Origin: Comamonadaceae bacterium
Lineage (GTDB): Bacteria > Pseudomonadota > Gammaproteobacteria > Burkholderiales > Burkholderiaceae_C
Direction of reading: 5' to 3'
Assembly: GCA_027488115.1 (NCBI GenBank)
Contig: JAIYCG010000023.1
Location: 62,001-126,000, forward strand
DNA: 64,000 nucleotides
Shown here: positions 1 to 64,000 of the stretch, piece by piece
How the letters are laid out: each line of letters begins with the position of its first letter
Numbering within the stretch: position 1 is the stretch's first letter
The notes under the pieces: generated by a model
What the model was told of the DNA's origin: nothing
Database searches by the model: none
The model's input: only the letters and a program-made list of their open reading frames with translations
Made by a program: the position numbers and the translations under genes

Positions 1-569
1 CGCTGCATGCGGCCCATCATGAAGGCCACCAACAACGAGGCCGTGACTTGTGCGTCCACTGTTGGCGTCTCGCTTTGCGGTCCGCCATCGCGCAATGATT
101 GCTTAAAAGCACTTTCCAGCTTGTCGAACAACAAATTCATGCGCTCTTGCAAACGCTCGTTTTCAAACACCAACGCATCGCCCGTCATCACGCGCGCCAT
201 GCCTGGGTTCTTTTCTGCAAATTGCAAAATGAGCGCCACGGTGCGCGCCACTTGCGCTGGCCCTGCGGGTTCGCGGTCGGCAATTTGACGCACAAACGCA
301 AACACCGATTGCTCCACAAAATCAATCAAACCCTCAAACATTTGCGCTTTGCTGGCAAAGTGACGGTACAGCGCCGCTTCACTCACACCCAACTTAGCAG
401 ACAAAGCCGCAGTGGTGATGCGTTCAGCACCAGGTTGCTCCAACATACCGGCCAAAGTTTGCAAAATTTGCAAACGCCGCTCGCCGGGTTTGGGGCGCTT
501 GCGTATGGGGGCAGCGCCAGCCTCTTCGTTGTCGGGCATGTTGTCTTCGTGGCTTGACTCTGTGTTCAT
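1..569 (-). CDS. slmA: TetR-family nucleoid occlusion factor SlmA, partial (C-terminus off the window)
   Basis: About 189 codons are visible, starting at an ATG at 569; the C-terminus lies beyond base 1. Residues 27-80 form a TetR-type helix-turn-helix: a GERRLQILQTLAGML helix, then SAKLGVSEAALYRHFASKAQMFEGL. The low-complexity acidic leader and the YRHFASKAQMFEGLI segment are typical of SlmA, the DNA-bound FtsZ antagonist that keeps the Z-ring off the nucleoid. The gene starts 14 bases after the argB stop, so it is probably cotranscribed with argB, an arrangement common in Burkholderiales. The alternative is a generic TetR repressor; the argB linkage favours SlmA. Confidence 0.75.
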   Translation of the reverse strand, partial: MNTESSHEDNMPDNEEAGAAPIRKRPKPGERRLQILQTLAGMLEQPGAERITTAALSAKLGVSEAALYRHFASKAQMFEGLIDFVEQSVFAFVRQIADREPAGPAQVARTVALILQFAEKNPGMARVMTGDALVFENERLQERMNLLFDKLESAFKQSLRDGGPQSETPTVDAQVTASLLVAFMMGRMQ

Positions 570-583
570 GGAATGCTCCCTGC

Positions 584-1492
<909 letters not shown>

Positions 1493-1596
1493 TCAAAGTG
1501 AAAACAAGCAAGTCAGTGCTTGCTCATAGCAAGAGGTGCATTCAGAGCCGTATTGTGAACACTTTTAAGGCTTTATGCCCCGCACAAACCCCAAGT

Positions 1597-2478
1597 TCAC
1601 AAAATTTTTGTCAGCATGGCATCTACGCCGACTTGCCAGGGCGGCAACTTAAGTTGGAGCGCCTGCTCCAAGCGACTGCAGTTAAGTCGAGAATTGAGGG
1701 GACGCTTGGCAGGGGTAGGGAAATCAGAGGTGGGCACCGCCACAAAATCCTTGACCGCATAGTTCAAGCTAGGCTTCAATTGCTTGGCTTTGGCCAACAC
1801 GTATTCTGCATAGGCGTACCAAGTGGTTTCGCCAGCCGCGGCCAAATGATAGACACCTGTGAGTTGCTGCGGCGCCTGAAGGGCAAGGGCTGTTACATCA
1901 GCCAATAAAGCGGCCCCAGTCGGTGTGCCAAATTGGTCGTTGATGACCGTCATTCGCTCGCGCTCTTGCGCCAAACGCAACATGGTCTTGGCAAAATTCG
2001 CTCCCTCAGTGCCATAGACCCAGCTGGTCCTGAATATCAAAGACTTGGCGCCTTCTTGTGCGATGCTCTGCTCCCCTGCCAACTTGCTATGTCCGTAAAC
2101 ATTCAAAGGGCCGGTTTCATCTGTTTCAAGCCAGGGCCTGTGGCCTGAGCCATCAAACACATAGTCGGTCGAAAAATGAACCAAATAAGCGCCAACAGTA
2201 GTGCATGCACTGGCCAGAACTTCTGGTGCAAGTGCGTTCACCAAAAATGCGGTTTCTGCATCCGATTCCGCTTTGTCAACGGCGGTGTAGGCGGCAGCAT
2301 TCACAAGGACATCTGGCCGAAACTCGCGAACGGTCTCTGACAGGCCTTTGAGGTTGCTCAAGTCACCACAATGCGAAGTGCTGCTTCGATCTAGCGCGAG
2401 CAGTTCCCCCAAGGGCGCTAAGCTGCGCTTCAGCTCCCACCCCACTTGGCCGTTTTGACCGAGCAATAAAATTTTCAT
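1597..2478 (-). CDS. rfbD: dTDP-4-dehydrorhamnose reductase
   Basis: The 293-residue product is an extended SDR enzyme that reduces dTDP-4-dehydro-L-rhamnose to dTDP-L-rhamnose, the last step of the precursor pathway for O-antigen and other polysaccharides. The N-terminus has the Rossmann loop LLGQNGQVGWEL. Further in are FSTDYVFDG and the catalytic Tyr-Lys in NVYGHSKLAGE, then FRTSWVYG. It lies 19 bases after rfbB on the same strand, so the two form an operon. rfbA and rfbC, the other two pathway genes, are not present in this window, although they are often adjacent. Confidence 0.93.
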   Translation of the reverse strand: MKILLLGQNGQVGWELKRSLAPLGELLALDRSSTSHCGDLSNLKGLSETVREFRPDVLVNAAAYTAVDKAESDAETAFLVNALAPEVLASACTTVGAYLVHFSTDYVFDGSGHRPWLETDETGPLNVYGHSKLAGEQSIAQEGAKSLIFRTSWVYGTEGANFAKTMLRLAQERERMTVINDQFGTPTGAALLADVTALALQAPQQLTGVYHLAAAGETTWYAYAEYVLAKAKQLKPSLNYAVKDFVAVPTSDFPTPAKRPLNSRLNCSRLEQALQLKLPPWQVGVDAMLTKIL

Positions 2479-2497
2479 AGCTTGCTAACGAGGGGCT

Positions 2498-3559
2498 TCA
2501 AGCCGTGTATTGCTTAGAAACCCAGTCGCGATAAGCGCCGCTTTGAACATGCGCCACCCATTCGGTATTTTCCAAATACCATGCGATTGTTTTGCGTATG
2601 CCCGTTTCAAACGTTTCGGCAGGCTTCCAGCCCAATTCTTTTTCTAACTTGCGGGCGTCAATGGCGTAGCGTCTGTCGTGACCCGGACGGTCTTTGACGT
2701 AAGTGATTTGCTGCGCATAGCTTTGGCCATCTCCCCGCGGACGCAACTCATCCAGCAAAGCGCACACCGTTTTCACAATCTCGATGTTGGGCTTTTCGTT
2801 CCAGCCGCCGACGTTGTAAGTCTCGCCCAAGCGGCCGCCTTCTAACACGCGTCTTATGGCACTGCAGTGGTCTTTGACATAAAGCCAATCGCGTACTTGC
2901 ATGCCATCACCATAAACAGGCAAAGCTTTACCCGCCAGCGCATTGACTATCATGAGCGGTATGAGCTTTTCAGGGAAATGCAATGGGCCGTAGTTGTTGC
3001 TGCAATTGGTGGTGAGCACCGGCAAGCCATAAGTATGGTGCCAAGCCCGCACCAAATGGTCGCTGGCGGCTTTGCTGGCACTGTAAGGGCTGTTGGGCTC
3101 GTACTGGTGCAACTCTGTGAACGCCGGGTCTTGGGGCGCAAGGCTGCCGTACACCTCATCGGTCGACACGTGCAAAAAACGAAACTGTTTTTGAGCATCC
3201 GCTTTCAAGCCAAGCCAATAACCACGGACCGATTCCAACAAACGGAAGGTACCCACAATGTTGGTTTCAATGAATTCGCCAGGGCCGTGAATGGAGCGAT
3301 CCACATGACTTTCGGCTGCAAAGTTCAAGACAGCACGGGGCTGGTGTTCGCTCAACAACTTAGGCAACAGCTCAACATCGCCTATATCGCCCTGCACAAA
3401 CACATGCTGTGGCTTGTTTTTCAAGACGGCCAAGGACTCCAAATTTCCAGCATAGGTAAGCTTGTCGAGATTGACAATTTTTTCATCGGTGTGGGCCACC
3501 CAGTCCAAGACAAAATTGGCACCGATGAAGCCTGCGCCACCCGTTATGAGGACGGTCAT
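2498..3559 (-). CDS. rfbB: dTDP-glucose 4,6-dehydratase
   Basis: The 353-residue enzyme converts dTDP-glucose to dTDP-4-keto-6-deoxyglucose in the rhamnose pathway. It begins with [17 protein letters not shown], the NAD-binding Rossmann loop. It carries [11 protein letters not shown] (Thr-Asp-Glu catalytic triad region) and the Tyr-Lys of [15 protein letters not shown] longer frame exists upstream to 3604, but the ATG at 3559 places the glycine loop at the usual position and has a GGAAAG ribosome site about nine bases upstream. It is the first gene of an rfbB-rfbD pair and is divergent from the phasin gene, 102 bases away. Confidence 0.94.
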
Positions 3560-3661
3560 GTTTTTTTCTTTCCAAAACTGTATTTTAGAAGCCTTGGCAC
3601 GCATTGCCGCAGCGGTTAAAGTGAAGCTTTATCGGTCTACCCCAAGAAGTTCGGAGTTTCC

Positions 3662-4162
3662 ATGGCCCCCACCTCACCTAAAAAACCTGCCAAAGGCGCC
3701 AGCAATTCAAGCGAACCCCCGCACAGCGCCGCCTCCAAAGACATTTGGCTAGCGGGTCTAGGTGCCATGGCGCAAGCTCAAGCCCAAGCCAGAGCCCAAG
3801 GCAGCAAGACCTTCGAAGCCTTGGTGGCGGAGGGCTTGGCCTTTCAACGCAAATCCCAAGAAGCGGCCCAAGAAAAAATCACCGAGGCTGCCGCCCACTT
3901 CAACCAAATGACCCAAGGGCTTAGCGCTGGACTGGTGCAACCCATGGCCGTCAAGGTCGACCGGCTTGAACATTTGTTTGAAGACCGTGTGGCCCGTGCG
4001 CTGAAAAGTTTAGGCCTGCCCACCGCAGCTGAAGTGGCTGATTTGCAAGAGCGAGTGGCGGCTTTGGAAGCGGCTTTAAGCCAAAAAGCGACCCTGCCAA
4101 GGTCAAAGGCGCCCGCCAAAAAACGACCTGCTGCCCCAACCAACAAGGCTACAAAGTCTTAA
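3662..4162 (+). CDS. Phasin-family polyhydroxyalkanoate granule-associated protein
   Basis: The 166-residue protein has the layout of PhaF/PhaI-type phasins: a central helical segment starting DIWLAGLGAMAQAQAQARAQG, then an amphipathic stretch ending in a coiled coil (EVADLQERVAALEAALSQ). It ends in a Lys/Ala/Pro-rich tail (SKAPAKKRPAAPTNKATKS) like the DNA-binding histone-like tail of PhaF. Phasins coat PHA storage granules, and the tail would let granules attach to the nucleoid. It is followed after 3 bases by a TetR gene, matching the phasin-regulator linkage of pha clusters. No PHA synthase is in the window. Confidence 0.8.
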   Translation: MAPTSPKKPAKGASNSSEPPHSAASKDIWLAGLGAMAQAQAQARAQGSKTFEALVAEGLAFQRKSQEAAQEKITEAAAHFNQMTQGLSAGLVQPMAVKVDRLEHLFEDRVARALKSLGLPTAAEVADLQERVAALEAALSQKATLPRSKAPAKKRPAAPTNKATKS

Positions 4163-4165
4163 AAG

Positions 4166-4831
4166 ATGGCTAAAAAAGCCCCTCGACGCACTGCCGAGCG
4201 AATTGCAACAGTCGCTTTAGACTTGTTCAATCGCTACGGCGAACCCAACGTGTCGACCACGCTCATTTCGTCTGAGTTGAACATCAGCCCCGGCAATTTG
4301 TACTATCACTTTCCCGCCAAAGACCAACTGGTCAGCCACCTGTTTGACAACTACAAGGCAGACATTCTGAAGTTGCTAGACGCCAGTCAAGATGTCAAGG
4401 ACGTGGAAGACGCTTGGTTCTTTTTGCACTCCCTGTTTGAACTCATTTGGGAGCATCGGTTTTTGTACCGAGACCTCAACGATCTGCTGTCTAAAAATCG
4501 CCACCTCGAAACCAATTTCAAGCACATCTTAGAAGTTAAAACGGCATCACTTCAGCAATTGTTAAAGGCTTTGGCCAAGCAAGGCCACATTCGCAATGAG
4601 CCAGAGACCTTCATCACCCTGTCGGCCAGCATGTCCGTGGTGGTGACTTACTGGCTCAGCTATGAATACGTGCGCAACCCACGCCACGCCATGGAACCCG
4701 AGAGCGCAGGTGATGCGCTAGCGAGAGGTGCGCGGCATGTTTTGTTGTTGCTGGCACCTTACTTGGAAAATGAACAAGCGCGTGCTCATTTGATGCAGTT
4801 GACAAACGCCTACGCGGCTAACACAGCTTGA
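4166..4831 (+). CDS. TetR/AcrR-family regulator, PhaD-like
   Basis: This 221-residue protein has an N-terminal TetR helix-turn-helix (RIATVALDLFNRYGEPNVST, then SSELNISPGNLYYHFPAKDQLV). It also has a long all-helical C-terminal domain rich in aromatic residues (FFLHSLFELIWEHRFLYRDL), as in the PhaD subgroup that regulates PHA genes in pseudomonads. It starts 3 bases after the phasin stop codon, so the two are almost certainly cotranscribed. The inference is that it senses a PHA-related metabolite and controls this small operon. The helix-turn-helix is certain, the PhaD assignment less so. It converges on coaX with a 5-base gap. Confidence 0.75.
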   Translation: MAKKAPRRTAERIATVALDLFNRYGEPNVSTTLISSELNISPGNLYYHFPAKDQLVSHLFDNYKADILKLLDASQDVKDVEDAWFFLHSLFELIWEHRFLYRDLNDLLSKNRHLETNFKHILEVKTASLQQLLKALAKQGHIRNEPETFITLSASMSVVVTYWLSYEYVRNPRHAMEPESAGDALARGARHVLLLLAPYLENEQARAHLMQLTNAYAANTA

Positions 4832-4836
4832 AGCTT

Positions 4837-5601
4837 TCAAGCAAAACGCGTTTGCGCCAGCTTCAACAGACCGTCAAAAATAAGGCTGTCAACCAACTCA
4901 AATTGAATGGCCATGCTGGGCGCCATTTTCCAGCCCGCACCACCGGTCATCACACATTGTGGCTCTAGGCCTGTGTGCTCTCTGAGGTGTTGCACCATGC
5001 GTTCACAAGCCCCCGCAATGGCATAGGTGCCACCACTGGTGAGTGCATCGCTGGTGTTGGTGGGAAAGGGTCTGACTTCGCCCGTTGGCACGTGCAAGCC
5101 AGCCGTGCCCGACTCTAGAGCGCGCAACATAATGCCGTGCCCCGGCAAGATGAAACCGCCTAAAAATTTACCATGCTGATCGAGCGCTTCCACCGTGACG
5201 GCTGTGCCCACCATGACCACCACCAAGGGTTTTTCATGCCCCTTGGTCAGCATGCGATGGCGCGCGCCGACCATGGCCACCCAACGGTCTGAACCTAAGC
5301 GAGTGGGATGATCGTAGCCGTTGCTGACACCAGCTTCAGCAGCGGATGACACCACCCACTGCGGGGCTACATCCCAAAGCTCCATTTGCTCTTGAACGCG
5401 GCGCTTCACGGCATCGCCGGCCACCACGCAACCCAGCATGTACTGAGGCACAGGCAAGTTGGCCCATGACCCTTCAATGAGGGTTTCGATGTTTTCTAAA
5501 AACTCTGCACCTTGAGCCAAAACAGTGGCTTGGGTGTGAGGCTTATCGTAGAGCGCCCACTTCAAACGAGTGTTGCCAACGTCGATTGCCAAAAATGTCA
5601 T
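4837..5601 (-). CDS. coaX: Type III pantothenate kinase
   Basis: The 254-residue product belongs to the ASKHA-fold CoaX family, which phosphorylates pantothenate in the first step of coenzyme A synthesis. Visible motifs are the N-terminal phosphate loop [17 protein letters not shown], the [20 protein letters not shown] segment carrying a family-defining aspartate, [13 protein letters not shown], and [15 protein letters not shown]. The GGAGW loop is near the C-terminus. In many Burkholderiales coaX follows birA; here it lies 46 bases downstream of an amidase gene instead, so transcription from the amidase promoter is possible. Confidence 0.93.
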
Positions 5602-5647
5602 GTGCGGATGATAATGATTTTTCAGCGGCTAAGCGCCAACGCGCCTA

Positions 5648-7099
5648 TCAAATCTGAGGTCGAGGGATAGGGCAGACAGATTCATAGGCCCTGGATGCAC
5701 GCAAAACCAACGCATCGTCAAACATGCGGCCCACAAATTGGAGGCCAATGGGCAAGCCATCTTTGGTCAGCCCACAAGGAATGGTCGAAGCCGGTTGCTG
5801 CGTGAGGTTGAACGGATAGCTAAAAGGCGTCCAGCCCAACATGGCTTCGGGAGTCATGGCTTGTTGTCCTGCGGGGCGCGCGTCAAATGCTGGCACAGCC
5901 ACCGAGGGCGTGACCAACAAATCGTATTTCTGCATGAACTGACGCATGTGCGAGCCCAATGCGCCGCGCTTTAAATTCAATTGCTGCACGTCCATGGCAC
6001 TGAGCTTTTCACCCAACATGGCTTCAGCTTTGAAATCAGGATCGGCTAAAGCTTGTTGCTCAGCCGAAAGGCCTTCCCAAACGGAGAGTGCCCCCAAGAA
6101 CCACAAGCCCGTCGTAATTTCTAGGGGGTCTTCAAAGCCTGGGTCGATTTGCTCAACCTGTGCGCCCAAACTTTGCAACACCTTCACGGCCGTTTCGACA
6201 GCGGCGGCTACTTCAGGGTGAATGTTTTTGGCGTAGCCCAATGCGGGTGAATACGCAATGCGCAAACCGCGAATGCCGTCATCCAAGCCAACGCAGTAAT
6301 CGGTGGCATCGGGTGGCAAAGACGTCCAGTCGCGGGCATCGGGCTGCTTCATGACATTCATCATGAGCGCCGCATCACGCACGCTCATGGAGTGAGGGCC
6401 CAAATGAGCTACAGAACCAAAAGGAGAAAGTGGATAAGCAGGGACACGACCAAAGCTGGGCTTTAAACCAAAGTTGCCGCAGAACGCAGCTGGAATACGC
6501 ACACTGCCCGCGCCGTCAGTGCCTACACCGATCGGACCCAAACCTGCCGCGACCGCAGCAGCGGTGCCGCCAGAAGATCCGCCTGGCGTTTTATCCGTGT
6601 TCCATGGATTGCGCGTGATGCCTGTGGCGGGTGAGTTGGTCTCTCCTTTGCAACCAAATTCGGGGGTTGTGGTTTTGGCAAACAAGACCGCGCCAGCTTC
6701 GCGCAAGCGAGCTGTCACGGGGGCATCGATATCCCAAGCTTGGTTGGGATCGACGGTACGGCTGCCGCGCAAGGTGGGCCAACCGCGCGTCAAAATTAAG
6801 TCTTTGATGGAGACGGGCACGCCTTCCAAAGCGCCCACCTCGGCGCCGCCATTTAGCGCTGCTTTTCGATGCGCTTGCCACTTGGCTTCGCTGGACTTGG
6901 CACAGTTCATGGCCACGTCTTCATCGAGCAAGGAAAAGGCATTGAGCTTTGGGTTGATTTTCTCAATGCGCGCCAACAAGGCTTTGGTGGCGTCGACGGG
7001 TGATGCTTGACCACTTCGATACACATGCAGCAACTGCTCTGCTGTGCACTGCGTTAAATCTGTGGGCGTGCTCACAGGACTGTTGATAGCAGGGTTCAT
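5648..7099 (-). CDS. Amidase-signature family hydrolase
   Basis: The 483-residue enzyme carries the complete Ser-cis-Ser-Lys apparatus of the amidase signature family. The lysine is in PVSIKDLILTRG (about residue 97), the cis-serine in TPGGSSGGTAAAVAAG (about 172), and the nucleophile in GVGTDGAGSVRIPAAF (about 196). The C-terminal end has LPIGLQFVGRMFDDALVLRAS. The physiological substrate cannot be told from sequence; GatA is unlikely because gatB and gatC are not adjacent. It is divergent from a second, only distantly similar amidase-family gene and sits upstream of coaX on the same strand. Confidence 0.85.
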   Translation of the reverse strand: MNPAINSPVSTPTDLTQCTAEQLLHVYRSGQASPVDATKALLARIEKINPKLNAFSLLDEDVAMNCAKSSEAKWQAHRKAALNGGAEVGALEGVPVSIKDLILTRGWPTLRGSRTVDPNQAWDIDAPVTARLREAGAVLFAKTTTPEFGCKGETNSPATGITRNPWNTDKTPGGSSGGTAAAVAAGLGPIGVGTDGAGSVRIPAAFCGNFGLKPSFGRVPAYPLSPFGSVAHLGPHSMSVRDAALMMNVMKQPDARDWTSLPPDATDYCVGLDDGIRGLRIAYSPALGYAKNIHPEVAAAVETAVKVLQSLGAQVEQIDPGFEDPLEITTGLWFLGALSVWEGLSAEQQALADPDFKAEAMLGEKLSAMDVQQLNLKRGALGSHMRQFMQKYDLLVTPSVAVPAFDARPAGQQAMTPEAMLGWTPFSYPFNLTQQPASTIPCGLTKDGLPIGLQFVGRMFDDALVLRASRAYESVCPIPRPQI

Positions 7100-7204
7100 G
7101 TCATGTCCTCAGTGAAGATAAGTGACAGCGCGGGGATGAAACTAAGCTCAAAATGCAGGGTCCAAATTCATTTCACTATAGACCCCTCAACGTCAAATAA
7201 GCTC

Positions 7205-8635
7205 ATGGTCATCCCCAATATGTCTGCGCTTGCCTTGTCGCAAGCCATCCACAGCAAGCAAGTTTCGTGTCGCGAGGTCATGCAGGCTTTTTTAAACCAA
7301 ATTGAAAAACACAATCCTGGCAGCAACGCCATCGTCAGCCTAGCGCCTCAAGAAGACCTTTTAGCACAAGCTAACGAACGCGATGCCCAGTTGGCTCGCG
7401 GTCAAACCATGGGCTGGATGCATGGCCTGCCCCAAGCGGTCAAAGATTTGGCTGATGTGCAAGGCTTTCGAACCAGCCAGGGCTCGCCACTGACGCCACT
7501 GACCCCAGCTGCCAAAGATGGCCTCATGGCCTCGCGCATGCGAGATGCGGGTTGCATCATGATTGGCAAAACCAATACGCCTGAATTTGGTTTGGGATCA
7601 CACACTTTCAATGAAGTATTTGGCGCTACCCTCAATGCTTGGGATATCCGCAAAACGGCAGGGGGTAGCAGCGGTGGCGCAGCCGTGGCATTGGCGCAGC
7701 GCATGTTGCCTGTGGCAGATGGTTCCGACTTCATGGGCAGCCTTCGAAATCCAGCGGGTTGGAACCATGTGTTTGGTATGCGTCCATCGCAAGGCCGCGT
7801 TCCCAAACCATCGGTGCCCGACGTGTTCATTGCACAACTTAGCACTGAAGGGCCCATGGCCCGCACAGTCCCTGATCTGGCCATGCTGCTTTCAACCCAG
7901 GCTGGCTACGATGCGCGTGCACCTTTGTCTATTCAAGAAAATGGCTTGGCATTTTCTCAAAACTTAGAAACCAAGCTGCAAGGTCAACGCATTGGCTGGC
8001 TGGGTAACTTAAACGGCTATCTGCCCATGGCACCGGGTATTTTGGAAACTTGCCAAAGTGCACTCGAGGTTTTAGAAACCACAGGGTGCAAGGTAGACAC
8101 TGCGTCTTTGGTCATGAATCCAGAAGAGATTTGGGATGCCTGGCTGGTGTGGCGCAAAGCTTTGGCAGGGCGCAATGTGGGGAGCTTTGTGCACATGGCG
8201 AATTGGCGAGACAAGGTCAAGCCAGAAGCTCAATGGGAGTTCGACCAATCGCTTGATCTGACTGGCATCCAATTGATGAAAGCAAGTGCCGCGCGCACAA
8301 GCTATTACCAAAGCATGCTCACCCTGTTTGAGACCTTTGATGTGCTGGCCATACCCAGCGCTCAAGTTTGGCCATTTGATGTCAAAGAGCGTTGGCCGAC
8401 CCACATCCATGGTCAAGCGATGGACACCTATCACCGCTGGATGGAAGTCGTGATCTACCCCACTTTTGCAGGCTTGCCCGCGATCAGCGTGCCTGCTGGA
8501 TTCAATGCGCAAGGACTGCCCATGGGCTTGCAGCTCATTGGCAAACCGCAAGCCGATTTTGAGCTGCTACAAGTAGCCTATGCGTACGAGCAGGCTGCTC
8601 AAAATTTAATTCAGATGAGACCGCCTGGGGTTTAA
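7205..8635 (+). CDS. Amidase-signature family hydrolase (second, divergent copy)
   Basis: From the ATG at 7205 the product is 476 residues. Catalytic motifs are AVKDLADVQG (lysine), TAGGSSGGAAVALAQ (cis-serine) and DGSDFMGSLRNPAGW (nucleophile). The oxyanion-loop region differs from the usual TDGGGS form. The frame can be extended to an ATG at 7103 with an AGGG upstream. That would leave only 3 bases between two divergent start codons, and the extra 34 residues do not resemble the family. A start at 7220 is also possible. The low similarity to the neighbouring amidase argues against a recent tandem duplication. Substrate unknown. Confidence 0.83.
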   Translation: MVIPNMSALALSQAIHSKQVSCREVMQAFLNQIEKHNPGSNAIVSLAPQEDLLAQANERDAQLARGQTMGWMHGLPQAVKDLADVQGFRTSQGSPLTPLTPAAKDGLMASRMRDAGCIMIGKTNTPEFGLGSHTFNEVFGATLNAWDIRKTAGGSSGGAAVALAQRMLPVADGSDFMGSLRNPAGWNHVFGMRPSQGRVPKPSVPDVFIAQLSTEGPMARTVPDLAMLLSTQAGYDARAPLSIQENGLAFSQNLETKLQGQRIGWLGNLNGYLPMAPGILETCQSALEVLETTGCKVDTASLVMNPEEIWDAWLVWRKALAGRNVGSFVHMANWRDKVKPEAQWEFDQSLDLTGIQLMKASAARTSYYQSMLTLFETFDVLAIPSAQVWPFDVKERWPTHIHGQAMDTYHRWMEVVIYPTFAGLPAISVPAGFNAQGLPMGLQLIGKPQADFELLQVAYAYEQAAQNLIQMRPPGV

Positions 8636-8672
8636 CTTCTGCCTGCAAAGTGCCAGAACTCTTTGCGCTTTG

Positions 8673-10010
8673 TTAACGCATCGCGCCTGTCAAAGTCAGA
8701 CTGGCCAAGGCCATCACTTTGGCCGAGTCCACCAATTCTTGAATGCCCACATACTCATTGGGCTGGTGCGCCAAATCCAAAATACCTGGGCCATAAGCAA
8801 TGCAATCTTTGAGCTTGCCTGTTCGCACAATGTGCTTTTGATCGTAGGTGCCGGGGCTGGAAATGTAAGAAGGTTCGCGTCCCAAGACACGCGCAATGGC
8901 CCGCGCAGTGGCATCCACCACAGGGGCATCGCGAGGTGTGGCGGTGGGCACAAAGCTCATGATGTCGCGAATACCAAAATCAAAACCTGGGCGCGTGCGT
9001 TTCAATTCATCGAGCATGTCAATGATTTCTTGCTTCACAGCTTCCAAATTTTCTTCTGCAATGAATCGCCGATCGAGCACGGTGCGACAGCTGTGGGCCA
9101 CCACAGGTGACGGCGAATCGGCGGTCGGCCAGCCGCGAGCATCGGTTGCATAGTGTTGCTCAACTTGACCCCCATGGATGCTGTTGATGTTCAAGGTACT
9201 GACGCGCGCGCCCTGCGGTTCGACAGGCTCGGACGTATGGCGTTCTTTCAAGCGGGGTTGCAATTGAGTTTCAAGCAAATGAATAAACGCACTCATGTGA
9301 TTGATGGCGCTGTCTCCCAAAAAGGGCATAGAGCCATGCGCAATGCGGCCCTTGGTTTCAACCTCACCCCACCAGACACCGCGGTGGCCCAAACAAATGC
9401 GGTCTACGCCTAATGGCTCAGGAATGATGACGTGGTGCACACGGGGTTTGCTGAAATAACCGCGCTCTGCCAAGTAACCCACACCAGCAAAGCCGCCAGA
9501 CTCTTCGTCAACGGTGCCGCTGATTTCAAGTGCGCCTGGGATGGGCATGCCCGATTCAATCAGGGCTTCACAAGCAATGATGCTGGCGGCCAAACCGCCT
9601 TTCATGTCGCAAGTGCCACGGCCATAAATTTTCCCATCGCGAATTTCTGCAGCGAAGGGATCGGAGTGCCAACCACTGCCGGCTTCCACCACATCAATGT
9701 GGCTGTTGAAGTGAACGCATTCGCCGGCGCTTGAGCCTTGCCACCGCGCCACCACGTTGACCCGGGGCTTGGCATCTGAATCGCCGGGTGCGCCATGCGC
9801 TCTGACATACTCCACCGCAAAGCCGCGCGGCTTGAGTCGCTCACCAATCAAGCGAGCGCAGGCTTCGTAGGCATCGCCGGGCGGGTTGACGGTAGGAATG
9901 CGCACCAACTCTTGCGTGAGTGCCACCACATCATCTTGCTTGGCCTCTATGCGCGCCAACAAAGCTTGAACTTGCGGGCTGAGTGACTCAGGGGAGGTTT
10001 TGGTCGTCAT
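8673..10010 (-). CDS. M20-family metallopeptidase (ArgE/DapE type)
   Basis: The 445-residue cytoplasmic zinc hydrolase resembles acetylornithine deacetylase and succinyl-diaminopimelate desuccinylase. Metal ligands and catalytic residues are visible in HFNSHIDVVEAG (His, Asp), GRGTCDMKGGLAA (bridging Asp) and GTVDEESGGFAG (catalytic Glu-Glu). The dimerisation domain follows (residues about 200-320). The ATG at 10010 overlaps the last base of the preceding stop codon, so it is translationally coupled to the persulfide dioxygenase gene. It could belong to the sulfur module, for example by trimming a sulfur-containing N-acyl or peptide compound, but that is inference from position only. Confidence 0.82.
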   Translation of the reverse strand: MTTKTSPESLSPQVQALLARIEAKQDDVVALTQELVRIPTVNPPGDAYEACARLIGERLKPRGFAVEYVRAHGAPGDSDAKPRVNVVARWQGSSAGECVHFNSHIDVVEAGSGWHSDPFAAEIRDGKIYGRGTCDMKGGLAASIIACEALIESGMPIPGALEISGTVDEESGGFAGVGYLAERGYFSKPRVHHVIIPEPLGVDRICLGHRGVWWGEVETKGRIAHGSMPFLGDSAINHMSAFIHLLETQLQPRLKERHTSEPVEPQGARVSTLNINSIHGGQVEQHYATDARGWPTADSPSPVVAHSCRTVLDRRFIAEENLEAVKQEIIDMLDELKRTRPGFDFGIRDIMSFVPTATPRDAPVVDATARAIARVLGREPSYISSPGTYDQKHIVRTGKLKDCIAYGPGILDLAHQPNEYVGIQELVDSAKVMALASLTLTGAMR

Positions 10011-11167
10011 CAATTTTGTCTCCAGGGCAATCCGCGCATTTTCCAGCCACCCAAATTGCCCCGATGTGCGTGGGCATCAGGATCGCCCTCAAAACCTTCC
10101 AAAATATTGAAGGCCTCAATGCCCAGTTGCGTGGCCCTTTGAGCAGCAGCGACAGATCTGACGCCGCTTCGGCACAGCAACACAATTTTGAGCCCCTCAG
10201 CCGCAATGCGTTGAATACCCGCGTCAAATTCCGGATTCACATCGACCACCGGCCACTGCTTCCAAGCCAAGGGCTTGGCTTCGGGTACAAAGCCCACCCA
10301 CGCACGCTCGGCATCAGATCGCACATCGACCATGACAGCCTCGCCCGACTGCACCCAGTGCCAGGCCAATTCAGGCGTTACATCGCCAGCATAACCGTCT
10401 GCGGCTCGAATGGTTAGAACATCATTTCGCACAGGCTCTCCTCCGGCATCTTGCCGTAATCCAGAATTTAAATTGGCGGGGACCGCTTCGTCTATTCGGC
10501 GCGGCTTAGGCAGGTTCAACTCGTGCAGGGTCTTCACAAACTGCTCTTTGGTTTGACCCGCAACACGCACGTTGTTTTTGATTTCATGGCCAATGCTTGA
10601 ATGGGTTCGACCTTTGTAATCATGCCCTGGCCAGACGGTGGTGTCTTCTGGCAATTTGAACAAGATCTCAGTCAGGCTGTGATACAACGCTTCGGCACTG
10701 CCCGACTGAAAGTCTGTGCGGCCACAACCCTCAATGAGCAAGGTATCGCCCGTGAAAATATGTCCGCCTTGGCTGGCAGCCACGTAAAAACTCATGCTGC
10801 CGGCTGTATGTCCCGGGGTGTGCAAAGCCTTGAGAGCAAAAGCACCAAACGGAATCATTTGACCATCGACCAGTTGAACCGATGCAGTCCCAATGTGACA
10901 AGCTTCAGGCGCTGCTGTTTTCAATCCCAAATGTTCAGCTAGCAAACCTGCGCTGGTAATGTGGTCTGCATGCGCATGCGTTTCTAAGGCCCAATTGACT
11001 TTGAGACCTTTGTCTTGAATGAGCTTTTGATCCCGTGCAATTTGATCGTCCACGGGGTCAATGATGACGGCTTCTAGGGTGTCCGGGTCAAAGACCAAAT
11101 AGGTGTAGGTGCTGGAATCGCTGTCGAACAGTTGAATAACTTGTGCTTGTGCTTGAGAATTGTTCAT
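10010..11167 (-). CDS. Persulfide dioxygenase (ETHE1-like MBL fold) fused to a rhodanese domain
   Basis: Residues 1-240 form an ETHE1-type metallo-beta-lactamase domain: THAHADHI iron/zinc-binding loop, HTPGHTAGS, TGDTLLIEGCGRTDF and WPGHDYKGR. Residues 260-385 form a rhodanese domain with the catalytic cysteine loop LLCRSGVRS. Such fusions oxidise glutathione persulfide to sulfite and pass sulfane sulfur between partners. The ATG at 11167 was preferred to a TTG at 11179 that overlaps the preceding stop. It sits directly downstream of a CsoR-family repressor, and divergent to that repressor is a YeeE/YedE sulfur transporter, the usual context for inducible sulfide/persulfide detoxification. 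Confidence 0.88.
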   Translation of the reverse strand: MNNSQAQAQVIQLFDSDSSTYTYLVFDPDTLEAVIIDPVDDQIARDQKLIQDKGLKVNWALETHAHADHITSAGLLAEHLGLKTAAPEACHIGTASVQLVDGQMIPFGAFALKALHTPGHTAGSMSFYVAASQGGHIFTGDTLLIEGCGRTDFQSGSAEALYHSLTEILFKLPEDTTVWPGHDYKGRTHSSIGHEIKNNVRVAGQTKEQFVKTLHELNLPKPRRIDEAVPANLNSGLRQDAGGEPVRNDVLTIRAADGYAGDVTPELAWHWVQSGEAVMVDVRSDAERAWVGFVPEAKPLAWKQWPVVDVNPEFDAGIQRIAAEGLKIVLLCRSGVRSVAAAQRATQLGIEAFNILEGFEGDPDAHAHRGNLGGWKMRGLPWRQN

Positions 11168-11175
11168 TTCAAACT

Positions 11176-11421
11176 TCAAGCAAATTTCGTGAGCATTTCG
11201 GCCACATGTTCTGCCGATAGATCACCCTGCTCGATCATGCACGCCACCATGGCAAAAAAGGATTTGTCCAAGGCTTTGCGCGATGCCGCCATTTGTTGGG
11301 CGATTTTTTCGCAGTCTGCATCGGTCTCGATCAGTTTTTGCAAACCCCGCAATTGGCCTTCTATTCGGGCCAGACGGGCACAAAGGGCTTTCTTTTTTTC
11401 AGGATTGGCAATGCGGGTCAT
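11176..11421 (-). CDS. CsoR/RcnR/FrmR-family transcriptional repressor, probably persulfide-responsive
   Basis: The 81-residue all-helical DUF156 protein has the family core ARLARIEGQLRGLQKLIE followed by DADCEKIAQQM. Cys37 matches the first sensing cysteine of CsoR. Aligned by eye, the His and second Cys of the copper site are replaced (Met62 and Gly66), while another Cys occurs at position 61. Copper sensing is therefore unlikely. Genomic context (persulfide dioxygenase, YeeE transporter) suggests sulfane-sulfur sensing like CstR; this is inference. The ATG at 11421 was chosen over an upstream GTG or TTG in-frame extension. The divergent transporter starts 76 bases away, so the operator should lie in that gap. 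Confidence 0.8.
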   Translation of the reverse strand: MTRIANPEKKKALCARLARIEGQLRGLQKLIETDADCEKIAQQMAASRKALDKSFFAMVACMIEQGDLSAEHVAEMLTKFA

Positions 11422-11497
11422 GGAAATCTTTCTGGCGGACCACAAATTATGATAACTTTTGCCAGCTTTTGGACACACACACGCGAAACTCTCATCG

Positions 11498-11917
11498 ATG
11501 ATTTCTAATTTGCACCCTTATCTCACTGCCGGACTCGGCGGTATTCTGATTGGTTTAGCCAGTTGGCTCCTATGGTGGGGCCTTGGCCGCATTGCGGGTA
11601 TCAGCGGTATCACCTCAGAAACAATTGCCGCCCCCACTCACCCCGACACATGGCGTTGGGCGTTTTTAGCAGGCTTGATTTTGGGTGGATGCCTTTTGGG
11701 TCAAGGCTTGGAGGTCCCCACCCTCTCCACCAGACCACTTTACTTGCTCATTCCTGCAGGGCTTTTGGTAGGCATTGGAACCGTCTGGGGAAGTGGCTGC
11801 ACCAGTGGCCATGGGGTGTGCGGCTTGGGCAGGCTGTCCCTCAGGTCCTTGGTAGCCGTTGGTGTGTTTATGGCCACAGGCATGCTGGCCGTCACTTTGA
11901 TGCGAGGTGCAGCATGA
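11498..11917 (+). CDS. YeeE/YedE-family sulfur-compound transporter, first half
   Basis: The 139-residue membrane protein has about four hydrophobic segments and the conserved GSGCTSGHGVCGLGRLS motif, whose cysteine relays thiosulfate or sulfane sulfur in characterised YeeE proteins. The full-length bacterial transporter is about twice this size; here the second half is encoded by the next gene, which overlaps by four bases (ATGA). The ATG at 11498 gives a proper N-terminal membrane segment. It is divergent from the CsoR-family repressor and is very likely controlled by it. Confidence 0.85.
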   Translation: MISNLHPYLTAGLGGILIGLASWLLWWGLGRIAGISGITSETIAAPTHPDTWRWAFLAGLILGGCLLGQGLEVPTLSTRPLYLLIPAGLLVGIGTVWGSGCTSGHGVCGLGRLSLRSLVAVGVFMATGMLAVTLMRGAA

Positions 11918-12390
11918 GTTCACAACCCGAACGCGCTGGCCGTCTTGGCTTGGCCTTCTCTGCTGGCCTTTTATTTTCGGCAGGCTTGGTTTTGTCTGGC
12001 ATGACGCAGCCTCTCAAAGTATTGGGGTTTTTAGACATCACCGCCATCGGAAAAGGGCCATTTCCAGGGCTCTGGGACCCGACTTTGGCCTTTGTCATGG
12101 GCGGTGCGGTCTGCGTCACCCTGCTGGCCTTTGGATGGACACAAAGAATTGCTCAAGCTCCCCGATTCGCCGACCAATTCCATGAACCCGGCCAGCGACA
12201 CATCGACTTACCACTGGTAGGCGGTGCCGTCTTATTCGGTGCGGGTTGGGGCTTGGTGGGCTACTGTCCAGGTCCCGCTCTCGCCAGCGCTCTTTTGAGC
12301 ACAGATGCCCTGATTTTCACCGCCGCCATGTTGGCTGGCATGTTGATTTGTAAGACTTTTCTAAGTAAAAGCGCTAAGATCGCAGATTGA
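11914..12390 (+). CDS. YeeE/YedE-family sulfur-compound transporter, second half (DUF6691 type)
   Basis: The 158-residue membrane protein with about four hydrophobic stretches carries GAGWGLVGYCPGPAL, the second cysteine motif of the split YeeE/YedE pair. Its ATG overlaps the stop codon of the first half, so the two are translationally coupled and presumably form one transporter for thiosulfate or another sulfane-sulfur compound. The gene ends three bases before a perfect palindrome that belongs to the downstream icmF promoter region. Confidence 0.83.
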   Translation: MSSQPERAGRLGLAFSAGLLFSAGLVLSGMTQPLKVLGFLDITAIGKGPFPGLWDPTLAFVMGGAVCVTLLAFGWTQRIAQAPRFADQFHEPGQRHIDLPLVGGAVLFGAGWGLVGYCPGPALASALLSTDALIFTAAMLAGMLICKTFLSKSAKIAD

Positions 12391-12392
12391 CG

Positions 12393-12408
12393 TTGACGTA
12401 AACGTCAA
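12393..12408. promoter_or_regulatory. Palindromic operator TTGACGT-AA-ACGTCAA upstream of icmF
   Basis: A perfect 7-base inverted repeat with a two-base centre lies 56 bases before the icmF start codon. This shape resembles operators of MerR-family regulators such as LiuR, which control branched-chain amino acid and acyl-CoA catabolism in proteobacteria. icmF encodes exactly that kind of enzyme, which supports the reading. No MerR gene is in the window, so the regulator would be encoded elsewhere. Confidence 0.55.
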
Positions 12409-12463
12409 TTAGGCTGAGCCGCTTCCTGATGCGGCCCTTTTCATCCTTGACTGGAACCTTGAC

Positions 12464-15400
12464 ATGACCGACTTGTCTGCCGAATACAAAGCCCTCGCCG
12501 AATACCGCCCCACGCACAAAGTGCGATTTGTCACTGCCGCCAGTTTGTTTGATGGCCACGATGCGGCCATCAACATCATGCGCCGCATTTTGCAAAGCAT
12601 GGGTGCCGAAGTGATTCACTTGGGTCACAACCGCTCCGTCGATGAAGTGGTCACGGCCGCTTTGCAAGAGGACGCGCAAGGCATTGCCATCAGCTCCTAC
12701 CAAGGCGGCCACGTCGAGTATTTCAAATACATGGTCGACCTGTTGCGCCAGCGCGGCGGGGAACACATCCAAGTCTTTGGCGGCGGCGGTGGTGTCATTG
12801 TTCCCGCAGAAATTCGCGAGTTGCACGCCTATGGCGTAGGCCGCATTTACAGCCCCGAAGACGGCCAACGCATGGGCTTGGCCGGTATGATTGGCGAGAT
12901 GGTCATGCGCTGCGACAAAGACCTCAGCCCTTATGCCCCCAAAGATTTGAAAGCCATTCAAGGCAACACCGAAGCCCATTGGCGCGCCTTGTCTCAACTG
13001 ATCACCGTTTTAGAAAATGGCAGCGCTTCTGCCGACATGGTGGCTGCATTGCGCACAGAGGCCGCTCTGCACAAAGTACCCGTGCTGGGCATTACCGGTA
13101 CTGGCGGCGCTGGCAAATCTTCTTTAACCGACGAACTCATTCGTCGTTTGCGTTTAGACCAAGGTGATGACTTGCGCATCGCAGTGGTGTCCATCGACCC
13201 CTCACGGCGCAAGAGTGGCGGTGCACTCTTGGGAGATCGCATTCGCATGAATGCCATCAACCCTTGGCGCAATGGCCAGCGCGTGTTCATGCGCAGTTTG
13301 GCCACGCGCGATTTTGGCAGCGAAATTTCTGCGGCGCTGCCCGATGTGGTGGCCGCTTGCAAGGTGGCTGGCTTTGATGTGGTGGTGGTTGAAACCTCTG
13401 GCATTGGTCAAGGCGATGCTGCCATCGTGCCCCACGTTGATTTGCCCATGTACGTCATGACGCCAGAATTTGGTGCGGCCAGCCAGTTAGAAAAAATCGA
13501 CATGCTCGACTTTGCAGAGTTTGTGGCCATCAACAAGTTTGACCGCAAAGGCGCCAGCGATGCGCTGCGCGATGTAGCCAAACAAGTTCAACGCAACCAA
13601 GAAGCTTGGACCGTACCCACAGAAAAAATGCCCGTGTTTGGCACCATGGCTGCTCGCTTCAACGACGATGGCGTGACCGCTTTGTACCAAGCTCTCAAAG
13701 TTCGATTGGGCGAATTGGGTTTGAAGTTGAAGGAAGGCCTGTTACCCACAGTCGACGTTCGACACAGCACCAACCAAACCCCTGTGGTGCCCACTGCGCG
13801 CACACGCTACTTGGCAGAAATCAGTGACACCGTTCGTGGCTATAAAAAACAAGCTCGCGCGCAAGCACAATTGGCCCGCGAAATTCAGCAATTGCGGGCT
13901 GCTGCCGTCATGCTGGAAGTCGACAAGCCAGGGCGCGCCAAAGCCTCAGAGGCTGCAATCGATCTGGCAAATCGAAGAGAAGAAACGCAAGACCCTGGCG
14001 CAAAGAAATTATTGGTGCAGTGGCCAGAGATGCAAAAGGCCTACGCGGCTGATGAGTATGTGGTGAAAATTCGCGACAAAGAAATTCGCACCGCGCTCAT
14101 TTCCAAAAGTTTGTCGGGCACCAGCATTCGCAAAGTGTCTTTGCCCACTTACGAAGACCATGGTGAGATTTTAAAGTGGCTCATGCTCGACAACGTGCCC
14201 GGCAGTTTCCCCTACACCGCCGGCACCTTTGCGTTCAAACGCGAAGGCGAAGATCCCACGCGCATGTTTGCCGGCGAAGGCGATGCCTTTAGAACCAACA
14301 CCCGTTTCAAGTTGCTCAGCGCAGGCATGGCCGCCAAACGTTTGTCCACGGCGTTTGACTCCGTCACACTGTATGGCAACGACCCCGATCCTCGTCCAGA
14401 CATCTACGGCAAGGTCGGCAACTCGGGTGTGAGCATTGCCACGTTGGACGATATGAAAGTGCTCTATGGCGGATTCGATTTGTGCAACCCCAGCACCAGC
14501 GTGTCCATGACCATCAACGGCCCCGCGCCTTCTATCTTGGCCATGTTCATGAACACCGCCATTGATCAAAACTTGGAAAAATTCAAAACCGACAACGGCC
14601 GCGAGCCGACCGAAACTGAAGCCGCCAAAATTCGCGAGTGGGTTTTGGCCAACGTGCGGGGTACCGTACAAGCCGACATCTTGAAAGAAGACCAAGGCCA
14701 AAACACGTGCATCTTCAGCACCGAGTTCAGCTTGAAAGTCATGGGCGACATTGCCCAATATTTTGTGCACAACGATGTGCGCAATTTCTACTCTGTGTCC
14801 ATCAGTGGTTATCACATTGCCGAAGCGGGTGCCAACCCCATCAGCCAATTGGCCTTCACACTCTCCAATGGTTTTACGTTTGTAGAAGCCTACTTGGCGC
14901 GCGGCATGCACATCGACGATTTCGCGCCCAACCTGAGCTTCTTCTTCAGCAACGGCATGGACCCTGAATACACCGTGATGGGCCGCGTAGCACGTCGTAT
15001 TTGGGCCGTGGCCATGAAGAACAAATATGGCGCGAACGAGCGAAGCCAGAAATTGAAATACCACATTCAAACTTCTGGACGTTCCTTGCACGCGCAAGAG
15101 ATTCAGTTCAACGACATTCGAACCACGCTGCAAGCTTTGATTGCCATTTACGACAATTGCAACTCGCTGCACACCAATGCGTTTGACGAAGCCATCACCA
15201 CTCCCACCGAAGACAGCGTGCGCCGCGCCATGGCCATCCAACTCATCATCAACCGCGAGTGGGGTTTGGCCAAAAATGAAAACCCAAGCCAAGGCGCCTT
15301 CATCATTGAAGAGTTGACGGAGTTGGTGGAGGAAGCTGTGCTCACTGAGTTTGAAAAAATTGCAGATCGCGGCGGCGTGTTGGGTGCCATGGAAACGGGC

Positions 15401-15757
15401 TACCAGCGCGGCAAGATTCAAGACGAATCGATGCACTACGAGATGCTCAAGCACACTGGCGAGTACCCCATCATTGGCGTCAATACGTTCCGCAACCCCA
15501 AAGGCGATGAAGTTTTGGAAAAGCTGGAATTGGCACGCTCTACGGAAGAAGAGAAAAAATCTCAACTCGACCGTTTGCACGCTTTTCACGCCAAGCACGC
15601 CGCGCAATCACCCGCCATGTTGGCGCGCTTACAACAAGCTGTGATTCACAATCACAATGTGTTTGAAGTGCTCATGGATGCGGTGCGTGTTTGCTCACTC
15701 GGTCAAATCACCAACGCACTCTTTGAAGTGGGCGGGCAATATCGCAGAAACATGTAA
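12464..15757 (+). CDS. icmF: Fused isobutyryl-CoA mutase IcmF
   Basis: The 1097-residue protein has the IcmF architecture. An N-terminal B12-binding domain comes first (residues 15-150, [14 protein letters not shown] with the His that ligates cobalt, and the glycine-rich [10 protein letters not shown]). A central MeaB-like G-protein chaperone follows (P-loop [16 protein letters not shown] at about 208, later [11 protein letters not shown] and NKFD). The C-terminal methylmalonyl-CoA-mutase barrel starts at about residue 560 ([25 protein letters not shown]). It interconverts isobutyryl-CoA and n-butyryl-CoA; some homologues act on pivalyl- or isovaleryl-CoA. Ordinary methylmalonyl-CoA mutase lacks the internal G domain and the N-terminal B12 domain. 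Confidence 0.92.
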
Positions 15758-15805
15758 ATTTCCGACTGTCATGCGTTGTTAATGTCTTTGTGCGACATTA
15801 AGCGC

Positions 15806-16759
15806 ATGAACATCCTTTTCATTGTTGACCCCCTCGCCACCTTCAAAATCAAGAAGGACACCAGCTTTGCCATGATGCGCGAGGCCCAAAAACGGGGTCA
15901 TCAAGTTTCAGCTTGCGAAGTGCCGCACATTCAATGGCAGCAGGGTGGGTGCGTCAAAGCGCAAGTTCAAGACTTGCAGTTGACGGGCGATGCCAATGCT
16001 TGGTATGAAGTCACCGCCAAGCGCCAAGCATGGCTCAAAGACTTTGACGCCATCATCATGCGCAAAGATCCGCCTTTTGACAGCGAGTATTTTTACGCCA
16101 CCCATTTGCTCAGCCAGGCAGAGCGCGAAGGCGCCAAGGTATTTAACAAAGCTTCAGCTTTGCGCGATCACCCCGAAAAACTGGCCATCATGGAGTTCCC
16201 TCAATTCATTGGCCCCACTTTGGTCACACGTTCTGCCGACGCCATCAAAGCGTTTCATGCAGAACACCAAGACATCATTTTGAAGCCCCTCGATGGCATG
16301 GGTGGCATGGGCATTTTCCGCGTGGGTGCAGACGGCATGAATTTGGGCTCCATCATCGAAACGCTCAACTTAGACGGTGCGCAATCGGTCATGGTGCAAA
16401 AGTTTCTGCCAGCCATTGCCCAGGGCGACAAGCGGGTGCTCATCATTGGCGGCAAGCCAGTGCCCTTCTGCTTAGCCCGCATTCCGCAAGGTGGTGAAGT
16501 GCGCGGCAACCTGGCTGCGGGTGGCAAAGGCGTGGCCCAGCCCCTTACCGACAACGACCGGGCCATTGCAGAAGCCATTGGCCCCATCTTGGCGGCGCGT
16601 GGCTTGTTGTTAATTGGTTTGGATGTGATCGGCACCAGCGTGACGGAGATCAACGTCACCAGCCCCACATGCTTCCAAGAGATCTTTGATCAAACGGGTT
16701 GTGATGTGGCGGCTATTTTCATTGATGCCCTTGAGGCTGCGGTGAAAGCAAGCGCTTAA
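15806..16759 (+). CDS. gshB: Glutathione synthetase
   Basis: The 317-residue ATP-grasp ligase joins gamma-glutamylcysteine and glycine. The N-terminus MNILFIVDPLATFKIKKDTS is characteristic of GshB. The ATP-grasp core shows DIILKPLDGMGGMGIFRV, and the metal/ATP site is in GLDVIGTSVTEINVTSPT. The ATG at 15806 is preferred over a longer frame from 15776. The last four bases overlap the convergent amidotransferase gene. Glutathione made by this enzyme is the acceptor for the persulfide dioxygenase a few kilobases upstream, although the two are not one operon. Confidence 0.95.
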   Translation: MNILFIVDPLATFKIKKDTSFAMMREAQKRGHQVSACEVPHIQWQQGGCVKAQVQDLQLTGDANAWYEVTAKRQAWLKDFDAIIMRKDPPFDSEYFYATHLLSQAEREGAKVFNKASALRDHPEKLAIMEFPQFIGPTLVTRSADAIKAFHAEHQDIILKPLDGMGGMGIFRVGADGMNLGSIIETLNLDGAQSVMVQKFLPAIAQGDKRVLIIGGKPVPFCLARIPQGGEVRGNLAAGGKGVAQPLTDNDRAIAEAIGPILAARGLLLIGLDVIGTSVTEINVTSPTCFQEIFDQTGCDVAAIFIDALEAAVKASA

Positions 16760-17517
16760 ATCAAAGCGCCGTCTCTAAACACCATCAGCTCACCAGGCAC
16801 AAAAGCTGTCCACGGCTCGTCCAAGGTAAGAGGTGCAGTCACCACCACCGCCACTCGATCGGTGGGCTGGGTTTGCTCGGCAAAGTTCACTTGCATGTCT
16901 TCGTCTTTCAAGGTGGCTGTTTTGAACGGAAACTGCCTTAAAACATAGTGCAAGTTGGTAGAGGCATGAGCCCACAAAGCTTGACCATTGGACAGCAAAA
17001 AATTAAAGGTGCCGTGCTTCGAAATGGAGGGTACCAACTCACGCAGCGTGAGTGTCAACTCTTCCACGCTGGGCACAGACGCATGCGACTTAGAGAGCTC
17101 TTGCATGAGCCAGCAAAACGCGCGCTCGCTGTCGGTTTGTCCCACCGGATGAAAGTGCCCATGCAAACGTGGATTGAAATTCTCTAAGTGACCGTTGTGG
17201 GCAAAGACCCAGTAACGCCCCCACAGCTCTCGCACAAATGGATGACAGTTTTCAAGCGACACCACGCCCTGCGTCGCCTTGCGAATGTGTGCAATGACGT
17301 TTTGACTTTTGATCGGATAACGCCGTATGAGCTCGGCCACAGGCGAACGACTGGCTTCCTGGTGATCGACAAAATGCCGCACACCAGCGCCTTCAAAAAA
17401 AGCAATGCCCCAACCATCTGAATGATGATCGGTCATACCGCCTCGTTGTGAAAAACCACTGAAGCTGAATGTTGCATCAGTGGGGGTGTTGCAATTCATG
17501 CCCAAAAGTTGGCACAT
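16756..17517 (-). CDS. Class II glutamine amidotransferase domain protein (YafJ-like)
   Basis: The 253-residue protein starts MCQLLGMNCNTPTD, so Cys2 would be the N-terminal nucleophile after Met removal; this fixes the start at 17517 although the frame is open further upstream. Other Ntn-hydrolase motifs are SDGWGIAFFEG, HIRKATQG and FAHNGHLENF. Stand-alone domains of this family (YafJ, DUF class) occur widely with unclear substrates; some act as gamma-glutamyl hydrolases of the EgtC type. It lies 49 bases downstream of malate synthase on the same strand and overlaps gshB convergently. Confidence 0.85.
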   Translation of the reverse strand: MCQLLGMNCNTPTDATFSFSGFSQRGGMTDHHSDGWGIAFFEGAGVRHFVDHQEASRSPVAELIRRYPIKSQNVIAHIRKATQGVVSLENCHPFVRELWGRYWVFAHNGHLENFNPRLHGHFHPVGQTDSERAFCWLMQELSKSHASVPSVEELTLTLRELVPSISKHGTFNFLLSNGQALWAHASTNLHYVLRQFPFKTATLKDEDMQVNFAEQTQPTDRVAVVVTAPLTLDEPWTAFVPGELMVFRDGALI

Positions 17518-17566
17518 GTCGAAGCCTTTTTCAAGGGTGGCCAAGGCTTGGCCACCTTGCAACAGT

Positions 17567-19798
17567 TTAGCTTGCCTTGACCTTCAAACGCCAAGCGTGC
17601 AACAAAGGTTCGGTGTAACCGCTGGGTTGCTCTTTGCCTTTGAACACCAAGTCGCAAGCGGCCTGATAAGCCTTCGAAGTTTTGAAGTTGCCCGCCATGT
17701 TTTGGTAAGAGGCATCGCCAGCGTTTTGCTGATCGACCACGGCAGCCATGCGCTCCATGGTGGCCTTCACTTGCGCCTCGGTCACCACGCCGTGGGCCAT
17801 CCAATTGGCAATGTGCTGGCTGCTGATGCGCAAAGTGGCGCGGTCTTCCATCAGGCCCACGCCATGAATGTCGGGGACCTTTGAGCAACCCACGCCTTGA
17901 TCAACCCAACGCACCACATAACCCAAGATGCCCTGGGCATTGTTGTCGAGCTCGTCTTGTTTGTCTTTCTCGGTCCACTCCGAGGCCTGTCCCGCGGTGA
18001 CCACTGGAAACTGCAACAACTTGCTAAGCGTTTCTTCGCGCATGGCTTTGGCGTCGTTCTTGCCAATGGTTTTTTCCATGTGCTTTTGCAACGCAGGCAC
18101 ATTCACTTGGTGATAGTGCATGGCATGCAAGGTCGCAGCCGTGGGGCTTGGCACCCAAGCTGTGTTGGCACCGGCATTGGGATGAGAAATTTTTTGCTTC
18201 AACATGTCGGCCATCAAATCAGGCATGGCCCACATGCCTTTGCCAATTTGTGCGCGGCCACGCAAGCCGGCTTGCAAGCCGACTGCCACATTGCTTTTCT
18301 CGTAGGCGCCCAGCCACGTACTGCCCTTGATGTCACCCTTGCGCATGACAGGGCCTGCCAACATACAAGTGTGCATTTCGTCGCCTGTGCGGTCCAAGAA
18401 GCCAGTGTTAATGAAGGCGACACGCGATTTGGCAGCAGCAATGCACGCTGCCAAATTGACACTGGTGCGACGCTCTTCGTCCATGATGCCCAGCTTCACT
18501 GTGGAGGGCTTCAAGCCCAACACTTTTTCAACACGACCAAACAGCGTGTCGGCAAAGCCCACTTCTTTGGGGCCATGCATTTTGGGCTTGACGATGTACA
18601 CGCTGCCCGTGCGGCTGTTGCGGAAATCAGCGCCCTTCTTTTTCTGCAAATCGACCATCGCGCAGGTGGTGGTGATCATGGCGTCCATGATGCCTTCTGG
18701 AATTTCTTTTTGCGTGCCATCTGCCGCGTTGTACAAAATGGCAGGGTTGGTCATGAGGTGACCCACATTGCGCACAAACAGCAATGAACGACCATGCAAT
18801 ACCTCGTGGCCTTTGCCGCTTGGCTTGGTGTACACGCGGTCTGGGTTCAAAGTGCGCTTGAAGGTTTTGCCGCCCTTTTGAACGTCTTCTGACAAAGTGC
18901 CCTGCAAAATTCCAAGCCAATTGCTGTAGGCCAAAACCTTGTCTTCAGCATCCACAGCGGCCACTGAATCTTCTAAATCCAAAATGGTAGAAAGTGCTGC
19001 TTCAGCCACCAAATCAGAAACGCCCGCAGGGTCTGTTTTGCCGATAGGGTGCGATTTGTTGATTTCCAAATCAAGGTGCAAACCGTTGTGCTTGAAAAGC
19101 AAAGAGGTGGGCGCTTTGGCATCGCCTTGAAAGCCGACAAATTGTTTGGCGTCGGCCAATGTGGTGGTGCCAGACTTCAAACTCACCACCAACTTGCCGC
19201 CCTTCACGCTGTAGCCCGTGCTGTCAATGTGGGAGCCCTTCTTCAAAGGTGCACAGCGGTCGAGCACATAGCGGCAATATTCAATGACCTTGGCGCCACG
19301 CTTGGGGTTGTAGCCAGTGCCTTTTTCGCAACCATCGGCTTCACTCAGCACATCGGTGCCATACAGGGCGTCATACAAAGAACCCCAACGTGCATTGGCC
19401 GCATTCAAGGCATAACGTGCATTCAAAATGGGCACGACCAACTGCGGGCCTGCCAACACAGCCAACTCTGCATCCACATTTTCGGTGTTTGCTTTGGGGT
19501 TCTTGGGCTCGGGCACCAAGTAGCCAATTGATTTCAAATGTTGGCGGTACGCCTTCATGGCTTTGGCATCGCTCACTGGGCCGGGATGGGCTGTATGCCA
19601 CTTGTCCATTTCCAATTGAATGCGATCGCGCTCTGCCAACAAAGCCAAATTCACCGGCGCCAAGTCTTTCACAATGGCGTCAAAGCCATTCCAGAAGTTC
19701 TTGCTTTGCACACCCACAGCCGGCAAAACTTGGTCTTCGATAAAACGATACAAAGGCGTGGCAACGTGGAGCCCGTGAATGGCAATGCGATCAGTCAT
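17567..19798 (-). CDS. glcB: Malate synthase G
   Basis: The 743-residue monomeric malate synthase condenses glyoxylate with acetyl-CoA in the glyoxylate/glycolate route. The length and the segments [16 protein letters not shown] (metal-binding Glu-Asp region), [15 protein letters not shown] and [16 protein letters not shown] match the G isoform; isoform A is about 530 residues. The ATG at 19798 has a GAGG six bases upstream and is preferred over an upstream TTG at 19810. It is transcribed divergently from the HMG-CoA-lyase-type gene, with a 231-base intergenic region between starts. Isocitrate lyase is not nearby. Confidence 0.95.
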
Positions 19799-20029
19799 AA
19801 AAAACCTCAAATAAAAAAACAGGTGGCAGCTGCACTCAACAGCTTACAAAAAGCATGAGAAACGCTTTCTTTGAACAGACATCACTTTATTCGATGTTTC
19901 AGCAATCAAAAATCCGGCAAATATCCTTTGACTTGTGACTTTTTTGCAAAGATAGGTGCCAAATGCAAGAAAATTAGTGAGAATATTGTTCAACGCTGAA
20001 AACTTTCACAGTGACACCTCAAAGACAAC
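19799..20029. other. Divergent intergenic region glcB / mvaB-like lyase
   Basis: This 231-base AT-rich gap separates two divergent start codons and must contain both promoters. The glcB ribosome site (GAGG) is at its left edge. No perfect inverted repeat longer than six bases, no RNA gene and no small open frame with a convincing ribosome site were seen. Confidence 0.4.
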
Positions 20030-20950
20030 ATGACCGCAGACCGCGTATTGATCAGTGAAGTCGGCCCGCGAGATGGCCTGCAGTCCGTCAAGCAAACCAT
20101 GCCCACGGCCCACAAATTGCGCTGGATCGATGCGTTGGTGGCGTCAGGCCTTCAAGAAATCGAAGTCGCCTCGTTTGTGCCGGCCCACTTGTTGCCTCAA
20201 ATGGCCGATGCCGCTCTTGTGGTTCAACACACACGACAACATGACCATGTGACGGTGATGGCCCTCGTGCCCAACCGAAAAGGTGCTGAAGCGGCCATCA
20301 AGGCTGGCGCCCAAAAACTCACCATTCCCGTTTCCGCCTCCGAATCCCACTCTCTGGCCAACGTGCGAAAAACACGCGATGCCATGGTGGAAGAAGTGCG
20401 CGCCATCATTCAAGTTCGCAATGAGCTGGCACCGCATGTCAAAGTCGAAGCCGGCATTTCAACCGCCTTTGGTTGCACCTTGCAGGGTCATGTGGCAGAG
20501 GACGATGTGGTCAAACTGGCAGCTGCTGTCATTGAAGCAGGTGCAGACGAGTCAGGTCTGTCCGACACCACGGGCATGGCCAACCCAGCGCAGGTGCGCC
20601 GCTTGTTCCAGCGAGTGTTTGCCGAAATTGGCCCCAAAACGGGCGCCGCCCACATGCACAACACGCGCGGCTTGGGCCTGGCCAATTGTTTGGCTGCCTA
20701 CGATGCGGGCGTGCGCACCTTTGACAGCTCCCTGGCGGGCTTAGGCGGTTGCCCTTATGCACCCGGCGCATCTGGCAACGTGGTCACTGAGGATTTGGTT
20801 TTCATGTTCGAAGCCATGGGCATTCAAACAGGTGTGAACATCTCCAAGTTGATCTTGGCCAGACAAGCTTTGCGCGATGGATTGCCAGGCGAACCGCTTT
20901 ACGGCATGACACCTGATGCGGGCTTGCCTCAAGGATGGACGCATGTCTAA
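20030..20950 (+). CDS. Hydroxymethylglutaryl-CoA lyase family enzyme
   Basis: The 306-residue TIM-barrel lyase cleaves 3-hydroxy-3-methylglutaryl-CoA to acetyl-CoA and acetoacetate in leucine breakdown, or a related substrate. It has EVGPRDGLQ at the N-terminus (metal-binding Asp), HMHNTRGLGLAN (metal-binding His pair) and the signature loop SLAGLGGCPYAPGASGN with the catalytic cysteine. It overlaps the next gene, a CoA-transferase, by eight bases. That pairing is different from the usual liu cluster, so a role on a CoA ester made by the transferase (for example a citramalyl-type CoA) is possible. Confidence 0.87.
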   Translation: MTADRVLISEVGPRDGLQSVKQTMPTAHKLRWIDALVASGLQEIEVASFVPAHLLPQMADAALVVQHTRQHDHVTVMALVPNRKGAEAAIKAGAQKLTIPVSASESHSLANVRKTRDAMVEEVRAIIQVRNELAPHVKVEAGISTAFGCTLQGHVAEDDVVKLAAAVIEAGADESGLSDTTGMANPAQVRRLFQRVFAEIGPKTGAAHMHNTRGLGLANCLAAYDAGVRTFDSSLAGLGGCPYAPGASGNVVTEDLVFMFEAMGIQTGVNISKLILARQALRDGLPGEPLYGMTPDAGLPQGWTHV

Positions 20951-22172
20951 TTTTCAAAACTCGCAACAGCAAGCACCTCAACCTCAGCCACAGCTGCCTT
21001 ATGAGGGCATTCGCGTGGTCGAATTCACCCACATGGTGATGGGGCCTACCTGCGGCATGGTGCTGGCAGATTTGGGTGCAGAGGTCATCAAGGTTGAGCC
21101 CATTGGCCACGGCCATGACGGGGACAACACACGCAAACTGTTGGGCTCGGGGGCGGGGTTTTTTCCACTCTTCAATCGGAACAAAAAAAGCTTGGCCCTC
21201 GACTTGAAAACACCCGAAGGCAAAGAAGCCGTGTTGCGCTTGATCGCTACCGCAGACATTGTGAGTGAGAACTTCAAACCAGGCACCATGAAAAAACTGG
21301 GCCTCGATTACGAGACCTTGAAAAGACTCAACCCGCGTCTCATCTACGTCTCACTCAAAGGCTTTTTGCCAGGGCCTTATGAACATCGCACTGCACTTGA
21401 CGAGGTGGTACAAATGATGGGCGGCTTGGCCTACATGACGGGGCGCAGGGGCGATCCCTTGCGCGCAGGCACCAGTGTGAACGACATCATGGGCGGCATG
21501 TTTGGGGCCATCGGTGCCATGGCCGCACTGGCGCAACGCGCACAAACAGGCAAAGGGCAAGAAGTTCAAAGTGCCTTGTTTGAAAACAACGTGTTTTTGG
21601 TGGCGCAACACATGATGCAATACCAAGTCACCGGCAAAGCTGCAGCACCCATGCCCGAGCGAATTTCTGCGTGGGCCGTCTACGATGTGTTTGTAGTGAA
21701 GGATGGCGAACAAATCTTCTTGGCCGTGGTGAGTGACACCGCTTGGAAAATATTTTGCGAGGCTTTCAATTACCCAGACCTTTTCAATGACCCTCGCTTG
21801 GTCAGCAACAACGACCGCGTCAGAGCACGCGATTGGCTCATCCCTTTGCTGCGCGAACGACTTCAGGTTTTTTCTGCAACCCACTTAAGCAAAGTTTTTG
21901 AAAAAAATTCCTTGCCCTACGCCCCCATCACGGCGCCGCATGATTTACTCAAGGATCCGCATCTTCAATCAACAGGTGGGCTGGCTCCCGTCGAGCTCAA
22001 CGATGGTCGCGAGATTCACACCGTGTTGTTGCCACTGAGCCTGAATCAAACGCGCTTGAAAGTTCGAAACTCAGCGCCCCATTTAGGTCAACACAACGAA
22101 AGTTTATTGAGCAGCCTAGGCTACAGCGCCGAAGAAATTGAAAAGCTAAGTCATCCCAACGAGGCGGCTTAA
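20943..22172 (+). CDS. CaiB/BaiF-family (class III) CoA-transferase
   Basis: The 409-residue enzyme has the class III pattern: GIRVVEFTHMVMGPTCGMVLADLGAEVIKVEP near the N-terminus (given as the stretch at residues 20-51) and NRNKKSLALDLKTPEG. The active-site aspartate is in HRTALDEVVQMMGG. The ATG at 20943 lies inside the end of the lyase gene, giving translational coupling. The likely job is activating an organic acid to its CoA thioester for the lyase. Succinyl-CoA-dependent homologues act on dicarboxylic acids; the acceptor here cannot be told from sequence. Confidence 0.87.
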   Translation: MSNFQNSQQQAPQPQPQLPYEGIRVVEFTHMVMGPTCGMVLADLGAEVIKVEPIGHGHDGDNTRKLLGSGAGFFPLFNRNKKSLALDLKTPEGKEAVLRLIATADIVSENFKPGTMKKLGLDYETLKRLNPRLIYVSLKGFLPGPYEHRTALDEVVQMMGGLAYMTGRRGDPLRAGTSVNDIMGGMFGAIGAMAALAQRAQTGKGQEVQSALFENNVFLVAQHMMQYQVTGKAAAPMPERISAWAVYDVFVVKDGEQIFLAVVSDTAWKIFCEAFNYPDLFNDPRLVSNNDRVRARDWLIPLLRERLQVFSATHLSKVFEKNSLPYAPITAPHDLLKDPHLQSTGGLAPVELNDGREIHTVLLPLSLNQTRLKVRNSAPHLGQHNESLLSSLGYSAEEIEKLSHPNEAA

Positions 22173-22198
22173 ACCGCAAACAGGCAAGCCCTTGAACC

Positions 22199-23131
22199 AT
22201 GGACAAACTCAAAGTTTTTGAATCCTTCGTATCGGTGGCCACTCGTGGCAGCCTTAGTGCGGCAGCCAGAGCAGAGGGCGTTGCGCCCGCCATCATTGGC
22301 AGGCGGCTCGATGCGTTGGAGTCTCACTTAGGCGTGAAGCTGTTGTTGCGAACCACCCGGCGCATTAGCCTGACCCACGAAGGCAGCGCTTTTTTAGAAA
22401 ATTGCCAACGCCTCTTGAGCGACGTGGCCAATGCAGAAGACAGCGTTTCAGCTGGGGGCTTGAAAGCCAGCGGTCATTTGCGCGTTACCGCACCCGCAGG
22501 TTTTGGGCGCAGACATGTGGCGCCCCTTGCCCCTTTGTTTCATGCCCAAAATCCAGAAGTCAAAATTTCGCTGAACCTGAGCGATCGGGTGATTGACTTG
22601 GCTGGCGAAGGCTTTGACTTTGCCGTGCGCGTTGGTGACCTGCCAGACTCTTCTTTGGTCAGCGTGCGCTTGGCCGACAACCGTCGCATGTGTGTGGCTA
22701 CCCCCGCCTATTTGGCCAAGCACGGCACGCCCAAAATGCCAGCCGACTTGCTTCAACACAGATGCTTGACGCTGTCTAGCGATGCCTCCCAAACGCGTGG
22801 ATGGGCCTTCAAAGCGCCCCCTTCAGACAATGCAGAAGGCCCAGAAGTGACCTACTTGCGACCCCACGGTCCCCTAGATTGCTCGGACGGTCAGGTCTTG
22901 CATGGTTGGTGCCTGGCCCACATGGGCATCGCTTGGCGCAGCACCTGGGAGGTCGAAAATGACATCCGATCGGGTCAATTGGTGGAGGTGTTGGCCGATT
23001 TTGCGGCACCGCCCAACGGGATTTATGGTGTTTTTCCCCAAAGAAAGCATCTGCCTCTCCGTTTAAGGCTTTGGATCGACTTTTTAAAGCATCACTACAG
23101 CTTGCCGGCAACTTGGCAAAGTGCCCCGTAA
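22199..23131 (+). CDS. LysR-family transcriptional regulator
   Basis: The 310-residue protein has an N-terminal winged helix-turn-helix (MDKLKVFESFVSVATRGSLS, then IIGRRLDALESHLGVKLLLR) and a C-terminal periplasmic-binding-like effector domain. LysR regulators are usually divergent from their targets; this one lies 26 bases downstream of the CoA-transferase in the same direction, so it may be the last gene of the lyase-transferase operon and autoregulated with it. It is followed after 9 bases by argS. The effector is unknown. Confidence 0.88.
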   Translation: MDKLKVFESFVSVATRGSLSAAARAEGVAPAIIGRRLDALESHLGVKLLLRTTRRISLTHEGSAFLENCQRLLSDVANAEDSVSAGGLKASGHLRVTAPAGFGRRHVAPLAPLFHAQNPEVKISLNLSDRVIDLAGEGFDFAVRVGDLPDSSLVSVRLADNRRMCVATPAYLAKHGTPKMPADLLQHRCLTLSSDASQTRGWAFKAPPSDNAEGPEVTYLRPHGPLDCSDGQVLHGWCLAHMGIAWRSTWEVENDIRSGQLVEVLADFAAPPNGIYGVFPQRKHLPLRLRLWIDFLKHHYSLPATWQSAP

Positions 23132-23140
23132 AATCGGGGG

Positions 23141-24826
23141 ATGCTCCTAGCCCAACAAGAATTACGCTCGGCCCTCGCTGCCGAACTCGAACGCCTACAC
23201 CTCGGTGCTGGCGCTAAAGCCATTTTTGAATCACCCAAAGTGGCCGCTCATGGCGATCTGGCCTGTACGGCGGCCATGCACTTGGCCAAGCCCTTGGGTC
23301 AAAACCCAAGGCAGGTTGGCGAAGCCTTGCGCACAGCGCTCATGGCCACGCCCGCCTTCACCCAATGGGTCGAAAGCATCGACATTGCGGGTCCTGGTTT
23401 TTTAAACCTCAAGCTCAAACCTAGCGCCAAACAAGCCATCATCCAGGAAGTTTTGCATGCAGCGTCTTGTTTTGGCAAACAAGCCGAGCGCAATGAACGC
23501 GTGTTGGTGGAGTTTGTTTCGGCCAATCCAACAGGCCCTCTGCATGTGGGCCACGGCCGTCAAGCCGCATTGGGCGATGCCATTTGCAATCTGTTTGCCA
23601 CGCAAGGCTGGTCGGTGTACCGCGAGTTTTACTACAACGACGCGGGCGTGCAAATTAACACCTTGGCCACCTCCACGCAATTGCGTGCAAAGGGCTTCAA
23701 ACCCGGTGACGCTGAATGGCCCAGCGGCGAGAATGCGGCGGCCTACAACGGCGACTACATTCAAGACATTGCCCAAGATTTCTTGGCGAAAAAAACCGTC
23801 AAATCTGACGACCGCGAATTTACGGGCAGCGGCGACCTGAACGACCTCGATGGCATGCGCGAATTTGCAGTGGCCTATTTGCGTCATGAGCAAGACCTCG
23901 ACTTAAAAGCCTTCGACGTTCAATTCGACAACTACTACCTCGAGTCCAGCCTGTACACCAGCGGCCGCGTAGGCAGGGCTGTTCAGAAACTACAAGAAGC
24001 AGGTAAAACCTACGAACAAGATGGCGCCTTGTGGCTGAAGTCTACCGACTATGGCGACGACAAAGACCGCGTGATGCGCAAAGGCGATGGCACCTACACC
24101 TACTTTGTGCCAGATGTGGCCTACCACATTGCCAAATGGGAACGCGGCTTTACCAAAGTCGTGAACATACAAGGCACCGATCACCACGGCACCATTGCAC
24201 GTGTGCGTGCAGGTTTGCAGGCTGCCGCCGTTGGCATTCCAGAGGGCTACCCTGACTACGTGTTGCACACCATGGTGCGCGTCATGCGCGGCGGCGTTGA
24301 AGTGAAAATTTCGAAACGTGCAGGCAGTTATGTCACCTTGCGCGACCTCATCGAGTGGACCAGCAAAGATGCAGTGCGCTTTTTCTTACTCAGTCGCAAG
24401 CCCGACACAGAATACGTGTTCGACATTGATTTGGCTCTGGCAAAGAACAATGACAACCCGGTGTATTACGTTCAATATGCCCATGCACGCATCCACTCCA
24501 TCTTGCGCACTTGGGGCGGCGATGTGAGCAGCTTGGGCCAAGTCGATTTGTCGAGCTTGGAAAATCCCAAGGCCCAAGCCCTCATGTTGCTGCTGGCCAA
24601 GTACCCTCAAATGCTCAGTGATGCTGCACAAGACTTTGCGCCCCACGACGTCACGTTTTACTTGCGCGACTTGGCCGCAAGCTATCACAGTTACTACGAT
24701 GCGGAGCGCATTTTGGTTGAAGAAGAGCCCCTCAAACTGGCGCGCTTGGCACTGGTTGCAGCTTGCGCACAAGTCTTGCAAAATGGCTTGAAAATTTTGG
24801 GTGTGTCCGCACCTGAGCAAATGTAA
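23141..24826 (+). CDS. argS: Arginyl-tRNA synthetase
   Basis: The 561-residue class I synthetase charges tRNA-Arg. The HIGH signature appears as [17 protein letters not shown] (about residue 133) and the KMSK-like loop as [12 protein letters not shown] (about 390). The additional N-terminal domain (residues 1-110) and the C-terminal anticodon-binding domain with [24 protein letters not shown] are both present. It is followed by a SPOR-domain gene and dsbA, the usual order in Burkholderiales. Confidence 0.96.
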
Positions 24827-24872
24827 ATCAGGCACCACTTATTTTGGTATGACTTTGAGAGCACTTCACAAC

Positions 24873-25640
24873 ATGTCCCACTCCAACATCCAAGGCCAGC
24901 GCGGCGGCACCTTGCTCGGCTTCATTCTGGGTTTGGTCATCGGCCTGACGGTGGCTCTGGGTGTCGCCATGTATGTGACCAAAGTACCCATGCCTTTCAG
25001 CAACAAAAATTTATCCCGCTCGGCCGATCAAGACGCTGTTGAAGCGCAAAAGAACAAAGATTGGAATCCAAACGGCGCTTTACAAAGCAAGCCCGTGACA
25101 CCTGAAGCGCCGGCCGAAGCCAATGCCAACAACTCGGGTGCTAGCAATCCAGGCAACAACGTGCCCGTACCCGCGCCTGCGCCTGCAGTCACGGCTGACC
25201 CCTTGGCCGATTTGGTCAAAAAACAAAATCCAAACACAGCGCCAACAGCGCCCGCTTCTGGGTCCCCTTCTGCTGCTGCACCCCTTTCTGCAGCAGCCTC
25301 TACTGCAGCACCTTCTTCTGCAGCAGCCTCTTCTGCAGCAGCGTCTGCGCCACCAGCAGCAGCCATCCCTCAGCCCGCCAACAAAACAGCCGGCAGCAAC
25401 GATCCTTTCACCTATTTTGTGCAGGCGGGTGCGTTTAAATCTGCAGCCGATGCCGATGCTCAAAAAGCCAAACTTTCAATGATGGGCATTGAAGCCAAAG
25501 TCAGTGAACGTGAACAGGCAGGACGCGCTATCTATCGTGTTCGAAGTGGCCCCTTTGATGACAAAGATCAAGCCGAAAAAATCAAATCACGCATAGATTC
25601 CAGTGGCATCGATGCAGCCTTGGTGCGCGTACAACGCTAA
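24873..25640 (+). CDS. SPOR-domain cell-division protein (FtsN/DedD-like)
   Basis: The 255-residue protein has a short cytoplasmic start, one transmembrane helix (residues about 12-35, GFILGLVIGLTVALGVAMYV), a low-complexity Ala/Ser/Pro linker (about 95-170) and a C-terminal SPOR domain (YFVQAGAFKSAADADAQKAKL). SPOR domains bind denuded septal peptidoglycan, so the protein should act at the division site. The linker DNA (25259-25352) has near-repeats of a TTCTGCAGCAGC unit. An ATG at 24849 would add eight residues; 24873 was chosen because the membrane topology needs no longer tail. Confidence 0.85.
   Translation: MSHSNIQGQRGGTLLGFILGLVIGLTVALGVAMYVTKVPMPFSNKNLSRSADQDAVEAQKNKDWNPNGALQSKPVTPEAPAEANANNSGASNPGNNVPVPAPAPAVTADPLADLVKKQNPNTAPTAPASGSPSAAAPLSAAASTAAPSSAAASSAAASAPPAAAIPQPANKTAGSNDPFTYFVQAGAFKSAADADAQKAKLSMMGIEAKVSEREQAGRAIYRVRSGPFDDKDQAEKIKSRIDSSGIDAALVRVQR
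25259..25352 (+). repeat. Degenerate TTCTGCAGCAGC tandem units in the SPOR linker
   Basis: Within the SPOR-protein gene, a run of imperfect 12-15-base units (CTTCTGCAGCAGCCT-like) encodes an Ala/Ser-rich linker. The units stay in frame, so length changes by slippage would only alter the spacer between membrane helix and SPOR domain. Confidence 0.6.
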
Positions 25641-25675
25641 ACTTTAACCGCACCTCATTGAATCAGGAGTACCCC

Positions 25676-26338
25676 ATGAAACGCCGCGAATTTTCTTTAG
25701 CCAGCCTGGGCACCGCTGCAAGCCTCAGCAGCCTCGGATGGAGCCACAACGCATTTGCACAAGGCCCTGCCAAGTTTGTCTTGGGCAAGGACTATTTGAA
25801 GTTGGACCGCCCCGTTCCCACCGAGACCGAAGCCGGCAAAATTGAAGTGATTGAGTTCTTTTGGTACAGCTGCCCACATTGCAGCGCCTTTGAGCCCACC
25901 TTAGAACAATGGGTCAAAAATGCCCCCAAAGATGTCTCGGTGCGCCGAATGCCCGTTGCATTTCGAGACGACTTTGCCCCGCAACAAAGATTATTTTTCA
26001 CACTCGAAGCCATGGGATTGCTCGACAAATTACATGGCAAGGTCTTTCAAGCCATTCACGGCGAGCGCTTGCCATTGAGTACCGATGCCAGCATTTTGAC
26101 CTGGGTCGAAAAGCAAGGTGTCGATAAAACTAAATTTGCCGAGACAGCCAAATCTTTTGGCGTGGCCAGCAAGCTCAAACGCGCGGTTCAATTGCAAAGT
26201 GACTACAAAGTCGAAGGCGTTCCCTCACTGGGCATCGCGGGCAAGTATTACACCGACGGCACTTTTGCCGGCAACATGAACCGCGCACTTCAAGTGACGG
26301 AATCTTTGTTGGCGCAAATTCGCCAGGGCCGTGCCTGA
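25676..26338 (+). CDS. dsbA: Thiol:disulfide interchange protein DsbA
   Basis: The 220-residue periplasmic thioredoxin-fold oxidase has the active site FWYSCPHCSAFEP (Cys-Pro-His-Cys) and the cis-proline loop VEGVPSLGIAGKYY. The signal sequence begins MKRREFSLASLG. The twin arginine followed by Phe-Ser-Leu resembles a Tat signal, which is uncommon but known for DsbA-type proteins. The ATG at 25676 has CAGGAGT upstream; an in-frame TTG at 25658 was rejected. A strong intrinsic terminator follows. DsbA would also be needed to fold the flagellar P-ring protein. Confidence 0.93.
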   Translation: MKRREFSLASLGTAASLSSLGWSHNAFAQGPAKFVLGKDYLKLDRPVPTETEAGKIEVIEFFWYSCPHCSAFEPTLEQWVKNAPKDVSVRRMPVAFRDDFAPQQRLFFTLEAMGLLDKLHGKVFQAIHGERLPLSTDASILTWVEKQGVDKTKFAETAKSFGVASKLKRAVQLQSDYKVEGVPSLGIAGKYYTDGTFAGNMNRALQVTESLLAQIRQGRA

Positions 26339-26360
26339 TCTAAAAAGGTGTTGCACATCT

Positions 26361-26384
26361 GCCCGCTTCGGCGGGCTTTTTTTT
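26361..26384 (+). terminator. Intrinsic terminator after dsbA
   Basis: A perfect 6-base stem GCCCGC/GCGGGC with a TTCG tetraloop is followed by eight T residues. It lies 22 bases after the dsbA stop and separates the argS-SPOR-dsbA block from lptA. Confidence 0.9.
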
Positions 26385-26451
26385 GCATTTTTTCAAGAAA
26401 GGGGCTTGACTTCCCTCTGAACACCTACAATCAAGCAAGATTCGCGCCTTT

Positions 26452-27063
26452 ATGAAAACCAAGTTCATCACTTTGCTCTGCACCCTGACAACCGCCTTGG
26501 CGGTTCAGTGTGCATTCGCCGAAAAAGCCGATCGAGACAAGCCCATGAACGTAGAGGCTGATTCACTCAAACACGACGACCAACAACAGCTTACGACCTT
26601 CACTGGCAAAGTTCTCATGACCAAGGGAACACTGGTCCTGAAATCAGCTCGCATGGAAGTCAAACAAGACAAGCAAGGCAACCAAATTGCCAGGCTGTGG
26701 GCCGATCCCGGTGAGCGCATTTTCTTCCGCCAAAAACGCGAAGGCCTAGACGAGTACACCGAGGGCGAAGCTGAAACGGCCATCTACAACAGCCAAGCCG
26801 ATACGCTCACACTCACGCACCGTGCTGAACTGCGATTGCTGCGAGGCGCCTTGGTGGCCGATCGAATTCAAGGCCAAGAAATTCTGGTCAATAACAACAC
26901 CGAAGTCTTCACCGTCGATGGCAAGCCAAACGGCGGCGGCAGTACGGGCAATCAACGCGTCAAGGCCACCATCACACCGCGTCCACAAAAAAATGAAGCC
27001 AGTCCGCCCCCATCCGGACCCGTCTTGAAATCAAGCCCGCGCATTGGCAGTGACAAACCATGA
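26452..27063 (+). CDS. lptA: Lipopolysaccharide transport periplasmic protein LptA
   Basis: The 203-residue protein has a signal peptide (cleaved near CAFAEKA) and an OstA/LptA beta-jellyroll: [38 protein letters not shown], and [21 protein letters not shown]. LptA bridges the periplasm to carry LPS from the inner-membrane LptB2FGC complex to LptDE. The C-terminal 45 residues are Pro/Lys-rich and probably disordered. Its last four bases overlap lptB. The usual upstream neighbour lptC is not present here; dsbA and a terminator precede it instead. Confidence 0.9.
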
Positions 27064-27818
27064 GCGCACCAACCGACATCAGCCATCTTGAAGCGCGTCA
27101 TTTGCAAAAATCGTATGGCAGCCGTCAGGTGGTGTTTGATGTGTCTGTCAAGGTTCGAAAAGGTGAGGTGGTGGGTTTGCTAGGACCGAATGGCGCCGGT
27201 AAGACCACCTCTTTCTACATGATTGTGGGTTTGGTGCGCACCGATGGCGGTCAAATTTTGATTGATGGTGAAGACGTCACCAGCATGCCCATTCATCGCA
27301 GAGCGCGCATGGGACTCTCCTATTTGCCCCAAGAAGCTTCTATTTTCAGAAAGCTCACCGTGGCAGAGAACGTGCGGGCCGTGTTGGAGTTGCAACTGAA
27401 TGCCCAGGGCAAATCTTTAAGCGACGCTGAAATCAAGGGCAAACTGGCAGCGCTCTTGAAAGACTTGCGCGTCGACCATTTGCACGATTCCCCTTCTTTG
27501 GCGCTATCGGGCGGCGAACGCAGACGTGTTGAAATTGCGCGCGCATTGGCCACCGAGCCGCGCTTCATTTTGCTGGACGAACCTTTTGCCGGCATCGACC
27601 CCATTGCGGTCATCGAAATTCAACGCATCATTGCGTTTTTGAAAGAGCGCGGCATTGGCGTGCTCATCACCGACCACAACGTGCGAGAAACACTGGGCAT
27701 TTGTGACCACGCCTACATCATCAGTGAGGGGCGCGTGTTGGCAGAAGGCACACCCCAAGACATTGTCAACAATGCCGATGTTCGCCGCGTCTACCTCGGC
27801 GAACACTTCCGAATGTGA
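27060..27818 (+). CDS. lptB: LPS export ABC transporter ATP-binding protein LptB
   Basis: The 252-residue ATPase has Walker [17 protein letters not shown], the LptB-type Q-loop segment [11 protein letters not shown], the signature [15 protein letters not shown] and Walker [14 protein letters not shown], with the switch His in ITDHNVRET. It powers LPS extraction by LptFG. The start codon overlaps the lptA stop (ATGA). It is followed after 13 bases by rpoN, the conserved order in proteobacteria. Confidence 0.96.
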
Positions 27819-27831
27819 TGGCTGAAAAAAT

Positions 27832-29400
27832 ATGAAGCAAAGCCTTTCCCTTCGGATGTCTCAGCACTTGGCGCTGACGCCACAGTTGCAACAATCCATT
27901 CGGCTGCTTCAACTCTCAACCCTTGAGCTGAGTCAAGAAGTTGAGCAAATGCTCGATGAAAACCCGTTCTTAGAGCGCAGCACAGACGATGCGCCGCAAG
28001 AAGATTTTGGGTTGCCCGAAGCCGATGCGCGTGTCAGCTTGGGCGATCGCGTTTCAGAAGCTGCCAGCGATGCGGGCTCTGAATCGCGGGATGCGGCAGG
28101 AGAATCCAATGCCTCGGTGTCCAACGACGAGGCTGTGACCGATGTGGCCGACAGCTGGGATGGCGACGGCAGCGTCGACATTGCACCGGACGACAGCGAG
28201 TGGGGCACCGATGCAGGGGCTCGCAAAAACAACACCAACAACGACTCCGATGGGGCAGATGCCATTGAGTTGGCGCGCGGCCTAGGCTCACTCACCGATT
28301 ACTTGCACCGCCAAGCGCTGTCCATGCGCCTGTCTGAAATTGACCGTGCTGCTTTGCGCTTCCTCATTGAATCGCTCAACGATGACGGCTACTTAGAAGA
28401 CAGTCTCGATTCATTGGCACAAGGCCTTGCCGGCACCGACGACATAGAACAACTTGAAGAGTTGGTGCACCGCTTCACGGTTGCCTTGAGTTTGTTGCAA
28501 TCTCTCGAGCCTGTTGGCATTGGCGCTCGGGATTTGGGCGAGTGCATGCGCATTCAACTCAAGGCCATCCTGAAAGACGAACCCGACAACGAAGCGGCAG
28601 CCGTCGCTCTGAAGATTTGTGCATTGCCTCTGGAGTTGCTGGCCAAACGCGACTACAAACGATTGGCCGTTCAGTGCGGTGAAGAAGAAGCCATTGTCAA
28701 GCTGGCCCTCACGTTCATCACACGCCTTGAGCCTAAACCAGGCCGTCCCTTTGCCAACGCTGAGCAACATGTCATCGTTCCCGATGTGCTGGTCATCGGC
28801 ACACGCAAAGGCGGCGAACCTCACTTTAGAGTGCAGCTCAATCCCGATGTCATGCCCAAGCTGCGCGTGCACGACATTTATGCCAACGCTTTGCGCGGCG
28901 GCAAAGGCGAAGGTCATTTGGGCTTGCAGCAACGACTGCAAGAAGCTCGGTGGTTCATCAAGAACATTCAACAACGCTTTGACACCATCCTTCGAGTGTC
29001 CACCGCCATTGTGGAACGTCAGCGCAACTTCTTCATTCATGGCGAGCTGGCCATGCGGCCTTTGGTGCTCAGAGAAATTGCCGATGAATTAGGTCTGCAC
29101 GAGTCCACCATCAGCCGTGTTACCACAGCCAAATACATGACCACGCCCATGGGCACCTACGAGCTCAAGTTCTTCTTTGGCTCGGGCCTGGGCACCGACA
29201 GCGGCAGCGCTGCGTCTAGCACTGCCGTGCGAGCCCTCATCAAACAATTGGTGGCGGCCGAAAACCCCAACAAACCTCTCTCAGACAACCAACTCTCAGA
29301 GATGCTCAAAGAACAAGGCATCGATTGCGCTCGGCGCACCGTGGCCAAATACCGCGAGGCGCTCAAAATTGCGCCCGCCAACTTGCGTAAAACTCTGTGA
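27832..29400 (+). CDS. rpoN: RNA polymerase sigma-54 factor
   Basis: The 522-residue protein has the glutamine/leucine-rich region I that contacts activators (SLSLRMSQHLALTPQLQQSI). An acidic spacer follows at residues about 45-140 (rich in Asp, Glu, Ser). The core-binding domain comes next, and the C-terminus has the RpoN box ARRTVAKYREAL. RpoN needs an AAA+ activator to open promoters with -24/-12 elements. A receiver-less activator and a perfect -24/-12 element before flgB are encoded in this same window, so RpoN is a plausible regulator of the flagellar genes to the right. Confidence 0.96.
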   Translation: MKQSLSLRMSQHLALTPQLQQSIRLLQLSTLELSQEVEQMLDENPFLERSTDDAPQEDFGLPEADARVSLGDRVSEAASDAGSESRDAAGESNASVSNDEAVTDVADSWDGDGSVDIAPDDSEWGTDAGARKNNTNNDSDGADAIELARGLGSLTDYLHRQALSMRLSEIDRAALRFLIESLNDDGYLEDSLDSLAQGLAGTDDIEQLEELVHRFTVALSLLQSLEPVGIGARDLGECMRIQLKAILKDEPDNEAAAVALKICALPLELLAKRDYKRLAVQCGEEEAIVKLALTFITRLEPKPGRPFANAEQHVIVPDVLVIGTRKGGEPHFRVQLNPDVMPKLRVHDIYANALRGGKGEGHLGLQQRLQEARWFIKNIQQRFDTILRVSTAIVERQRNFFIHGELAMRPLVLREIADELGLHESTISRVTTAKYMTTPMGTYELKFFFGSGLGTDSGSAASSTAVRALIKQLVAAENPNKPLSDNQLSEMLKEQGIDCARRTVAKYREALKIAPANLRKTL

Positions 29401-30662
29401 ACTCGCTCCAACTCTTTATGCCTTGCGCCGCCGGCGTTGAAGGTTTGCTGGCCGACGAAGTCCATCAACTGACAGGCCTCACGGGCAACGATTTGCTCAC
29501 GGGCCGCGGCGGCGTCATGGCCAACGCATCTTGGCGCGAAGCTCTGCGTCTCAACTTGCACAGCCGGCTTACTCAGCGCGTGCTCATCCAACTGTCGCAA
29601 ACTTTCTACCGCAACGAAAAAGATTTGTACGATGCGGCCAGCGCCGTAGCCTGGGAGATTTGGTTCACCACCCAGCAAACATTCAAAATTGAAATAACGG
29701 CCCAGCACAGTCCGCTCACCAGCCTCAACTTTGCCGCTCTCAAAATCAAAGACGCCGTGGCCGATCGCTTTCGCGCCAAACGCGGCGAGCGGCCCGATGT
29801 GAACACACAGTGGCCCGACGTGCGCATTTATGTTCACCTCACCACAGACAGTTGCACGCTTTACATGGACACATCCGGTGAGCCTTTGTTCAAACGCGGT
29901 TGGCGTGAAGACAAAGGTGATGCGCCCCTCAAAGAAACATTGGCTGCTGCCATGTTGGCTGCCAGCTGCTGGGATGCACACACCCCTTTGTACGATCCTT
30001 GTTGCGGCAGTGGCACCATTGCCATTGAAGCAGCACAAATTGCGTGCGGCATTGCACCGGGCATCATGCGCCGTTTTGGCTTCGAAAAATTATTGCCTTT
30101 TCAGCCGCACGTCTGGCAGGCACTGCAAGAAGATGCGCGTGCTCAAGAGCACGCTCCCACGACCGAAATTCACGCCTCTGATGTAGCCTTCCGAATGGTT
30201 GACTTTACGCAGCGAAACGCTGAGCGCGCAGGCGTCGGGCAAGTGGTGCAAGCGCGTGGTGGTGATGCGCTACAGCGCATGCCGCCGTGCGAAACACCTG
30301 GGCTCATGCTTCTGAACCCACCATATGGCGAACGTATTGCAGCTGCAGGTGTGGCGGGCATCTCTAGCATGGACAGAGCACGCGATGCCGACGGCTCTCT
30401 TCGATCACGCGAGCGTGCTGACCTGAGACGTGCGCGTGAGGTTGCAGAAGGCGACGGCGGCGGCGAGTTCTTTTCTCAATTGGCCTCGCATTGGAAAAAG
30501 AATTACAACGGCTGGACCGCCTGGATGCTCACGCCCGACTTAAAGCTGCCCTCCAAAATGCGCCTCAAAGAATCGCGCCGTGTGCCCATGTGGAACGGCC
30601 CCATTGAATGCCGCATGTTTCGCTTCGACCTCATGAAGGGCTCTGTGCGTGACAAGCTTTGA
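29397..30662 (+). CDS. THUMP-domain class I SAM-dependent RNA methyltransferase (RlmL-type)
   Basis: The 421-residue protein starts with GTG inside the rpoN stop (GTGA overlap). An N-terminal ferredoxin-like/THUMP part (residues 1-165) is followed by a methyltransferase domain. That domain has YDPCCGSGTIAIEAA as the SAM-binding loop and LNPPYGERI as the N-P-P-Y catalytic motif for N2-guanine methylation. This corresponds to the N-terminal half of E. coli RlmKL, which modifies 23S rRNA G2445. A charged insert (residues about 325-350, rich in Arg and Asp) follows the NPPY motif and is unusual; it may be an organism-specific loop. Confidence 0.85.
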   Translation: MNSLQLFMPCAAGVEGLLADEVHQLTGLTGNDLLTGRGGVMANASWREALRLNLHSRLTQRVLIQLSQTFYRNEKDLYDAASAVAWEIWFTTQQTFKIEITAQHSPLTSLNFAALKIKDAVADRFRAKRGERPDVNTQWPDVRIYVHLTTDSCTLYMDTSGEPLFKRGWREDKGDAPLKETLAAAMLAASCWDAHTPLYDPCCGSGTIAIEAAQIACGIAPGIMRRFGFEKLLPFQPHVWQALQEDARAQEHAPTTEIHASDVAFRMVDFTQRNAERAGVGQVVQARGGDALQRMPPCETPGLMLLNPPYGERIAAAGVAGISSMDRARDADGSLRSRERADLRRAREVAEGDGGGEFFSQLASHWKKNYNGWTAWMLTPDLKLPSKMRLKESRRVPMWNGPIECRMFRFDLMKGSVRDKL

Positions 30663-31110
30663 GGTTCAAGAAAAACCAGCACCCACAGGCAAAGCACAGC
30701 CCTTTGTCATCGACACCAACATCGTGCTCGATCTCTGGTTGTTTGAAGATCCTGCCACCGAAGCTTTGCGGGCAGCCTTGCAAAATGGTCTGATTTCGCA
30801 TCTGGCCACAGACAGCATGCGTGAGGAGTTAGAGCGTGTACTTACCTACCCGCACCTTGTGAAGCGCATGACCAAGTCTGGTATTCAAGCTCAAGACATC
30901 TTGAATCGCTTTGATGCGCATCACTTGGCGGCAGAACCTGCCGCCAAAGCACCTTGTACATGCAAAGACCCTGACGATCAAAAATTCATTGACTTGGCGG
31001 TTGCCCATGCGGTGCCCTTGCTGAGCAAAGACGCTGCTATTTTGTGCATGAAAAAACGCTTGCTTCAATCGGGTGTGGTTTTGAACCCTGGCGAAATCCC
31101 CGCTCATTGA
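30649..31110 (+). CDS. PIN-domain protein (putative toxin-type nuclease family)
   Basis: The 153-residue product has the PIN-domain acidic residues in VIDTNIVLDLW, SMREELERVL and DPDDQKFIDLAVAH, with a final Asp in LLSKDAAIL. This is the family often labelled putative toxin-antitoxin component. No antitoxin gene is adjacent: the gene begins with GTG, overlaps the rRNA methyltransferase by 14 bases and is followed by a UPF0149 gene. A housekeeping role as an RNase coupled to rRNA modification is therefore at least as likely as toxin function. A Cys-x-Cys (PCTCKDP) just before the acidic loop is conspicuous. Confidence 0.78.
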   Translation: MTSFEVQEKPAPTGKAQPFVIDTNIVLDLWLFEDPATEALRAALQNGLISHLATDSMREELERVLTYPHLVKRMTKSGIQAQDILNRFDAHHLAAEPAAKAPCTCKDPDDQKFIDLAVAHAVPLLSKDAAILCMKKRLLQSGVVLNPGEIPAH

Positions 31111-31162
31111 AGTGAATCTTCCAGATGCCCATTTCCCTTCATCCTGAAAATTGAACGCTCCT

Positions 31163-31930
31163 ATGACTGGCCTCCAACCCGAAGACTTTGACGCACTTGA
31201 CGACATCTTGGACGACCTGCGCACGCGATATGAAGAAACACCGCAATGGGAGTTTTGTGAAGGCTTTTTGGTCGCTCTCATTTGTTGCAGGCGTGCCCTT
31301 CCAGAAACCGAATGGCTGCCGGTCTTGTTGGGACTTGAAGACGATGAAGGCGGCGCAGGTTTTTCAGACGAAGCGCAAAAAGTCAAATTCTTAAGTTTGT
31401 GGCAGCAACGTTACGACGAAGTCAAAATAGCCCTCGACTCAGAAATCAAAGCCCTTGACGAAGACAGCGCCTATGCACCCGAAGTGATGGATGTGCGCGG
31501 CGCCATTGCCAGCCTGCCACCGGAAGAACGCGCAGAAATTGACAGCACAGAAATTCCAGCCTTTGCACAGGTCTGGGCTTTGGGTTTCATGTTCGTTGTT
31601 GAAAACTGGCCCGATGAATGGACCGCACCCAAAGACAAAGACGCAGCGCAGTGGCACGACACAGCGCTAGAAGCCATTGTGGCACTCACAGAAGACGACA
31701 CCGACGAACCCACGCTGTCGGCACTCAGCGAAGACGGCCCTTTAAGTGTGAGCGAATCTCGTCTGAATACCTATGGTGAAGCCCTGTGGGCGGTCTACGA
31801 TTTGCGTGAAATTTGGCGCAACATTGGCCCGCGCGTGACACAGGTCATCAAAGAAGCAACGCCAGGTCGCAACGATGTTTGCAGCTGCGGCAGTGGCAAG
31901 AAATACAAAAAGTGTTGTGGGGTCAACTAA
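31163..31930 (+). CDS. UPF0149 (YecA/YgfB-like) protein with C-terminal SEC-C zinc motif
   Basis: The 255-residue acidic protein has a YecA-type helical domain (residues 1-190; [30 protein letters not shown]). It ends in the metal-binding SEC-C motif [19 protein letters not shown], also found at the SecA C-terminus, where it binds zinc and SecB or ribosomes. YecA itself has been linked to ribosome/protein-quality contacts. The ATG at 31163 was chosen over an in-frame TTG at 31151. It converges on the hydrolase gene with a 10-base gap. Function unknown. Confidence 0.8.
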
Positions 31931-31940
31931 GGCCGCTGAT

Positions 31941-32918
31941 TCAAACCATGAAAGCACCGAGACTTTCGACGGTGAGGTCTGGCAGCTCTTCTGGAATGAA
32001 GTGACCTGAGGGCACGACTTTCCCAGTAACTAACCCTGCGCATTGCGCTTGCCAAAGTTCAAGTGGCTTGAACATTTTGTGAACCACGCCGCGATCTCCC
32101 CACAGAACCAGTAAATCGCATTGGATCTTTTCGCCCTTCGCACGGCTTTCCTTGTCGTGGTCCAAATCAATGCCAGCACTGGCCCTGTAATCTTCACAAG
32201 CAGTGTGCACGGCCGGCAGCAAATCGCCCGGCTGTTCTGGCTGCAAATTCATGCTTCGTTCATATTCGGCCATGGCCTCTGGCTCGATGAATGACGTACC
32301 TTGCGAGCCCCAGCCACCTAACTTGGTATGCAAGTAATGGAGCACGTTGCCACCGATCATTTTCTCTGGCAAAGGAGTGGGCTGAATGAGATGAAACCAA
32401 TGGTAGTAGGCCCGTGCAAAGTCCATGTCGGTTCGGTTGTACATGTCCAGCGTGGGGGCGATGTCTAGTACGCACAACTTCAGCACTCTGGAGGGAAAAT
32501 CAAGGGCCAAGCGATGCGCAACGCGACCGCCTCTGTCGTGACCACACAAAAAGAATTGCGCAACATTGAGCTGGTCGAGCAAACCCACCACATCTTGTGC
32601 CATGGCACGTTTGCTGTAGTTGCTGTGATCGGGCAAACCTGGTGCATGAGACGAGTCGCCATAGCCACGCAAATCGGGCAAGACCAATCGATAGTCGTTC
32701 TTGAGGGCTTGTGCAACCCGATGCCACATCACGTGCGTTTGCGGAAAGCCATGTAACAACACCATGACGGGCTTGTCCATTTGTGAAAGCCAGTTGGCAG
32801 AAAGACGAGCGCAGACGACCAGACCATTGACATTGAACTGGCGTTTTTCAAAGCCATCAAACCAAGTGCTTGGGGCCTCAGGTGACGAGCCAGTGAGATC
32901 AGAATTAGAGGTGTTCAT
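31941..32918 (-). CDS. Alpha/beta-hydrolase of the haloacetate/fluoroacetate dehalogenase type
   Basis: The 325-residue enzyme has the oxyanion HGFPQTHVMWH and an aspartate nucleophile elbow GHDRGGRVAHRLAL (Asp rather than Ser). A late acid residue and the catalytic histidine in VPSGHFIPEELPD follow. The cap region contains RAYYHWFHLIQP, which corresponds to the His-Trp halide pocket of characterised fluoroacetate dehalogenases. The nucleophile and cap together argue for C-halogen hydrolysis, but epoxide hydrolases share the Asp elbow. The ATG at 32918 was chosen over a TTG nine bases upstream. NnrU lies 15 bases upstream on the same strand. Confidence 0.82.
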   Translation of the reverse strand: MNTSNSDLTGSSPEAPSTWFDGFEKRQFNVNGLVVCARLSANWLSQMDKPVMVLLHGFPQTHVMWHRVAQALKNDYRLVLPDLRGYGDSSHAPGLPDHSNYSKRAMAQDVVGLLDQLNVAQFFLCGHDRGGRVAHRLALDFPSRVLKLCVLDIAPTLDMYNRTDMDFARAYYHWFHLIQPTPLPEKMIGGNVLHYLHTKLGGWGSQGTSFIEPEAMAEYERSMNLQPEQPGDLLPAVHTACEDYRASAGIDLDHDKESRAKGEKIQCDLLVLWGDRGVVHKMFKPLELWQAQCAGLVTGKVVPSGHFIPEELPDLTVESLGAFMV

Positions 32919-32933
32919 GCAAATCAATCCTTT

Positions 32934-33539
32934 TTAGCCCATTGGCGAAACACCAATCACCTTGGCGTGCAAAACAAATGCAATGACAACCCAAACAAGC
33001 ATGCCAACAAAGACAGAAATGAGGGTTGCTGAGAGCTTGGTCACAGGCGCTTGTAACTCACCCGCCGACAGCAAATGGGCTTGTGCCAAGGCACGATCAC
33101 GCGCACGTGAGGCTTTGAAATTCAAGACGGCCCAGAGCAAAAAACCACCAAACAAAACAACATCTGCCAAATTACCGTTCGACAACAAGTGCGCCAAAGC
33201 CCAAACTTTCACAGACAACACCATAGGATGCCCAAGGCGCACTTTGAAGAGATTGCCAGGAACATAGGTTGCAACCAGCAAAATACAGGCAACCAACATG
33301 AGCAATGCACTGGCATGGCGGGTAGCGATGGGTGGCTCCCAAAGAGGAAAGGGTTGAAGCCTGGCTTCGCCATAGCCGACAATCAAGGCATACAACCCCA
33401 ACAGGGACACCAAGGCTGACAAACCCTTGAACGGTTTTTCGCCCCACGATTCTATGGTTCTGGTTCGCCAGCCATCAGCAAAAATGCGCGTAGAGTGCGC
33501 ACCCAAAAACAAAACCAAGCCCAAAATCAACCAAATCAT
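32934..33539 (-). CDS. NnrU-family integral membrane protein
   Basis: The 201-residue protein has about five to six hydrophobic helices and the NnrU hallmarks GLVLFLGAHSTRIFADGWR at the N-terminus, HPMVLSVKVWALAHLLSNG and GFLLWAVLNF. NnrU was named from nitric-oxide reductase clusters; related plant Z-ISO is a heme-dependent carotene isomerase, and the conserved histidines fit heme binding. No denitrification or carotenoid genes are close, so the role here is unknown. It probably forms an operon with the downstream hydrolase gene. Confidence 0.87.
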   Translation of the reverse strand: MIWLILGLVLFLGAHSTRIFADGWRTRTIESWGEKPFKGLSALVSLLGLYALIVGYGEARLQPFPLWEPPIATRHASALLMLVACILLVATYVPGNLFKVRLGHPMVLSVKVWALAHLLSNGNLADVVLFGGFLLWAVLNFKASRARDRALAQAHLLSAGELQAPVTKLSATLISVFVGMLVWVVIAFVLHAKVIGVSPMG

Positions 33540-33681
33540 GTTGTTCCTTCAATCCACTCAAAAATGCATTCTCTAAGAAATTTGCGCTTTTGGATCACAC
33601 TTCTTGTTGCTGAACACGCTGTGTGAGCTGAGTTCATTGATGTTGTGCGGAAGTTTAGATGACATTTCATACAATCGGGCC

Positions 33682-34206
33682 ATGAATTCTCCTCAAAACC
33701 CTTTCGATACGCCCCATTTCAAACAAGCTCTCTCTCGATTTCCAACTGGGGTGACGGTCATCACCACCCAACAAATGGCCGATGCCAACCCTGCCGAATG
33801 GGGCCATCAATTTGTCGGTCTGACGGCCAGTTCGTTCAACAGTGTGTCCCTGACGCCACCTTTGGTCGTTTGGAGTTTAGGTTTGAAATCGCGCACTTTG
33901 CCTTCTTTTCAAAAGGTCTCCCACTACGTGATCAATGTGCTGAGCGATGAGCAACTGCCGCTATGTCAGCAATTTGCATACGGTGAAGGCGACCGATTCA
34001 AGAACGTCAATTTCGACCTCAGCCACCAATCCTTGCCAATTTTAAAGGGCGCCTTGGCTTGGTTTGAATGCCGCAACCGCAGCCAATACCCAGAAGGCGA
34101 TCACATTATTTTCATTGGTGAAGTGGAGCGCTGTGGCTTTACCGAAGGCTCACCCTTGGTGTACCAGCAAGGCAGCTTTAGCGGTGTGCAACAACTGGCC
34201 GATTAA
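33682..34206 (+). CDS. Flavin reductase family protein
   Basis: The 174-residue protein has the split-barrel flavin-reductase fold: FKQALSRFPTGVTVITT at the N-terminus, FVGLTASSFNSVSLTPPLVVWSL (FMN phosphate region) and HIIFIGEVERCGF near the C-terminus. Members supply reduced flavin to two-component monooxygenases or act as flavoenzymes themselves; no partner oxygenase gene is adjacent. The ATG at 33682 was chosen because the frame upstream (to 33604) lacks family similarity. A bidirectional terminator follows. Confidence 0.85.
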   Translation: MNSPQNPFDTPHFKQALSRFPTGVTVITTQQMADANPAEWGHQFVGLTASSFNSVSLTPPLVVWSLGLKSRTLPSFQKVSHYVINVLSDEQLPLCQQFAYGEGDRFKNVNFDLSHQSLPILKGALAWFECRNRSQYPEGDHIIFIGEVERCGFTEGSPLVYQQGSFSGVQQLAD

Positions 34207-34278
34207 GCTGCGCTCACCAGAGGTCAAAGAAAAGTCTAAATAAGCAGATGGAAATCGGATCCCTGCTTCAAGGCTAAA

Positions 34279-34306
34279 AAAAAGCAGCTTCAAAAAGCTG
34301 CTTTTA
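34279..34306. terminator. Bidirectional terminator between flavin reductase and motB
   Basis: An inverted repeat (AAAAGCAGCTT / AAGCTGCTTTT, short A-rich loop) lies between two convergent genes, 8 bases from the motB stop. On the minus strand it is followed by a run of eight T residues, making it a strong terminator for motAB; on the plus strand the T run is shorter. Confidence 0.82.
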
Positions 34307-34313
34307 AAAAGAA

Positions 34314-35369
34314 TTACTGGTTCATGATCGTGATACTGATCCGCCTGTTTCGAGGATCCTTGGGATCGTTGGGGTTGTAAGGCGCCGTATCGGCAACGCC
34401 TTCAATCTTGGCAAATCGATTGCCTGGAATGCCCTTCTTTTCAATGATCTTGCGAGTTTCCTCGGCACGCTCTGCGGACAAGGACCAGTTGTTGCGATCA
34501 TCGGTATTGGCAAACTGAACGCTGTCGGTGTGGCCCCGAATGGCCACTTTGTTGGGCAATGCCGACAGTGTTTTGGACACCTCTGTGAGCAAGGCCTGGG
34601 CTCTGGGCGTCATGTTGGTTGTACCCAAGCCAAACATGGCGAAGTCGGCTTTGTCGATGATCTCTATGCGCAAGCCATCTTTGTCACGGGCAAATGAAAC
34701 TTGATCCTTGAGTTTGTCCAGCTTCGGGTTCTTCGCCATGGCCTCTTTGATCTCTTTTTCCATCTTGTCAAAGTTGGCAGCGTCTGCGGCCGCAGCTGCA
34801 GCTGCCGCTGCGGCTGCAGACTTTTTGCCTGGATCGCCATCCTGCCCAGACTCTTTGCTGTCTGAGCCATTGGGGGAAGGATCGTTTTCTGTGGGGCCGC
34901 CTTGAGAACGCGGGGTGACCATGTTCAAGGTACTGGTTTGCTTGGCCGAGAAAGGAAAACCATCAGGATCAAGGACAGACCGTCCGCCAAACATACCGTC
35001 CGAGCCAGCCAATTTGCCCATGGTCACATTGCTGTGCGAGGTGGGTTTGAAATAGTCGGCAATGCTTTTGCGTTGGTCTGCATTGGAAGCACCCAACAGC
35101 CACATCAACAAAAAGAAAGCCATCATGGCCGTCATCATGTCGGCCAGGGCAATTTTCCAAGCACCACCGTGAGCACCGCCATGCCCATCGTCCATGATTT
35201 TCTTGATGGTGATGCTAGGCGCAACCACCACCGGCGCATCTACTTCGGCCTCTTCAGGAACGAGTGGGGCAGCATCGGCAGCCGCTTCTGCGGCATCCTC
35301 AACAACCGGGGCTTCAGCTGCTTGCGCCTTAGCCTCGTCTGTCAGCGCTTCTAAAACTGCCTCAGCCAT
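34314..35369 (-). CDS. motB: Flagellar motor stator protein MotB
   Basis: The 351-residue protein has a cytoplasmic Ala/Glu-rich leader (about 65 residues) and one membrane helix containing the proton-accepting aspartate (KIALADMMTAMMAFFLLMWLL, residue about 82). A plug and linker with a poly-alanine run follow. The C-terminal OmpA-like peptidoglycan-binding domain is IRGHTDSVQFANTDDRNNWSLS. MotB anchors the stator to the cell wall and, with MotA, conducts protons. The N-terminal leader is longer than the roughly 30 residues in E. coli. It starts 5 bases after motA. Confidence 0.94.
   Translation of the reverse strand: MAEAVLEALTDEAKAQAAEAPVVEDAAEAAADAAPLVPEEAEVDAPVVVAPSITIKKIMDDGHGGAHGGAWKIALADMMTAMMAFFLLMWLLGASNADQRKSIADYFKPTSHSNVTMGKLAGSDGMFGGRSVLDPDGFPFSAKQTSTLNMVTPRSQGGPTENDPSPNGSDSKESGQDGDPGKKSAAAAAAAAAAADAANFDKMEKEIKEAMAKNPKLDKLKDQVSFARDKDGLRIEIIDKADFAMFGLGTTNMTPRAQALLTEVSKTLSALPNKVAIRGHTDSVQFANTDDRNNWSLSAERAEETRKIIEKKGIPGNRFAKIEGVADTAPYNPNDPKDPRNRRISITIMNQ
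34784..34819 (-). repeat. Poly-alanine codon run in the MotB linker
   Basis: About eleven consecutive alanine codons (mixed GCA/GCT/GCC/GCG) lie in the linker between membrane helix and OmpA-like domain. Codon mixing argues for selection on the amino acid run instead of simple slippage. Confidence 0.6.
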
Positions 35370-35374
35370 GGCGA

Positions 35375-36238
35375 TTAGCCTCCACGCAAGCCATCAAACA
35401 CTTCAGCAAAACTAGGCTGATTGTGGTGGCTAATTCCGGCCCGCGCGGCCTCAATGATCAGAGGCATGGGGTGACCGTGCAAGGTCCCGATGATGATTTG
35501 TTTCACCACTTTGTAAATTTGGCCTTCATCGTCAATGATTTGAGCCAAGCGGGAGGCCATGGGCTCAATGAAACCGTAGGCCATGAACACGCCCAAGAAC
35601 GTACCCACCAAAGCGCCACCAATCATGGCACCCAACACCGCAGGCGGTTGGTCAATCGCGTCCATGGTTTTCACCACACCCAGCACACAAGCCACAATAC
35701 CCAATGCAGGCAGCGCACCCGCTAGGGTGGCCAAAGCAGCTTGTGCTTTCAAGGCGTCATGGTGGTGAGTTTTGATAGACAAGTCCATCACGTCTTCCAC
35801 GGCGTAGGGACTTAAAGGGCTGGTGGACACCACCATCAATCGAACCGTGTTGCAAACCAAATCTAACAAGGCGTGATCGTGCAAAATTTTGGGGTACTCG
35901 CCAAAGATGGCGCTGGATTCCGGATTCTCAATGTGCGCTTCAAGGGCCACAGGGCCCTCGGTTTTAAGCGTTTTCATAATTTTGGACACCACGAAGATGG
36001 TGCTCAAATAATCTTCTTTTTTGTAGGCAGGGCCCTTAAACACTTTGCCCATGCCGCCCAGGGCACCTTTGAAAATGTCCATGCTGTTGCCGATCAGCAT
36101 ACCGCCAATACCAGCGCCCAAAATAATGAAAGTCTCAATCGGCGCTGATTTGATAATCGGCTTCATGCTTCCGCCGGCCATGATAAAACCGCCGAACACG
36201 CAGACCATTAAAACAACGATACCAATAATCGCATTCAT
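35375..36238 (-). CDS. motA: Flagellar motor stator protein MotA
   Basis: The 287-residue protein has four predicted membrane helices, starting MNAIIGIVVLMVCVFGGF. The conserved proline of the channel is in GALPALGIVACVLGVVKTM, followed by MIGGALVGTFLGVFMAYGF. Length and sequence fit the long proton-type MotA of enteric and beta-proteobacteria. The ATG at 36238 has GGAGAG upstream; the in-frame TTG at 36250 was rejected. A strong hairpin sits just ahead of the ribosome site, between fliS and motA. Confidence 0.94.
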   Translation of the reverse strand: MNAIIGIVVLMVCVFGGFIMAGGSMKPIIKSAPIETFIILGAGIGGMLIGNSMDIFKGALGGMGKVFKGPAYKKEDYLSTIFVVSKIMKTLKTEGPVALEAHIENPESSAIFGEYPKILHDHALLDLVCNTVRLMVVSTSPLSPYAVEDVMDLSIKTHHHDALKAQAALATLAGALPALGIVACVLGVVKTMDAIDQPPAVLGAMIGGALVGTFLGVFMAYGFIEPMASRLAQIIDDEGQIYKVVKQIIIGTLHGHPMPLIIEAARAGISHHNQPSFAEVFDGLRGG

Positions 36239-36260
36239 ATTTCTCTCCAAAAACGAACAA

Positions 36261-36290
36261 ACGGGCGGCTGGCTAACCAGCAGCGCCCGT
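36261..36290 (-). terminator. GC-rich hairpin between fliS and motA
   Basis: A long stem (ACGGGCG/CGCCCGT outer arms, GCTGG/CCAGC inner arms, CTAA loop, two-base bulge) ends 22 bases before the motA start. On the minus strand it is followed by TTTGTTCGTTTTT, so it may terminate the fliS transcript or attenuate motAB. No promoter element was recognised between it and motA. Confidence 0.6.
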
Positions 36291-36328
36291 CATTGTTCCC
36301 TCAAAGCCTTGCCCTTACAGGCAAAAGC

Positions 36329-36763
36329 TCAATGCATTGAAGACATTGCAACACCTGAAGCAGGTGCAGTTTTGGGTAACAAATTAGGAACATCACGCCA
36401 AGCTTGGCGAATTTCATTCAACAAAGTGTGAACTTCTTGCAATGCATCGAGGTCATTGCGGGCATTCACATGAATCAAGCGACGGGTTACGTAACTGTAC
36501 AACTCATACAAGTTGCTGGCCAAGTCACCGCCTTTGTCTAAGTCCAAAGAACCTTGTAAACCAAGGACGATTCGACCCGCTCTGGTCAAACTTTTGTTCT
36601 TTTCCTCAATGGAGCCACGTTGAATGTGGCCCTTGGCAGTGACCAGGCTGTCAATCAAGCCGTCAAACAGCATTTGAATGAGCTCAACCTTATCAGCCAC
36701 GACGGCTTGTGATGTATGGTTGCCTTCGCCGTAGCTCTCCATCGCTTTGAAATGTACTCGCAT
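36329..36763 (-). CDS. fliS: Flagellar export chaperone FliS
   Basis: The 144-residue protein has the FliS signature: YGEGNHTSQAVVADKVELIQMLFDG near the N-terminus, IEEKNKSLTRAGRIVLGLQGSLD, then GGDLASNLYELYSYVTRRLI. FliS binds the C-terminus of flagellin and prevents early polymerisation. The frame stays open to 36907, but the ATG at 36763 has AAGGAAC in front and matches the family start. It lies downstream of fliA and upstream of motAB, away from fliC/fliD, which are not in this window. A sigma-28 element precedes it. Confidence 0.9.
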   Translation of the reverse strand: MRVHFKAMESYGEGNHTSQAVVADKVELIQMLFDGLIDSLVTAKGHIQRGSIEEKNKSLTRAGRIVLGLQGSLDLDKGGDLASNLYELYSYVTRRLIHVNARNDLDALQEVHTLLNEIRQAWRDVPNLLPKTAPASGVAMSSMH

Positions 36764-36796
36764 GATGTCTTGTTCCTTTTGATCCTGACACAGCAG

Positions 36797-36823
36797 GAAT
36801 CGGAGGGACATCTGGAAACTTGA
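36797..36823 (-). promoter_or_regulatory. Sigma-28 (FliA) promoter for fliS
   Basis: On the minus strand TCAAGTTT is separated by exactly 11 bases from TCCGATTC, matching the FliA consensus TAAAGTTT-N11-GCCGATAA at most positions. Its end is 33 bases before the fliS start codon. It resembles the elements before flgM and flgP in this window. Confidence 0.65.
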
Positions 36824-36853
36824 GCCTTGACCTGTAAAAGAAGGCATAAAAAC

Positions 36854-36867
36854 TGGCTTTGAAGCCA
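36854..36867 (-). terminator. Small terminator-like hairpin after fliA
   Basis: TGGCT/AGCCA arms with a TTGA loop lie 37-50 bases downstream of the fliA stop and are followed, on the minus strand, by GTTTTT. The stem is short, so this is a weak candidate. Confidence 0.3.
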
Positions 36868-36903
36868 CAAACCCAGGAAAAGAGATGTTCATTGGCATCG
36901 ATC

Positions 36904-37653
36904 TCATTTTCCAGCTTTGGGTTTCGCCACATGGGCTGGCTCTACGTTGAGGGTGCCACGCAACTTTTTAACCACGGCGGACAACAACTGGCTAACGCGC
37001 GACTCGGTCACACCCAGTACTTCGCCGATTTCTTTCAGATTGAGCTCTTCAACGTAATACAAATTCATTAACAATTGATCGCGCTCGGGCAAATCGGCAA
37101 TAGCGTCCGTCAAAGCGCCCATGAATTGCTCATGTTCCACAATGGCTTCGGGCTGCTGCGATGAGTCGGTGGCGATGTTCATCACCTCTTCCGTCACCAC
37201 TTCCATCGAGTAGGTCTCAAAACGGCGCGCCTGTGTTCGCTCTTTGTGAAAAAGCTCAATGTCTTTTCCCATGTAATCGGCCAATTCCGACTGCGTCGGT
37301 GTACGTCCCAACTCGGCACCCAACTCGTGCGTGGCTTCACTGTGCGATTTATTGATGGCCACCGCAGAGCGAGGCAAAAAAGACAGCCGCCTGACTTCGT
37401 CCAAAATAGCGCCGCGCACACGGCTGTGCGCAAAATTTTCAAACTCAATCCCCTTGCCGGGGTTGTAAGCGCGAGCCGCTTCCAACAAGCCAATCATGCC
37501 CACTTGAATGAGTTCGTCCAGCTCCATGAAGGGTGGCAGTCTCACCTTCAGGTGCAAAGCCACACGCTTGACCATGCCCAAATGGGCCATGACCAGCGCT
37601 TCGCTGTTGTTTTGAACCTGTTCGTAAAGGCGAGTGGAGTTGGCCATGTTCAT
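36904..37653 (-). CDS. fliA: Flagellar sigma-28 factor FliA
   Basis: The 249-residue sigma-70-family factor contains region 2 (DELIQVGMIGLLEAARAYNPGKGIEFENFAHSR, residues about 46-78, incl. the core-binding and -10 recognition helices), region 3, and region 4 (LPERDQLLMNLYYVEELNLKEIGEVL, then TESRVSQL). It transcribes late flagellar genes and is held inactive by FlgM, encoded about 19 kb to the right. Its ATG overlaps the flhG stop (ATGA), so flhF-flhG-fliA are translationally linked. Confidence 0.96.
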   Translation of the reverse strand: MNMANSTRLYEQVQNNSEALVMAHLGMVKRVALHLKVRLPPFMELDELIQVGMIGLLEAARAYNPGKGIEFENFAHSRVRGAILDEVRRLSFLPRSAVAINKSHSEATHELGAELGRTPTQSELADYMGKDIELFHKERTQARRFETYSMEVVTEEVMNIATDSSQQPEAIVEHEQFMGALTDAIADLPERDQLLMNLYYVEELNLKEIGEVLGVTESRVSQLLSAVVKKLRGTLNVEPAHVAKPKAGK

Positions 37654-38468
37654 GTACCTGTTTTCACCAGGCGCTCCACAAAAAACTGCAAGCCACCCGA
37701 AGCTTCATCAATGGGCTCAAGTTGTCGAAGGGCCTCTGCCAAGCGTCTAAAGTCTCTTGCACCACCGCTGCCAGGGGCGAACTCGGCCACTGGTTGGTAT
37801 TTTTTGAGGGCGGACAAAATAAGCTCATCATTTTCAATGGAACCCAAATAGCGCACAGTTCTGTTTAAGAAGCGTGCACAAACTTGGTTGATCCGTTCAA
37901 ACAGCTGGTAGCCCTCCTGTGCGCTGTAAACACCATTGGGGATGAGGTAAATCTCGTCCAAACCTTGGTCTTGTATCAGCACCTTGATGGTGGCATAGGC
38001 ATCGGCAATGGAAGAGGGGTCGTCGCGAACCACCACAAAGCGGCGCGAACAAGCCGACATAAATGCCAAAACCTCTGGGGAAATGCCCGCAGCCATGTCC
38101 ACAATCAAATAATCAATGTCGTCGGTGATGGCACTGAAGGCACGCACAATGTTGGCGGCCTGTATATCGCCCAAAGCGGCCATCTGTTGGATGCCAGAAG
38201 CACCCGGCACAAGCTTGATGCCTTGGCGAGTGGTGACAATGATTTCAGCCAGCGTTTTCTCGCCACTCATGAAATGGCTCAGGTTGTAGGGGCAGCGGCA
38301 GCCCAATGCAATTTGAGCGTTGGCCAAGCTCATGTCGGCGTCAAACAACATGACGCGATGACCCATGGCTTGCAGCGCAACAGCCAGATTGACGGAGACC
38401 GTGGTTTTACCCACCCCTCCTTTGCCACTGGCAATGCCAATGACTTGGGTACTTTTTGCTTTATCCAT
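37650..38468 (-). CDS. flhG: MinD-like ATPase FlhG (flagellar number regulator)
   Basis: The 272-residue P-loop ATPase has the deviant Walker A IGIASGKGGVGKTTVSVNLA and the aspartate of DADMSLANAQIALG. FlhG (FleN/YlxH) limits flagellar number, antagonises FlhF, and in pseudomonads also inhibits the master activator FleQ. The C-terminus has the membrane-targeting-like amphipathic end. The ATG at 38468 was selected; a GTG at 38477 in frame is possible. It overlaps flhF by eight bases, the classical flhF-flhG order of polarly flagellated bacteria. Confidence 0.92.
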   Translation of the reverse strand: MDKAKSTQVIGIASGKGGVGKTTVSVNLAVALQAMGHRVMLFDADMSLANAQIALGCRCPYNLSHFMSGEKTLAEIIVTTRQGIKLVPGASGIQQMAALGDIQAANIVRAFSAITDDIDYLIVDMAAGISPEVLAFMSACSRRFVVVRDDPSSIADAYATIKVLIQDQGLDEIYLIPNGVYSAQEGYQLFERINQVCARFLNRTVRYLGSIENDELILSALKKYQPVAEFAPGSGGARDFRRLAEALRQLEPIDEASGGLQFFVERLVKTGT

Positions 38469-39891
38469 GAAGCTCACTTTGAGGAATTTCGACGGACCAA
38501 CGCGGACGGCTCAAACCCATGGAGTGGGTTGAGGGTTCATTGGCTGCCTCTGCCTCGTTCACATGAGGGTCTAGTGTCGCAGGTTTTGCGGCAGCTTCAA
38601 TCACGTCATCTCCCAAAGTCTTTGAAAATGGCGTCAATTGCGTCATGGCAATGTTGATGAGTTTGTTCAAGCCAGACGATTTCAAGCCGTCCGAAACCCG
38701 GTCAGACCCACCTCCAGCCGACACCACACAATTAGCACCTTCTGCGATCAAAAATTGTATCAGTGGCCATGGGGCATGCGATTCATCCAACTTACTGATC
38801 AAGAGGCTTTGCCAAGTCAGGTTGGATTTCAACATGATGCGAGACAATGTGACGCCTGAAGAGTCGGCCGGCACAACAGCATGCAGGCCCGCTTCTGGGC
38901 AAACCTGCACAACTTCGGCCAAACGTTCGCTCATGAGTACACCCGGTGTGTCTATCAAGATCAATCGGCGTGTTGAGAGCTCACTCAGCAGCAAGGACAG
39001 CGTCTCTGTGTCTGCAGCGCGAAAGCATTCCACGCCCAACTGGGAACACAGCATTTGAGTTTGCGCCCAGGCACCTGCACGCATGTCGTGATAGCTCACC
39101 ACCGCAATGTATTCAGCGCCAAATTGTTGTGCGGCTTGTTGGGCCGCTTTGGCCACCATCAAGCTTTTGCCTGAACCCGACAAACCTGCCAACACATGCA
39201 CACCGCGGTTGGGAAAACCCTCTAGCGGGCGCTCTAAATTGTGTGTCAGTTGGGTACGAATACTGGCCAATGCGCTGTCCAAACTGGGTTGCTCACGCAA
39301 GCCCTCTTGCAGCAAGGCACGCAAACCTGTCGGCACACCTGCATCAGCCATGGCCTCTACCAAGGGTTGAATGTGGGCTGGCCAGTATTGGTTCATTTGC
39401 CAACTGGCCGTTTGCTGACTCAAGCGAAATTCTTGACGCAGTGCGGCCAACTCTTCGCGCACCAAAGACACAATTTCTTGGCTTCGAACTTGCTCACGTC
39501 CTTGGGTTAAAAGCTGCTCTGTGGGAGACTTTTCCACATTGACAGCGCTCAATTTGGCTGCAGTTTCGGTATCTTTTTGAGTGTCCTGCTTGACGCCAGT
39601 TTGCGCGCCTGGCTTCAACAAATGGTGCAAATGATCTTTAAAGGGGTTGTTCACAGATGAAGGTGTGCTTGAAATGCGTTGCGCTGAGGTTGTCGGCCTG
39701 ACAGAGCCGATTGCAAGCTCTTCTTGCATCAACTCTTCAGAGCTGGCTTCTGTCACTTCCAAAGCCACAATCAGTTCAGTCTGCCCTTCAACACGTTGAT
39801 TGGAAATGATCAACACATCGGGACCATACAAAGCCATGGCCTTTTCAGTAGCGCTTCGCGTATCACGAGCTAAGATGCGTTTAAGTTCCAT
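38461..39891 (-). CDS. flhF: SRP-like GTPase FlhF (polar flagellar placement)
   Basis: The 476-residue protein has the FlhF N-terminal region (MELKRILARDTRSATEKAMA, VLIISNQRVEG), a long disordered basic middle part (about 60-130), and an N-G GTPase module (residues about 180-400). FlhF determines the pole at which a flagellum is built. The G motifs deviate: G1 is GLSGSGKS (usual GVGKTT), G3 DTPG (usual DTAG), G4 SKLDE (usual TKLDE), and the DTYRIGA loop is replaced by a YHDMRAGA sequence. It starts after flhA, 62 bases downstream. Confidence 0.88.
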   Translation of the reverse strand: MELKRILARDTRSATEKAMALYGPDVLIISNQRVEGQTELIVALEVTEASSEELMQEELAIGSVRPTTSAQRISSTPSSVNNPFKDHLHHLLKPGAQTGVKQDTQKDTETAAKLSAVNVEKSPTEQLLTQGREQVRSQEIVSLVREELAALRQEFRLSQQTASWQMNQYWPAHIQPLVEAMADAGVPTGLRALLQEGLREQPSLDSALASIRTQLTHNLERPLEGFPNRGVHVLAGLSGSGKSLMVAKAAQQAAQQFGAEYIAVVSYHDMRAGAWAQTQMLCSQLGVECFRAADTETLSLLLSELSTRRLILIDTPGVLMSERLAEVVQVCPEAGLHAVVPADSSGVTLSRIMLKSNLTWQSLLISKLDESHAPWPLIQFLIAEGANCVVSAGGGSDRVSDGLKSSGLNKLINIAMTQLTPFSKTLGDDVIEAAAKPATLDPHVNEAEAANEPSTHSMGLSRPRWSVEIPQSELHG

Positions 39892-39953
39892 GGCGGTATC
39901 TCTTCATCAATCTAAGGTTTGAATTTTTTAATTCGCTTTGTATTCGGGACGTT

Positions 39954-42050
39954 TTAGCGTGTTTCAGCTTGAACGGTGTGAACCACTTTGACGGTTTGAT
40001 CGTCTGGTATTTCGCTGTATGACAACAAAGTCAAATCGTTCACGCGATAACGAACGGCCTTTGACATCCAGGGGCGAATGAGAGGTGAGACCACCAGCAC
40101 AGCGGGGTGGCCCATCTCTTCTACAGCCCGAGCACCATCGCGCAAAGCACCAAACAAACGCTCAGCCAAACCTGGCTCCATGGCAATGCTCTGGCCTGGG
40201 GCGGTTTGTTGCAAGATGTTGTGAATCAACTGCTCAAGGCTAGGGTCCAGCGTCATCACAGACAAGCTGTTGGCTTCGTCCACCAAACTTTGAACAATCA
40301 TGCGACCCAATTTGGGTCGGATCAGCGCAGTCAATTGTTCTGGCTCTTGGGTCCGATTGGCCACTTCAGACAAGGTCTCTGCAATGGTGCGCATGTCACG
40401 AATCGACACCGATTCGTTCAGCAAGTTTTGCAAAGTGCGCGTTACAACACCTAAAGAAAGCTTGCCTGGCACCAAATCTTCCACCAATTTAGGTGATTTG
40501 GCAGCCAACTTGTCGAGCAGTTGCTGCACTTCGTCGTGGCTCAGCAAATCGGATGCGTTGTCGCGCAAAACCTTGTTCAGGTGCGTGGCCACAGCCGTGC
40601 TGGCGTCCACAACGGTGTAGCCTAGCGTACGCGCCAAGTCGCGTTGTGATGGGTCAATCCAAACGGCTTCCAAGCCAAATGCGGGTTCTTGCGTGGCTTG
40701 ACCTTCCAAGGGTCCATAGACCTGCCCTGGATTAATGGCCAACTCTTTGCCCACCTTGATCTGACCTTTGCCCCGAACAACACCTTTTAACACGATGTGA
40801 TACGAATCGGGATCGATGGTGAGGGCGTCGCGAATGCGCACGGGTTGAACCAAAAAGCCCAACTCAGCTGACAATTTCTTACGCACACCCTTCACTCGGT
40901 TCATCAACTGGCCGCCTGTTTCTGGGTTCACCAAAGGAATCAGGCCATAACCAATTTCAAGACCAATCAAGTCCACCTGGTCGACGTCGTCCCAATCCAA
41001 TTCTTTTGGCTCTTCCAAAGCCGCTTGGGCAGCTTGCTCCGCAGGTGAGCTGACAGGCTCAGTTTGTTTCAGCGTGACGCGATAAGCCAATGCAGCACTT
41101 CCCAAAGCCAATGTGATGAAGACCAAATGCGGCATGCCTGGGACCAGGCCCAGAATAGCCAAAATAGCTGCTGACATATACAAGGCTGTGGGGTTGGCCA
41201 ACTGGGACGTGGCCTGCTCTGTCATAGACTCAGAGGTGGTTACACGTGTCACGATGATGGCGGTGGCCAGAGACAAAAACAGAGAAGGGATCTGAGCCAC
41301 CAAGCCATCGCCAATGGTCAACAGCGTATAAATACGGCCAGCTTCAGACAAAGACAGGCCATGCTGGGCTACGCCAATGGTGAGACCACCAATCAAGTTG
41401 ATGACCAAGATCAGCAAGCCAGCGACAGCGTCACCGGACACAAACTTGGAGGCACCGTCCATGGAGCCGAAGAAGTCAGATTCTTGTGAAAGTTCTTCGC
41501 GGCGCTTTTTCGCAGTTTCTTGGTCAATCACGCCAGCATTCAAATCAGCGTCAATTGACATTTGTTTACCAGGCATGGCATCCAATGTGAATCGTGCATT
41601 GACTTCAGACACACGGCCCGCACCTTTGGTCACCACAATGAAATTGATGATCATCAAAATCGCAAAGATGATGAAACCGACCACGTAGTTGCCACCGATC
41701 ACAAACTCACCGAAGGCCTGTACCACTTTGCCCGCGGCATCGTGACCTTCATGTCCGTTGACCAAAATCACACGCGTAGAAGCCACGTTCAACCCCAAAC
41801 GCAGCATGGTGGCGAACAACAAGACGGAGGGAAAAGACGAAAACTCAAGTGGCTTGCGGGTGCCAATGGCAATCATGATGATCAGCAGGCTGCAAGCAAT
41901 ATTGAAAGTAAACAAAATGTCCAGAAGAAGCGCAGGAAGCGGAACCACCAACATGGCCATGATCAACAGCACCATGGCAGGCAAACCGAGGCCGGTGTAA
42001 TCAAATTTGGACAGGTTCTGTCGAACCGTTGACAGGGTCAAGGTGCTCAT
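39954..42050 (-). CDS. flhA: Flagellar export apparatus gate protein FlhA
   Basis: The 698-residue protein has eight N-terminal membrane helices with the FHIPEP-family block SEVNARFTLDAMPGKQMSIDADLNAG (residues about 145-170) and a large cytoplasmic domain (about 350-698) that binds chaperone-substrate complexes. FlhA converts proton motive force to export. It is the first gene of a minus-strand flhA-flhF-flhG-fliA block, divergent from fliK. Its usual partner flhB is not upstream but about 6 kb away at the end of the fli operon. Confidence 0.96.
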   Translation of the reverse strand: MSTLTLSTVRQNLSKFDYTGLGLPAMVLLIMAMLVVPLPALLLDILFTFNIACSLLIIMIAIGTRKPLEFSSFPSVLLFATMLRLGLNVASTRVILVNGHEGHDAAGKVVQAFGEFVIGGNYVVGFIIFAILMIINFIVVTKGAGRVSEVNARFTLDAMPGKQMSIDADLNAGVIDQETAKKRREELSQESDFFGSMDGASKFVSGDAVAGLLILVINLIGGLTIGVAQHGLSLSEAGRIYTLLTIGDGLVAQIPSLFLSLATAIIVTRVTTSESMTEQATSQLANPTALYMSAAILAILGLVPGMPHLVFITLALGSAALAYRVTLKQTEPVSSPAEQAAQAALEEPKELDWDDVDQVDLIGLEIGYGLIPLVNPETGGQLMNRVKGVRKKLSAELGFLVQPVRIRDALTIDPDSYHIVLKGVVRGKGQIKVGKELAINPGQVYGPLEGQATQEPAFGLEAVWIDPSQRDLARTLGYTVVDASTAVATHLNKVLRDNASDLLSHDEVQQLLDKLAAKSPKLVEDLVPGKLSLGVVTRTLQNLLNESVSIRDMRTIAETLSEVANRTQEPEQLTALIRPKLGRMIVQSLVDEANSLSVMTLDPSLEQLIHNILQQTAPGQSIAMEPGLAERLFGALRDGARAVEEMGHPAVLVVSPLIRPWMSKAVRYRVNDLTLLSYSEIPDDQTVKVVHTVQAETR

Positions 42051-42167
42051 GGGTGGCCTAATGGGCTGTTTACAGGGTTAAAACAATCAAACTGCATGGG
42101 TGTCTTCCATAGTCCAGCTTGTCGAGCAAAGACCATGCCACCTCAAATCCCGACACCCACCTCCATG

Positions 42168-42183
42168 TGCAAGGATTGGCCCC
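42168..42183 (-). promoter_or_regulatory. Possible sigma-54 promoter for flhA
   Basis: On the minus strand GG and GC are 10 bases apart in GGGGCCAATCCTTGC. The -12 part is TTGC, but the -24 part agrees poorly with TGGCAC. It lies 118 bases before the flhA start. Weak evidence. Confidence 0.3.
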
Positions 42184-42202
42184 AAAGCGGCAAGCCCTAA
42201 CC

Positions 42203-42218
42203 TGTCACGATTTTTGCT
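42203..42218 (+). promoter_or_regulatory. Sigma-54 promoter for the fliK-fliLMNOPQR-flhB operon
   Basis: TGTCACG-ATTT-TTGCT matches TGGCACG-N4-TTGCA in ten of eleven defined positions, the exception being the second G of the -24 pair. It lies 63 bases before the fliK start, in a 230-base divergent gap that otherwise holds no gene. Confidence 0.6.
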
Positions 42219-42280
42219 AATACAAGGCGTACCCGGCCTCAAAACCGGGGTTGCAACATCAAACTGAAGATGGAAATACC

Positions 42281-43684
42281 ATGGACGCCAAGCTCAACAT
42301 TTTGAACGCACCTGTCTCGAACCCCACGCCAGCAGGGGCTTCCAGCAGTTCTGGGAAGCTCGACCCCAACCTCGCCAGGCCCATGAATGGGCAAGAGTTT
42401 GCGGGGGTGATGCGCGACCTGATGGCCAAAGGTGAACGGCAAGAGCTTGCCGGAACAGACCTTGAAGAGAACACAGATACCTCGACAACCGCCCTGCAAA
42501 CACTGAATTTAGGCGACCAGTTTTCCGTCATCACGGCCGTATCACCTTTGCCCGACCCCAACAGCTTGGCCCAATTCGCCCGAGCCCAAGGCTTGAGCGA
42601 ACAAGCTGTGCAAACACTTTTTGGCGATTTGACCACCCCAGCCGCCAAAGAAACATTGACCTTAGCGCCCTCTTTGGCCACTTTGGGCTGGATTCAGGCA
42701 CACCCAGGCAACTTAACCCTCTCCGATCAAGTAGCCAGTTCGGCGTGGACTGAAGCGCCGATTTTGACAACACCCTCTGCGGGAACCAAGGCCTCAGACC
42801 TTTCTGCGCTCATGGCCACGGCTGGCGCCACTGGGGTTCTCCAAGCACTGGGCGGCATGGGCGCTGCGCCGTCGCAAGCCCTTGGCAGTGCAGACAATCT
42901 GGCAGAAATTCCACCAGAACTAGGCCCCTTGGATGCCATGCGCATGCGCATGATGCCCGCATGGGAGAACATGACGCGTCAATTGGCCCAGTTGAAAGGC
43001 AGCGATCAGGCTGCGGCTTGGGGACAACTGAGCCAAAATATTCTAAGCAGCAAAGCCCAAGGGGCAGAGGTTCCAGAGGTATTGCTTGACTTAGGCGCCA
43101 ACGACCCTTCACTTCTCACAGCACTCGATGCGCTTCTAGACCAAAGCAACAACAGTTTGGTGAACCACGATTCGGGCCGAAACACAGCCAGCACAGGCAC
43201 TCTGGGCGCCTCTGCCACGAGTGCGGCCATGGCGAACCCCGAAATGACCGATCGTGCGGCTCAAATTCAGGACATGGCAGATAAACTTGGCAAAGCCATG
43301 GGCGAACGCCTGCAAGACCAATTAGAGCGTGGGGAATGGAAGCTTCAACTGAAGCTGAATCCAGCACATTTAGGCAAAATCGATGTTGAACTCGACATGA
43401 GCAAGTCAGGCTTGGACGCTGTTTTCAAATCAGACAACCCGTTAACGCGTGAATTGATTTCTCAAGGCATGAACAAACTCAAGGATAGCTTGGCACAATC
43501 GGGCATGACAGTTGCTAATGTCTGGGTGAACAGTGAAAACCAGCGTGGGTCTGGCGGAAACTCGACACCGCGTCAAAACTCGGGTGCTGAGTCTCCAGCC
43601 AGTGCCTCTGTGACAGAAGTCGCGGCCCCTGAATCGCGGATCAAAGAACTAAGATCCTCAGATGCGTGGGACACACTGGCCTGA
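42281..43684 (+). CDS. fliK: Flagellar hook-length control protein FliK
   Basis: The 467-residue protein has a long low-complexity N-terminal ruler part (about 1-320, rich in Ala, Leu, Pro, Thr). The conserved C-terminal Flg_hook domain (about 350-430) is LQLKLNPAHLGKIDVELDMS and ELISQGMNKLKDSLAQSGM. FliK measures hook length and triggers the export switch through FlhB. The ATG at 42281 was chosen; an in-frame TTG lies at 42251. It begins the plus-strand fli operon. A second FliK-like protein is encoded at 54230. Confidence 0.88.
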   Translation: MDAKLNILNAPVSNPTPAGASSSSGKLDPNLARPMNGQEFAGVMRDLMAKGERQELAGTDLEENTDTSTTALQTLNLGDQFSVITAVSPLPDPNSLAQFARAQGLSEQAVQTLFGDLTTPAAKETLTLAPSLATLGWIQAHPGNLTLSDQVASSAWTEAPILTTPSAGTKASDLSALMATAGATGVLQALGGMGAAPSQALGSADNLAEIPPELGPLDAMRMRMMPAWENMTRQLAQLKGSDQAAAWGQLSQNILSSKAQGAEVPEVLLDLGANDPSLLTALDALLDQSNNSLVNHDSGRNTASTGTLGASATSAAMANPEMTDRAAQIQDMADKLGKAMGERLQDQLERGEWKLQLKLNPAHLGKIDVELDMSKSGLDAVFKSDNPLTRELISQGMNKLKDSLAQSGMTVANVWVNSENQRGSGGNSTPRQNSGAESPASASVTEVAAPESRIKELRSSDAWDTLA

Positions 43685-43743
43685 AAAGTAAACTAAGTAC
43701 GCCCGGTTCTTCCGGTGTTCATTTGATTAGATAGAGGTGCCCT

Positions 43744-44325
43744 ATGGCAACAGCAGCCCCAGAACAAGCAACAGAAGTCGCTGAAGAAGAGCCGAAAAAG
43801 AAGAAACCCATTGTCCTGATCATTGGTGGTGTGGTCGGCTTGATCGTGCTCATTGTGGCCATTGTGATGGGCACGCTGTATTTCACCGGCTACTTCAATC
43901 CCAAACCGGTGATCGAAGCCGAACATGCCGATGCCGATGGGCATGGCGACAAGAAAGACGACAAGAAGCCTGGTAAAAAAACCAAAGATTCACCAGAGCT
44001 GACGCGTTTTGAGTACACCTACATGCAAATTGAGCGCGAGTTCTTGGTCAATGTCAGTGGCTCCAAAAAAGTGATGTCTGTCCAGCTTGCTGTCATGACG
44101 CACTATGACGAACGTGTTTTTGAAAACGTGAAAAAGCACGACTTTGCCCTTCGCTCTGCTGTCATGGATGTCATGCGCATGACCACCGATGCCGATTTGG
44201 TCAAGCCCGAATTCCGAAAAGAATTGGCCGTCAAAATTCGCGACGCCATCAATACCCTGCTTGAAAAGTACGAAGACTTTGGCGGGATTGAAGAAGTTCA
44301 CTTCACCAATTTCGTGGTTCAATAA
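43744..44325 (+). CDS. fliL: Flagellar basal body-associated protein FliL
   Basis: The 193-residue protein has one membrane helix (residues about 20-45, PIVLIIGGVVGLIVLIVAIVM), a Lys/Asp-rich linker (GDKKDDKKPGKK) and a periplasmic FliL domain (EREFLVNVSGSKKVMSVQLA, residues about 97-115). It ends with the typical VHFTNFVVQ. FliL surrounds and stabilises stator units near the rod. RBS AGAGGTG precedes the ATG. It is 59 bases after fliK and 24 bases before fliM. Confidence 0.93.
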   Translation: MATAAPEQATEVAEEEPKKKKPIVLIIGGVVGLIVLIVAIVMGTLYFTGYFNPKPVIEAEHADADGHGDKKDDKKPGKKTKDSPELTRFEYTYMQIEREFLVNVSGSKKVMSVQLAVMTHYDERVFENVKKHDFALRSAVMDVMRMTTDADLVKPEFRKELAVKIRDAINTLLEKYEDFGGIEEVHFTNFVVQ

Positions 44326-44349
44326 ACAGACCCATACGCCAACTTATTT

Positions 44350-45339
44350 ATGGCCACCAATTTATTAACACCTGACGAACTCGCCGCCCTGACGGAAGGC
44401 GTGATGGATGGTTCGATTCCAGTGGACACTGGTTTCAACACCACCGCACGGGTGAAAAAGCACGACCTGGCCAGTGAAGACAGCAGCTTGGGGGTGAACA
44501 TCACCTCGATCGACATGATCAACGAGCGCTTCATTCGCACCTTCCGTTTGGGCTTGGTCGAGATGCTTCGCACCAGCCCCAAAGTCAATCCCAATCAAGT
44601 TGAAATCGTCCGCTTTGGCGACTACCTCAAAAGTCTGAAAGCGCCGTTGTCTGTCAATGTGGTGCGCATGTCACCGCTTCGTGGCAACTCCATTGTGGTG
44701 ATTGACCCAACGGTGGTGTTTAGCTCTCTTGACAGTTTCTTTGGCGGCTTTGGCAAAGGGGTGGGCAATTTGCCGCCTGGCCGTTTGTTCACACCCACAG
44801 AGTCGCGCATCATCAACATGATTTTGGAAGTGTTCTTCAAGTCACTCCAAGAAGCTTGGTCTGCAGTCTTGCCCGTTGAATTTGAATTGGTCAGCTCAGA
44901 AATCAACCCTCAGTTTGCACAAATTGCCGACGAAAACGATTTGGTCATCTTGACCCGTTTCGAAGCTGAGAACAACCAGAATTCACAAGGCTTCATTGAT
45001 CTGGTCTACCCCTATGCATCGCTGAAACCCATTCGCGAACGGCTCAGAAGCCGCGTTCAGTCGGGTGATGGCAATGACGAGTCTGACAAACAATGGCGCA
45101 TCGAACTGGAAGAAGCAGTCGACTCGGCCAGTTTAGAAGCTCGCGTGATTTTGGGCAGCATTGAATCTTCGTTTGGCGAAATCAAAGCCATGAAAGAGGG
45201 CGATGTGCTGTTCTTCAAAAAACCAGAACTGGCTCGTTTGAATGTCAACGGCCTGCCGGCCTTTGATGTGCAAGTGGGTAGCATTGGCGCACAAACTGCT
45301 GTCCAAATTGAACGGGCTTGTATTCCCGGTATGCAATAA
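44350..45339 (+). CDS. fliM: Flagellar motor switch protein FliM
   Basis: The 329-residue protein has an N-terminal CheY-binding-like segment (LLTPDELAALTEG, variant of the LSQxEIDALL type), the middle domain with NERFIRTFRLGLVEMLRTSP and MSPLRGNSIVVIDPTVVFS, and a C-terminal SpoA domain (VRVILGSIESSFGEIKAMKEG-like, here with AR before VILG). FliM forms the C-ring with FliG and FliN and sets rotation direction. It is followed by fliN after 17 bases. Confidence 0.96.
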   Translation: MATNLLTPDELAALTEGVMDGSIPVDTGFNTTARVKKHDLASEDSSLGVNITSIDMINERFIRTFRLGLVEMLRTSPKVNPNQVEIVRFGDYLKSLKAPLSVNVVRMSPLRGNSIVVIDPTVVFSSLDSFFGGFGKGVGNLPPGRLFTPTESRIINMILEVFFKSLQEAWSAVLPVEFELVSSEINPQFAQIADENDLVILTRFEAENNQNSQGFIDLVYPYASLKPIRERLRSRVQSGDGNDESDKQWRIELEEAVDSASLEARVILGSIESSFGEIKAMKEGDVLFFKKPELARLNVNGLPAFDVQVGSIGAQTAVQIERACIPGMQ

Positions 45340-45356
45340 ATTTTCAGGAAACAGAC

Positions 45357-45662
45357 ATGACCGACAACTCCTCCGACGCCCTGCAAAACGAGGCAAATCA
45401 ACGCCAGATCAATCCTGAAGTGTTGCAAAACATCAATGTGACCTTGTCCATTGAGGTGGGGCGCGCCATGATCAAAATCCGCGACCTGATGCGCCTCACC
45501 CAAGGCAGCGTGGTAGAGCTTGACCGCATTGCGGGTGAGCCCCTGGACCTCTTGGTCAACAACACCGTGGTGGCCCAAGGCGAGATCGTTTTGGTCAACG
45601 ACCGCTATGGCGTTCGCCTGACGCGTGTGGCGCCAGCGTCAGAACGCATGAAGAACTTATAA
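45357..45662 (+). CDS. fliN: Flagellar motor switch protein FliN
   Basis: The 101-residue protein is essentially one SpoA/SURF domain: NINVTLSIEVGRAMIKIRDL, then LTQGSVVELDRIAGEPLDLLVN and GEIVLVNDRYGVRLTRV. It forms the lower C-ring and contributes to cargo docking. The ATG at 45357 was selected over a longer frame overlapping fliM. It is followed by fliO after 35 bases. Confidence 0.96.
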   Translation: MTDNSSDALQNEANQRQINPEVLQNINVTLSIEVGRAMIKIRDLMRLTQGSVVELDRIAGEPLDLLVNNTVVAQGEIVLVNDRYGVRLTRVAPASERMKNL

Positions 45663-45697
45663 ACTACAGGCTTTAGACGACAAGAAACGAGAAACTC

Positions 45698-46060
45698 ATG
45701 GCACCCGGTTTTGGTAGCGCCGACCTGTTTCGGATGATCGGCAGCTTTGCCTTGGTGCTAGTCCTCATGGCAGCGCTGTTGTGGGCGCTGCGCCGCCTGC
45801 AGTCACGCATGGTCACCCAAAACTCTGGGCGACGCATGCAGATCATTGAATCTCTCAGCATCGGCCCCAGACAAAAGATTGCATTGGTTCGCGTTGGCGA
45901 TCAAGAAGTCATGGTTGGCATCACCGCGTCGCAAATCAACGCACTGGCGCATTGGCCAGACCGTGCAGCAAAGCCGGGTTCAACCCCTTCATCCCTGCAA
46001 AATGAACTGAGCCAGCTCAGCGCCAGCTTGTCAGCCACCGGAGACGCTCATGTTGCGTAA
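45698..46060 (+). CDS. fliO: Flagellar biosynthesis protein FliO
   Basis: The 120-residue single-pass membrane protein has a hydrophobic helix (residues about 7-30, LFRMIGSFALVLVLMAALLWAL) followed by the FliO cytoplasmic domain (SGRRMQIIESLSIGPRQKIALVRVGDQEVMVGI, split over residues 43-75). FliO helps assemble the FliP5 export gate. It overlaps fliP by eleven bases. Confidence 0.92.
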   Translation: MAPGFGSADLFRMIGSFALVLVLMAALLWALRRLQSRMVTQNSGRRMQIIESLSIGPRQKIALVRVGDQEVMVGITASQINALAHWPDRAAKPGSTPSSLQNELSQLSASLSATGDAHVA

Positions 46061-46817
46061 TTTTTTCAAACAGCCCCTTGTATTGGCCAGCGCCATCATC
46101 GCACTGGCCCTGTTGGCATTTCCCTTTGCGGCCTCGGCCCAGGGCATCCCCATGGTCAACGTCACAGGCGGCCCCAAAGGCCAACAACAGTACAGCTTAT
46201 CTCTGCAACTGTTGGCCCTGATGACATCGCTCACGCTGTTGCCTTCGTTCTTGCTCATGATGACCTCGTTTGTGCGCATCATCATTGTGCTGTCGATCTT
46301 GCGCCAAGCTTTGGGCACGGGCCAAACACCACCCAATACTGTGTTGGTGGGTCTGTCTTTGTTCCTCACCCTGTTCATCATGTCGCCTGCATTGACCGAC
46401 ATCTACAACAACGCCTTGGTGCCCTACATGCAAAAAGGCATGGCTTTTGACAAAGCCTTGGCTGCAGCCGAAGAACCCCTGCGCAACTTCATGATGAAGC
46501 AAACCCGAGAAGACGATATCGGCCTGTTCATGCAAATGGCCAACAAAGGCGAGCCTGTCAATGCAGCGTCTGTGCCCTTTTCAACCTTGGTTCCTGCGTT
46601 CATCACGTCTGAACTCAAGAGCGCTTTCACCATTGGCTTCCTCATTTACATCCCGTTTGTGGTCATTGACCTCATTGTGTCCAGTGTGCTCATGTCGATG
46701 GGCATGATGATGCTGTCGCCCATGATGATCTCGATGCCCTTCAAACTCATGTTGTTTGTTTTGGTCGACGGCTGGAGCTTGATCTTGGGATCGCTCGCTG
46801 CCAGTTTTGCCACATAA
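46050..46817 (+). CDS. fliP: Flagellar export gate protein FliP
   Basis: The 255-residue protein has a cleavable signal peptide (cleavage likely after AASAQG), a feature special to FliP, and four membrane helices. Conserved segments are LTLLPSFLLMMTSFVRIIIV and ALGTGQTPPNTVLVGLSLFLT, and PMMISMPFKLMLFVLVDGW near the C-terminus. FliP, FliQ and FliR form the helical export gate. Confidence 0.96.
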   Translation: MLRNFFKQPLVLASAIIALALLAFPFAASAQGIPMVNVTGGPKGQQQYSLSLQLLALMTSLTLLPSFLLMMTSFVRIIIVLSILRQALGTGQTPPNTVLVGLSLFLTLFIMSPALTDIYNNALVPYMQKGMAFDKALAAAEEPLRNFMMKQTREDDIGLFMQMANKGEPVNAASVPFSTLVPAFITSELKSAFTIGFLIYIPFVVIDLIVSSVLMSMGMMMLSPMMISMPFKLMLFVLVDGWSLILGSLAASFAT

Positions 46818-46832
46818 CTTTGGAGACATCAC

Positions 46833-47102
46833 ATGGACACCGCCACCGTTGTTGACCTAGGTCGCCAAGCGCTTTGGATGACTGTCTTGATATCAGCTCC
46901 CTTGTTGGGGGTTGCACTGTTTGTTGGTTTGATCATTGGTATTTTGCAAGCGGCCACGTCTATCAACGAGGCCACACTGAGCTTTATTCCTAAGCTGGCC
47001 GCCTTGGCCATTACATTGGCCGTGGTGGGCGGTTGGCAACTCACCACCTTGGTCGATTACACGCGCAGCATCTTCCAGCGCATCCCTGGATTGTTTACCT
47101 GA
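46833..47102 (+). CDS. fliQ: Flagellar export gate protein FliQ
   Basis: The 89-residue two-helix membrane protein has the conserved LVGLIIGILQAATSINEATLS-type sequence (here FVGLIIGILQAATSINEAT) and LSFIPKLAALAI. It starts 15 bases after fliP with a GGAG ribosome site and ends one base before the fliR start codon. Confidence 0.96.
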   Translation: MDTATVVDLGRQALWMTVLISAPLLGVALFVGLIIGILQAATSINEATLSFIPKLAALAITLAVVGGWQLTTLVDYTRSIFQRIPGLFT

Positions 47103-47103
47103 C

Positions 47104-47874
47104 ATGGACATTGCAGTCACCGAACTGATGGAGCGCTTTTACGGGCTCCTCTGGCCGATGCTGCGAATCTCGGCCTTGCTGGTAGCCGCGCCCATTTTTT
47201 CGTTGCGCGCTTTGAATTTGCGCACTCGCATTGTGCTGGCCTTGGCACTCACTTGGTTGGTTTACCCTCTCCACACTTGGCCCATCATTGACCCGCTCTC
47301 GCCCAGCGGTCTTTTGGAAATAGTCAACCAACTCATGATTGGTTTACTGATGGGATTGATGCTGCAAGTGGTCACTGCCGCCATTGTGGTGGCTGGCCAG
47401 TCGATTGCCAACGCCATTGGTTTGTCGATGGCCACCATGATCGATCCCAACATGGGCAACGTGCCGGTCATCTCGCAGTTCTTACTGGTGATGTCCACTT
47501 TGATTTTTGTCGGTTTAGGGGGGCATGCCTTGCTTCTCAACTTGGTGGTCGAAAGCTTCAACAGTCTGCCCATCGGCAGCAACTTGATGGGCGCTGAAGC
47601 CATGAAACAAGTGATTGCTTGGAGCTCCATGTTGTTCTTGGGGGCTTTGCTCACCGCACTGCCTGTCATGGTGGCATTGCTGTTCATCAACATTGGTTTG
47701 GGTGTGGCCACACGTGCGGCACCCAGTCTGAACATCTTTTCAGTGGGATTTCCCGCCATGGTATTTGCAGGTTTTGGGGTGCTCATTTTGGCTTTACCCA
47801 GCATTGGCGCACGCATTCAATGGCTGTGGATGCAAGGCTTCTTTCAAGTCCGCACCTTGGTCGGTATCACTTAA
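47104..47874 (+). CDS. fliR: Flagellar export gate protein FliR
   Basis: The 256-residue protein has about six membrane helices, including RISALLVAAPIFSLRALNLR at the N-terminus, MIGLLMGLMLQVVTAAIVVAG and VGFPAMVFAGFGVLILALPS. FliR completes the FliP-Q-R gate. It is followed by flhB after 12 bases. Confidence 0.95.
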   Translation: MDIAVTELMERFYGLLWPMLRISALLVAAPIFSLRALNLRTRIVLALALTWLVYPLHTWPIIDPLSPSGLLEIVNQLMIGLLMGLMLQVVTAAIVVAGQSIANAIGLSMATMIDPNMGNVPVISQFLLVMSTLIFVGLGGHALLLNLVVESFNSLPIGSNLMGAEAMKQVIAWSSMLFLGALLTALPVMVALLFINIGLGVATRAAPSLNIFSVGFPAMVFAGFGVLILALPSIGARIQWLWMQGFFQVRTLVGIT

Positions 47875-47886
47875 AGGATGTGAAGC

Positions 47887-49035
47887 ATGGCTGAAAATTC
47901 CGGCGCAGAACAAACCGAAGAGCCGACGGCGCGCAAGCTGCGCAACGCCCGAGATGAAGGCCAGGTTGCCCGATCGACAGAGCTACCTGCCGCCGCGGTC
48001 ACCATCGGCGCCATCTTGGCCATGTTCATGATGGGCGGCTTTTGGATGAAGAACATGGCTGAAATTTTTGCTTCGGGCTTCAAGTTCGATCGCAAGACGA
48101 TCGACAACCCCGACCTGATGGTGACCACATTTGCCCATCAATTGGGCGAAAGTTTTTTGCTGATTGTGCCCATCTTGTTGGTCACCGTCATCTTGGCTGT
48201 TTTGTCCAGTGGTGCAACCGGTGGTTACTTGTTCTCGTTAAAAGGCATCATGCCCAAGTTCAGCAAACTCAGCGTGTTTTCTGGCTTCAAGCGCATGTTT
48301 GGTGCGCACGCCGCGATTGAGTTGCTCAAAGCCATTTTGAAATTCACTTTGGTTGCCACCGTGCTGTGGTCTCTTGTCACTCGCCAAATGGACCAAATGA
48401 TGCAGTTGGGCCAAATGGCCTTGGAGCCGGCACTGGCCGCAGCGGGTTGGATGATTGGTGAATCCGCTTTGTGGTTGTCTGTCAGTCTATTGGTCATTGC
48501 TCTGATCGATGCGCCCTACCAGCGCTACGCGTTCATCAAGCAAATGCGCATGACCAAGCAAGAGGTTAAAGATGAAATGAAGGACATGGAAGGCCGTCCT
48601 GAAGTCAAGCAGCAAATTCGCCGGCGCCAGCGTGAAATGGCCAACAACCGGATGATTCAAAAAGTCAAAGATGCTGATGTCATCATTACCAATCCAGAAC
48701 ACTTTGCGGTTGCTTTGTCATACGATCCCACAGGCGATGGCGCCCCTGTCCTGTTGGCCAAAGGCTCTGACCACATGGCCGCACGAATTCGCGAAGAAGC
48801 CCAAAAACACGGCGTTGAAATCTTTGGTGCTCCGCCCTTGGCGCGTGCCCTTTATTTCAGCACCGAAGTCGATCATCCTGTGCCAGAGGCGCTTTATTTG
48901 GCAGTGGCGCAGGTGATTGCTTACGTCTTCAGCCTTGCAGATGTTCGGCCAGGTGTTGCCCCTATGCCTAAACCTCAACCCAAAGTGCCTGCATCCATGT
49001 TGTTTGATGCCAACGGCAAATTAATGTCATCCTAA
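47887..49035 (+). CDS. flhB: Flagellar export switch protein FlhB, with NPEH in place of NPTH
   Basis: The 382-residue protein has the N-terminal AEQTEEPTARKLRNARDEGQ, four membrane helices and a cytoplasmic domain beginning QEVKDEMKDMEGRPEVKQQI. The autocleavage site reads Asn269-Pro270-Glu271-His272 (bases 48691-48702) followed by FAVALSYDPTGDGAP. Standard FlhB has NPTH. Asn and Pro, between which the bond breaks, are kept. FlhB sets the substrate switch with FliK. The gene ends the fli operon, with two unrecognised genes after it on the same strand. Confidence 0.95.
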   Translation: MAENSGAEQTEEPTARKLRNARDEGQVARSTELPAAAVTIGAILAMFMMGGFWMKNMAEIFASGFKFDRKTIDNPDLMVTTFAHQLGESFLLIVPILLVTVILAVLSSGATGGYLFSLKGIMPKFSKLSVFSGFKRMFGAHAAIELLKAILKFTLVATVLWSLVTRQMDQMMQLGQMALEPALAAAGWMIGESALWLSVSLLVIALIDAPYQRYAFIKQMRMTKQEVKDEMKDMEGRPEVKQQIRRRQREMANNRMIQKVKDADVIITNPEHFAVALSYDPTGDGAPVLLAKGSDHMAARIREEAQKHGVEIFGAPPLARALYFSTEVDHPVPEALYLAVAQVIAYVFSLADVRPGVAPMPKPQPKVPASMLFDANGKLMSS

Positions 49036-49049
49036 ATTCAGGAATCTTT

Positions 49050-49637
49050 ATGAGCGATACACCCAATCAAGACGAACCGATGATCATTAAGACGGACAGG
49101 CCGCATTCCGTCTCAATGCCTGAAGGCACCAACATTGCTATTGGCAAAAAGGCAGAAGCCAGTGCACCTGCCATTCGCAAAGTCATGGCCGAAGGCGAGA
49201 ATTTTGTCTCCGAGGTAAACAACGTCATCGATGGTGGGGAAGATCCCGACAAAGCGCCCAAGTCGGAGGTGTTCGCCAAGGGCGACGTTTACAAGGGCAA
49301 TCAAAACGTCGCCGATGTTGAAGAAAACATCAAAGGCTATCAAAGCGCTGCCGATGCCCCAGATCGTTTTGTCAATGTCCCAAAAGACGCACCGATCCCT
49401 CCCCCCCAAAGCAAGCCTCTGAATGTCACCCAGCTCGGGGATGCGCCAGCCATTAAAGACGAGCCAATTGGTGCCGATACTGTAGCGAAGGCAGAGGCAA
49501 TTTTGGCAGCCATTGAAATAGATCAGTCTATTGCTCGTGCCGAACCCATGCCCGAAATGAATTTTCCAGCGCGTGTGATCAAGATCAAAATCGAGAACGA
49601 TTTGGTGCGCGAACGCTTGGACAAGCTTGAAGAATAA
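49050..49637 (+). CDS. Unrecognised acidic protein downstream of flhB
   Basis: This 195-residue soluble protein has no signal peptide or membrane helix and is not recognised. It is Asp/Glu/Pro-rich through most of its length, with several VP/DAP motifs. It ends in a short, well-structured amphipathic segment (FPARVIKIKIENDLVRERLD), the only part that looks conserved-domain-like. The 14-base gap after flhB and 11-base gap before the next gene indicate one transcript with the export-gate genes. It may be a flagellar assembly accessory factor; the sequence does not say more. Confidence 0.7.
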   Translation: MSDTPNQDEPMIIKTDRPHSVSMPEGTNIAIGKKAEASAPAIRKVMAEGENFVSEVNNVIDGGEDPDKAPKSEVFAKGDVYKGNQNVADVEENIKGYQSAADAPDRFVNVPKDAPIPPPQSKPLNVTQLGDAPAIKDEPIGADTVAKAEAILAAIEIDQSIARAEPMPEMNFPARVIKIKIENDLVRERLDKLEE

Positions 49638-49648
49638 AGGAACCTGCA

Positions 49649-50548
49649 ATGAGCACCCAACCCACAACGGGCGTCAACGACAAGTCGCATCAAGCCAGTC
49701 ATGATACGCCTGACGTTCATGCTGCAGAGCCCGTGGCATCCGATGTGGACGAGCTTCAAGGCATCAAAATGGTGGCGCTGGAGTCGGCCGAGCTGGCCAC
49801 TCGATCCGCCAATGTGGCTGCAGGTGTGGCCGAGAACATGAAAAAGGCCACCCTGAGCCTGCACGACCTGATGAAGGTCAACAAAAAGCAACACCTGATC
49901 ATGATGGGCATTGCCGGTGGCTTTATGTTCATCACTGGCATCATGTTTGCCACATCCATCTTTACCTTAAAGTCCCGAATCAATCAGATGGACACCATGC
50001 TGGTTGCACTCAGCAAGCGCGTGGTTGAACTTGACGAATCCATGGAAATGGTGGGATCGGTCAATGAAGGCCTGCAAGCCATGGTGGCCAAACAAGACGA
50101 CATCACCAAAATGCAAGGCGCTTTGGAATCAAGGCTGAACGAGGCCATCAAACAAACCGAAAGCGTGCCCGGCAAAACTGCGCAACAAGTGGGCGAAAAA
50201 GGTGAGGCCTTGGCAGCTCAAGTCAAGTCACTCGAAGGCCGCTTTCAGCAGCAATCTCGTGCTTTGAATGCACTGGCCAATCAAGTGGGTGGCCTTCAAG
50301 GGGCAGTCGGAGAAACAGGCGGCTTCAAGAAAGAAATGGAAACACTTGCGCGTTTGCAAAAAGAACGTCAAGCGTCTGACAATGCTGTCGCTGCCAAGGC
50401 TGCAGCACAAGCTACTGCCGCAGCCAACGCAGCCAACGCAGCAGCCGTTAATGCTATCAAGCAACGTGAAAAAATGGTTCAGTATCCACGTGCACAACAA
50501 GACACTGCACCAGCAGGTGCCAGTGGCGTGTTGAACAGCAAACCTTAA
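49649..50548 (+). CDS. Unrecognised single-pass membrane coiled-coil protein downstream of flhB
   Basis: The 299-residue protein has a roughly 80-residue N-terminal part with the helical segment MVALESAELATRSANVAAG. One membrane helix follows (about residues 82-106, HLIMMGIAGGFMFITGIMFA), then a long predicted coiled coil (about 108-235), an Ala/Asn-rich stretch and a disordered tail. RBS AAAGGAACC precedes the ATG. It is the last gene of the fli-flhB transcript and converges on the sigma-54 activator gene with a 48-base gap. Possible roles are polar scaffold, stator or ring accessory; no family was recognised. Confidence 0.7.
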   Translation: MSTQPTTGVNDKSHQASHDTPDVHAAEPVASDVDELQGIKMVALESAELATRSANVAAGVAENMKKATLSLHDLMKVNKKQHLIMMGIAGGFMFITGIMFATSIFTLKSRINQMDTMLVALSKRVVELDESMEMVGSVNEGLQAMVAKQDDITKMQGALESRLNEAIKQTESVPGKTAQQVGEKGEALAAQVKSLEGRFQQQSRALNALANQVGGLQGAVGETGGFKKEMETLARLQKERQASDNAVAAKAAAQATAAANAANAAAVNAIKQREKMVQYPRAQQDTAPAGASGVLNSKP

Positions 50549-50555
50549 AAAATAG

Positions 50556-50592
50556 GTCGCCGTTAGGCGAGCGCTGTTGCGTGTTTCAACAG
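50556..50592. terminator. Two small hairpins between convergent genes
   Basis: TCGCC-GTTA-GGCGA and CTGTTG-N7-CAACAG lie one after the other between the two convergent stop codons. Neither has a T run, so they are weak terminator candidates. Confidence 0.3.
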
Positions 50593-50596
50593 TCCG

Positions 50597-51775
50597 TTAT
50601 TCACCTTCCGAACTGGCCACGGGCAATGTGCCCTGACGCAGGTCGTACTTGTTCAATTTTTCAATGAGCGTGGTGCGCTGTAAGTTAAGCAGTCTGGCAG
50701 TTTGAGACACATTGCCATCGGTACGCGCCAAGGCCTGCACAATCAAATCACGCTCGATGTCGGCCAAACGGTCTTTCAAAGACAAGCCTTCTGGCGGCAA
50801 ACTTGGCAAACCTTGAGCCAACATGATGATGTCTTCTACTTCATTGTGCATGTTCATGACCAAGGGTGGCGCAGGGTTGGCGAACGGATTCATGACATCG
50901 GCGTTGGCACTTTGATGTGAGTCCTTTTGACTCAAGGGCGCCACAATTTCCAAATCGTCAACAATGGGCGTGCTGACACGCTCAGCCTGCAGTACACGCA
51001 AACCCCTGGGGAGCAAGGAGGACGGCACGGTGGCCAAGCTCAACAACTGACCGCTGAACAAGGTGTTAAAGCGATCGACCAAATTGGACAACTCGCGAAC
51101 ATTGCCAGGCCAAGCATAGTCCTTCAAAGCCTCTACGAAGTCTGCAGCAAACGTGATGGGCGGCTGCCCTTTGGCTGCAAAGTGCAACGCAAAATGCGTT
51201 AACAAAGCTGGCACATCTTGCGCCCTTTGGCGCAAAGCGGGCGTGTTCAGCGGCAACACATTCAATCGGTAATACAAGTCTTCGCGAAACCTTCCCGCTT
51301 CAATTTCAGCCTCTAAATCTCTGTGCGTCGCAGCCACCACACGCACATCAACCGCCACAGATTTCAGTGCCCCCACAGGATCTACGGTGCGCTCCTGCAA
51401 AACGCGCAGCAGTTTGACTTGCATGTCGAGCGACAAATCGCCAATTTCATCCAAGAAAATGGTTCCGCCATGGGCCAGTTCAAAGCGCCCAATTCGATCG
51501 GCCATGGCGCCTGTGAATGCACCCTTTCGGTGGCCAAACAATTCGCTTTCCAAAAGGTCTTTGGGAATGGCAGCGCAATTGATGGGGACAAAGTTGCCAC
51601 CACTGCGATCTGATTGGTCGTGCAAAGCACGTGCAACCAACTCTTTGCCCGTGCCACTTTCCCCCGTAATGAGCACGGTGGCCGTCGAGGAGGCTACCCG
51701 TTCAATTAAATGACGAATTGCTTCAGCGCTGGCACTTGCACCAATGAAAGCTTTTGAAGGAGATTTTTGCGCCAT
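50597..51775 (-). CDS. Sigma-54 enhancer-binding activator without receiver domain (FleQ/FlaK-like)
   Basis: The 392-residue protein starts directly with an AAA+ domain: Walker [10 protein letters not shown], the sigma-54 contact loop [11 protein letters not shown], Walker [13 protein letters not shown] and the arginine-finger region [15 protein letters not shown] spacer follows (about 255-330, rich in Pro/Asn) and then a Fis-type helix-turn-helix ([21 protein letters not shown]). No N-terminal response-regulator or FleQ domain is present. Position inside the flagellar block suggests it is the flagellar master activator. The ATG at 51775 was chosen over an upstream TTG; a perfect palindrome lies 75 bases upstream. 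Confidence 0.9.
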
Positions 51776-51849
51776 AGGGCCAAACAAGTGTGTATGGGAA
51801 CGTTTTTAAAACATGAATGTATTGCAAATTTCATCAATATTCACTGAAA

Positions 51850-51865
51850 TGTCGGAAAACCGACA
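51850..51865. promoter_or_regulatory. Perfect palindrome TGTCGGAAAACCGACA between activator and flgP
   Basis: A perfect 6-base inverted repeat with AAAA between arms lies in the 244-base divergent gap between the sigma-54 activator and flgP. It is a good candidate operator, perhaps for the activator itself. A 12-of-16 match to it lies 7 bases upstream of the flgB sigma-54 promoter (58538-58553). Confidence 0.5.
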
Positions 51866-51949
51866 ATTTAAGCTACTATTTTGCAACACCCTATTCTGAA
51901 GCGCGAGATTAATTCTGTGGAATCTGGTCGATTAGAGTCGTCTAAGGCC

Positions 51950-51976
51950 TCAAGCTTCTCAAGTTAATGCCGAATC
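51950..51976 (+). promoter_or_regulatory. Sigma-28 (FliA) promoter for the flgP cluster
   Basis: TCAAGCTT and GCCGAATC are separated by exactly 11 bases, close to the FliA consensus and to the elements before flgM and fliS. The element ends 43 bases before the flgP start codon. Confidence 0.6.
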
Positions 51977-52019
51977 AGAGCTTGTAGGACTTTGAGTCCC
52001 CTCTTACAAGGAATTGCAA

Positions 52020-52496
52020 ATGAAACGCACTGCTGCATCTGTTTTGGTTTTAAGCATGGTGGCCCTGACGGGTTGCAAATCTATCAATTTGGCCATGCCC
52101 AATGCGTCGAAGGATGCGTCTCCTTTGGCGCAGCCCATTATTGAAAAACGCGAAACCATCACGGCCACTGGCTATGCGGTTGTAGCCGTGCAAAACCACA
52201 AGAACCCTGCGCAACAACGACTCATGGCCATCCGTGCTTCCAAGCTGGACGCGTACCGCAACCTCACAGAACAAGTTTACGGTCAGCAACTGGATGCAAG
52301 CTCTACGGTTGCCGACATGGTCGTCACCAATGACACCTTCCGCGCCAAAGTAGAAGGCGTTATTTACGGCGCACGCTTGGTCAGCATTACACCTGTTGGT
52401 GAGGACACCTACGAAACCACCTTGTCTTTGGACCGAGATGTAGTGCAAGACCTGCGCATTTTGTACATGGGCCAAATGGCCGCCAGAGGTCGTTGA
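52020..52496 (+). CDS. flgP: LPP20/FlgP-type outer-membrane lipoprotein
   Basis: The 158-residue lipoprotein has a short signal sequence ending in the lipobox VALTGCKS (Cys about residue 19). A compact domain follows (TATGYAVVAVQNHKNPAQQRLMAIRASKLDAY, split over residues 50-85), typical of the LPP20/FlgP family. In Vibrio and Campylobacter, FlgP forms or supports outer-membrane-associated rings/disks around the flagellum. The ATG at 52020 was chosen over a TTG six bases upstream. It overlaps nothing; the next gene begins 2 bases after its stop. Confidence 0.85.
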   Translation: MKRTAASVLVLSMVALTGCKSINLAMPNASKDASPLAQPIIEKRETITATGYAVVAVQNHKNPAQQRLMAIRASKLDAYRNLTEQVYGQQLDASSTVADMVVTNDTFRAKVEGVIYGARLVSITPVGEDTYETTLSLDRDVVQDLRILYMGQMAARGR

Positions 52497-52498
52497 TC

Positions 52499-53809
52499 AT
52501 GGCAAACCGCACGACACAATCCTTTGTCACTGGCTTGGCCATTTTGGTTTGTGCCGTTGCTACAAACGCTCAAGCAGAACTCACTGCCCAGGAACGCCTA
52601 GATGCCATTCGCCAAAGCCTGGTTGAAGCATCTCTGCAAACTCCAACGCGAGTTCAGACCACAGCGTGGTTTGACAAGCAAGGTAGCCTTCGCGAAAACA
52701 GCAGTTTTAAAAATGCCTTAGACGTGAAGGGCGTTCGGGTCACTGGTTACGACCGCGACGAGTTAGGCCAACCCAAAGCAAAGCTGCAATTTCCAGTTGC
52801 AACGGCCGAGGCATCGATGTCGAAATTCGCCAATGGCCCTTTGGACAAGTTTGGTCAAGCCATTGACAAATTTTCAAAGTTTGCAAAGAAGTGGGCACCT
52901 CCTGGTGTCCTTGGTCAGGAAGACGAGCCCATCTGCAAAGTCAAAGTGAGTGGCAAACTCATGCACACGATGAGTTTGGATTTGCAAACTGAAGAGTCTA
53001 CAAACACAACTTTCCTCTCTGCATTTTTGCCAATGGTTCAGTCGAATTGGGTGGGGAATGCCAAGACAACGGGTGGTTGGCGCATGGTCAACTCATTGCC
53101 AGCACCTTCTATGTCCAACAACATGACAACCTACGAACGTGCCCTCATTGGCAACCGGTCCGACAATTTGCCTTGGACGGCCAAACTCATGGTCAGTACC
53201 GAAAAAGTAGAATCTTCTGGTGTTGTCCTCACACGAGCCGAAAAAACCTCGGCGCTGCAAGTTCAATTGCGCTTGCAAGTCAATGGTGCAGAGGGCCAAC
53301 TTGAGGCTTACAAAGACCAGACCAGCTTTGTCATTGAACTGGAGACGCCGGCTTGGTCATCGCCAAGGTTAAGCCCCAACAGCTTGTTGTTATTGCAAAA
53401 TGAAGTCGAGGTCATGCGCAACCAAGCTGAAGAATGGCTGAGTTGCCAAGCAGTCAATCCCGCTGTGACTGCCGTTGCATCAAGGCAAATCGAGATCAAT
53501 GCGGGTGCATTGGCTGGGGTCAAAAAAGGCGATGAGTGGTTGGTTGCCAATCCTGCACGATTTCCCGCCGAGTTGATGGGCAAAGAGGGTGCGCCTCAAA
53601 CTTTGTTGGCACAAGTTCAGTCAGTGACGCCCTTCAAATCACAATTGGTGGTGTTGGCAGGTCCCGTTCAAGCTGTACAAGCTAACTGGCGCGCTTGGCC
53701 CACCGAGACTTTGATCAAAGAGCCGCAGGTTCAAGCATCTACAACGACCCTTTCCAAGAGATCCAACAAATCCACGTACAGCCCAGCGGTTGTCCTGTCG
53801 CCCTACTGA
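52499..53809 (+). CDS. Secreted FlgT-like flagellar ring protein (tentative)
   Basis: The 436-residue protein has a signal peptide (cleavage near NAQA-EL) and no membrane helix after it. The C-terminal part contains a barrel-like segment, INAGALAGVKKGDEWLVANP and QVQSVTPFKSQLVVL, which resembles the C-terminal domain of FlgT, a Vibrio H-ring protein. FlgT commonly neighbours FlgO/FlgP, and here flgP is directly upstream. N-terminal similarity was not recognised, so the assignment rests on context and the C-terminal part. Confidence 0.6.
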   Translation: MANRTTQSFVTGLAILVCAVATNAQAELTAQERLDAIRQSLVEASLQTPTRVQTTAWFDKQGSLRENSSFKNALDVKGVRVTGYDRDELGQPKAKLQFPVATAEASMSKFANGPLDKFGQAIDKFSKFAKKWAPPGVLGQEDEPICKVKVSGKLMHTMSLDLQTEESTNTTFLSAFLPMVQSNWVGNAKTTGGWRMVNSLPAPSMSNNMTTYERALIGNRSDNLPWTAKLMVSTEKVESSGVVLTRAEKTSALQVQLRLQVNGAEGQLEAYKDQTSFVIELETPAWSSPRLSPNSLLLLQNEVEVMRNQAEEWLSCQAVNPAVTAVASRQIEINAGALAGVKKGDEWLVANPARFPAELMGKEGAPQTLLAQVQSVTPFKSQLVVLAGPVQAVQANWRAWPTETLIKEPQVQASTTTLSKRSNKSTYSPAVVLSPY

Positions 53810-53825
53810 TTCAAACGAGCTTGCC

Positions 53826-54233
53826 ATGAAGTCTTTCTCTTTCAAATACTTTGCAGTCACTGTTGTTGTGGCCATGTCTGGCTATTCATTTGCATCGGAT
53901 GAACCGGCAACAGCAGCTACAACGGAAGTCACAAAGACCTCTTACAAAACAACGGAAAGCATTGCCATTGACCGATTGGTTCAAAAAATATACGCCAACA
54001 GCCCGTTGAACACGGCCATCCTTCGCAAAGCTTTGGTCGAAGCAAACCCCAAGGTAATCACTGGCAACCCTCAGCAACGCGTCAAATCGGGCACAGTCAT
54101 TGTGGTTCCGGACCATGCCGAAATCGTTCGCGTCACCTTGTCGCCCTTAGAAGCGGTCGCGCCAAAAGCCCAAGACAACAACCCAGGTGCCCGAGACTAC
54201 CCAGCTCGCAAGCAGTGGGTTAGATACCCTTGA
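53826..54233 (+). CDS. Secreted FimV-like/LysM-like small protein
   Basis: The 135-residue protein has a signal peptide (SFASDEP) and a segment LRKALVEANPKVITGNPQQR with KSGTVIVVPDHAEIV. This matches the FimV/HubP N-terminal LysM-like pattern in which the second line ends in IP/VP. Such domains bind septal or polar peptidoglycan. The start at 53826 gives the signal peptide; upstream codons are inside the previous gene. It overlaps the next gene by four bases (TTGA). Confidence 0.5.
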   Translation: MKSFSFKYFAVTVVVAMSGYSFASDEPATAATTEVTKTSYKTTESIAIDRLVQKIYANSPLNTAILRKALVEANPKVITGNPQQRVKSGTVIVVPDHAEIVRVTLSPLEAVAPKAQDNNPGARDYPARKQWVRYP

Positions 54234-55270
54234 TCTCTGGGGCCGAGGCGCTTGCGCCACAAGGCCGCCCCCCTCCTATTTATCTGGAAGGCAAACTGCT
54301 GTCTTTCCAGCCCAACAGCGCAGCCGATTTAGGTCTCAAAGATGGCGAGGTTGTGCAAGCCTCCGTCAAACTGCATCACGACCAACCCATGTTGGTATTG
54401 CAAGGTAAAACCCTGCCATCACCTGGTTTGCAAATGTCACAGGTGGGCGAATCTATATGGCTCAAAGCGCAAGGTGGCACGCTGGTTCCCATCCAAGCAC
54501 AGCCTCTGATTTCACGCATCGCCAGCTTGCTTTATCGGCCCAGTGCTGGCTCTGAATTACCGCAATTGTTTCAACCTGGCACCTTGGATGCCTTGCTCAA
54601 CACCGTTCAGCGACCTGACCTTCTAGCGCAATGGCGCTCTTTGCAATTGTCAATGAACCAACTGACGCCAGCGGCTTTGAAGCAAGCCATGATGGGTGCG
54701 ATGGGCGCAGAAGTGTGGCTGGCCAGAGGCAAGCAGGCACCAGCGCTCGACCCCAAACAATTGCTGCGCAAACTGATTGCTGAATTGGATGTGAGTGACA
54801 ACGAAGCGCTAGGCGAGTCGGGACTTGTTGAAAAACTGACCAAAGCGGTTGACGACATCGAGGCCCGTCAAGTTCAGGCCGTGCAAGCACAAGCACAACA
54901 AGAAATTTTGTTCAGCATGACCTTGCCTTTTGTGGATGCCAACCCGATCGAAATGTCCATCAGAAGGGGGCCGAGGCAAGATGGCGAGCAACCCATTTTG
55001 ACCGTCAACATTCATTCCAAAAGTGACGAGCTGGGTCCTATCTGGCTCAAAACTCAATTGATGAATTCACAGCAAATTGAGCTCACCATGTGGGCTGAAA
55101 AAGAAAGCGTAGTGGCTCAGGCCAGATCACGCGCCTATCTGTTGGGGGATGAACTTAGCGCAGCAGGCCTCAACATGCGTTCGTTCAATGTAGTCCAAGG
55201 CGTCAGGCCCACAGAGCCTAGCAATTGGACCCCCTCGGGCAGAGGCCTTGTCGTGGACGTTTCCGCATGA
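54230..55270 (+). CDS. Second FliK-like protein with C-terminal Flg_hook domain
   Basis: The 346-residue protein begins with TTG overlapping the previous stop. Its C-terminal 100 residues have a FliK-like hook-length domain (GPIWLKTQLMNSQQIELTM, then LLGDELSAAGLNMRSFNVVQG). The N-terminal half has a segment with LSFQPNSAADLGLKDGEVVQ. It is paired with a stand-alone FlhB C-terminal domain protein, a combination that recurs in many bacteria (FliK-like plus FhlB). These are thought to modulate the export switch, but the mechanism is not settled. Confidence 0.75.
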   Translation: MISGAEALAPQGRPPPIYLEGKLLSFQPNSAADLGLKDGEVVQASVKLHHDQPMLVLQGKTLPSPGLQMSQVGESIWLKAQGGTLVPIQAQPLISRIASLLYRPSAGSELPQLFQPGTLDALLNTVQRPDLLAQWRSLQLSMNQLTPAALKQAMMGAMGAEVWLARGKQAPALDPKQLLRKLIAELDVSDNEALGESGLVEKLTKAVDDIEARQVQAVQAQAQQEILFSMTLPFVDANPIEMSIRRGPRQDGEQPILTVNIHSKSDELGPIWLKTQLMNSQQIELTMWAEKESVVAQARSRAYLLGDELSAAGLNMRSFNVVQGVRPTEPSNWTPSGRGLVVDVSA

Positions 55271-55572
55271 GCCGATACATGCGTCAAGCTGTGGCTTTGG
55301 CTTACGGCAACAACCCAACACCTGTGGTCACCGCCAAAGGAGACGGTGAGCTTGCACAGCGCATGCTGGAGGAGGCGCGCAAAGAAGGCATTTTCATTTC
55401 AGAAGATCCTCAGTTGCTGGCGCTGCTTAGCCGCTTGGATGTTGACGAAGAAATTCCGCAAGAGCTCTACACCGCGGTTGCCGTTGTCTTGTCATGGGTT
55501 TATTGGCTTAGAGGCATGCGCCCCGGCGATGAAAAAGCTGAGCCTCTCGTTGAGCCAGCGCCTGAAGCATGA
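55267..55572 (+). CDS. Stand-alone FlhB C-terminal-domain protein (FhlB-like)
   Basis: The 101-residue protein aligns with FlhB from just before the cleavage loop to the end of its cytoplasmic domain: ALAYGNNPTPVVTAKGDGEL, RMLEEARKEGIFISEDPQLL and IPQELYTAVAVVLSWVYWLR. The NPTH loop is missing (NNPTP instead). It overlaps the FliK-like gene by four bases and converges on flgN. The full FlhB is encoded about 6 kb upstream, so this is a separate paralogue domain. Confidence 0.85.
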   Translation: MSRYMRQAVALAYGNNPTPVVTAKGDGELAQRMLEEARKEGIFISEDPQLLALLSRLDVDEEIPQELYTAVAVVLSWVYWLRGMRPGDEKAEPLVEPAPEA

Positions 55573-55573
55573 G

Positions 55574-55954
55574 TCAAACTTCTTGGTAACCTCGGCCACG
55601 ACCAAAGCGAGCCACTTGTCCCAAGCGGTCATAAACTTCGACGGAGCTGCCAGAGTCGCCCACTCGGAGGCTGTTCAAGGTGCCTCGGATGGTGTCCAGT
55701 TTTCTTTCAATCAAGATGGCATTGCGCCTGTGAAGGTCACGGCATTCAACCAGCTTGTCGCGCAAGGGCTCCCATTCGGGCAGATCTTGCAAGTCTTGTG
55801 CAGGGGGGCATTTTTGGCTCAACTCTTGGAGCAACTCATTTTTGCCAGGCTGCAGGGTCTCAAACCGGTCCAGATCTTGGCTTTTAAGAGCTTCAAACTC
55901 CAAAGCCAACAGCTGGACCAGCTGATCACTCAATGTTAGAAGGCGCTCACTCAC
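55574..55954 (-). CDS. flgN: Flagellar export chaperone FlgN
   Basis: The 126-residue all-helical protein has the FlgN pattern LLALEFEALKSQDLDRFETL and RRNAILIERKLDTIRGTLNS, ending in YDRLGQVARFGRGRG. FlgN escorts the hook-associated proteins FlgK and FlgL. It starts with GTG, overlapping flgM by eight bases; flgA-flgM-flgN run in that order on the minus strand, the standard arrangement. Confidence 0.88.
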   Translation of the reverse strand: MSERLLTLSDQLVQLLALEFEALKSQDLDRFETLQPGKNELLQELSQKCPPAQDLQDLPEWEPLRDKLVECRDLHRRNAILIERKLDTIRGTLNSLRVGDSGSSVEVYDRLGQVARFGRGRGYQEV

Positions 55955-56267
55955 GGATCATTTGTTCAATTGCATGAAAGCTTTCGGCAATCTTGCGGGG
56001 GTTCAGAGGGTATTGACCGTTTTGAATGGCTTCTTTGATGGAGTCAACTTTGGCGCGGTCAAAGTCGGGTTCGGCCAAGACCCGTGCGGCCACATTGGAC
56101 AATTGCACTTGATCACCTGCTGCTGGTTTTGTGGAAGGTGCAGAGGCAGGCGCATCGTTCAACGCTTTGGCCAAGGCACCTGACTTACGGTCGGTCTTGT
56201 CCAGAGCACTGCGCAGCGAAGCGTCCGACTGTGCACGTCGTCCGTAATTTGAAATTGCATCGGTCAT
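55947..56267 (-). CDS. flgM: Anti-sigma-28 factor FlgM
   Basis: The 106-residue protein has the disordered N-terminal half and the FlgM C-terminal sigma-binding helices, VQLSNVAARVLAEPDFDRAKV and VDSIKEAIQNGQYPLNPRKIA. FlgM holds FliA inactive until the hook is finished and is then exported. The ATG at 56267 was chosen; a GTG at 56294 is in frame. A sigma-28 promoter is upstream, giving FliA-dependent expression of its own inhibitor, as in Salmonella. Confidence 0.92.
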   Translation of the reverse strand: MTDAISNYGRRAQSDASLRSALDKTDRKSGALAKALNDAPASAPSTKPAAGDQVQLSNVAARVLAEPDFDRAKVDSIKEAIQNGQYPLNPRKIAESFHAIEQMIRE

Positions 56268-56329
56268 AGCTAGCTCACTTTCTGATCTCTTCACACTTCA
56301 ACCCACATATAGAGAGTTGGACGTGCTTT

Positions 56330-56356
56330 ATATCGACAGTACATTCTAGAACTTGA
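56330..56356 (-). promoter_or_regulatory. Sigma-28 (FliA) promoter for flgM
   Basis: On the minus strand TCAAGTTC and GTCGATAT are separated by exactly 11 bases, near the FliA consensus. It lies 63 bases before the flgM start, in the flgA-flgM gap. Confidence 0.72.
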
Positions 56357-56413
56357 ATCACTTTTTTGAAATTTAGAGGAATTAATTGAAAAAAAGTAGC
56401 TTTATGTGACATT

Positions 56414-57211
56414 TCAAAGACCTTTGGCCGTATTGGGGCCTGTCACCACACCCGAAACCTGCCTGCCAGACTCTGGGTTTTTCAATTTCACTTGGTCGCC
56501 CATACGACCATCTTGCATGGCTTCCATTCGCACTGTGATCTGAAAATCTGCGCTATTGCCCACCGACATCATCACCATTTGGCCTTGCTTGACCATCACA
56601 GCTCGACGAATGTCAGAAATCCGCAGCGCTTGGCCGGCCGCGATGTCGCGGGTCAATTCGGCTTGCTGGGCGTCTTTCAGCTTACTCAGTATTTGTGTAT
56701 CGGCATTTCCAGGGGAAGCTTGAACTTCTTCCAGCATGTCGGCTTGCAAGATTGTTCCTCGTTGCAGCAAACGCCGAGCAATCACCATGGTTTTGGCTGT
56801 TTGCCCAAGGTTGGCGCCCACAGCCCCAGGGTTAGGGTTGGCAGCTGTCAAATTGTTCAAGGGCAAACTGACTTGCAAATAAAGCTGCCAAACTGGCTCT
56901 GGACACCTGACCCTCACAGTCTCTTTGGAGGCAAAGGGGTGGTCGACCACCAAGGGTTTTTGACAAGCTTGAATTTTCAAACGTTCATCCAATGGTGCAA
57001 TAGTGATTTCTTTAGAATTCACTCCGTGAGTTTGTGATAACCATTGAACTACTTGTGAGCGCATAGACTCTGCCGGCGTCAGCGTTTGAGCATCTGCATT
57101 CATTGGGTGAATGATGGTCAACAGCCAAAAAACCGTCAGGCACAAGATTTGCATCAAGACTTGGGCAGGTGTAGAGGATTTGACACTTGTTTTGAACATA
57201 ACAGAGCTCAT
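56414..57211 (-). CDS. flgA: Flagellar P-ring chaperone FlgA
   Basis: The 265-residue periplasmic protein has a signal peptide (ILCLTVFWLLTIIHPMNADA) and a SAF-type domain with VIARRLLQRGTILQADMLEE and ALRISDIRRAVMVKQGQMV. FlgA helps assemble the FlgI P-ring. The N-terminus could also begin at an internal ATG at 57199. The start codon is only 20 bases from the start of a divergent LysM-lysozyme-like gene, an unusually short divergent gap for two promoters. Confidence 0.92.
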   Translation of the reverse strand: MSSVMFKTSVKSSTPAQVLMQILCLTVFWLLTIIHPMNADAQTLTPAESMRSQVVQWLSQTHGVNSKEITIAPLDERLKIQACQKPLVVDHPFASKETVRVRCPEPVWQLYLQVSLPLNNLTAANPNPGAVGANLGQTAKTMVIARRLLQRGTILQADMLEEVQASPGNADTQILSKLKDAQQAELTRDIAAGQALRISDIRRAVMVKQGQMVMMSVGNSADFQITVRMEAMQDGRMGDQVKLKNPESGRQVSGVVTGPNTAKGL

Positions 57212-57231
57212 GCAATAAAGATGCCATTATT

Positions 57232-58407
57232 ATGAGAATTGAGTCTAAATTACCGAATGCGCCTGTAGGCAATTCAGGCAATGCGCCCAACAACGTGGTG
57301 GCACTGTCACGCCCCGGCTTTGGCCAGGCCATGTCGCAAGTTCAGCAAAGCCCGCAGACAAGAACCATTCAAGCTGGCGACACCCTCACAGGCATTGTTC
57401 GAGAACAAGCCCAAATTCACGGCATCAAACTGTCGCCTTCAGAAGAGTTTAGGTGGACACAAACCTTGGCCGCTGACAGTGGCATTCAAAATGCCAACGC
57501 CATTTTTCCGGGTCAAAAAGTTCAAATGCAAAACATGTTGAGCCGTTGGCAAGCCGGCCAAACTCAAGCGGTCAATCACGCTCAAAGCACCCCCTCCCCC
57601 AATTTCAACGCAGTGGGCAAACAGAGCGACCCTATTCCAACAGTTATCGTGACGGCGGCCCGAGCCGAATTACCCAAGTCCAATTACATCAACGCTGTGA
57701 CGCATCCGGTGTTGAGTCAAACCTTAGACAGAGCCGTTGCGCGAGGCTTCATCCCGCAAGTAGAGCAACAGGACGTTTACAACAAGGTGATACAGGTCGC
57801 GAACAAACACAATTTCTCACCTGATGACTTTGCCCGCTTAACCCTGATGGAAAGCGATGGCATGAACCCGCAGGCCACCAATACGCGTTGCCACGGGATC
57901 ATTCAATTTTGTGATGGCCCCGACCGAGGTGCCGCCGAAGTAGGATTTGGAAAATCACCTAAATCTATTTTGGGCTTGAGTGTTTACCAACAATTGCACT
58001 TGGTCGACACCTACTTTGACAAGGTCGGCTTGAAAAAAGCAGGTGCGGTGCCATTGGATGAACTTTATTTGGCCGTGTTGCAGCCAACGGCTCGAGTCGA
58101 GAAGCGACCCGAAGAGCCGCTGGGTATTCCAGGCAAACAGGCCAAGTACTTGTACGAAGGCCGTGACCCACAAGCGCCCATGACACGCACATCGATCACC
58201 CAAGGTTTGGTCCAAAATGCGGCCGACCGACTGGGTTTGAAAAACATCAAATCGCAAAATTCAGGCAACGCCGTCAGCAATGCCATTAACAACGCACTGA
58301 ATCCCAACACAGATCCCAATGCCTCCTCGGCTGCGCGTATTCGACTGCAAGTCCAAAAAGCAGCCGATTACGACGCCATCGAAGGCCCCAAAGTTTGGTT
58401 GCGATAA
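57232..58407 (+). CDS. LysM-like plus lytic-transglycosylase-like peptidoglycan hydrolase
   Basis: The 391-residue protein has an early LysM-like segment (RTIQAGDTLTGIVREQA and IFPGQKVQMQNML). A helical domain (about 155-290) with a candidate catalytic glutamate in LTLMESDGMNPQATN and HGIIQFCDGP recalls lysozyme/transglycosylase folds. No signal peptide is apparent, so it may leave through the flagellar exporter as FlgJ does, a reading favoured by its place between flgA and flgB. A terminator follows. The function needed would be peptidoglycan clearing for the rod. Confidence 0.65.
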   Translation: MRIESKLPNAPVGNSGNAPNNVVALSRPGFGQAMSQVQQSPQTRTIQAGDTLTGIVREQAQIHGIKLSPSEEFRWTQTLAADSGIQNANAIFPGQKVQMQNMLSRWQAGQTQAVNHAQSTPSPNFNAVGKQSDPIPTVIVTAARAELPKSNYINAVTHPVLSQTLDRAVARGFIPQVEQQDVYNKVIQVANKHNFSPDDFARLTLMESDGMNPQATNTRCHGIIQFCDGPDRGAAEVGFGKSPKSILGLSVYQQLHLVDTYFDKVGLKKAGAVPLDELYLAVLQPTARVEKRPEEPLGIPGKQAKYLYEGRDPQAPMTRTSITQGLVQNAADRLGLKNIKSQNSGNAVSNAINNALNPNTDPNASSAARIRLQVQKAADYDAIEGPKVWLR

Positions 58408-58433
58408 GCACAGACCCAGTTGACTCATTCTCA

Positions 58434-58459
58434 AGCGGCAAGAACTTGCCGCTTTTTTT
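58434..58459 (+). terminator. Intrinsic terminator between the LysM protein and flgB
   Basis: AGCGGCAA/TTGCCGCT arms with a GAAC loop are followed by a run of T. It ends the upstream gene and isolates the flgB operon, which has its own sigma-54 promoter. Confidence 0.88.
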
Positions 58460-58560
58460 CGTACCCTGCTTTCCAACAAAACTGCCTGCAAACCCGCGTA
58501 TTTCCTAGTGCTAACGCCAAACAGCATGCTCAGAAACTGTCGAAAAACAGCCTAAAAACA

Positions 58561-58575
58561 TGGCACGGCTCTTGC
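58561..58575 (+). promoter_or_regulatory. Sigma-54 promoter for the flgBCDEFG operon
   Basis: TGGCACG-GCTC-TTGC matches the -24/-12 consensus at every defined position, followed by A. It lies 82 bases before the flgB start. A 12-of-16 match to the palindrome at 51850 ends 7 bases upstream of it. Confidence 0.85.
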
Positions 58576-58656
58576 AATCGAACTCTTTGCAAAGAACTTT
58601 AATTCTTTGGGCTGTCGGTTTACTGGCAATAAGAGTGACGCAAAGGAAAGCACATC

Positions 58657-59040
58657 ATGAACATGATTGACAACGCACTGGGAGTTCACGCTCAGGCTTT
58701 GGGAATGCGCAGCAAGCGCATGGAAGTACTGGCGCGCAACATTGCCAATGCCGACACTCCTCACTACAAAGCCAAAGACATCGACTTCAGATCGGTCCTG
58801 AAACAAACCCGTGAAGACTCGTTGAACACCACAAACAATTTGCACATTCCTTTGCCGATGGAAGAAAACCCTGGTGGCGAAAAGTACCGCATTCCCTTCA
58901 ACGCGTCGTTTGACGGTAACACCGTTGAATTGAACGTTGAACAAGCTAAGTTTGGTCAGATTGCCGCTGACTACCAAGCCACTTTGAACATCCTTGAAAA
59001 CCGCGTCAGCGGTATTCGTCGTGCCTTGCGTGGAGATTAA
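58657..59040 (+). CDS. flgB: Flagellar basal-body rod protein FlgB
   Basis: The 127-residue protein has the rod/hook N-terminal motif RSKRMEVLARNIANADTPHYKAKD and C-terminal helix QIAADYQATLNILENRVSGI, both characteristic of FlgB. It is the proximal rod subunit attached to FliE. First gene of a six-gene plus-strand operon with a GGAAAG ribosome site. Confidence 0.94.
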   Translation: MNMIDNALGVHAQALGMRSKRMEVLARNIANADTPHYKAKDIDFRSVLKQTREDSLNTTNNLHIPLPMEENPGGEKYRIPFNASFDGNTVELNVEQAKFGQIAADYQATLNILENRVSGIRRALRGD

Positions 59041-59045
59041 TCTAA

Positions 59046-59471
59046 ATGTCACTTGATCGCATTTTCAACATCGCGGGGTCTGCGCTCAATGCCCAAACCA
59101 CTCGCATGAATACCACCGCATCTAACTTGGCCAACGCGGGCACCGTCACGGGCAACGAAGCAGAAGCTTTTCGGGGCAAACGTCCCATGTTTAAAACCAT
59201 CATGGAAGGCCAGCAAAAGGCGCATGAGCAAGGCTATGCCGGTGGTGTGCGCATCGAAAAGATCATGGACGACTCGGCACCTATTCGAAAAATGCAAGAC
59301 CCCACCAATCCCATGGCAGACAAAGAAGGCTATGTGTATTTGGCCAACGTCAACGAGATGACCGAGATGGTCGAAATGATGGCTGCCGCTCGTTCTTATC
59401 AAAACAACGTAGAAGTGGTGAACACCACGCGTCAGATGCTGATGCGCACCATTGACATCATCAAAACGTGA
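59046..59471 (+). CDS. flgC: Flagellar basal-body rod protein FlgC
   Basis: The 141-residue protein has the N-terminal rod motif AGSALNAQTTRMNTTASNLA and the C-terminal MMAAARSYQNNVEVVNTTRQM typical of FlgC. It is a proximal rod component. Five bases separate it from flgB. Confidence 0.94.
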   Translation: MSLDRIFNIAGSALNAQTTRMNTTASNLANAGTVTGNEAEAFRGKRPMFKTIMEGQQKAHEQGYAGGVRIEKIMDDSAPIRKMQDPTNPMADKEGYVYLANVNEMTEMVEMMAAARSYQNNVEVVNTTRQMLMRTIDIIKT

Positions 59472-59511
59472 TGTTTAACAAGCACACCTCAACGACCAGG
59501 TAACCATCACC

Positions 59512-60255
59512 ATGTTCTTATCAGCCAACAACACCGGATTGAATGCAGCGGCCAACGCTGTCAATTCAAGCAAGACCATCAATGCACCCGCTGGCATTAA
59601 AACCACTTCGCAAGCGGCCAATGAGGCTTTGACTGCCAAATCGGGCACATCCAGCGGAATGGGTCAAAAAGACTTTCTGACTTTGTTCACTACGCAGCTC
59701 AAATGCCAAGACCCCTTGGACCCTGTGAAGAACGAAGCCTTCGTGGCACAGCTCGCGCAGTTCTCTCAGCTCGAAGCCACCACGGGCATGGCCGACACCC
59801 TCAAAGGGTATGTAGACAGCATGGCTGGCGAACGCATGATGAGCAGCACCAGCATGATTGGCAAAACAGTAGCCGTTCCTGGCGCTTCAGCCGTGATCAC
59901 ACAAGATGGCAAACCTGCTCAAGGCTTTGTGAATTTGCCCACTGGCGCAGAAGGCGTGAAGCTTGAAGTCTTCAATGACAAAGGCCAAGTGGTCACAAGC
60001 CAAGTGTTGGGTTCACAAAGCATCGGTGACATGCCTTTTGCTTGGAACGGCACCAGCGATGCTGGCAGCAAAGTACCCGATGGAAATTACACGTTCAAAG
60101 CCACTGTCATCAGCCAAGGCAAGACCACCAACCCCGTAGTCAATGTGCTGTCTACCGTGACGGGCGTGAATCAACAGGCCGACAAAACTATTTTGTTGGA
60201 AGTGGCAGGCGGCAAGTCAGTGAAGCTCACTGATGTGCAACGTGTTGGCACTTAA
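59512..60255 (+). CDS. flgD: Flagellar hook-cap protein FlgD
   Basis: The 247-residue protein has the FlgD N-terminal signature QKDFLTLFTTQLKCQDPLDP and AQFSQLEATTGMADTL, followed by a Tudor/fibronectin-like FlgD domain (AWNGTSDAGSKVPDGNYTF). FlgD caps the growing hook and is exported before FlgE. It starts 40 bases after flgC. The Cys in KCQDP replaces the Asn or Ser usual at this place. Confidence 0.93.
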   Translation: MFLSANNTGLNAAANAVNSSKTINAPAGIKTTSQAANEALTAKSGTSSGMGQKDFLTLFTTQLKCQDPLDPVKNEAFVAQLAQFSQLEATTGMADTLKGYVDSMAGERMMSSTSMIGKTVAVPGASAVITQDGKPAQGFVNLPTGAEGVKLEVFNDKGQVVTSQVLGSQSIGDMPFAWNGTSDAGSKVPDGNYTFKATVISQGKTTNPVVNVLSTVTGVNQQADKTILLEVAGGKSVKLTDVQRVGT

Positions 60256-60299
60256 TTCATTTCAAACAAGACCCAACTCAACCCTAGGAGTTATCCACC

Positions 60300-62666
60300 A
60301 TGTCTTTCTATACCTCGCTGACCGGATTGAATGCTGCCACCGCCATGTTGGGCGTGACCAGCAACAACATCTCCAACGTGGGCACCACAGGTTTCAAGCG
60401 CTCACGCGCCGACTTCGGTGACATTTTTGCGACATCACCTTTGCAAAAAGCTTCTTCTACAGTGGGTCAGGGCGTGTCTCTGAAGCAAGTGTCTCAAGAG
60501 TTCTCTCAAGGTAACATTTCTTTCTCTTCCAACGCACTTGACTTGGCGGTGACCGGTGACGGTTTCTTTCCCATGCGCTCGGCTGACGGTTTGCAAGAAC
60601 TCTTTACACGCAACGGCTCATTCCTGTTGAACGAACAATTTAACGTGGTGAACTCCTCAGGCCAGCGTTTGATGGCAGCGACAGTTGACTCGACGGGTTC
60701 TGCGAACGTCAACGAACGTGTCGTGTTGACCATTCCCCAAAAGACTTCAGGTGATGCCAAACAAACTTCTTTGGTGTCTTTGGGATTGAACTTTCCAGCG
60801 GATGCGGGCGTCATCTCAGAAACATTCAACCGCAGCAACCCTGCCACCTACAACAAATCAACCGCCTTCACGGTCTACGACAACGGTGGCAATGGCTACT
60901 TGGCCACCATCTATTACGTTAAAACTGCCAACGCGAATCAGAACGTGCCCTTCAACAAATGGCAAACACACGTGTTCATTGGTGAAGATCAAGTGAATGC
61001 GTCTTTGGTTCAAGCAACAGACGCTAACAACGAGAAAATTTATGTGAACCAGTATGGTCAAACGGCGCCATACAGCCAAGTTAAAGACGAGTTGACCACG
61101 GCCAAAACGCTCTTGTTCTCACTGGACGAATTGACAGCCAAGAAAACTTCCGTTGCGGCCGAAGTCACTGGCAATGCCGTTGACGAATCCAGCTACGACT
61201 GGATTGTCGGAAAGACAAAAAGTGAGTTGAGCACGTTGTTAGTGACCGAGGCTTTTTCTGTAGACGTCGATAACAGTGGTGTGCCCGTCAAGGTTGACTT
61301 GTCAAAACTTGCAACGCTACCTTCAACCACCAAGATCACAGGCGACATGATTGCCGAAGAAGCCACCAATCAATTGATCAAAGGCTTTGGCGTAGCTCGC
61401 ACTTCTACCGATGCGCAAGGCGTTGTCACCAGGGGTGCAGAGCGCTACGGCATGAAAGTTATTTTCGATGCGGTGAACAAAAAGTTTGTGGTTCAGTCCG
61501 GAACGACTGGTGATTCGTCCAGCGTTTTGGTGTCCGCCGTTAAAACCAGTGCTGCAACTGCTTTGGGACTCAAGGCGGGAGAAGTTCCCAAAGAAGTCAA
61601 AGCAACACGCGGTATTGTTTCTACTGCAGCAACTGCATTCGGCACAACGCCTACCGTCAACATCAGCACCAACTTTAACGTTGACAGCACCAACAACAAA
61701 TTCATCGTCACAGTTGACGGCATCAAATCGACTGTTTATGTCGATGTGGGCGAATATTCATTGGCTGAGTTCAGCGCTGCCTTACAAACCAAAATCAATG
61801 CCATGGCTGAGACCCGTTCCGATGGCCTCACGCCCAAAGAAATCAATGGTGTGAAGGTTGAATTTGATCAAGAAAAGAAGTGCTTTAAATTTACAAGCGG
61901 CACCACGGGCGCTGATTCTTTCATCAAAATTTCTGGCGAACCTATTTGGGGTTTGTCTGCGGTAGAAGCAGGCCGAGGTGCCACTTCAACTTGGATTCAA
62001 CCCACTCAACACGTGGACTACAACAACGGCACACCGCAACCCAAATACATTGACGGCGAAGGCAATGAGACCACCAACAGCGACGGCTATGTCGGTTTGC
62101 CAGCTTGGTCTCCCGTTTACCTTGACAAAGGCGAGCTGACTTTTGACACCGGTGGTAACTTGGTGTCACCTGTTGAAGGTACGCAATTGGAAACCGTCTA
62201 TCTGGCGGGTGGTAAAGGTGCTTTGACCATCAACATCGACTACTCAGCATCCACTCAGTATTCATCAGCGTTTGCTGTTTTGTCGCAATCTCAAGATGGT
62301 GCGCCAGAAGGTGACCTGGTGGGCGTGACCATCGGCAACGACGGCCTGGTGAGTGCTTCATTCTCAAACGGTTCACAAAAATCTTTGGCCAAAATTTTGT
62401 TGGTCAACTTCTCAAGCCCAGTGGGTTTGCGTCAGATTGGTGACTCGAGCTTCTTGGCTTCTGCTGCTTCTGGCAAACCTATTTTGGGCACGCCAGGCTC
62501 CGCTGGTTTTGGAACTTTGCGCGCTGGTGCGACAGAACGCGCCAACGTGGACTTGACGCAAGAATTGGTGGACTTGATTACCGCACAACGTAACTTCCAG
62601 GCCAATGCAAAAGCCATTGAGACCTCTAGCACGATGACCTCGGCCATCATTAACTTGCGTTCATAA
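60300..62666 (+). CDS. flgE: Flagellar hook protein FlgE, unusually long
   Basis: The 788-residue protein has the hook N-terminus LTGLNAATAMLGVTSNNISNVGTTGFKRS (residues about 8-36) with a SSNALDLAVTGDGFFPM turn, and the C-terminal helix TQELVDLITAQRNFQANAKAIE. FlgE is usually about 400-420 residues, so roughly 370 residues are extra. The extra middle (about residues 250-640) is rich in Thr, Ser, Val and Lys, typical of surface-exposed domains D1-D3. Assembled hook subunits would carry large outer domains. Frame and codon use are continuous. Confidence 0.93.
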   Translation: MSFYTSLTGLNAATAMLGVTSNNISNVGTTGFKRSRADFGDIFATSPLQKASSTVGQGVSLKQVSQEFSQGNISFSSNALDLAVTGDGFFPMRSADGLQELFTRNGSFLLNEQFNVVNSSGQRLMAATVDSTGSANVNERVVLTIPQKTSGDAKQTSLVSLGLNFPADAGVISETFNRSNPATYNKSTAFTVYDNGGNGYLATIYYVKTANANQNVPFNKWQTHVFIGEDQVNASLVQATDANNEKIYVNQYGQTAPYSQVKDELTTAKTLLFSLDELTAKKTSVAAEVTGNAVDESSYDWIVGKTKSELSTLLVTEAFSVDVDNSGVPVKVDLSKLATLPSTTKITGDMIAEEATNQLIKGFGVARTSTDAQGVVTRGAERYGMKVIFDAVNKKFVVQSGTTGDSSSVLVSAVKTSAATALGLKAGEVPKEVKATRGIVSTAATAFGTTPTVNISTNFNVDSTNNKFIVTVDGIKSTVYVDVGEYSLAEFSAALQTKINAMAETRSDGLTPKEINGVKVEFDQEKKCFKFTSGTTGADSFIKISGEPIWGLSAVEAGRGATSTWIQPTQHVDYNNGTPQPKYIDGEGNETTNSDGYVGLPAWSPVYLDKGELTFDTGGNLVSPVEGTQLETVYLAGGKGALTINIDYSASTQYSSAFAVLSQSQDGAPEGDLVGVTIGNDGLVSASFSNGSQKSLAKILLVNFSSPVGLRQIGDSSFLASAASGKPILGTPGSAGFGTLRAGATERANVDLTQELVDLITAQRNFQANAKAIETSSTMTSAIINLRS

Positions 62667-62701
62667 GCAGCGCTCAACTGACCTAACACCAGGACCTCAA
62701 C

Positions 62702-63466
62702 ATGGATCGTTTAGCCTTTAACGCCGCGGCTGCCATCAATGAAATGCGGACAGCCCGCCAGATGACAACCAACGAATTGGCCAACGTTGCCACGCCCGGA
62801 TTTAAGCGAAGCTTCGAGTCCGCCATGTTGACCTTGAAGGTACAAGGCGCAGGTTTTGAATCGCGTTTGCAACCTCAAGCCTACTCCAGCGACAACATCA
62901 ACATGAAGCCTGGTGTGATCATGAAAACGGGCCGCAACTTGGATGTGGCCATGGACGATCAAGCCGTGATGGGCATTACGGCGCCTAACGGTGAATTGGC
63001 TTTCACACGGCGTGGCGATTTGAAGCTCAACGGCACTGGGGTTTTAGAAACAGGCAACGGTGCCATTGTTCGCGGCCAAAACGGTGGGCCCATCACCATT
63101 CCACCCGGCTTTTTAATTGACATTGCAAAAGACGGCTCCATCTATGCCACCAATCCGACGCAACCTGGATCTGCACCACCTGTGTTGATTGACCGGATTA
63201 TGTTACGCGACTCAAGCCAAGTGAACATGGAGCGTCGCGAAGACAGCTTTTACCGCATTGTGGGCAAGCCCAATGAAGACATTCCCATCACAGGCAAATT
63301 GACCACGTTGACACCGCAAACCCTTGAAGGCTCCAACGTCAATGCCATGGAAGTGATGGTGAAGTTGATGGACCAAAGCCGAACATTTGAAATGCAGGTG
63401 AATGTGATCAAACAGAGCAAAGACGTTGATGAATCTGGCGGAAGCATGATGCGCGCCTCATCTTAA
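62702..63466 (+). CDS. flgF: Flagellar rod protein FlgF
   Basis: The 254-residue protein has the FlgF N-terminus (MDRLAFNAAAAINEMRTARQ, TTNELANVATPGFKRSFES) and the flg_bbr C-terminal QSRTFEMQVNVIKQSKDVDESGG. It is a proximal rod protein. It starts 35 bases after flgE and is followed by flgG after 47 bases. Confidence 0.93.
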   Translation: MDRLAFNAAAAINEMRTARQMTTNELANVATPGFKRSFESAMLTLKVQGAGFESRLQPQAYSSDNINMKPGVIMKTGRNLDVAMDDQAVMGITAPNGELAFTRRGDLKLNGTGVLETGNGAIVRGQNGGPITIPPGFLIDIAKDGSIYATNPTQPGSAPPVLIDRIMLRDSSQVNMERREDSFYRIVGKPNEDIPITGKLTTLTPQTLEGSNVNAMEVMVKLMDQSRTFEMQVNVIKQSKDVDESGGSMMRASS

Positions 63467-63513
63467 TGCCTTGTATTTTTTAACGATTCAACAAACATAA
63501 AAAGGAGCTTGCC

Positions 63514-64000
63514 ATGGACGCTAGCATGTGGGTTGCCAAAACTGGCTTGGATGCGCAGCAAACGCGCATGAATGTGATTTCCAATAACTTGGCCAACGTC
63601 AACACAACTGGTTACAAGCGTGATCGTGCTGTGTTTGAAGACTTGTTGTATCAAAACATTCGTCAAGCTGGTGGTCAAACAGGTGCCAACACCCAGGCAC
63701 CGACAGGCTTGATGTTGGGTACCGGTGTGCGCATTGTTGCCACTGAAAAACAACACGCCCAAGGCAACATGGTCAATTCCCAAAATCCCTTGGATCTGGC
63801 CATTGCAGGTGAAGGCTTTTTCCAAATTGCACAACCCGATGGCACCATTGCCTATACGCGTGATGGCAATTTCAAGCTTTCCAACTCGGGGCAAGTTGTC
63901 ACGGCCAATGGCGCCTTGTTACAACCCGCCATCACCGTTCCCAATACGGCGTCTAGCGTTACTTTCGGTCGCGATGGCACAGTATCTGTTGAGTTGGCTG
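63514..64000 (+). CDS. flgG: Flagellar distal rod protein FlgG, partial (C-terminus off the window)
   Basis: 162 codons are visible, starting [20 protein letters not shown] with [41 protein letters not shown] and [19 protein letters not shown], all FlgG hallmarks. It forms the distal rod crossing the peptidoglycan and outer membrane. The ribosome site AAAGGAG lies seven bases before the ATG. flgH, flgI and later genes would be expected just beyond the window. Confidence 0.93.

Follow-up and report, generated by a model that had tools for sequence, protein, structure and literature searches.

Rings and export-switch proteins of described flagella

The flagellar motors of Vibrio and Shewanella carry an H-ring consisting of FlgO, FlgP and FlgT and a T-ring consisting of MotX and MotY. 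Vibrio FlgP and FlgT surround the L-ring, and one survey links the H-ring of FlgO/P/T with sodium stators in gammaproteobacteria (PMC6375700); its main text nowhere uses the terms betaproteobacteria, Burkholderia, Bordetella or Hylemonella. Campylobacter has a basal disk of FlgP and FlgQ with PflA/PflB. In the Comamonadaceae, published work on the motor of Hylemonella gracilis describes 13 likely stators forming a static ring (PMC5758724), and a ring that is inner-membrane-proximal (PMC5758724) and listed as made of 'unknown proteins' (PMC5758724; PMC6096493). Literature searches found nothing on FlgP with FlgT in betaproteobacteria, nothing on a flagellar FlgP of Limnohabitans, and nothing joining TsaP, LysM and FlgT. 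Small free FlhB C-terminal domains adjoining a FliK-like protein are represented by the pairs of Bacillus (YlqG/YlqH) and Helicobacter (FlhX).

Organization of the locus

The locus described here lies in a 64,000-nucleotide stretch of DNA (the window) from the draft genome (96.1% complete) of a freshwater bacterium near Limnohabitans (Comamonadaceae). Positions 52020-55572 hold five linked genes with operon-like spacing, in the order flgP, FlgT-like, FimVs, fliK2, fhlB. These genes and the surrounding features are:

34314..36250, reverse strand: motB and motA, the sole stator genes found (MotA1 and MotB_plug matches)
50597..51775, reverse strand: sigma-54 activator, divergent, without a matched receiver domain (domain search)
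51950..51973, forward strand: sigma-28-type element, 46 bases upstream of the FlgP start
52020..52496, forward strand: FlgP, LPP20-family lipoprotein with lipobox (LPP20 match; profile match to solved FlgP)
52499..53809, forward strand: diverged FlgT, predicted to be secreted (family profile, profile-profile comparison, Foldseek)
53826..54233, forward strand: FimVs, small and predicted to be secreted, with a FimV-core/LysM-like domain; candidate peptidoglycan anchor (FimV_core)
54230..55270, forward strand: FliK2, second FliK-like protein, C-terminal Flg_hook (Flg_hook match)
55267..55572, forward strand: FhlB, free FlhB C-terminal domain (Bac_export_2, TIGR00789, alignment)
55574..57211, reverse strand: flgN-flgM-flgA, convergent with fhlB (domain search)

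The gene coordinates of the original prediction proved essentially correct. Its statement that several genes overlap was slightly generous: FimVs/FliK2 and FliK2/FhlB each overlap by 4 bases (FliK2 starting with TTG), whereas the FlgP stop lies 2 bases from the FlgT-like start and FlgT-like and FimVs are 16 bases apart.

The promoter element, TCAAG-N14-GCCGA, is of the sigma-28 type and is matched exactly at this locus. Allowing at most one mismatch, 60 of the 77 named loci with enough upstream sequence (80 less 3 dropped for having too little) carry it ahead of flgP, compared with 9.2% of random 250-base windows from the same loci; in 59 of these 60 the two halves are 14 bases apart. The sigma-54 activator is the upstream neighbour in 68 of 76 loci counted.

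Putative ring proteins

All five identities proposed beforehand hold to differing degrees, FlgP strongly and the FimV-like assignment only as a recurrent weak match. FlgP is securely identified from its sequence: it matches LPP20 (Pfam, 2.3e-8), has a lipobox-like LTGC, and its profile A3 matches the solved FlgP 8z5n (E=3.4e-18) and 9hmf ('Lipoprotein, putative'; 6.2e-9). The alignment with solved FlgP is gapless from the helix through the second strand (residue assignment ours), and one study associates an insert in this region with ring formation (PMC12222027). In a FlgP tree of 33 rows, proteins of the five-gene type form one clade with support of 100/100. The tree has long branches and only 7 of 30 forks starred, and for a nesting of the f13 and f18 genomes among the others it gives no more than hints.

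The FlgT-like protein is more diverged. Alone it scores below the Pfam cut-off against FlgT_C (E=0.012), and among 26 homologues FlgT_C was matched in 12 at E<=1 (best 3.5e-5), FlgT_N in one (E=0.14) and FlgT_M in none. The family profile matches the C-domain only of the FlgT structure 3w1e (7e-4), and profile-profile comparison with canonical FlgT of the same taxonomic order extends over 340 columns (E=3.9e-10, probability 96.7). Foldseek ranks two FlgT structures first for the predicted model, one within the LPHT ring and the other 3w1e (E=2.4e-14 and 3.6e-14), with TM-scores of 0.39-0.49 and rmsd of 10-19, so that domain orientation is not matched. Homology and predicted fold, at modest TM-scores, support the assignment to FlgT across the whole length, and the profile-profile and Foldseek matches rule out a protein unrelated to FlgT. 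A class-wide search with the FlgT profile found 4 genomes among 274, its own included, so that this profile is too narrow for distant FlgT.

FimVs has 135 residues. Its family shows a FimV_core match at E<=1 in 23 homologues out of 26, the best at 5.9e-6; the window protein itself scores 18.9 bits against a cut-off of 43.45. The model has a confident core of ∼60-70 residues; a fold search with it gave nothing at E<=0.001 (best E=0.4), and a sequence search of the PDB reached E=0.12 at best. The weak but recurrent FimV_core matches suggest a FimV-core/LysM-like protein, and its length is not that of the long, multi-domain polar landmark form of FimV/HubP. Structural resemblance of the FlgT-like and FimV-like proteins to ring proteins had been chosen in advance as one point on which the prediction could fail; the former finds FlgT at the top of its Foldseek matches, whereas the latter shows no resemblance to ring proteins, its fold search having given nothing significant.

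Putative export-switch proteins

FliK2 matches Flg_hook at 7.8e-7 and 29.3 bits, 0.5 below the cut-off of 29.8, which its orthologues straddle (L131 30.1 and L048 32.9 above; L007 and L009 29.4, just below). By its hook domain it is thus FliK-like, at the cut-off. FhlB matches Bac_export_2 (5.1e-17) at profile positions 262-335 only, and TIGR00789 at 7e-21 and 74.2 bits; the latter's cut-off of 117.35 was not reached in the window, none of the 321 genomes searched for FhlB reached it, and of 14 control genomes 2 did. The alignment corresponds to the FlhB C-domain, lacking both the membrane part and the cleavage motif, and an NPEH variant of FlhB may be the reason for FhlB. Compared with the Bacillus and Helicobacter pairs, that of the window sits behind a sigma-28-type element, downstream of ring genes.

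Conservation and distribution

The five-gene arrangement is a conserved trait of a genome group. Of 313 named relatives ranked by FlgP, the best 80 were examined with six-frame profile searches: 65 have all five genes in the same order, and the other 15 reach a contig end first. The four junctions lie no more than 30 bases from the previous stop in 47, 56, 56 and 62 of the 65 loci, by a lenient measure that takes the nearest possible start codon. In 30 same-genus loci (the own genome plus 29 matching genomes out of 35 in the genus), FlgT is followed by the FimV-like gene in all 30 and preceded by FlgP in 29, the remaining locus beginning inside FlgT. Complete sets in this order also occur outside the genus: within the family, in 4 genomes from three further genera (in a fourth genus the contig ends before the set is complete), and in one genome from each of two other families. 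Its retention in relatives, other genera and families rules out an oddity of one genome. A genome titled Hylemonella sp. UBA6679 has a complete locus, with identities of 74% (FlgP), 40% (FlgT), 39% (FimVs), 51% (FliK2) and 77% (FhlB).

The original prediction had regarded FlgO/P/T as known mainly from Vibrio and Campylobacter, a view too narrow for FlgP and FlgT, as the pair occurs in 11 further genomes of 150 sampled in the same taxonomic order (loci L049-L059). The profile FlgT5 was built from these 11 loci, which makes its matches there circular; separate, independent evidence supports those FlgT. As in the window, FlgT directly follows FlgP in all 11. These loci differ in having canonical FlgT domains, in no FimVs being detected, and in a FliK-like/FhlB pair standing near L059 only; within the 16-17 kb fetched, nothing else was labelled as related to the window's flagellar genes.

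Comparison with known rings and stators

The window shares FlgP and FlgT homologues in a flagellar cluster with Vibrio and Shewanella, and flgA, FlgP and FlgT stand together in L227, a genome with FlgO. In contrast to those systems, neither FlgO nor MotY_N was detected in the own draft genome, FlgT is strongly diverged, the stator is MotA1-type, and the operon adds a FimV/LysM-like protein and includes FliK2/FhlB. The same searches, run class-wide, found FlgO in 11 genomes out of 143 (in six of them at E<=1e-14) and MotY_N in 23 out of 94, which speaks against either having been present but missed; both absences are provisional, as the genome is an incomplete draft. MotB_plug has one match in the genome, and the window MotA is of the MotA1 type (327.1 bits, cut-off 303.8). 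No association with PomA/PomB sodium stators was found in the window; PomA/PomB-like stators lie beside the operon in relatives L048 and L238 only. Campylobacter shares a FlgP-family lipoprotein, which is accompanied by FlgT here. Hylemonella gracilis belongs to the same family; the ring was imaged in that species, and the full operon was seen in the genome titled Hylemonella sp. UBA6679. The inner-membrane-proximal place given to the H. gracilis ring speaks against its equation with FlgP and FlgT, which in Vibrio lie around the L-ring.

Proposed function

The locus is probably an operon under sigma-28 control whose products would build an H-ring-type structure where the flagellar basal body meets the outer membrane, with a second export-switch pair linked to it. 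In the best reading this structure lacks FlgO and MotY, has a LysM-like partner and is accompanied by co-regulated FliK2/FhlB. Gene content, family assignments, gene order and promoter conservation are read from the sequences, and we infer from them ring formation and effects on torque and export. The operon would be expressed after hook completion and FlgM export. FlgP lipoprotein would form a disk beneath the outer membrane, encircling the L-ring, and secreted FlgT would join it to the P/L-rings. FimVs may bind peptidoglycan via its LysM-like domain and brace the ring, as a structural stand-in for FlgO and/or MotY, and the ring would steady the flagellum, which is probably polar given the presence of flhF and flhG, and help to seat the MotA/MotB stators. 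FliK2 and FhlB may imitate the FliK/FlhB-C pair, which sets export specificity. The first hook-to-filament switch normally precedes expression of sigma-28 genes, so the pair would most likely maintain or adjust late export, or else serve flagella that the cell builds later.

It is nearly an even question whether FliK2 and FhlB are merely co-transcribed late flagellar genes without a tie to the ring. Among 20 FhlB regions of our choosing, 9 have a FliK-like neighbour and one (L198) has FlgP/FlgT, and of the 11 distant FlgP-FlgT loci a single one has the pair nearby; yet the linkage is unbroken in the 65 relatives and in several genera, and in L059 and L198 the pair lies within a few kb of flgP-flgT. 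Somewhat less probable, and still a serious contender, is that the same ring serves flagellar assembly, passage through the outer membrane and anchoring, and not stator recruitment or torque. The single MotA/MotB pair and the lack of a MotY_N match in the own genome would suit this, as would the periplasmic flagella of Vibrio alginolyticus flgT mutants, but stators are not assembled in V. fischeri lacking FlgP (both from PMC7693769), and in H. gracilis 13 likely stators form a static ring (PMC5758724). It is very improbable that the FlgT-like and FimV-like proteins have nothing to do with rings and are ordinary constituents of the envelope: the weak single-sequence Pfam score of the one and the missing significant fold match of the other are outweighed by FlgT_C in homologues, the 3w1e, profile-profile and Foldseek matches, and the invariable position of both genes between flgP and fliK2 in complete loci.

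An extension of the H-ring-type reading, offered tentatively and rather doubtful as a whole, is that FlgP, FlgT and FimVs form the ring of Hylemonella-type motors, FimVs, bound to peptidoglycan, replacing FlgO/MotX/MotY and letting one ring serve MotA/MotB or PomA/PomB-type stators, while FliK2/FhlB, expressed together with them, couples ring completion to a post-switch state of the export gate. The operon names testable candidates for the H. gracilis ring, and it shows the ring genes retained alongside a stator of the MotA1 type and, in two relatives, next to ones resembling PomA/PomB. Should the proposal be true, both the make-up of a betaproteobacterial ring and the proposed link between ring and stator would become open to test.

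Locus organization and putative promoter

The window derives from a 2.95-Mb draft genome (49 contigs, 96.1% complete) that probably belongs to Limnohabitans, since this is the title of the nearest named relatives in the FlgP comparison. Five consecutive plus-strand genes occupy 52020-55572; two of their junctions are short gaps (2 and 16 bases) and at the other two the genes overlap by 4 bases. They encode FlgP, a FlgT-like protein, FimVs (small, secreted and FimV/LysM-like), FliK2 (a second FliK-like protein), and FhlB (a free FlhB C-domain). The operon is bordered on one side by a divergent sigma-54 activator gene and on the other by convergent flgN-flgM-flgA, and flhB ends ∼3 kb upstream. 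Ahead of it lies an element that we take, from its consensus, to be of the sigma-28 type:

51950-51973, sigma-28-type element ahead of the operon

With at most one mismatch, this element was detected in 60 of 77 named loci (those of 80 with enough upstream sequence) versus 9.2% of random windows; 59 of the 60 share a 14-base spacer, the letters of which are variable. A sigma-70/terminator pattern scan returned three promoter-like and seven terminator-like sites and is uninformative because shuffles gave close counts (2.6 and 6.1).

On the minus strand, another sigma-28-type element precedes flgM (56294) by no more than 250 bases; it carries one mismatch and again has a 14-base spacer. The divergent activator (50597-51775) has AAA and Fis-type domains, lacks a receiver match, and is the upstream neighbor of flgP in 68 of the 76 loci counted. 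Two uncharacterized genes (195 and 299 aa) following flhB at 49050-50548, neither matching a family over cut-off in a Pfam scan, recur beside the operon in relatives, as does a LysM protein adjoining flgA (57232-58407) with weak transglycosylase-like matches.

FlgP and the FlgT-like protein

FlgP matches LPP20, and a profile of 19 homologues retrieved the FlgP of 8z5n (E = 3.4e-18), titled LPHT ring and presumably from Vibrio, and more weakly 9hmf (6.2e-9), named only 'Lipoprotein, putative'. The FlgP alignment is gap-free from the helix to the second strand (residue assignment our own), between which an excerpt of PMC12222027, on the FlgP/FlgT fold, places an insert that goes with ring formation.

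Against FlgT_C, the FlgT-like protein reaches 16.5 bits, below the cut-off of 27; at E ≤ 1, FlgT_C was matched by 12/26 homologues (best 3.5e-5), FlgT_N by 1/26 (0.14), and FlgT_M by 0/26. The family profile finds FlgT 3w1e (7e-4) through the C-domain only. Eleven FlgP-adjoining proteins from other genomes of the order carry FlgT_N (11), FlgT_M (11), and FlgT_C (10), and the alignment of the FlgT-like family matches theirs over 340 columns at 15% identity (E = 3.9e-10, probability 96.7). For the predicted model (mean pLDDT 73.5, pTM 0.65), the top two Foldseek matches were the LPHT-ring FlgT (2.4e-14) and 3w1e (3.6e-14), the third reaching 4.7e-5; TM-scores were 0.39-0.49, so that the fold match does not settle the domain arrangement. 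Two cysteines are conserved, in 25/26 and 26/26 homologues.

FimVs, FliK2, and FhlB

At E ≤ 1, 23/26 FimVs proteins match FimV_core, the best of them at 5.9e-6. The FimVs of the window scores 18.9 bits, below the cut-off of 43.45, and its predicted model has a confident core at approximately residues 38-110. PDB searches by sequence and fold with FimVs gave no significant match. The Flg_hook domain of FliK2 falls 0.5 bits short of cut-off; two of four orthologues scanned lie above it and two slightly below. The FhlB alignment covers only the last part of FlhB and the cleavage motif is absent from FhlB. TIGR00789, which also matches FlhB itself, had matches in 176/321 genomes of the class, none above cut-off; among 20 regions chosen from these, a FliK-like neighbor was detected in nine and FlgP/FlgT in one.

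FlhB of the window (47887-49035) has NPEH at the autocleavage site, as do 43/43 fetched loci where the motif pattern was found; FlhB from elsewhere in the class has the motif in 18/19 stretches (13 NPTH, 2 NPDH, 2 NPSH, and 1 NPNH).

Conservation of the operon

Among the best 80 relatives (out of 313 that are named), all five genes were found in order in 65, the contig ending first in the remaining 15. A single-sequence query detected the FlgT-like protein in its own genome and 29/35 genomes of the same genus, and in 0/24 from other families. This FlgP type is rare in the family (7/200 genomes, 5/141 genera, own genus counted); of five FlgP-bearing genomes outside the genus, the operon is complete in four, which represent three genera, and in the fifth the contig ends after FlgT. 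Hylemonella sp. UBA6679 has a complete operon (identities: FlgP 74%, FlgT 40%, FimVs 39%, FliK2 51%, FhlB 77%), and single genomes of two other families (loci L047 and L048) also have all five genes. Eleven further genomes of the order have the FlgP-FlgT pair only, with a FliK-like/FhlB pair nearby in one (L059); a similar loose grouping occurs in L198, from another order. Two public records titled Singulisphaera (L104) and Akkermansia muciniphila (L145) bear this flagellar locus, for which reason the titles look wrong.

Stators and motor context

The own genome encodes one MotB and a MotA above the MotA1 cut-off; FlgO, MotY_N, and FlhC were not found in this 96.1%-complete draft. Beside the operon in L048 and in another fetched locus, L238, is a protein with PomA as best family (259 and 296 bits, cut-off 341), together with one that exceeds the PRK08944 ('MotB family') cut-off and that, by our reading of its sequence, is PomB-like:

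L048, 12638-14815, stator genes next to the operon, PomA-like and PomB-like
L238, 12519-14697, stator genes next to the operon, PomA-like and PomB-like

MotA1 is above cut-off in L234, and the stators of L047 and L235 resemble the MotA/MotB of the window. The operon thus occurs beside two stator types, PomA/PomB-like in L048 and L238 and MotA/MotB in other carriers. In excerpts from the literature, H-rings are tied to sodium stators in gammaproteobacteria (PMC6375700) and listed for gammaproteobacteria and one alphaproteobacterium (PMC13023049); Vibrio H-ring mutants are the subject of PMC7693769.

Proposed roles

A limited literature search (FlgP and FlgT in betaproteobacteria; Limnohabitans flagellar FlgP) turned up no previous description of this operon. 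Excerpts on Hylemonella gracilis describe bipolar tufts (PMC7643111) and a ring of unknown proteins (PMC5758724, PMC6096493) that is inner-membrane-proximal (PMC5758724), or mention the species without ring proteins (PMC11870540, PMC9380563). The operon as source of this imaged ring is a lead rather than a demonstration, since it is based on a genome titled Hylemonella and the ring has been placed near the inner membrane. Homology suggests that the operon proteins would have a role in a ring. FimVs may serve as an anchor, as its weak but recurrent domain match would indicate. Genes under sigma-28 control are normally expressed after the export switch, and for this reason FliK2 and FhlB would be expected to act post-switch.
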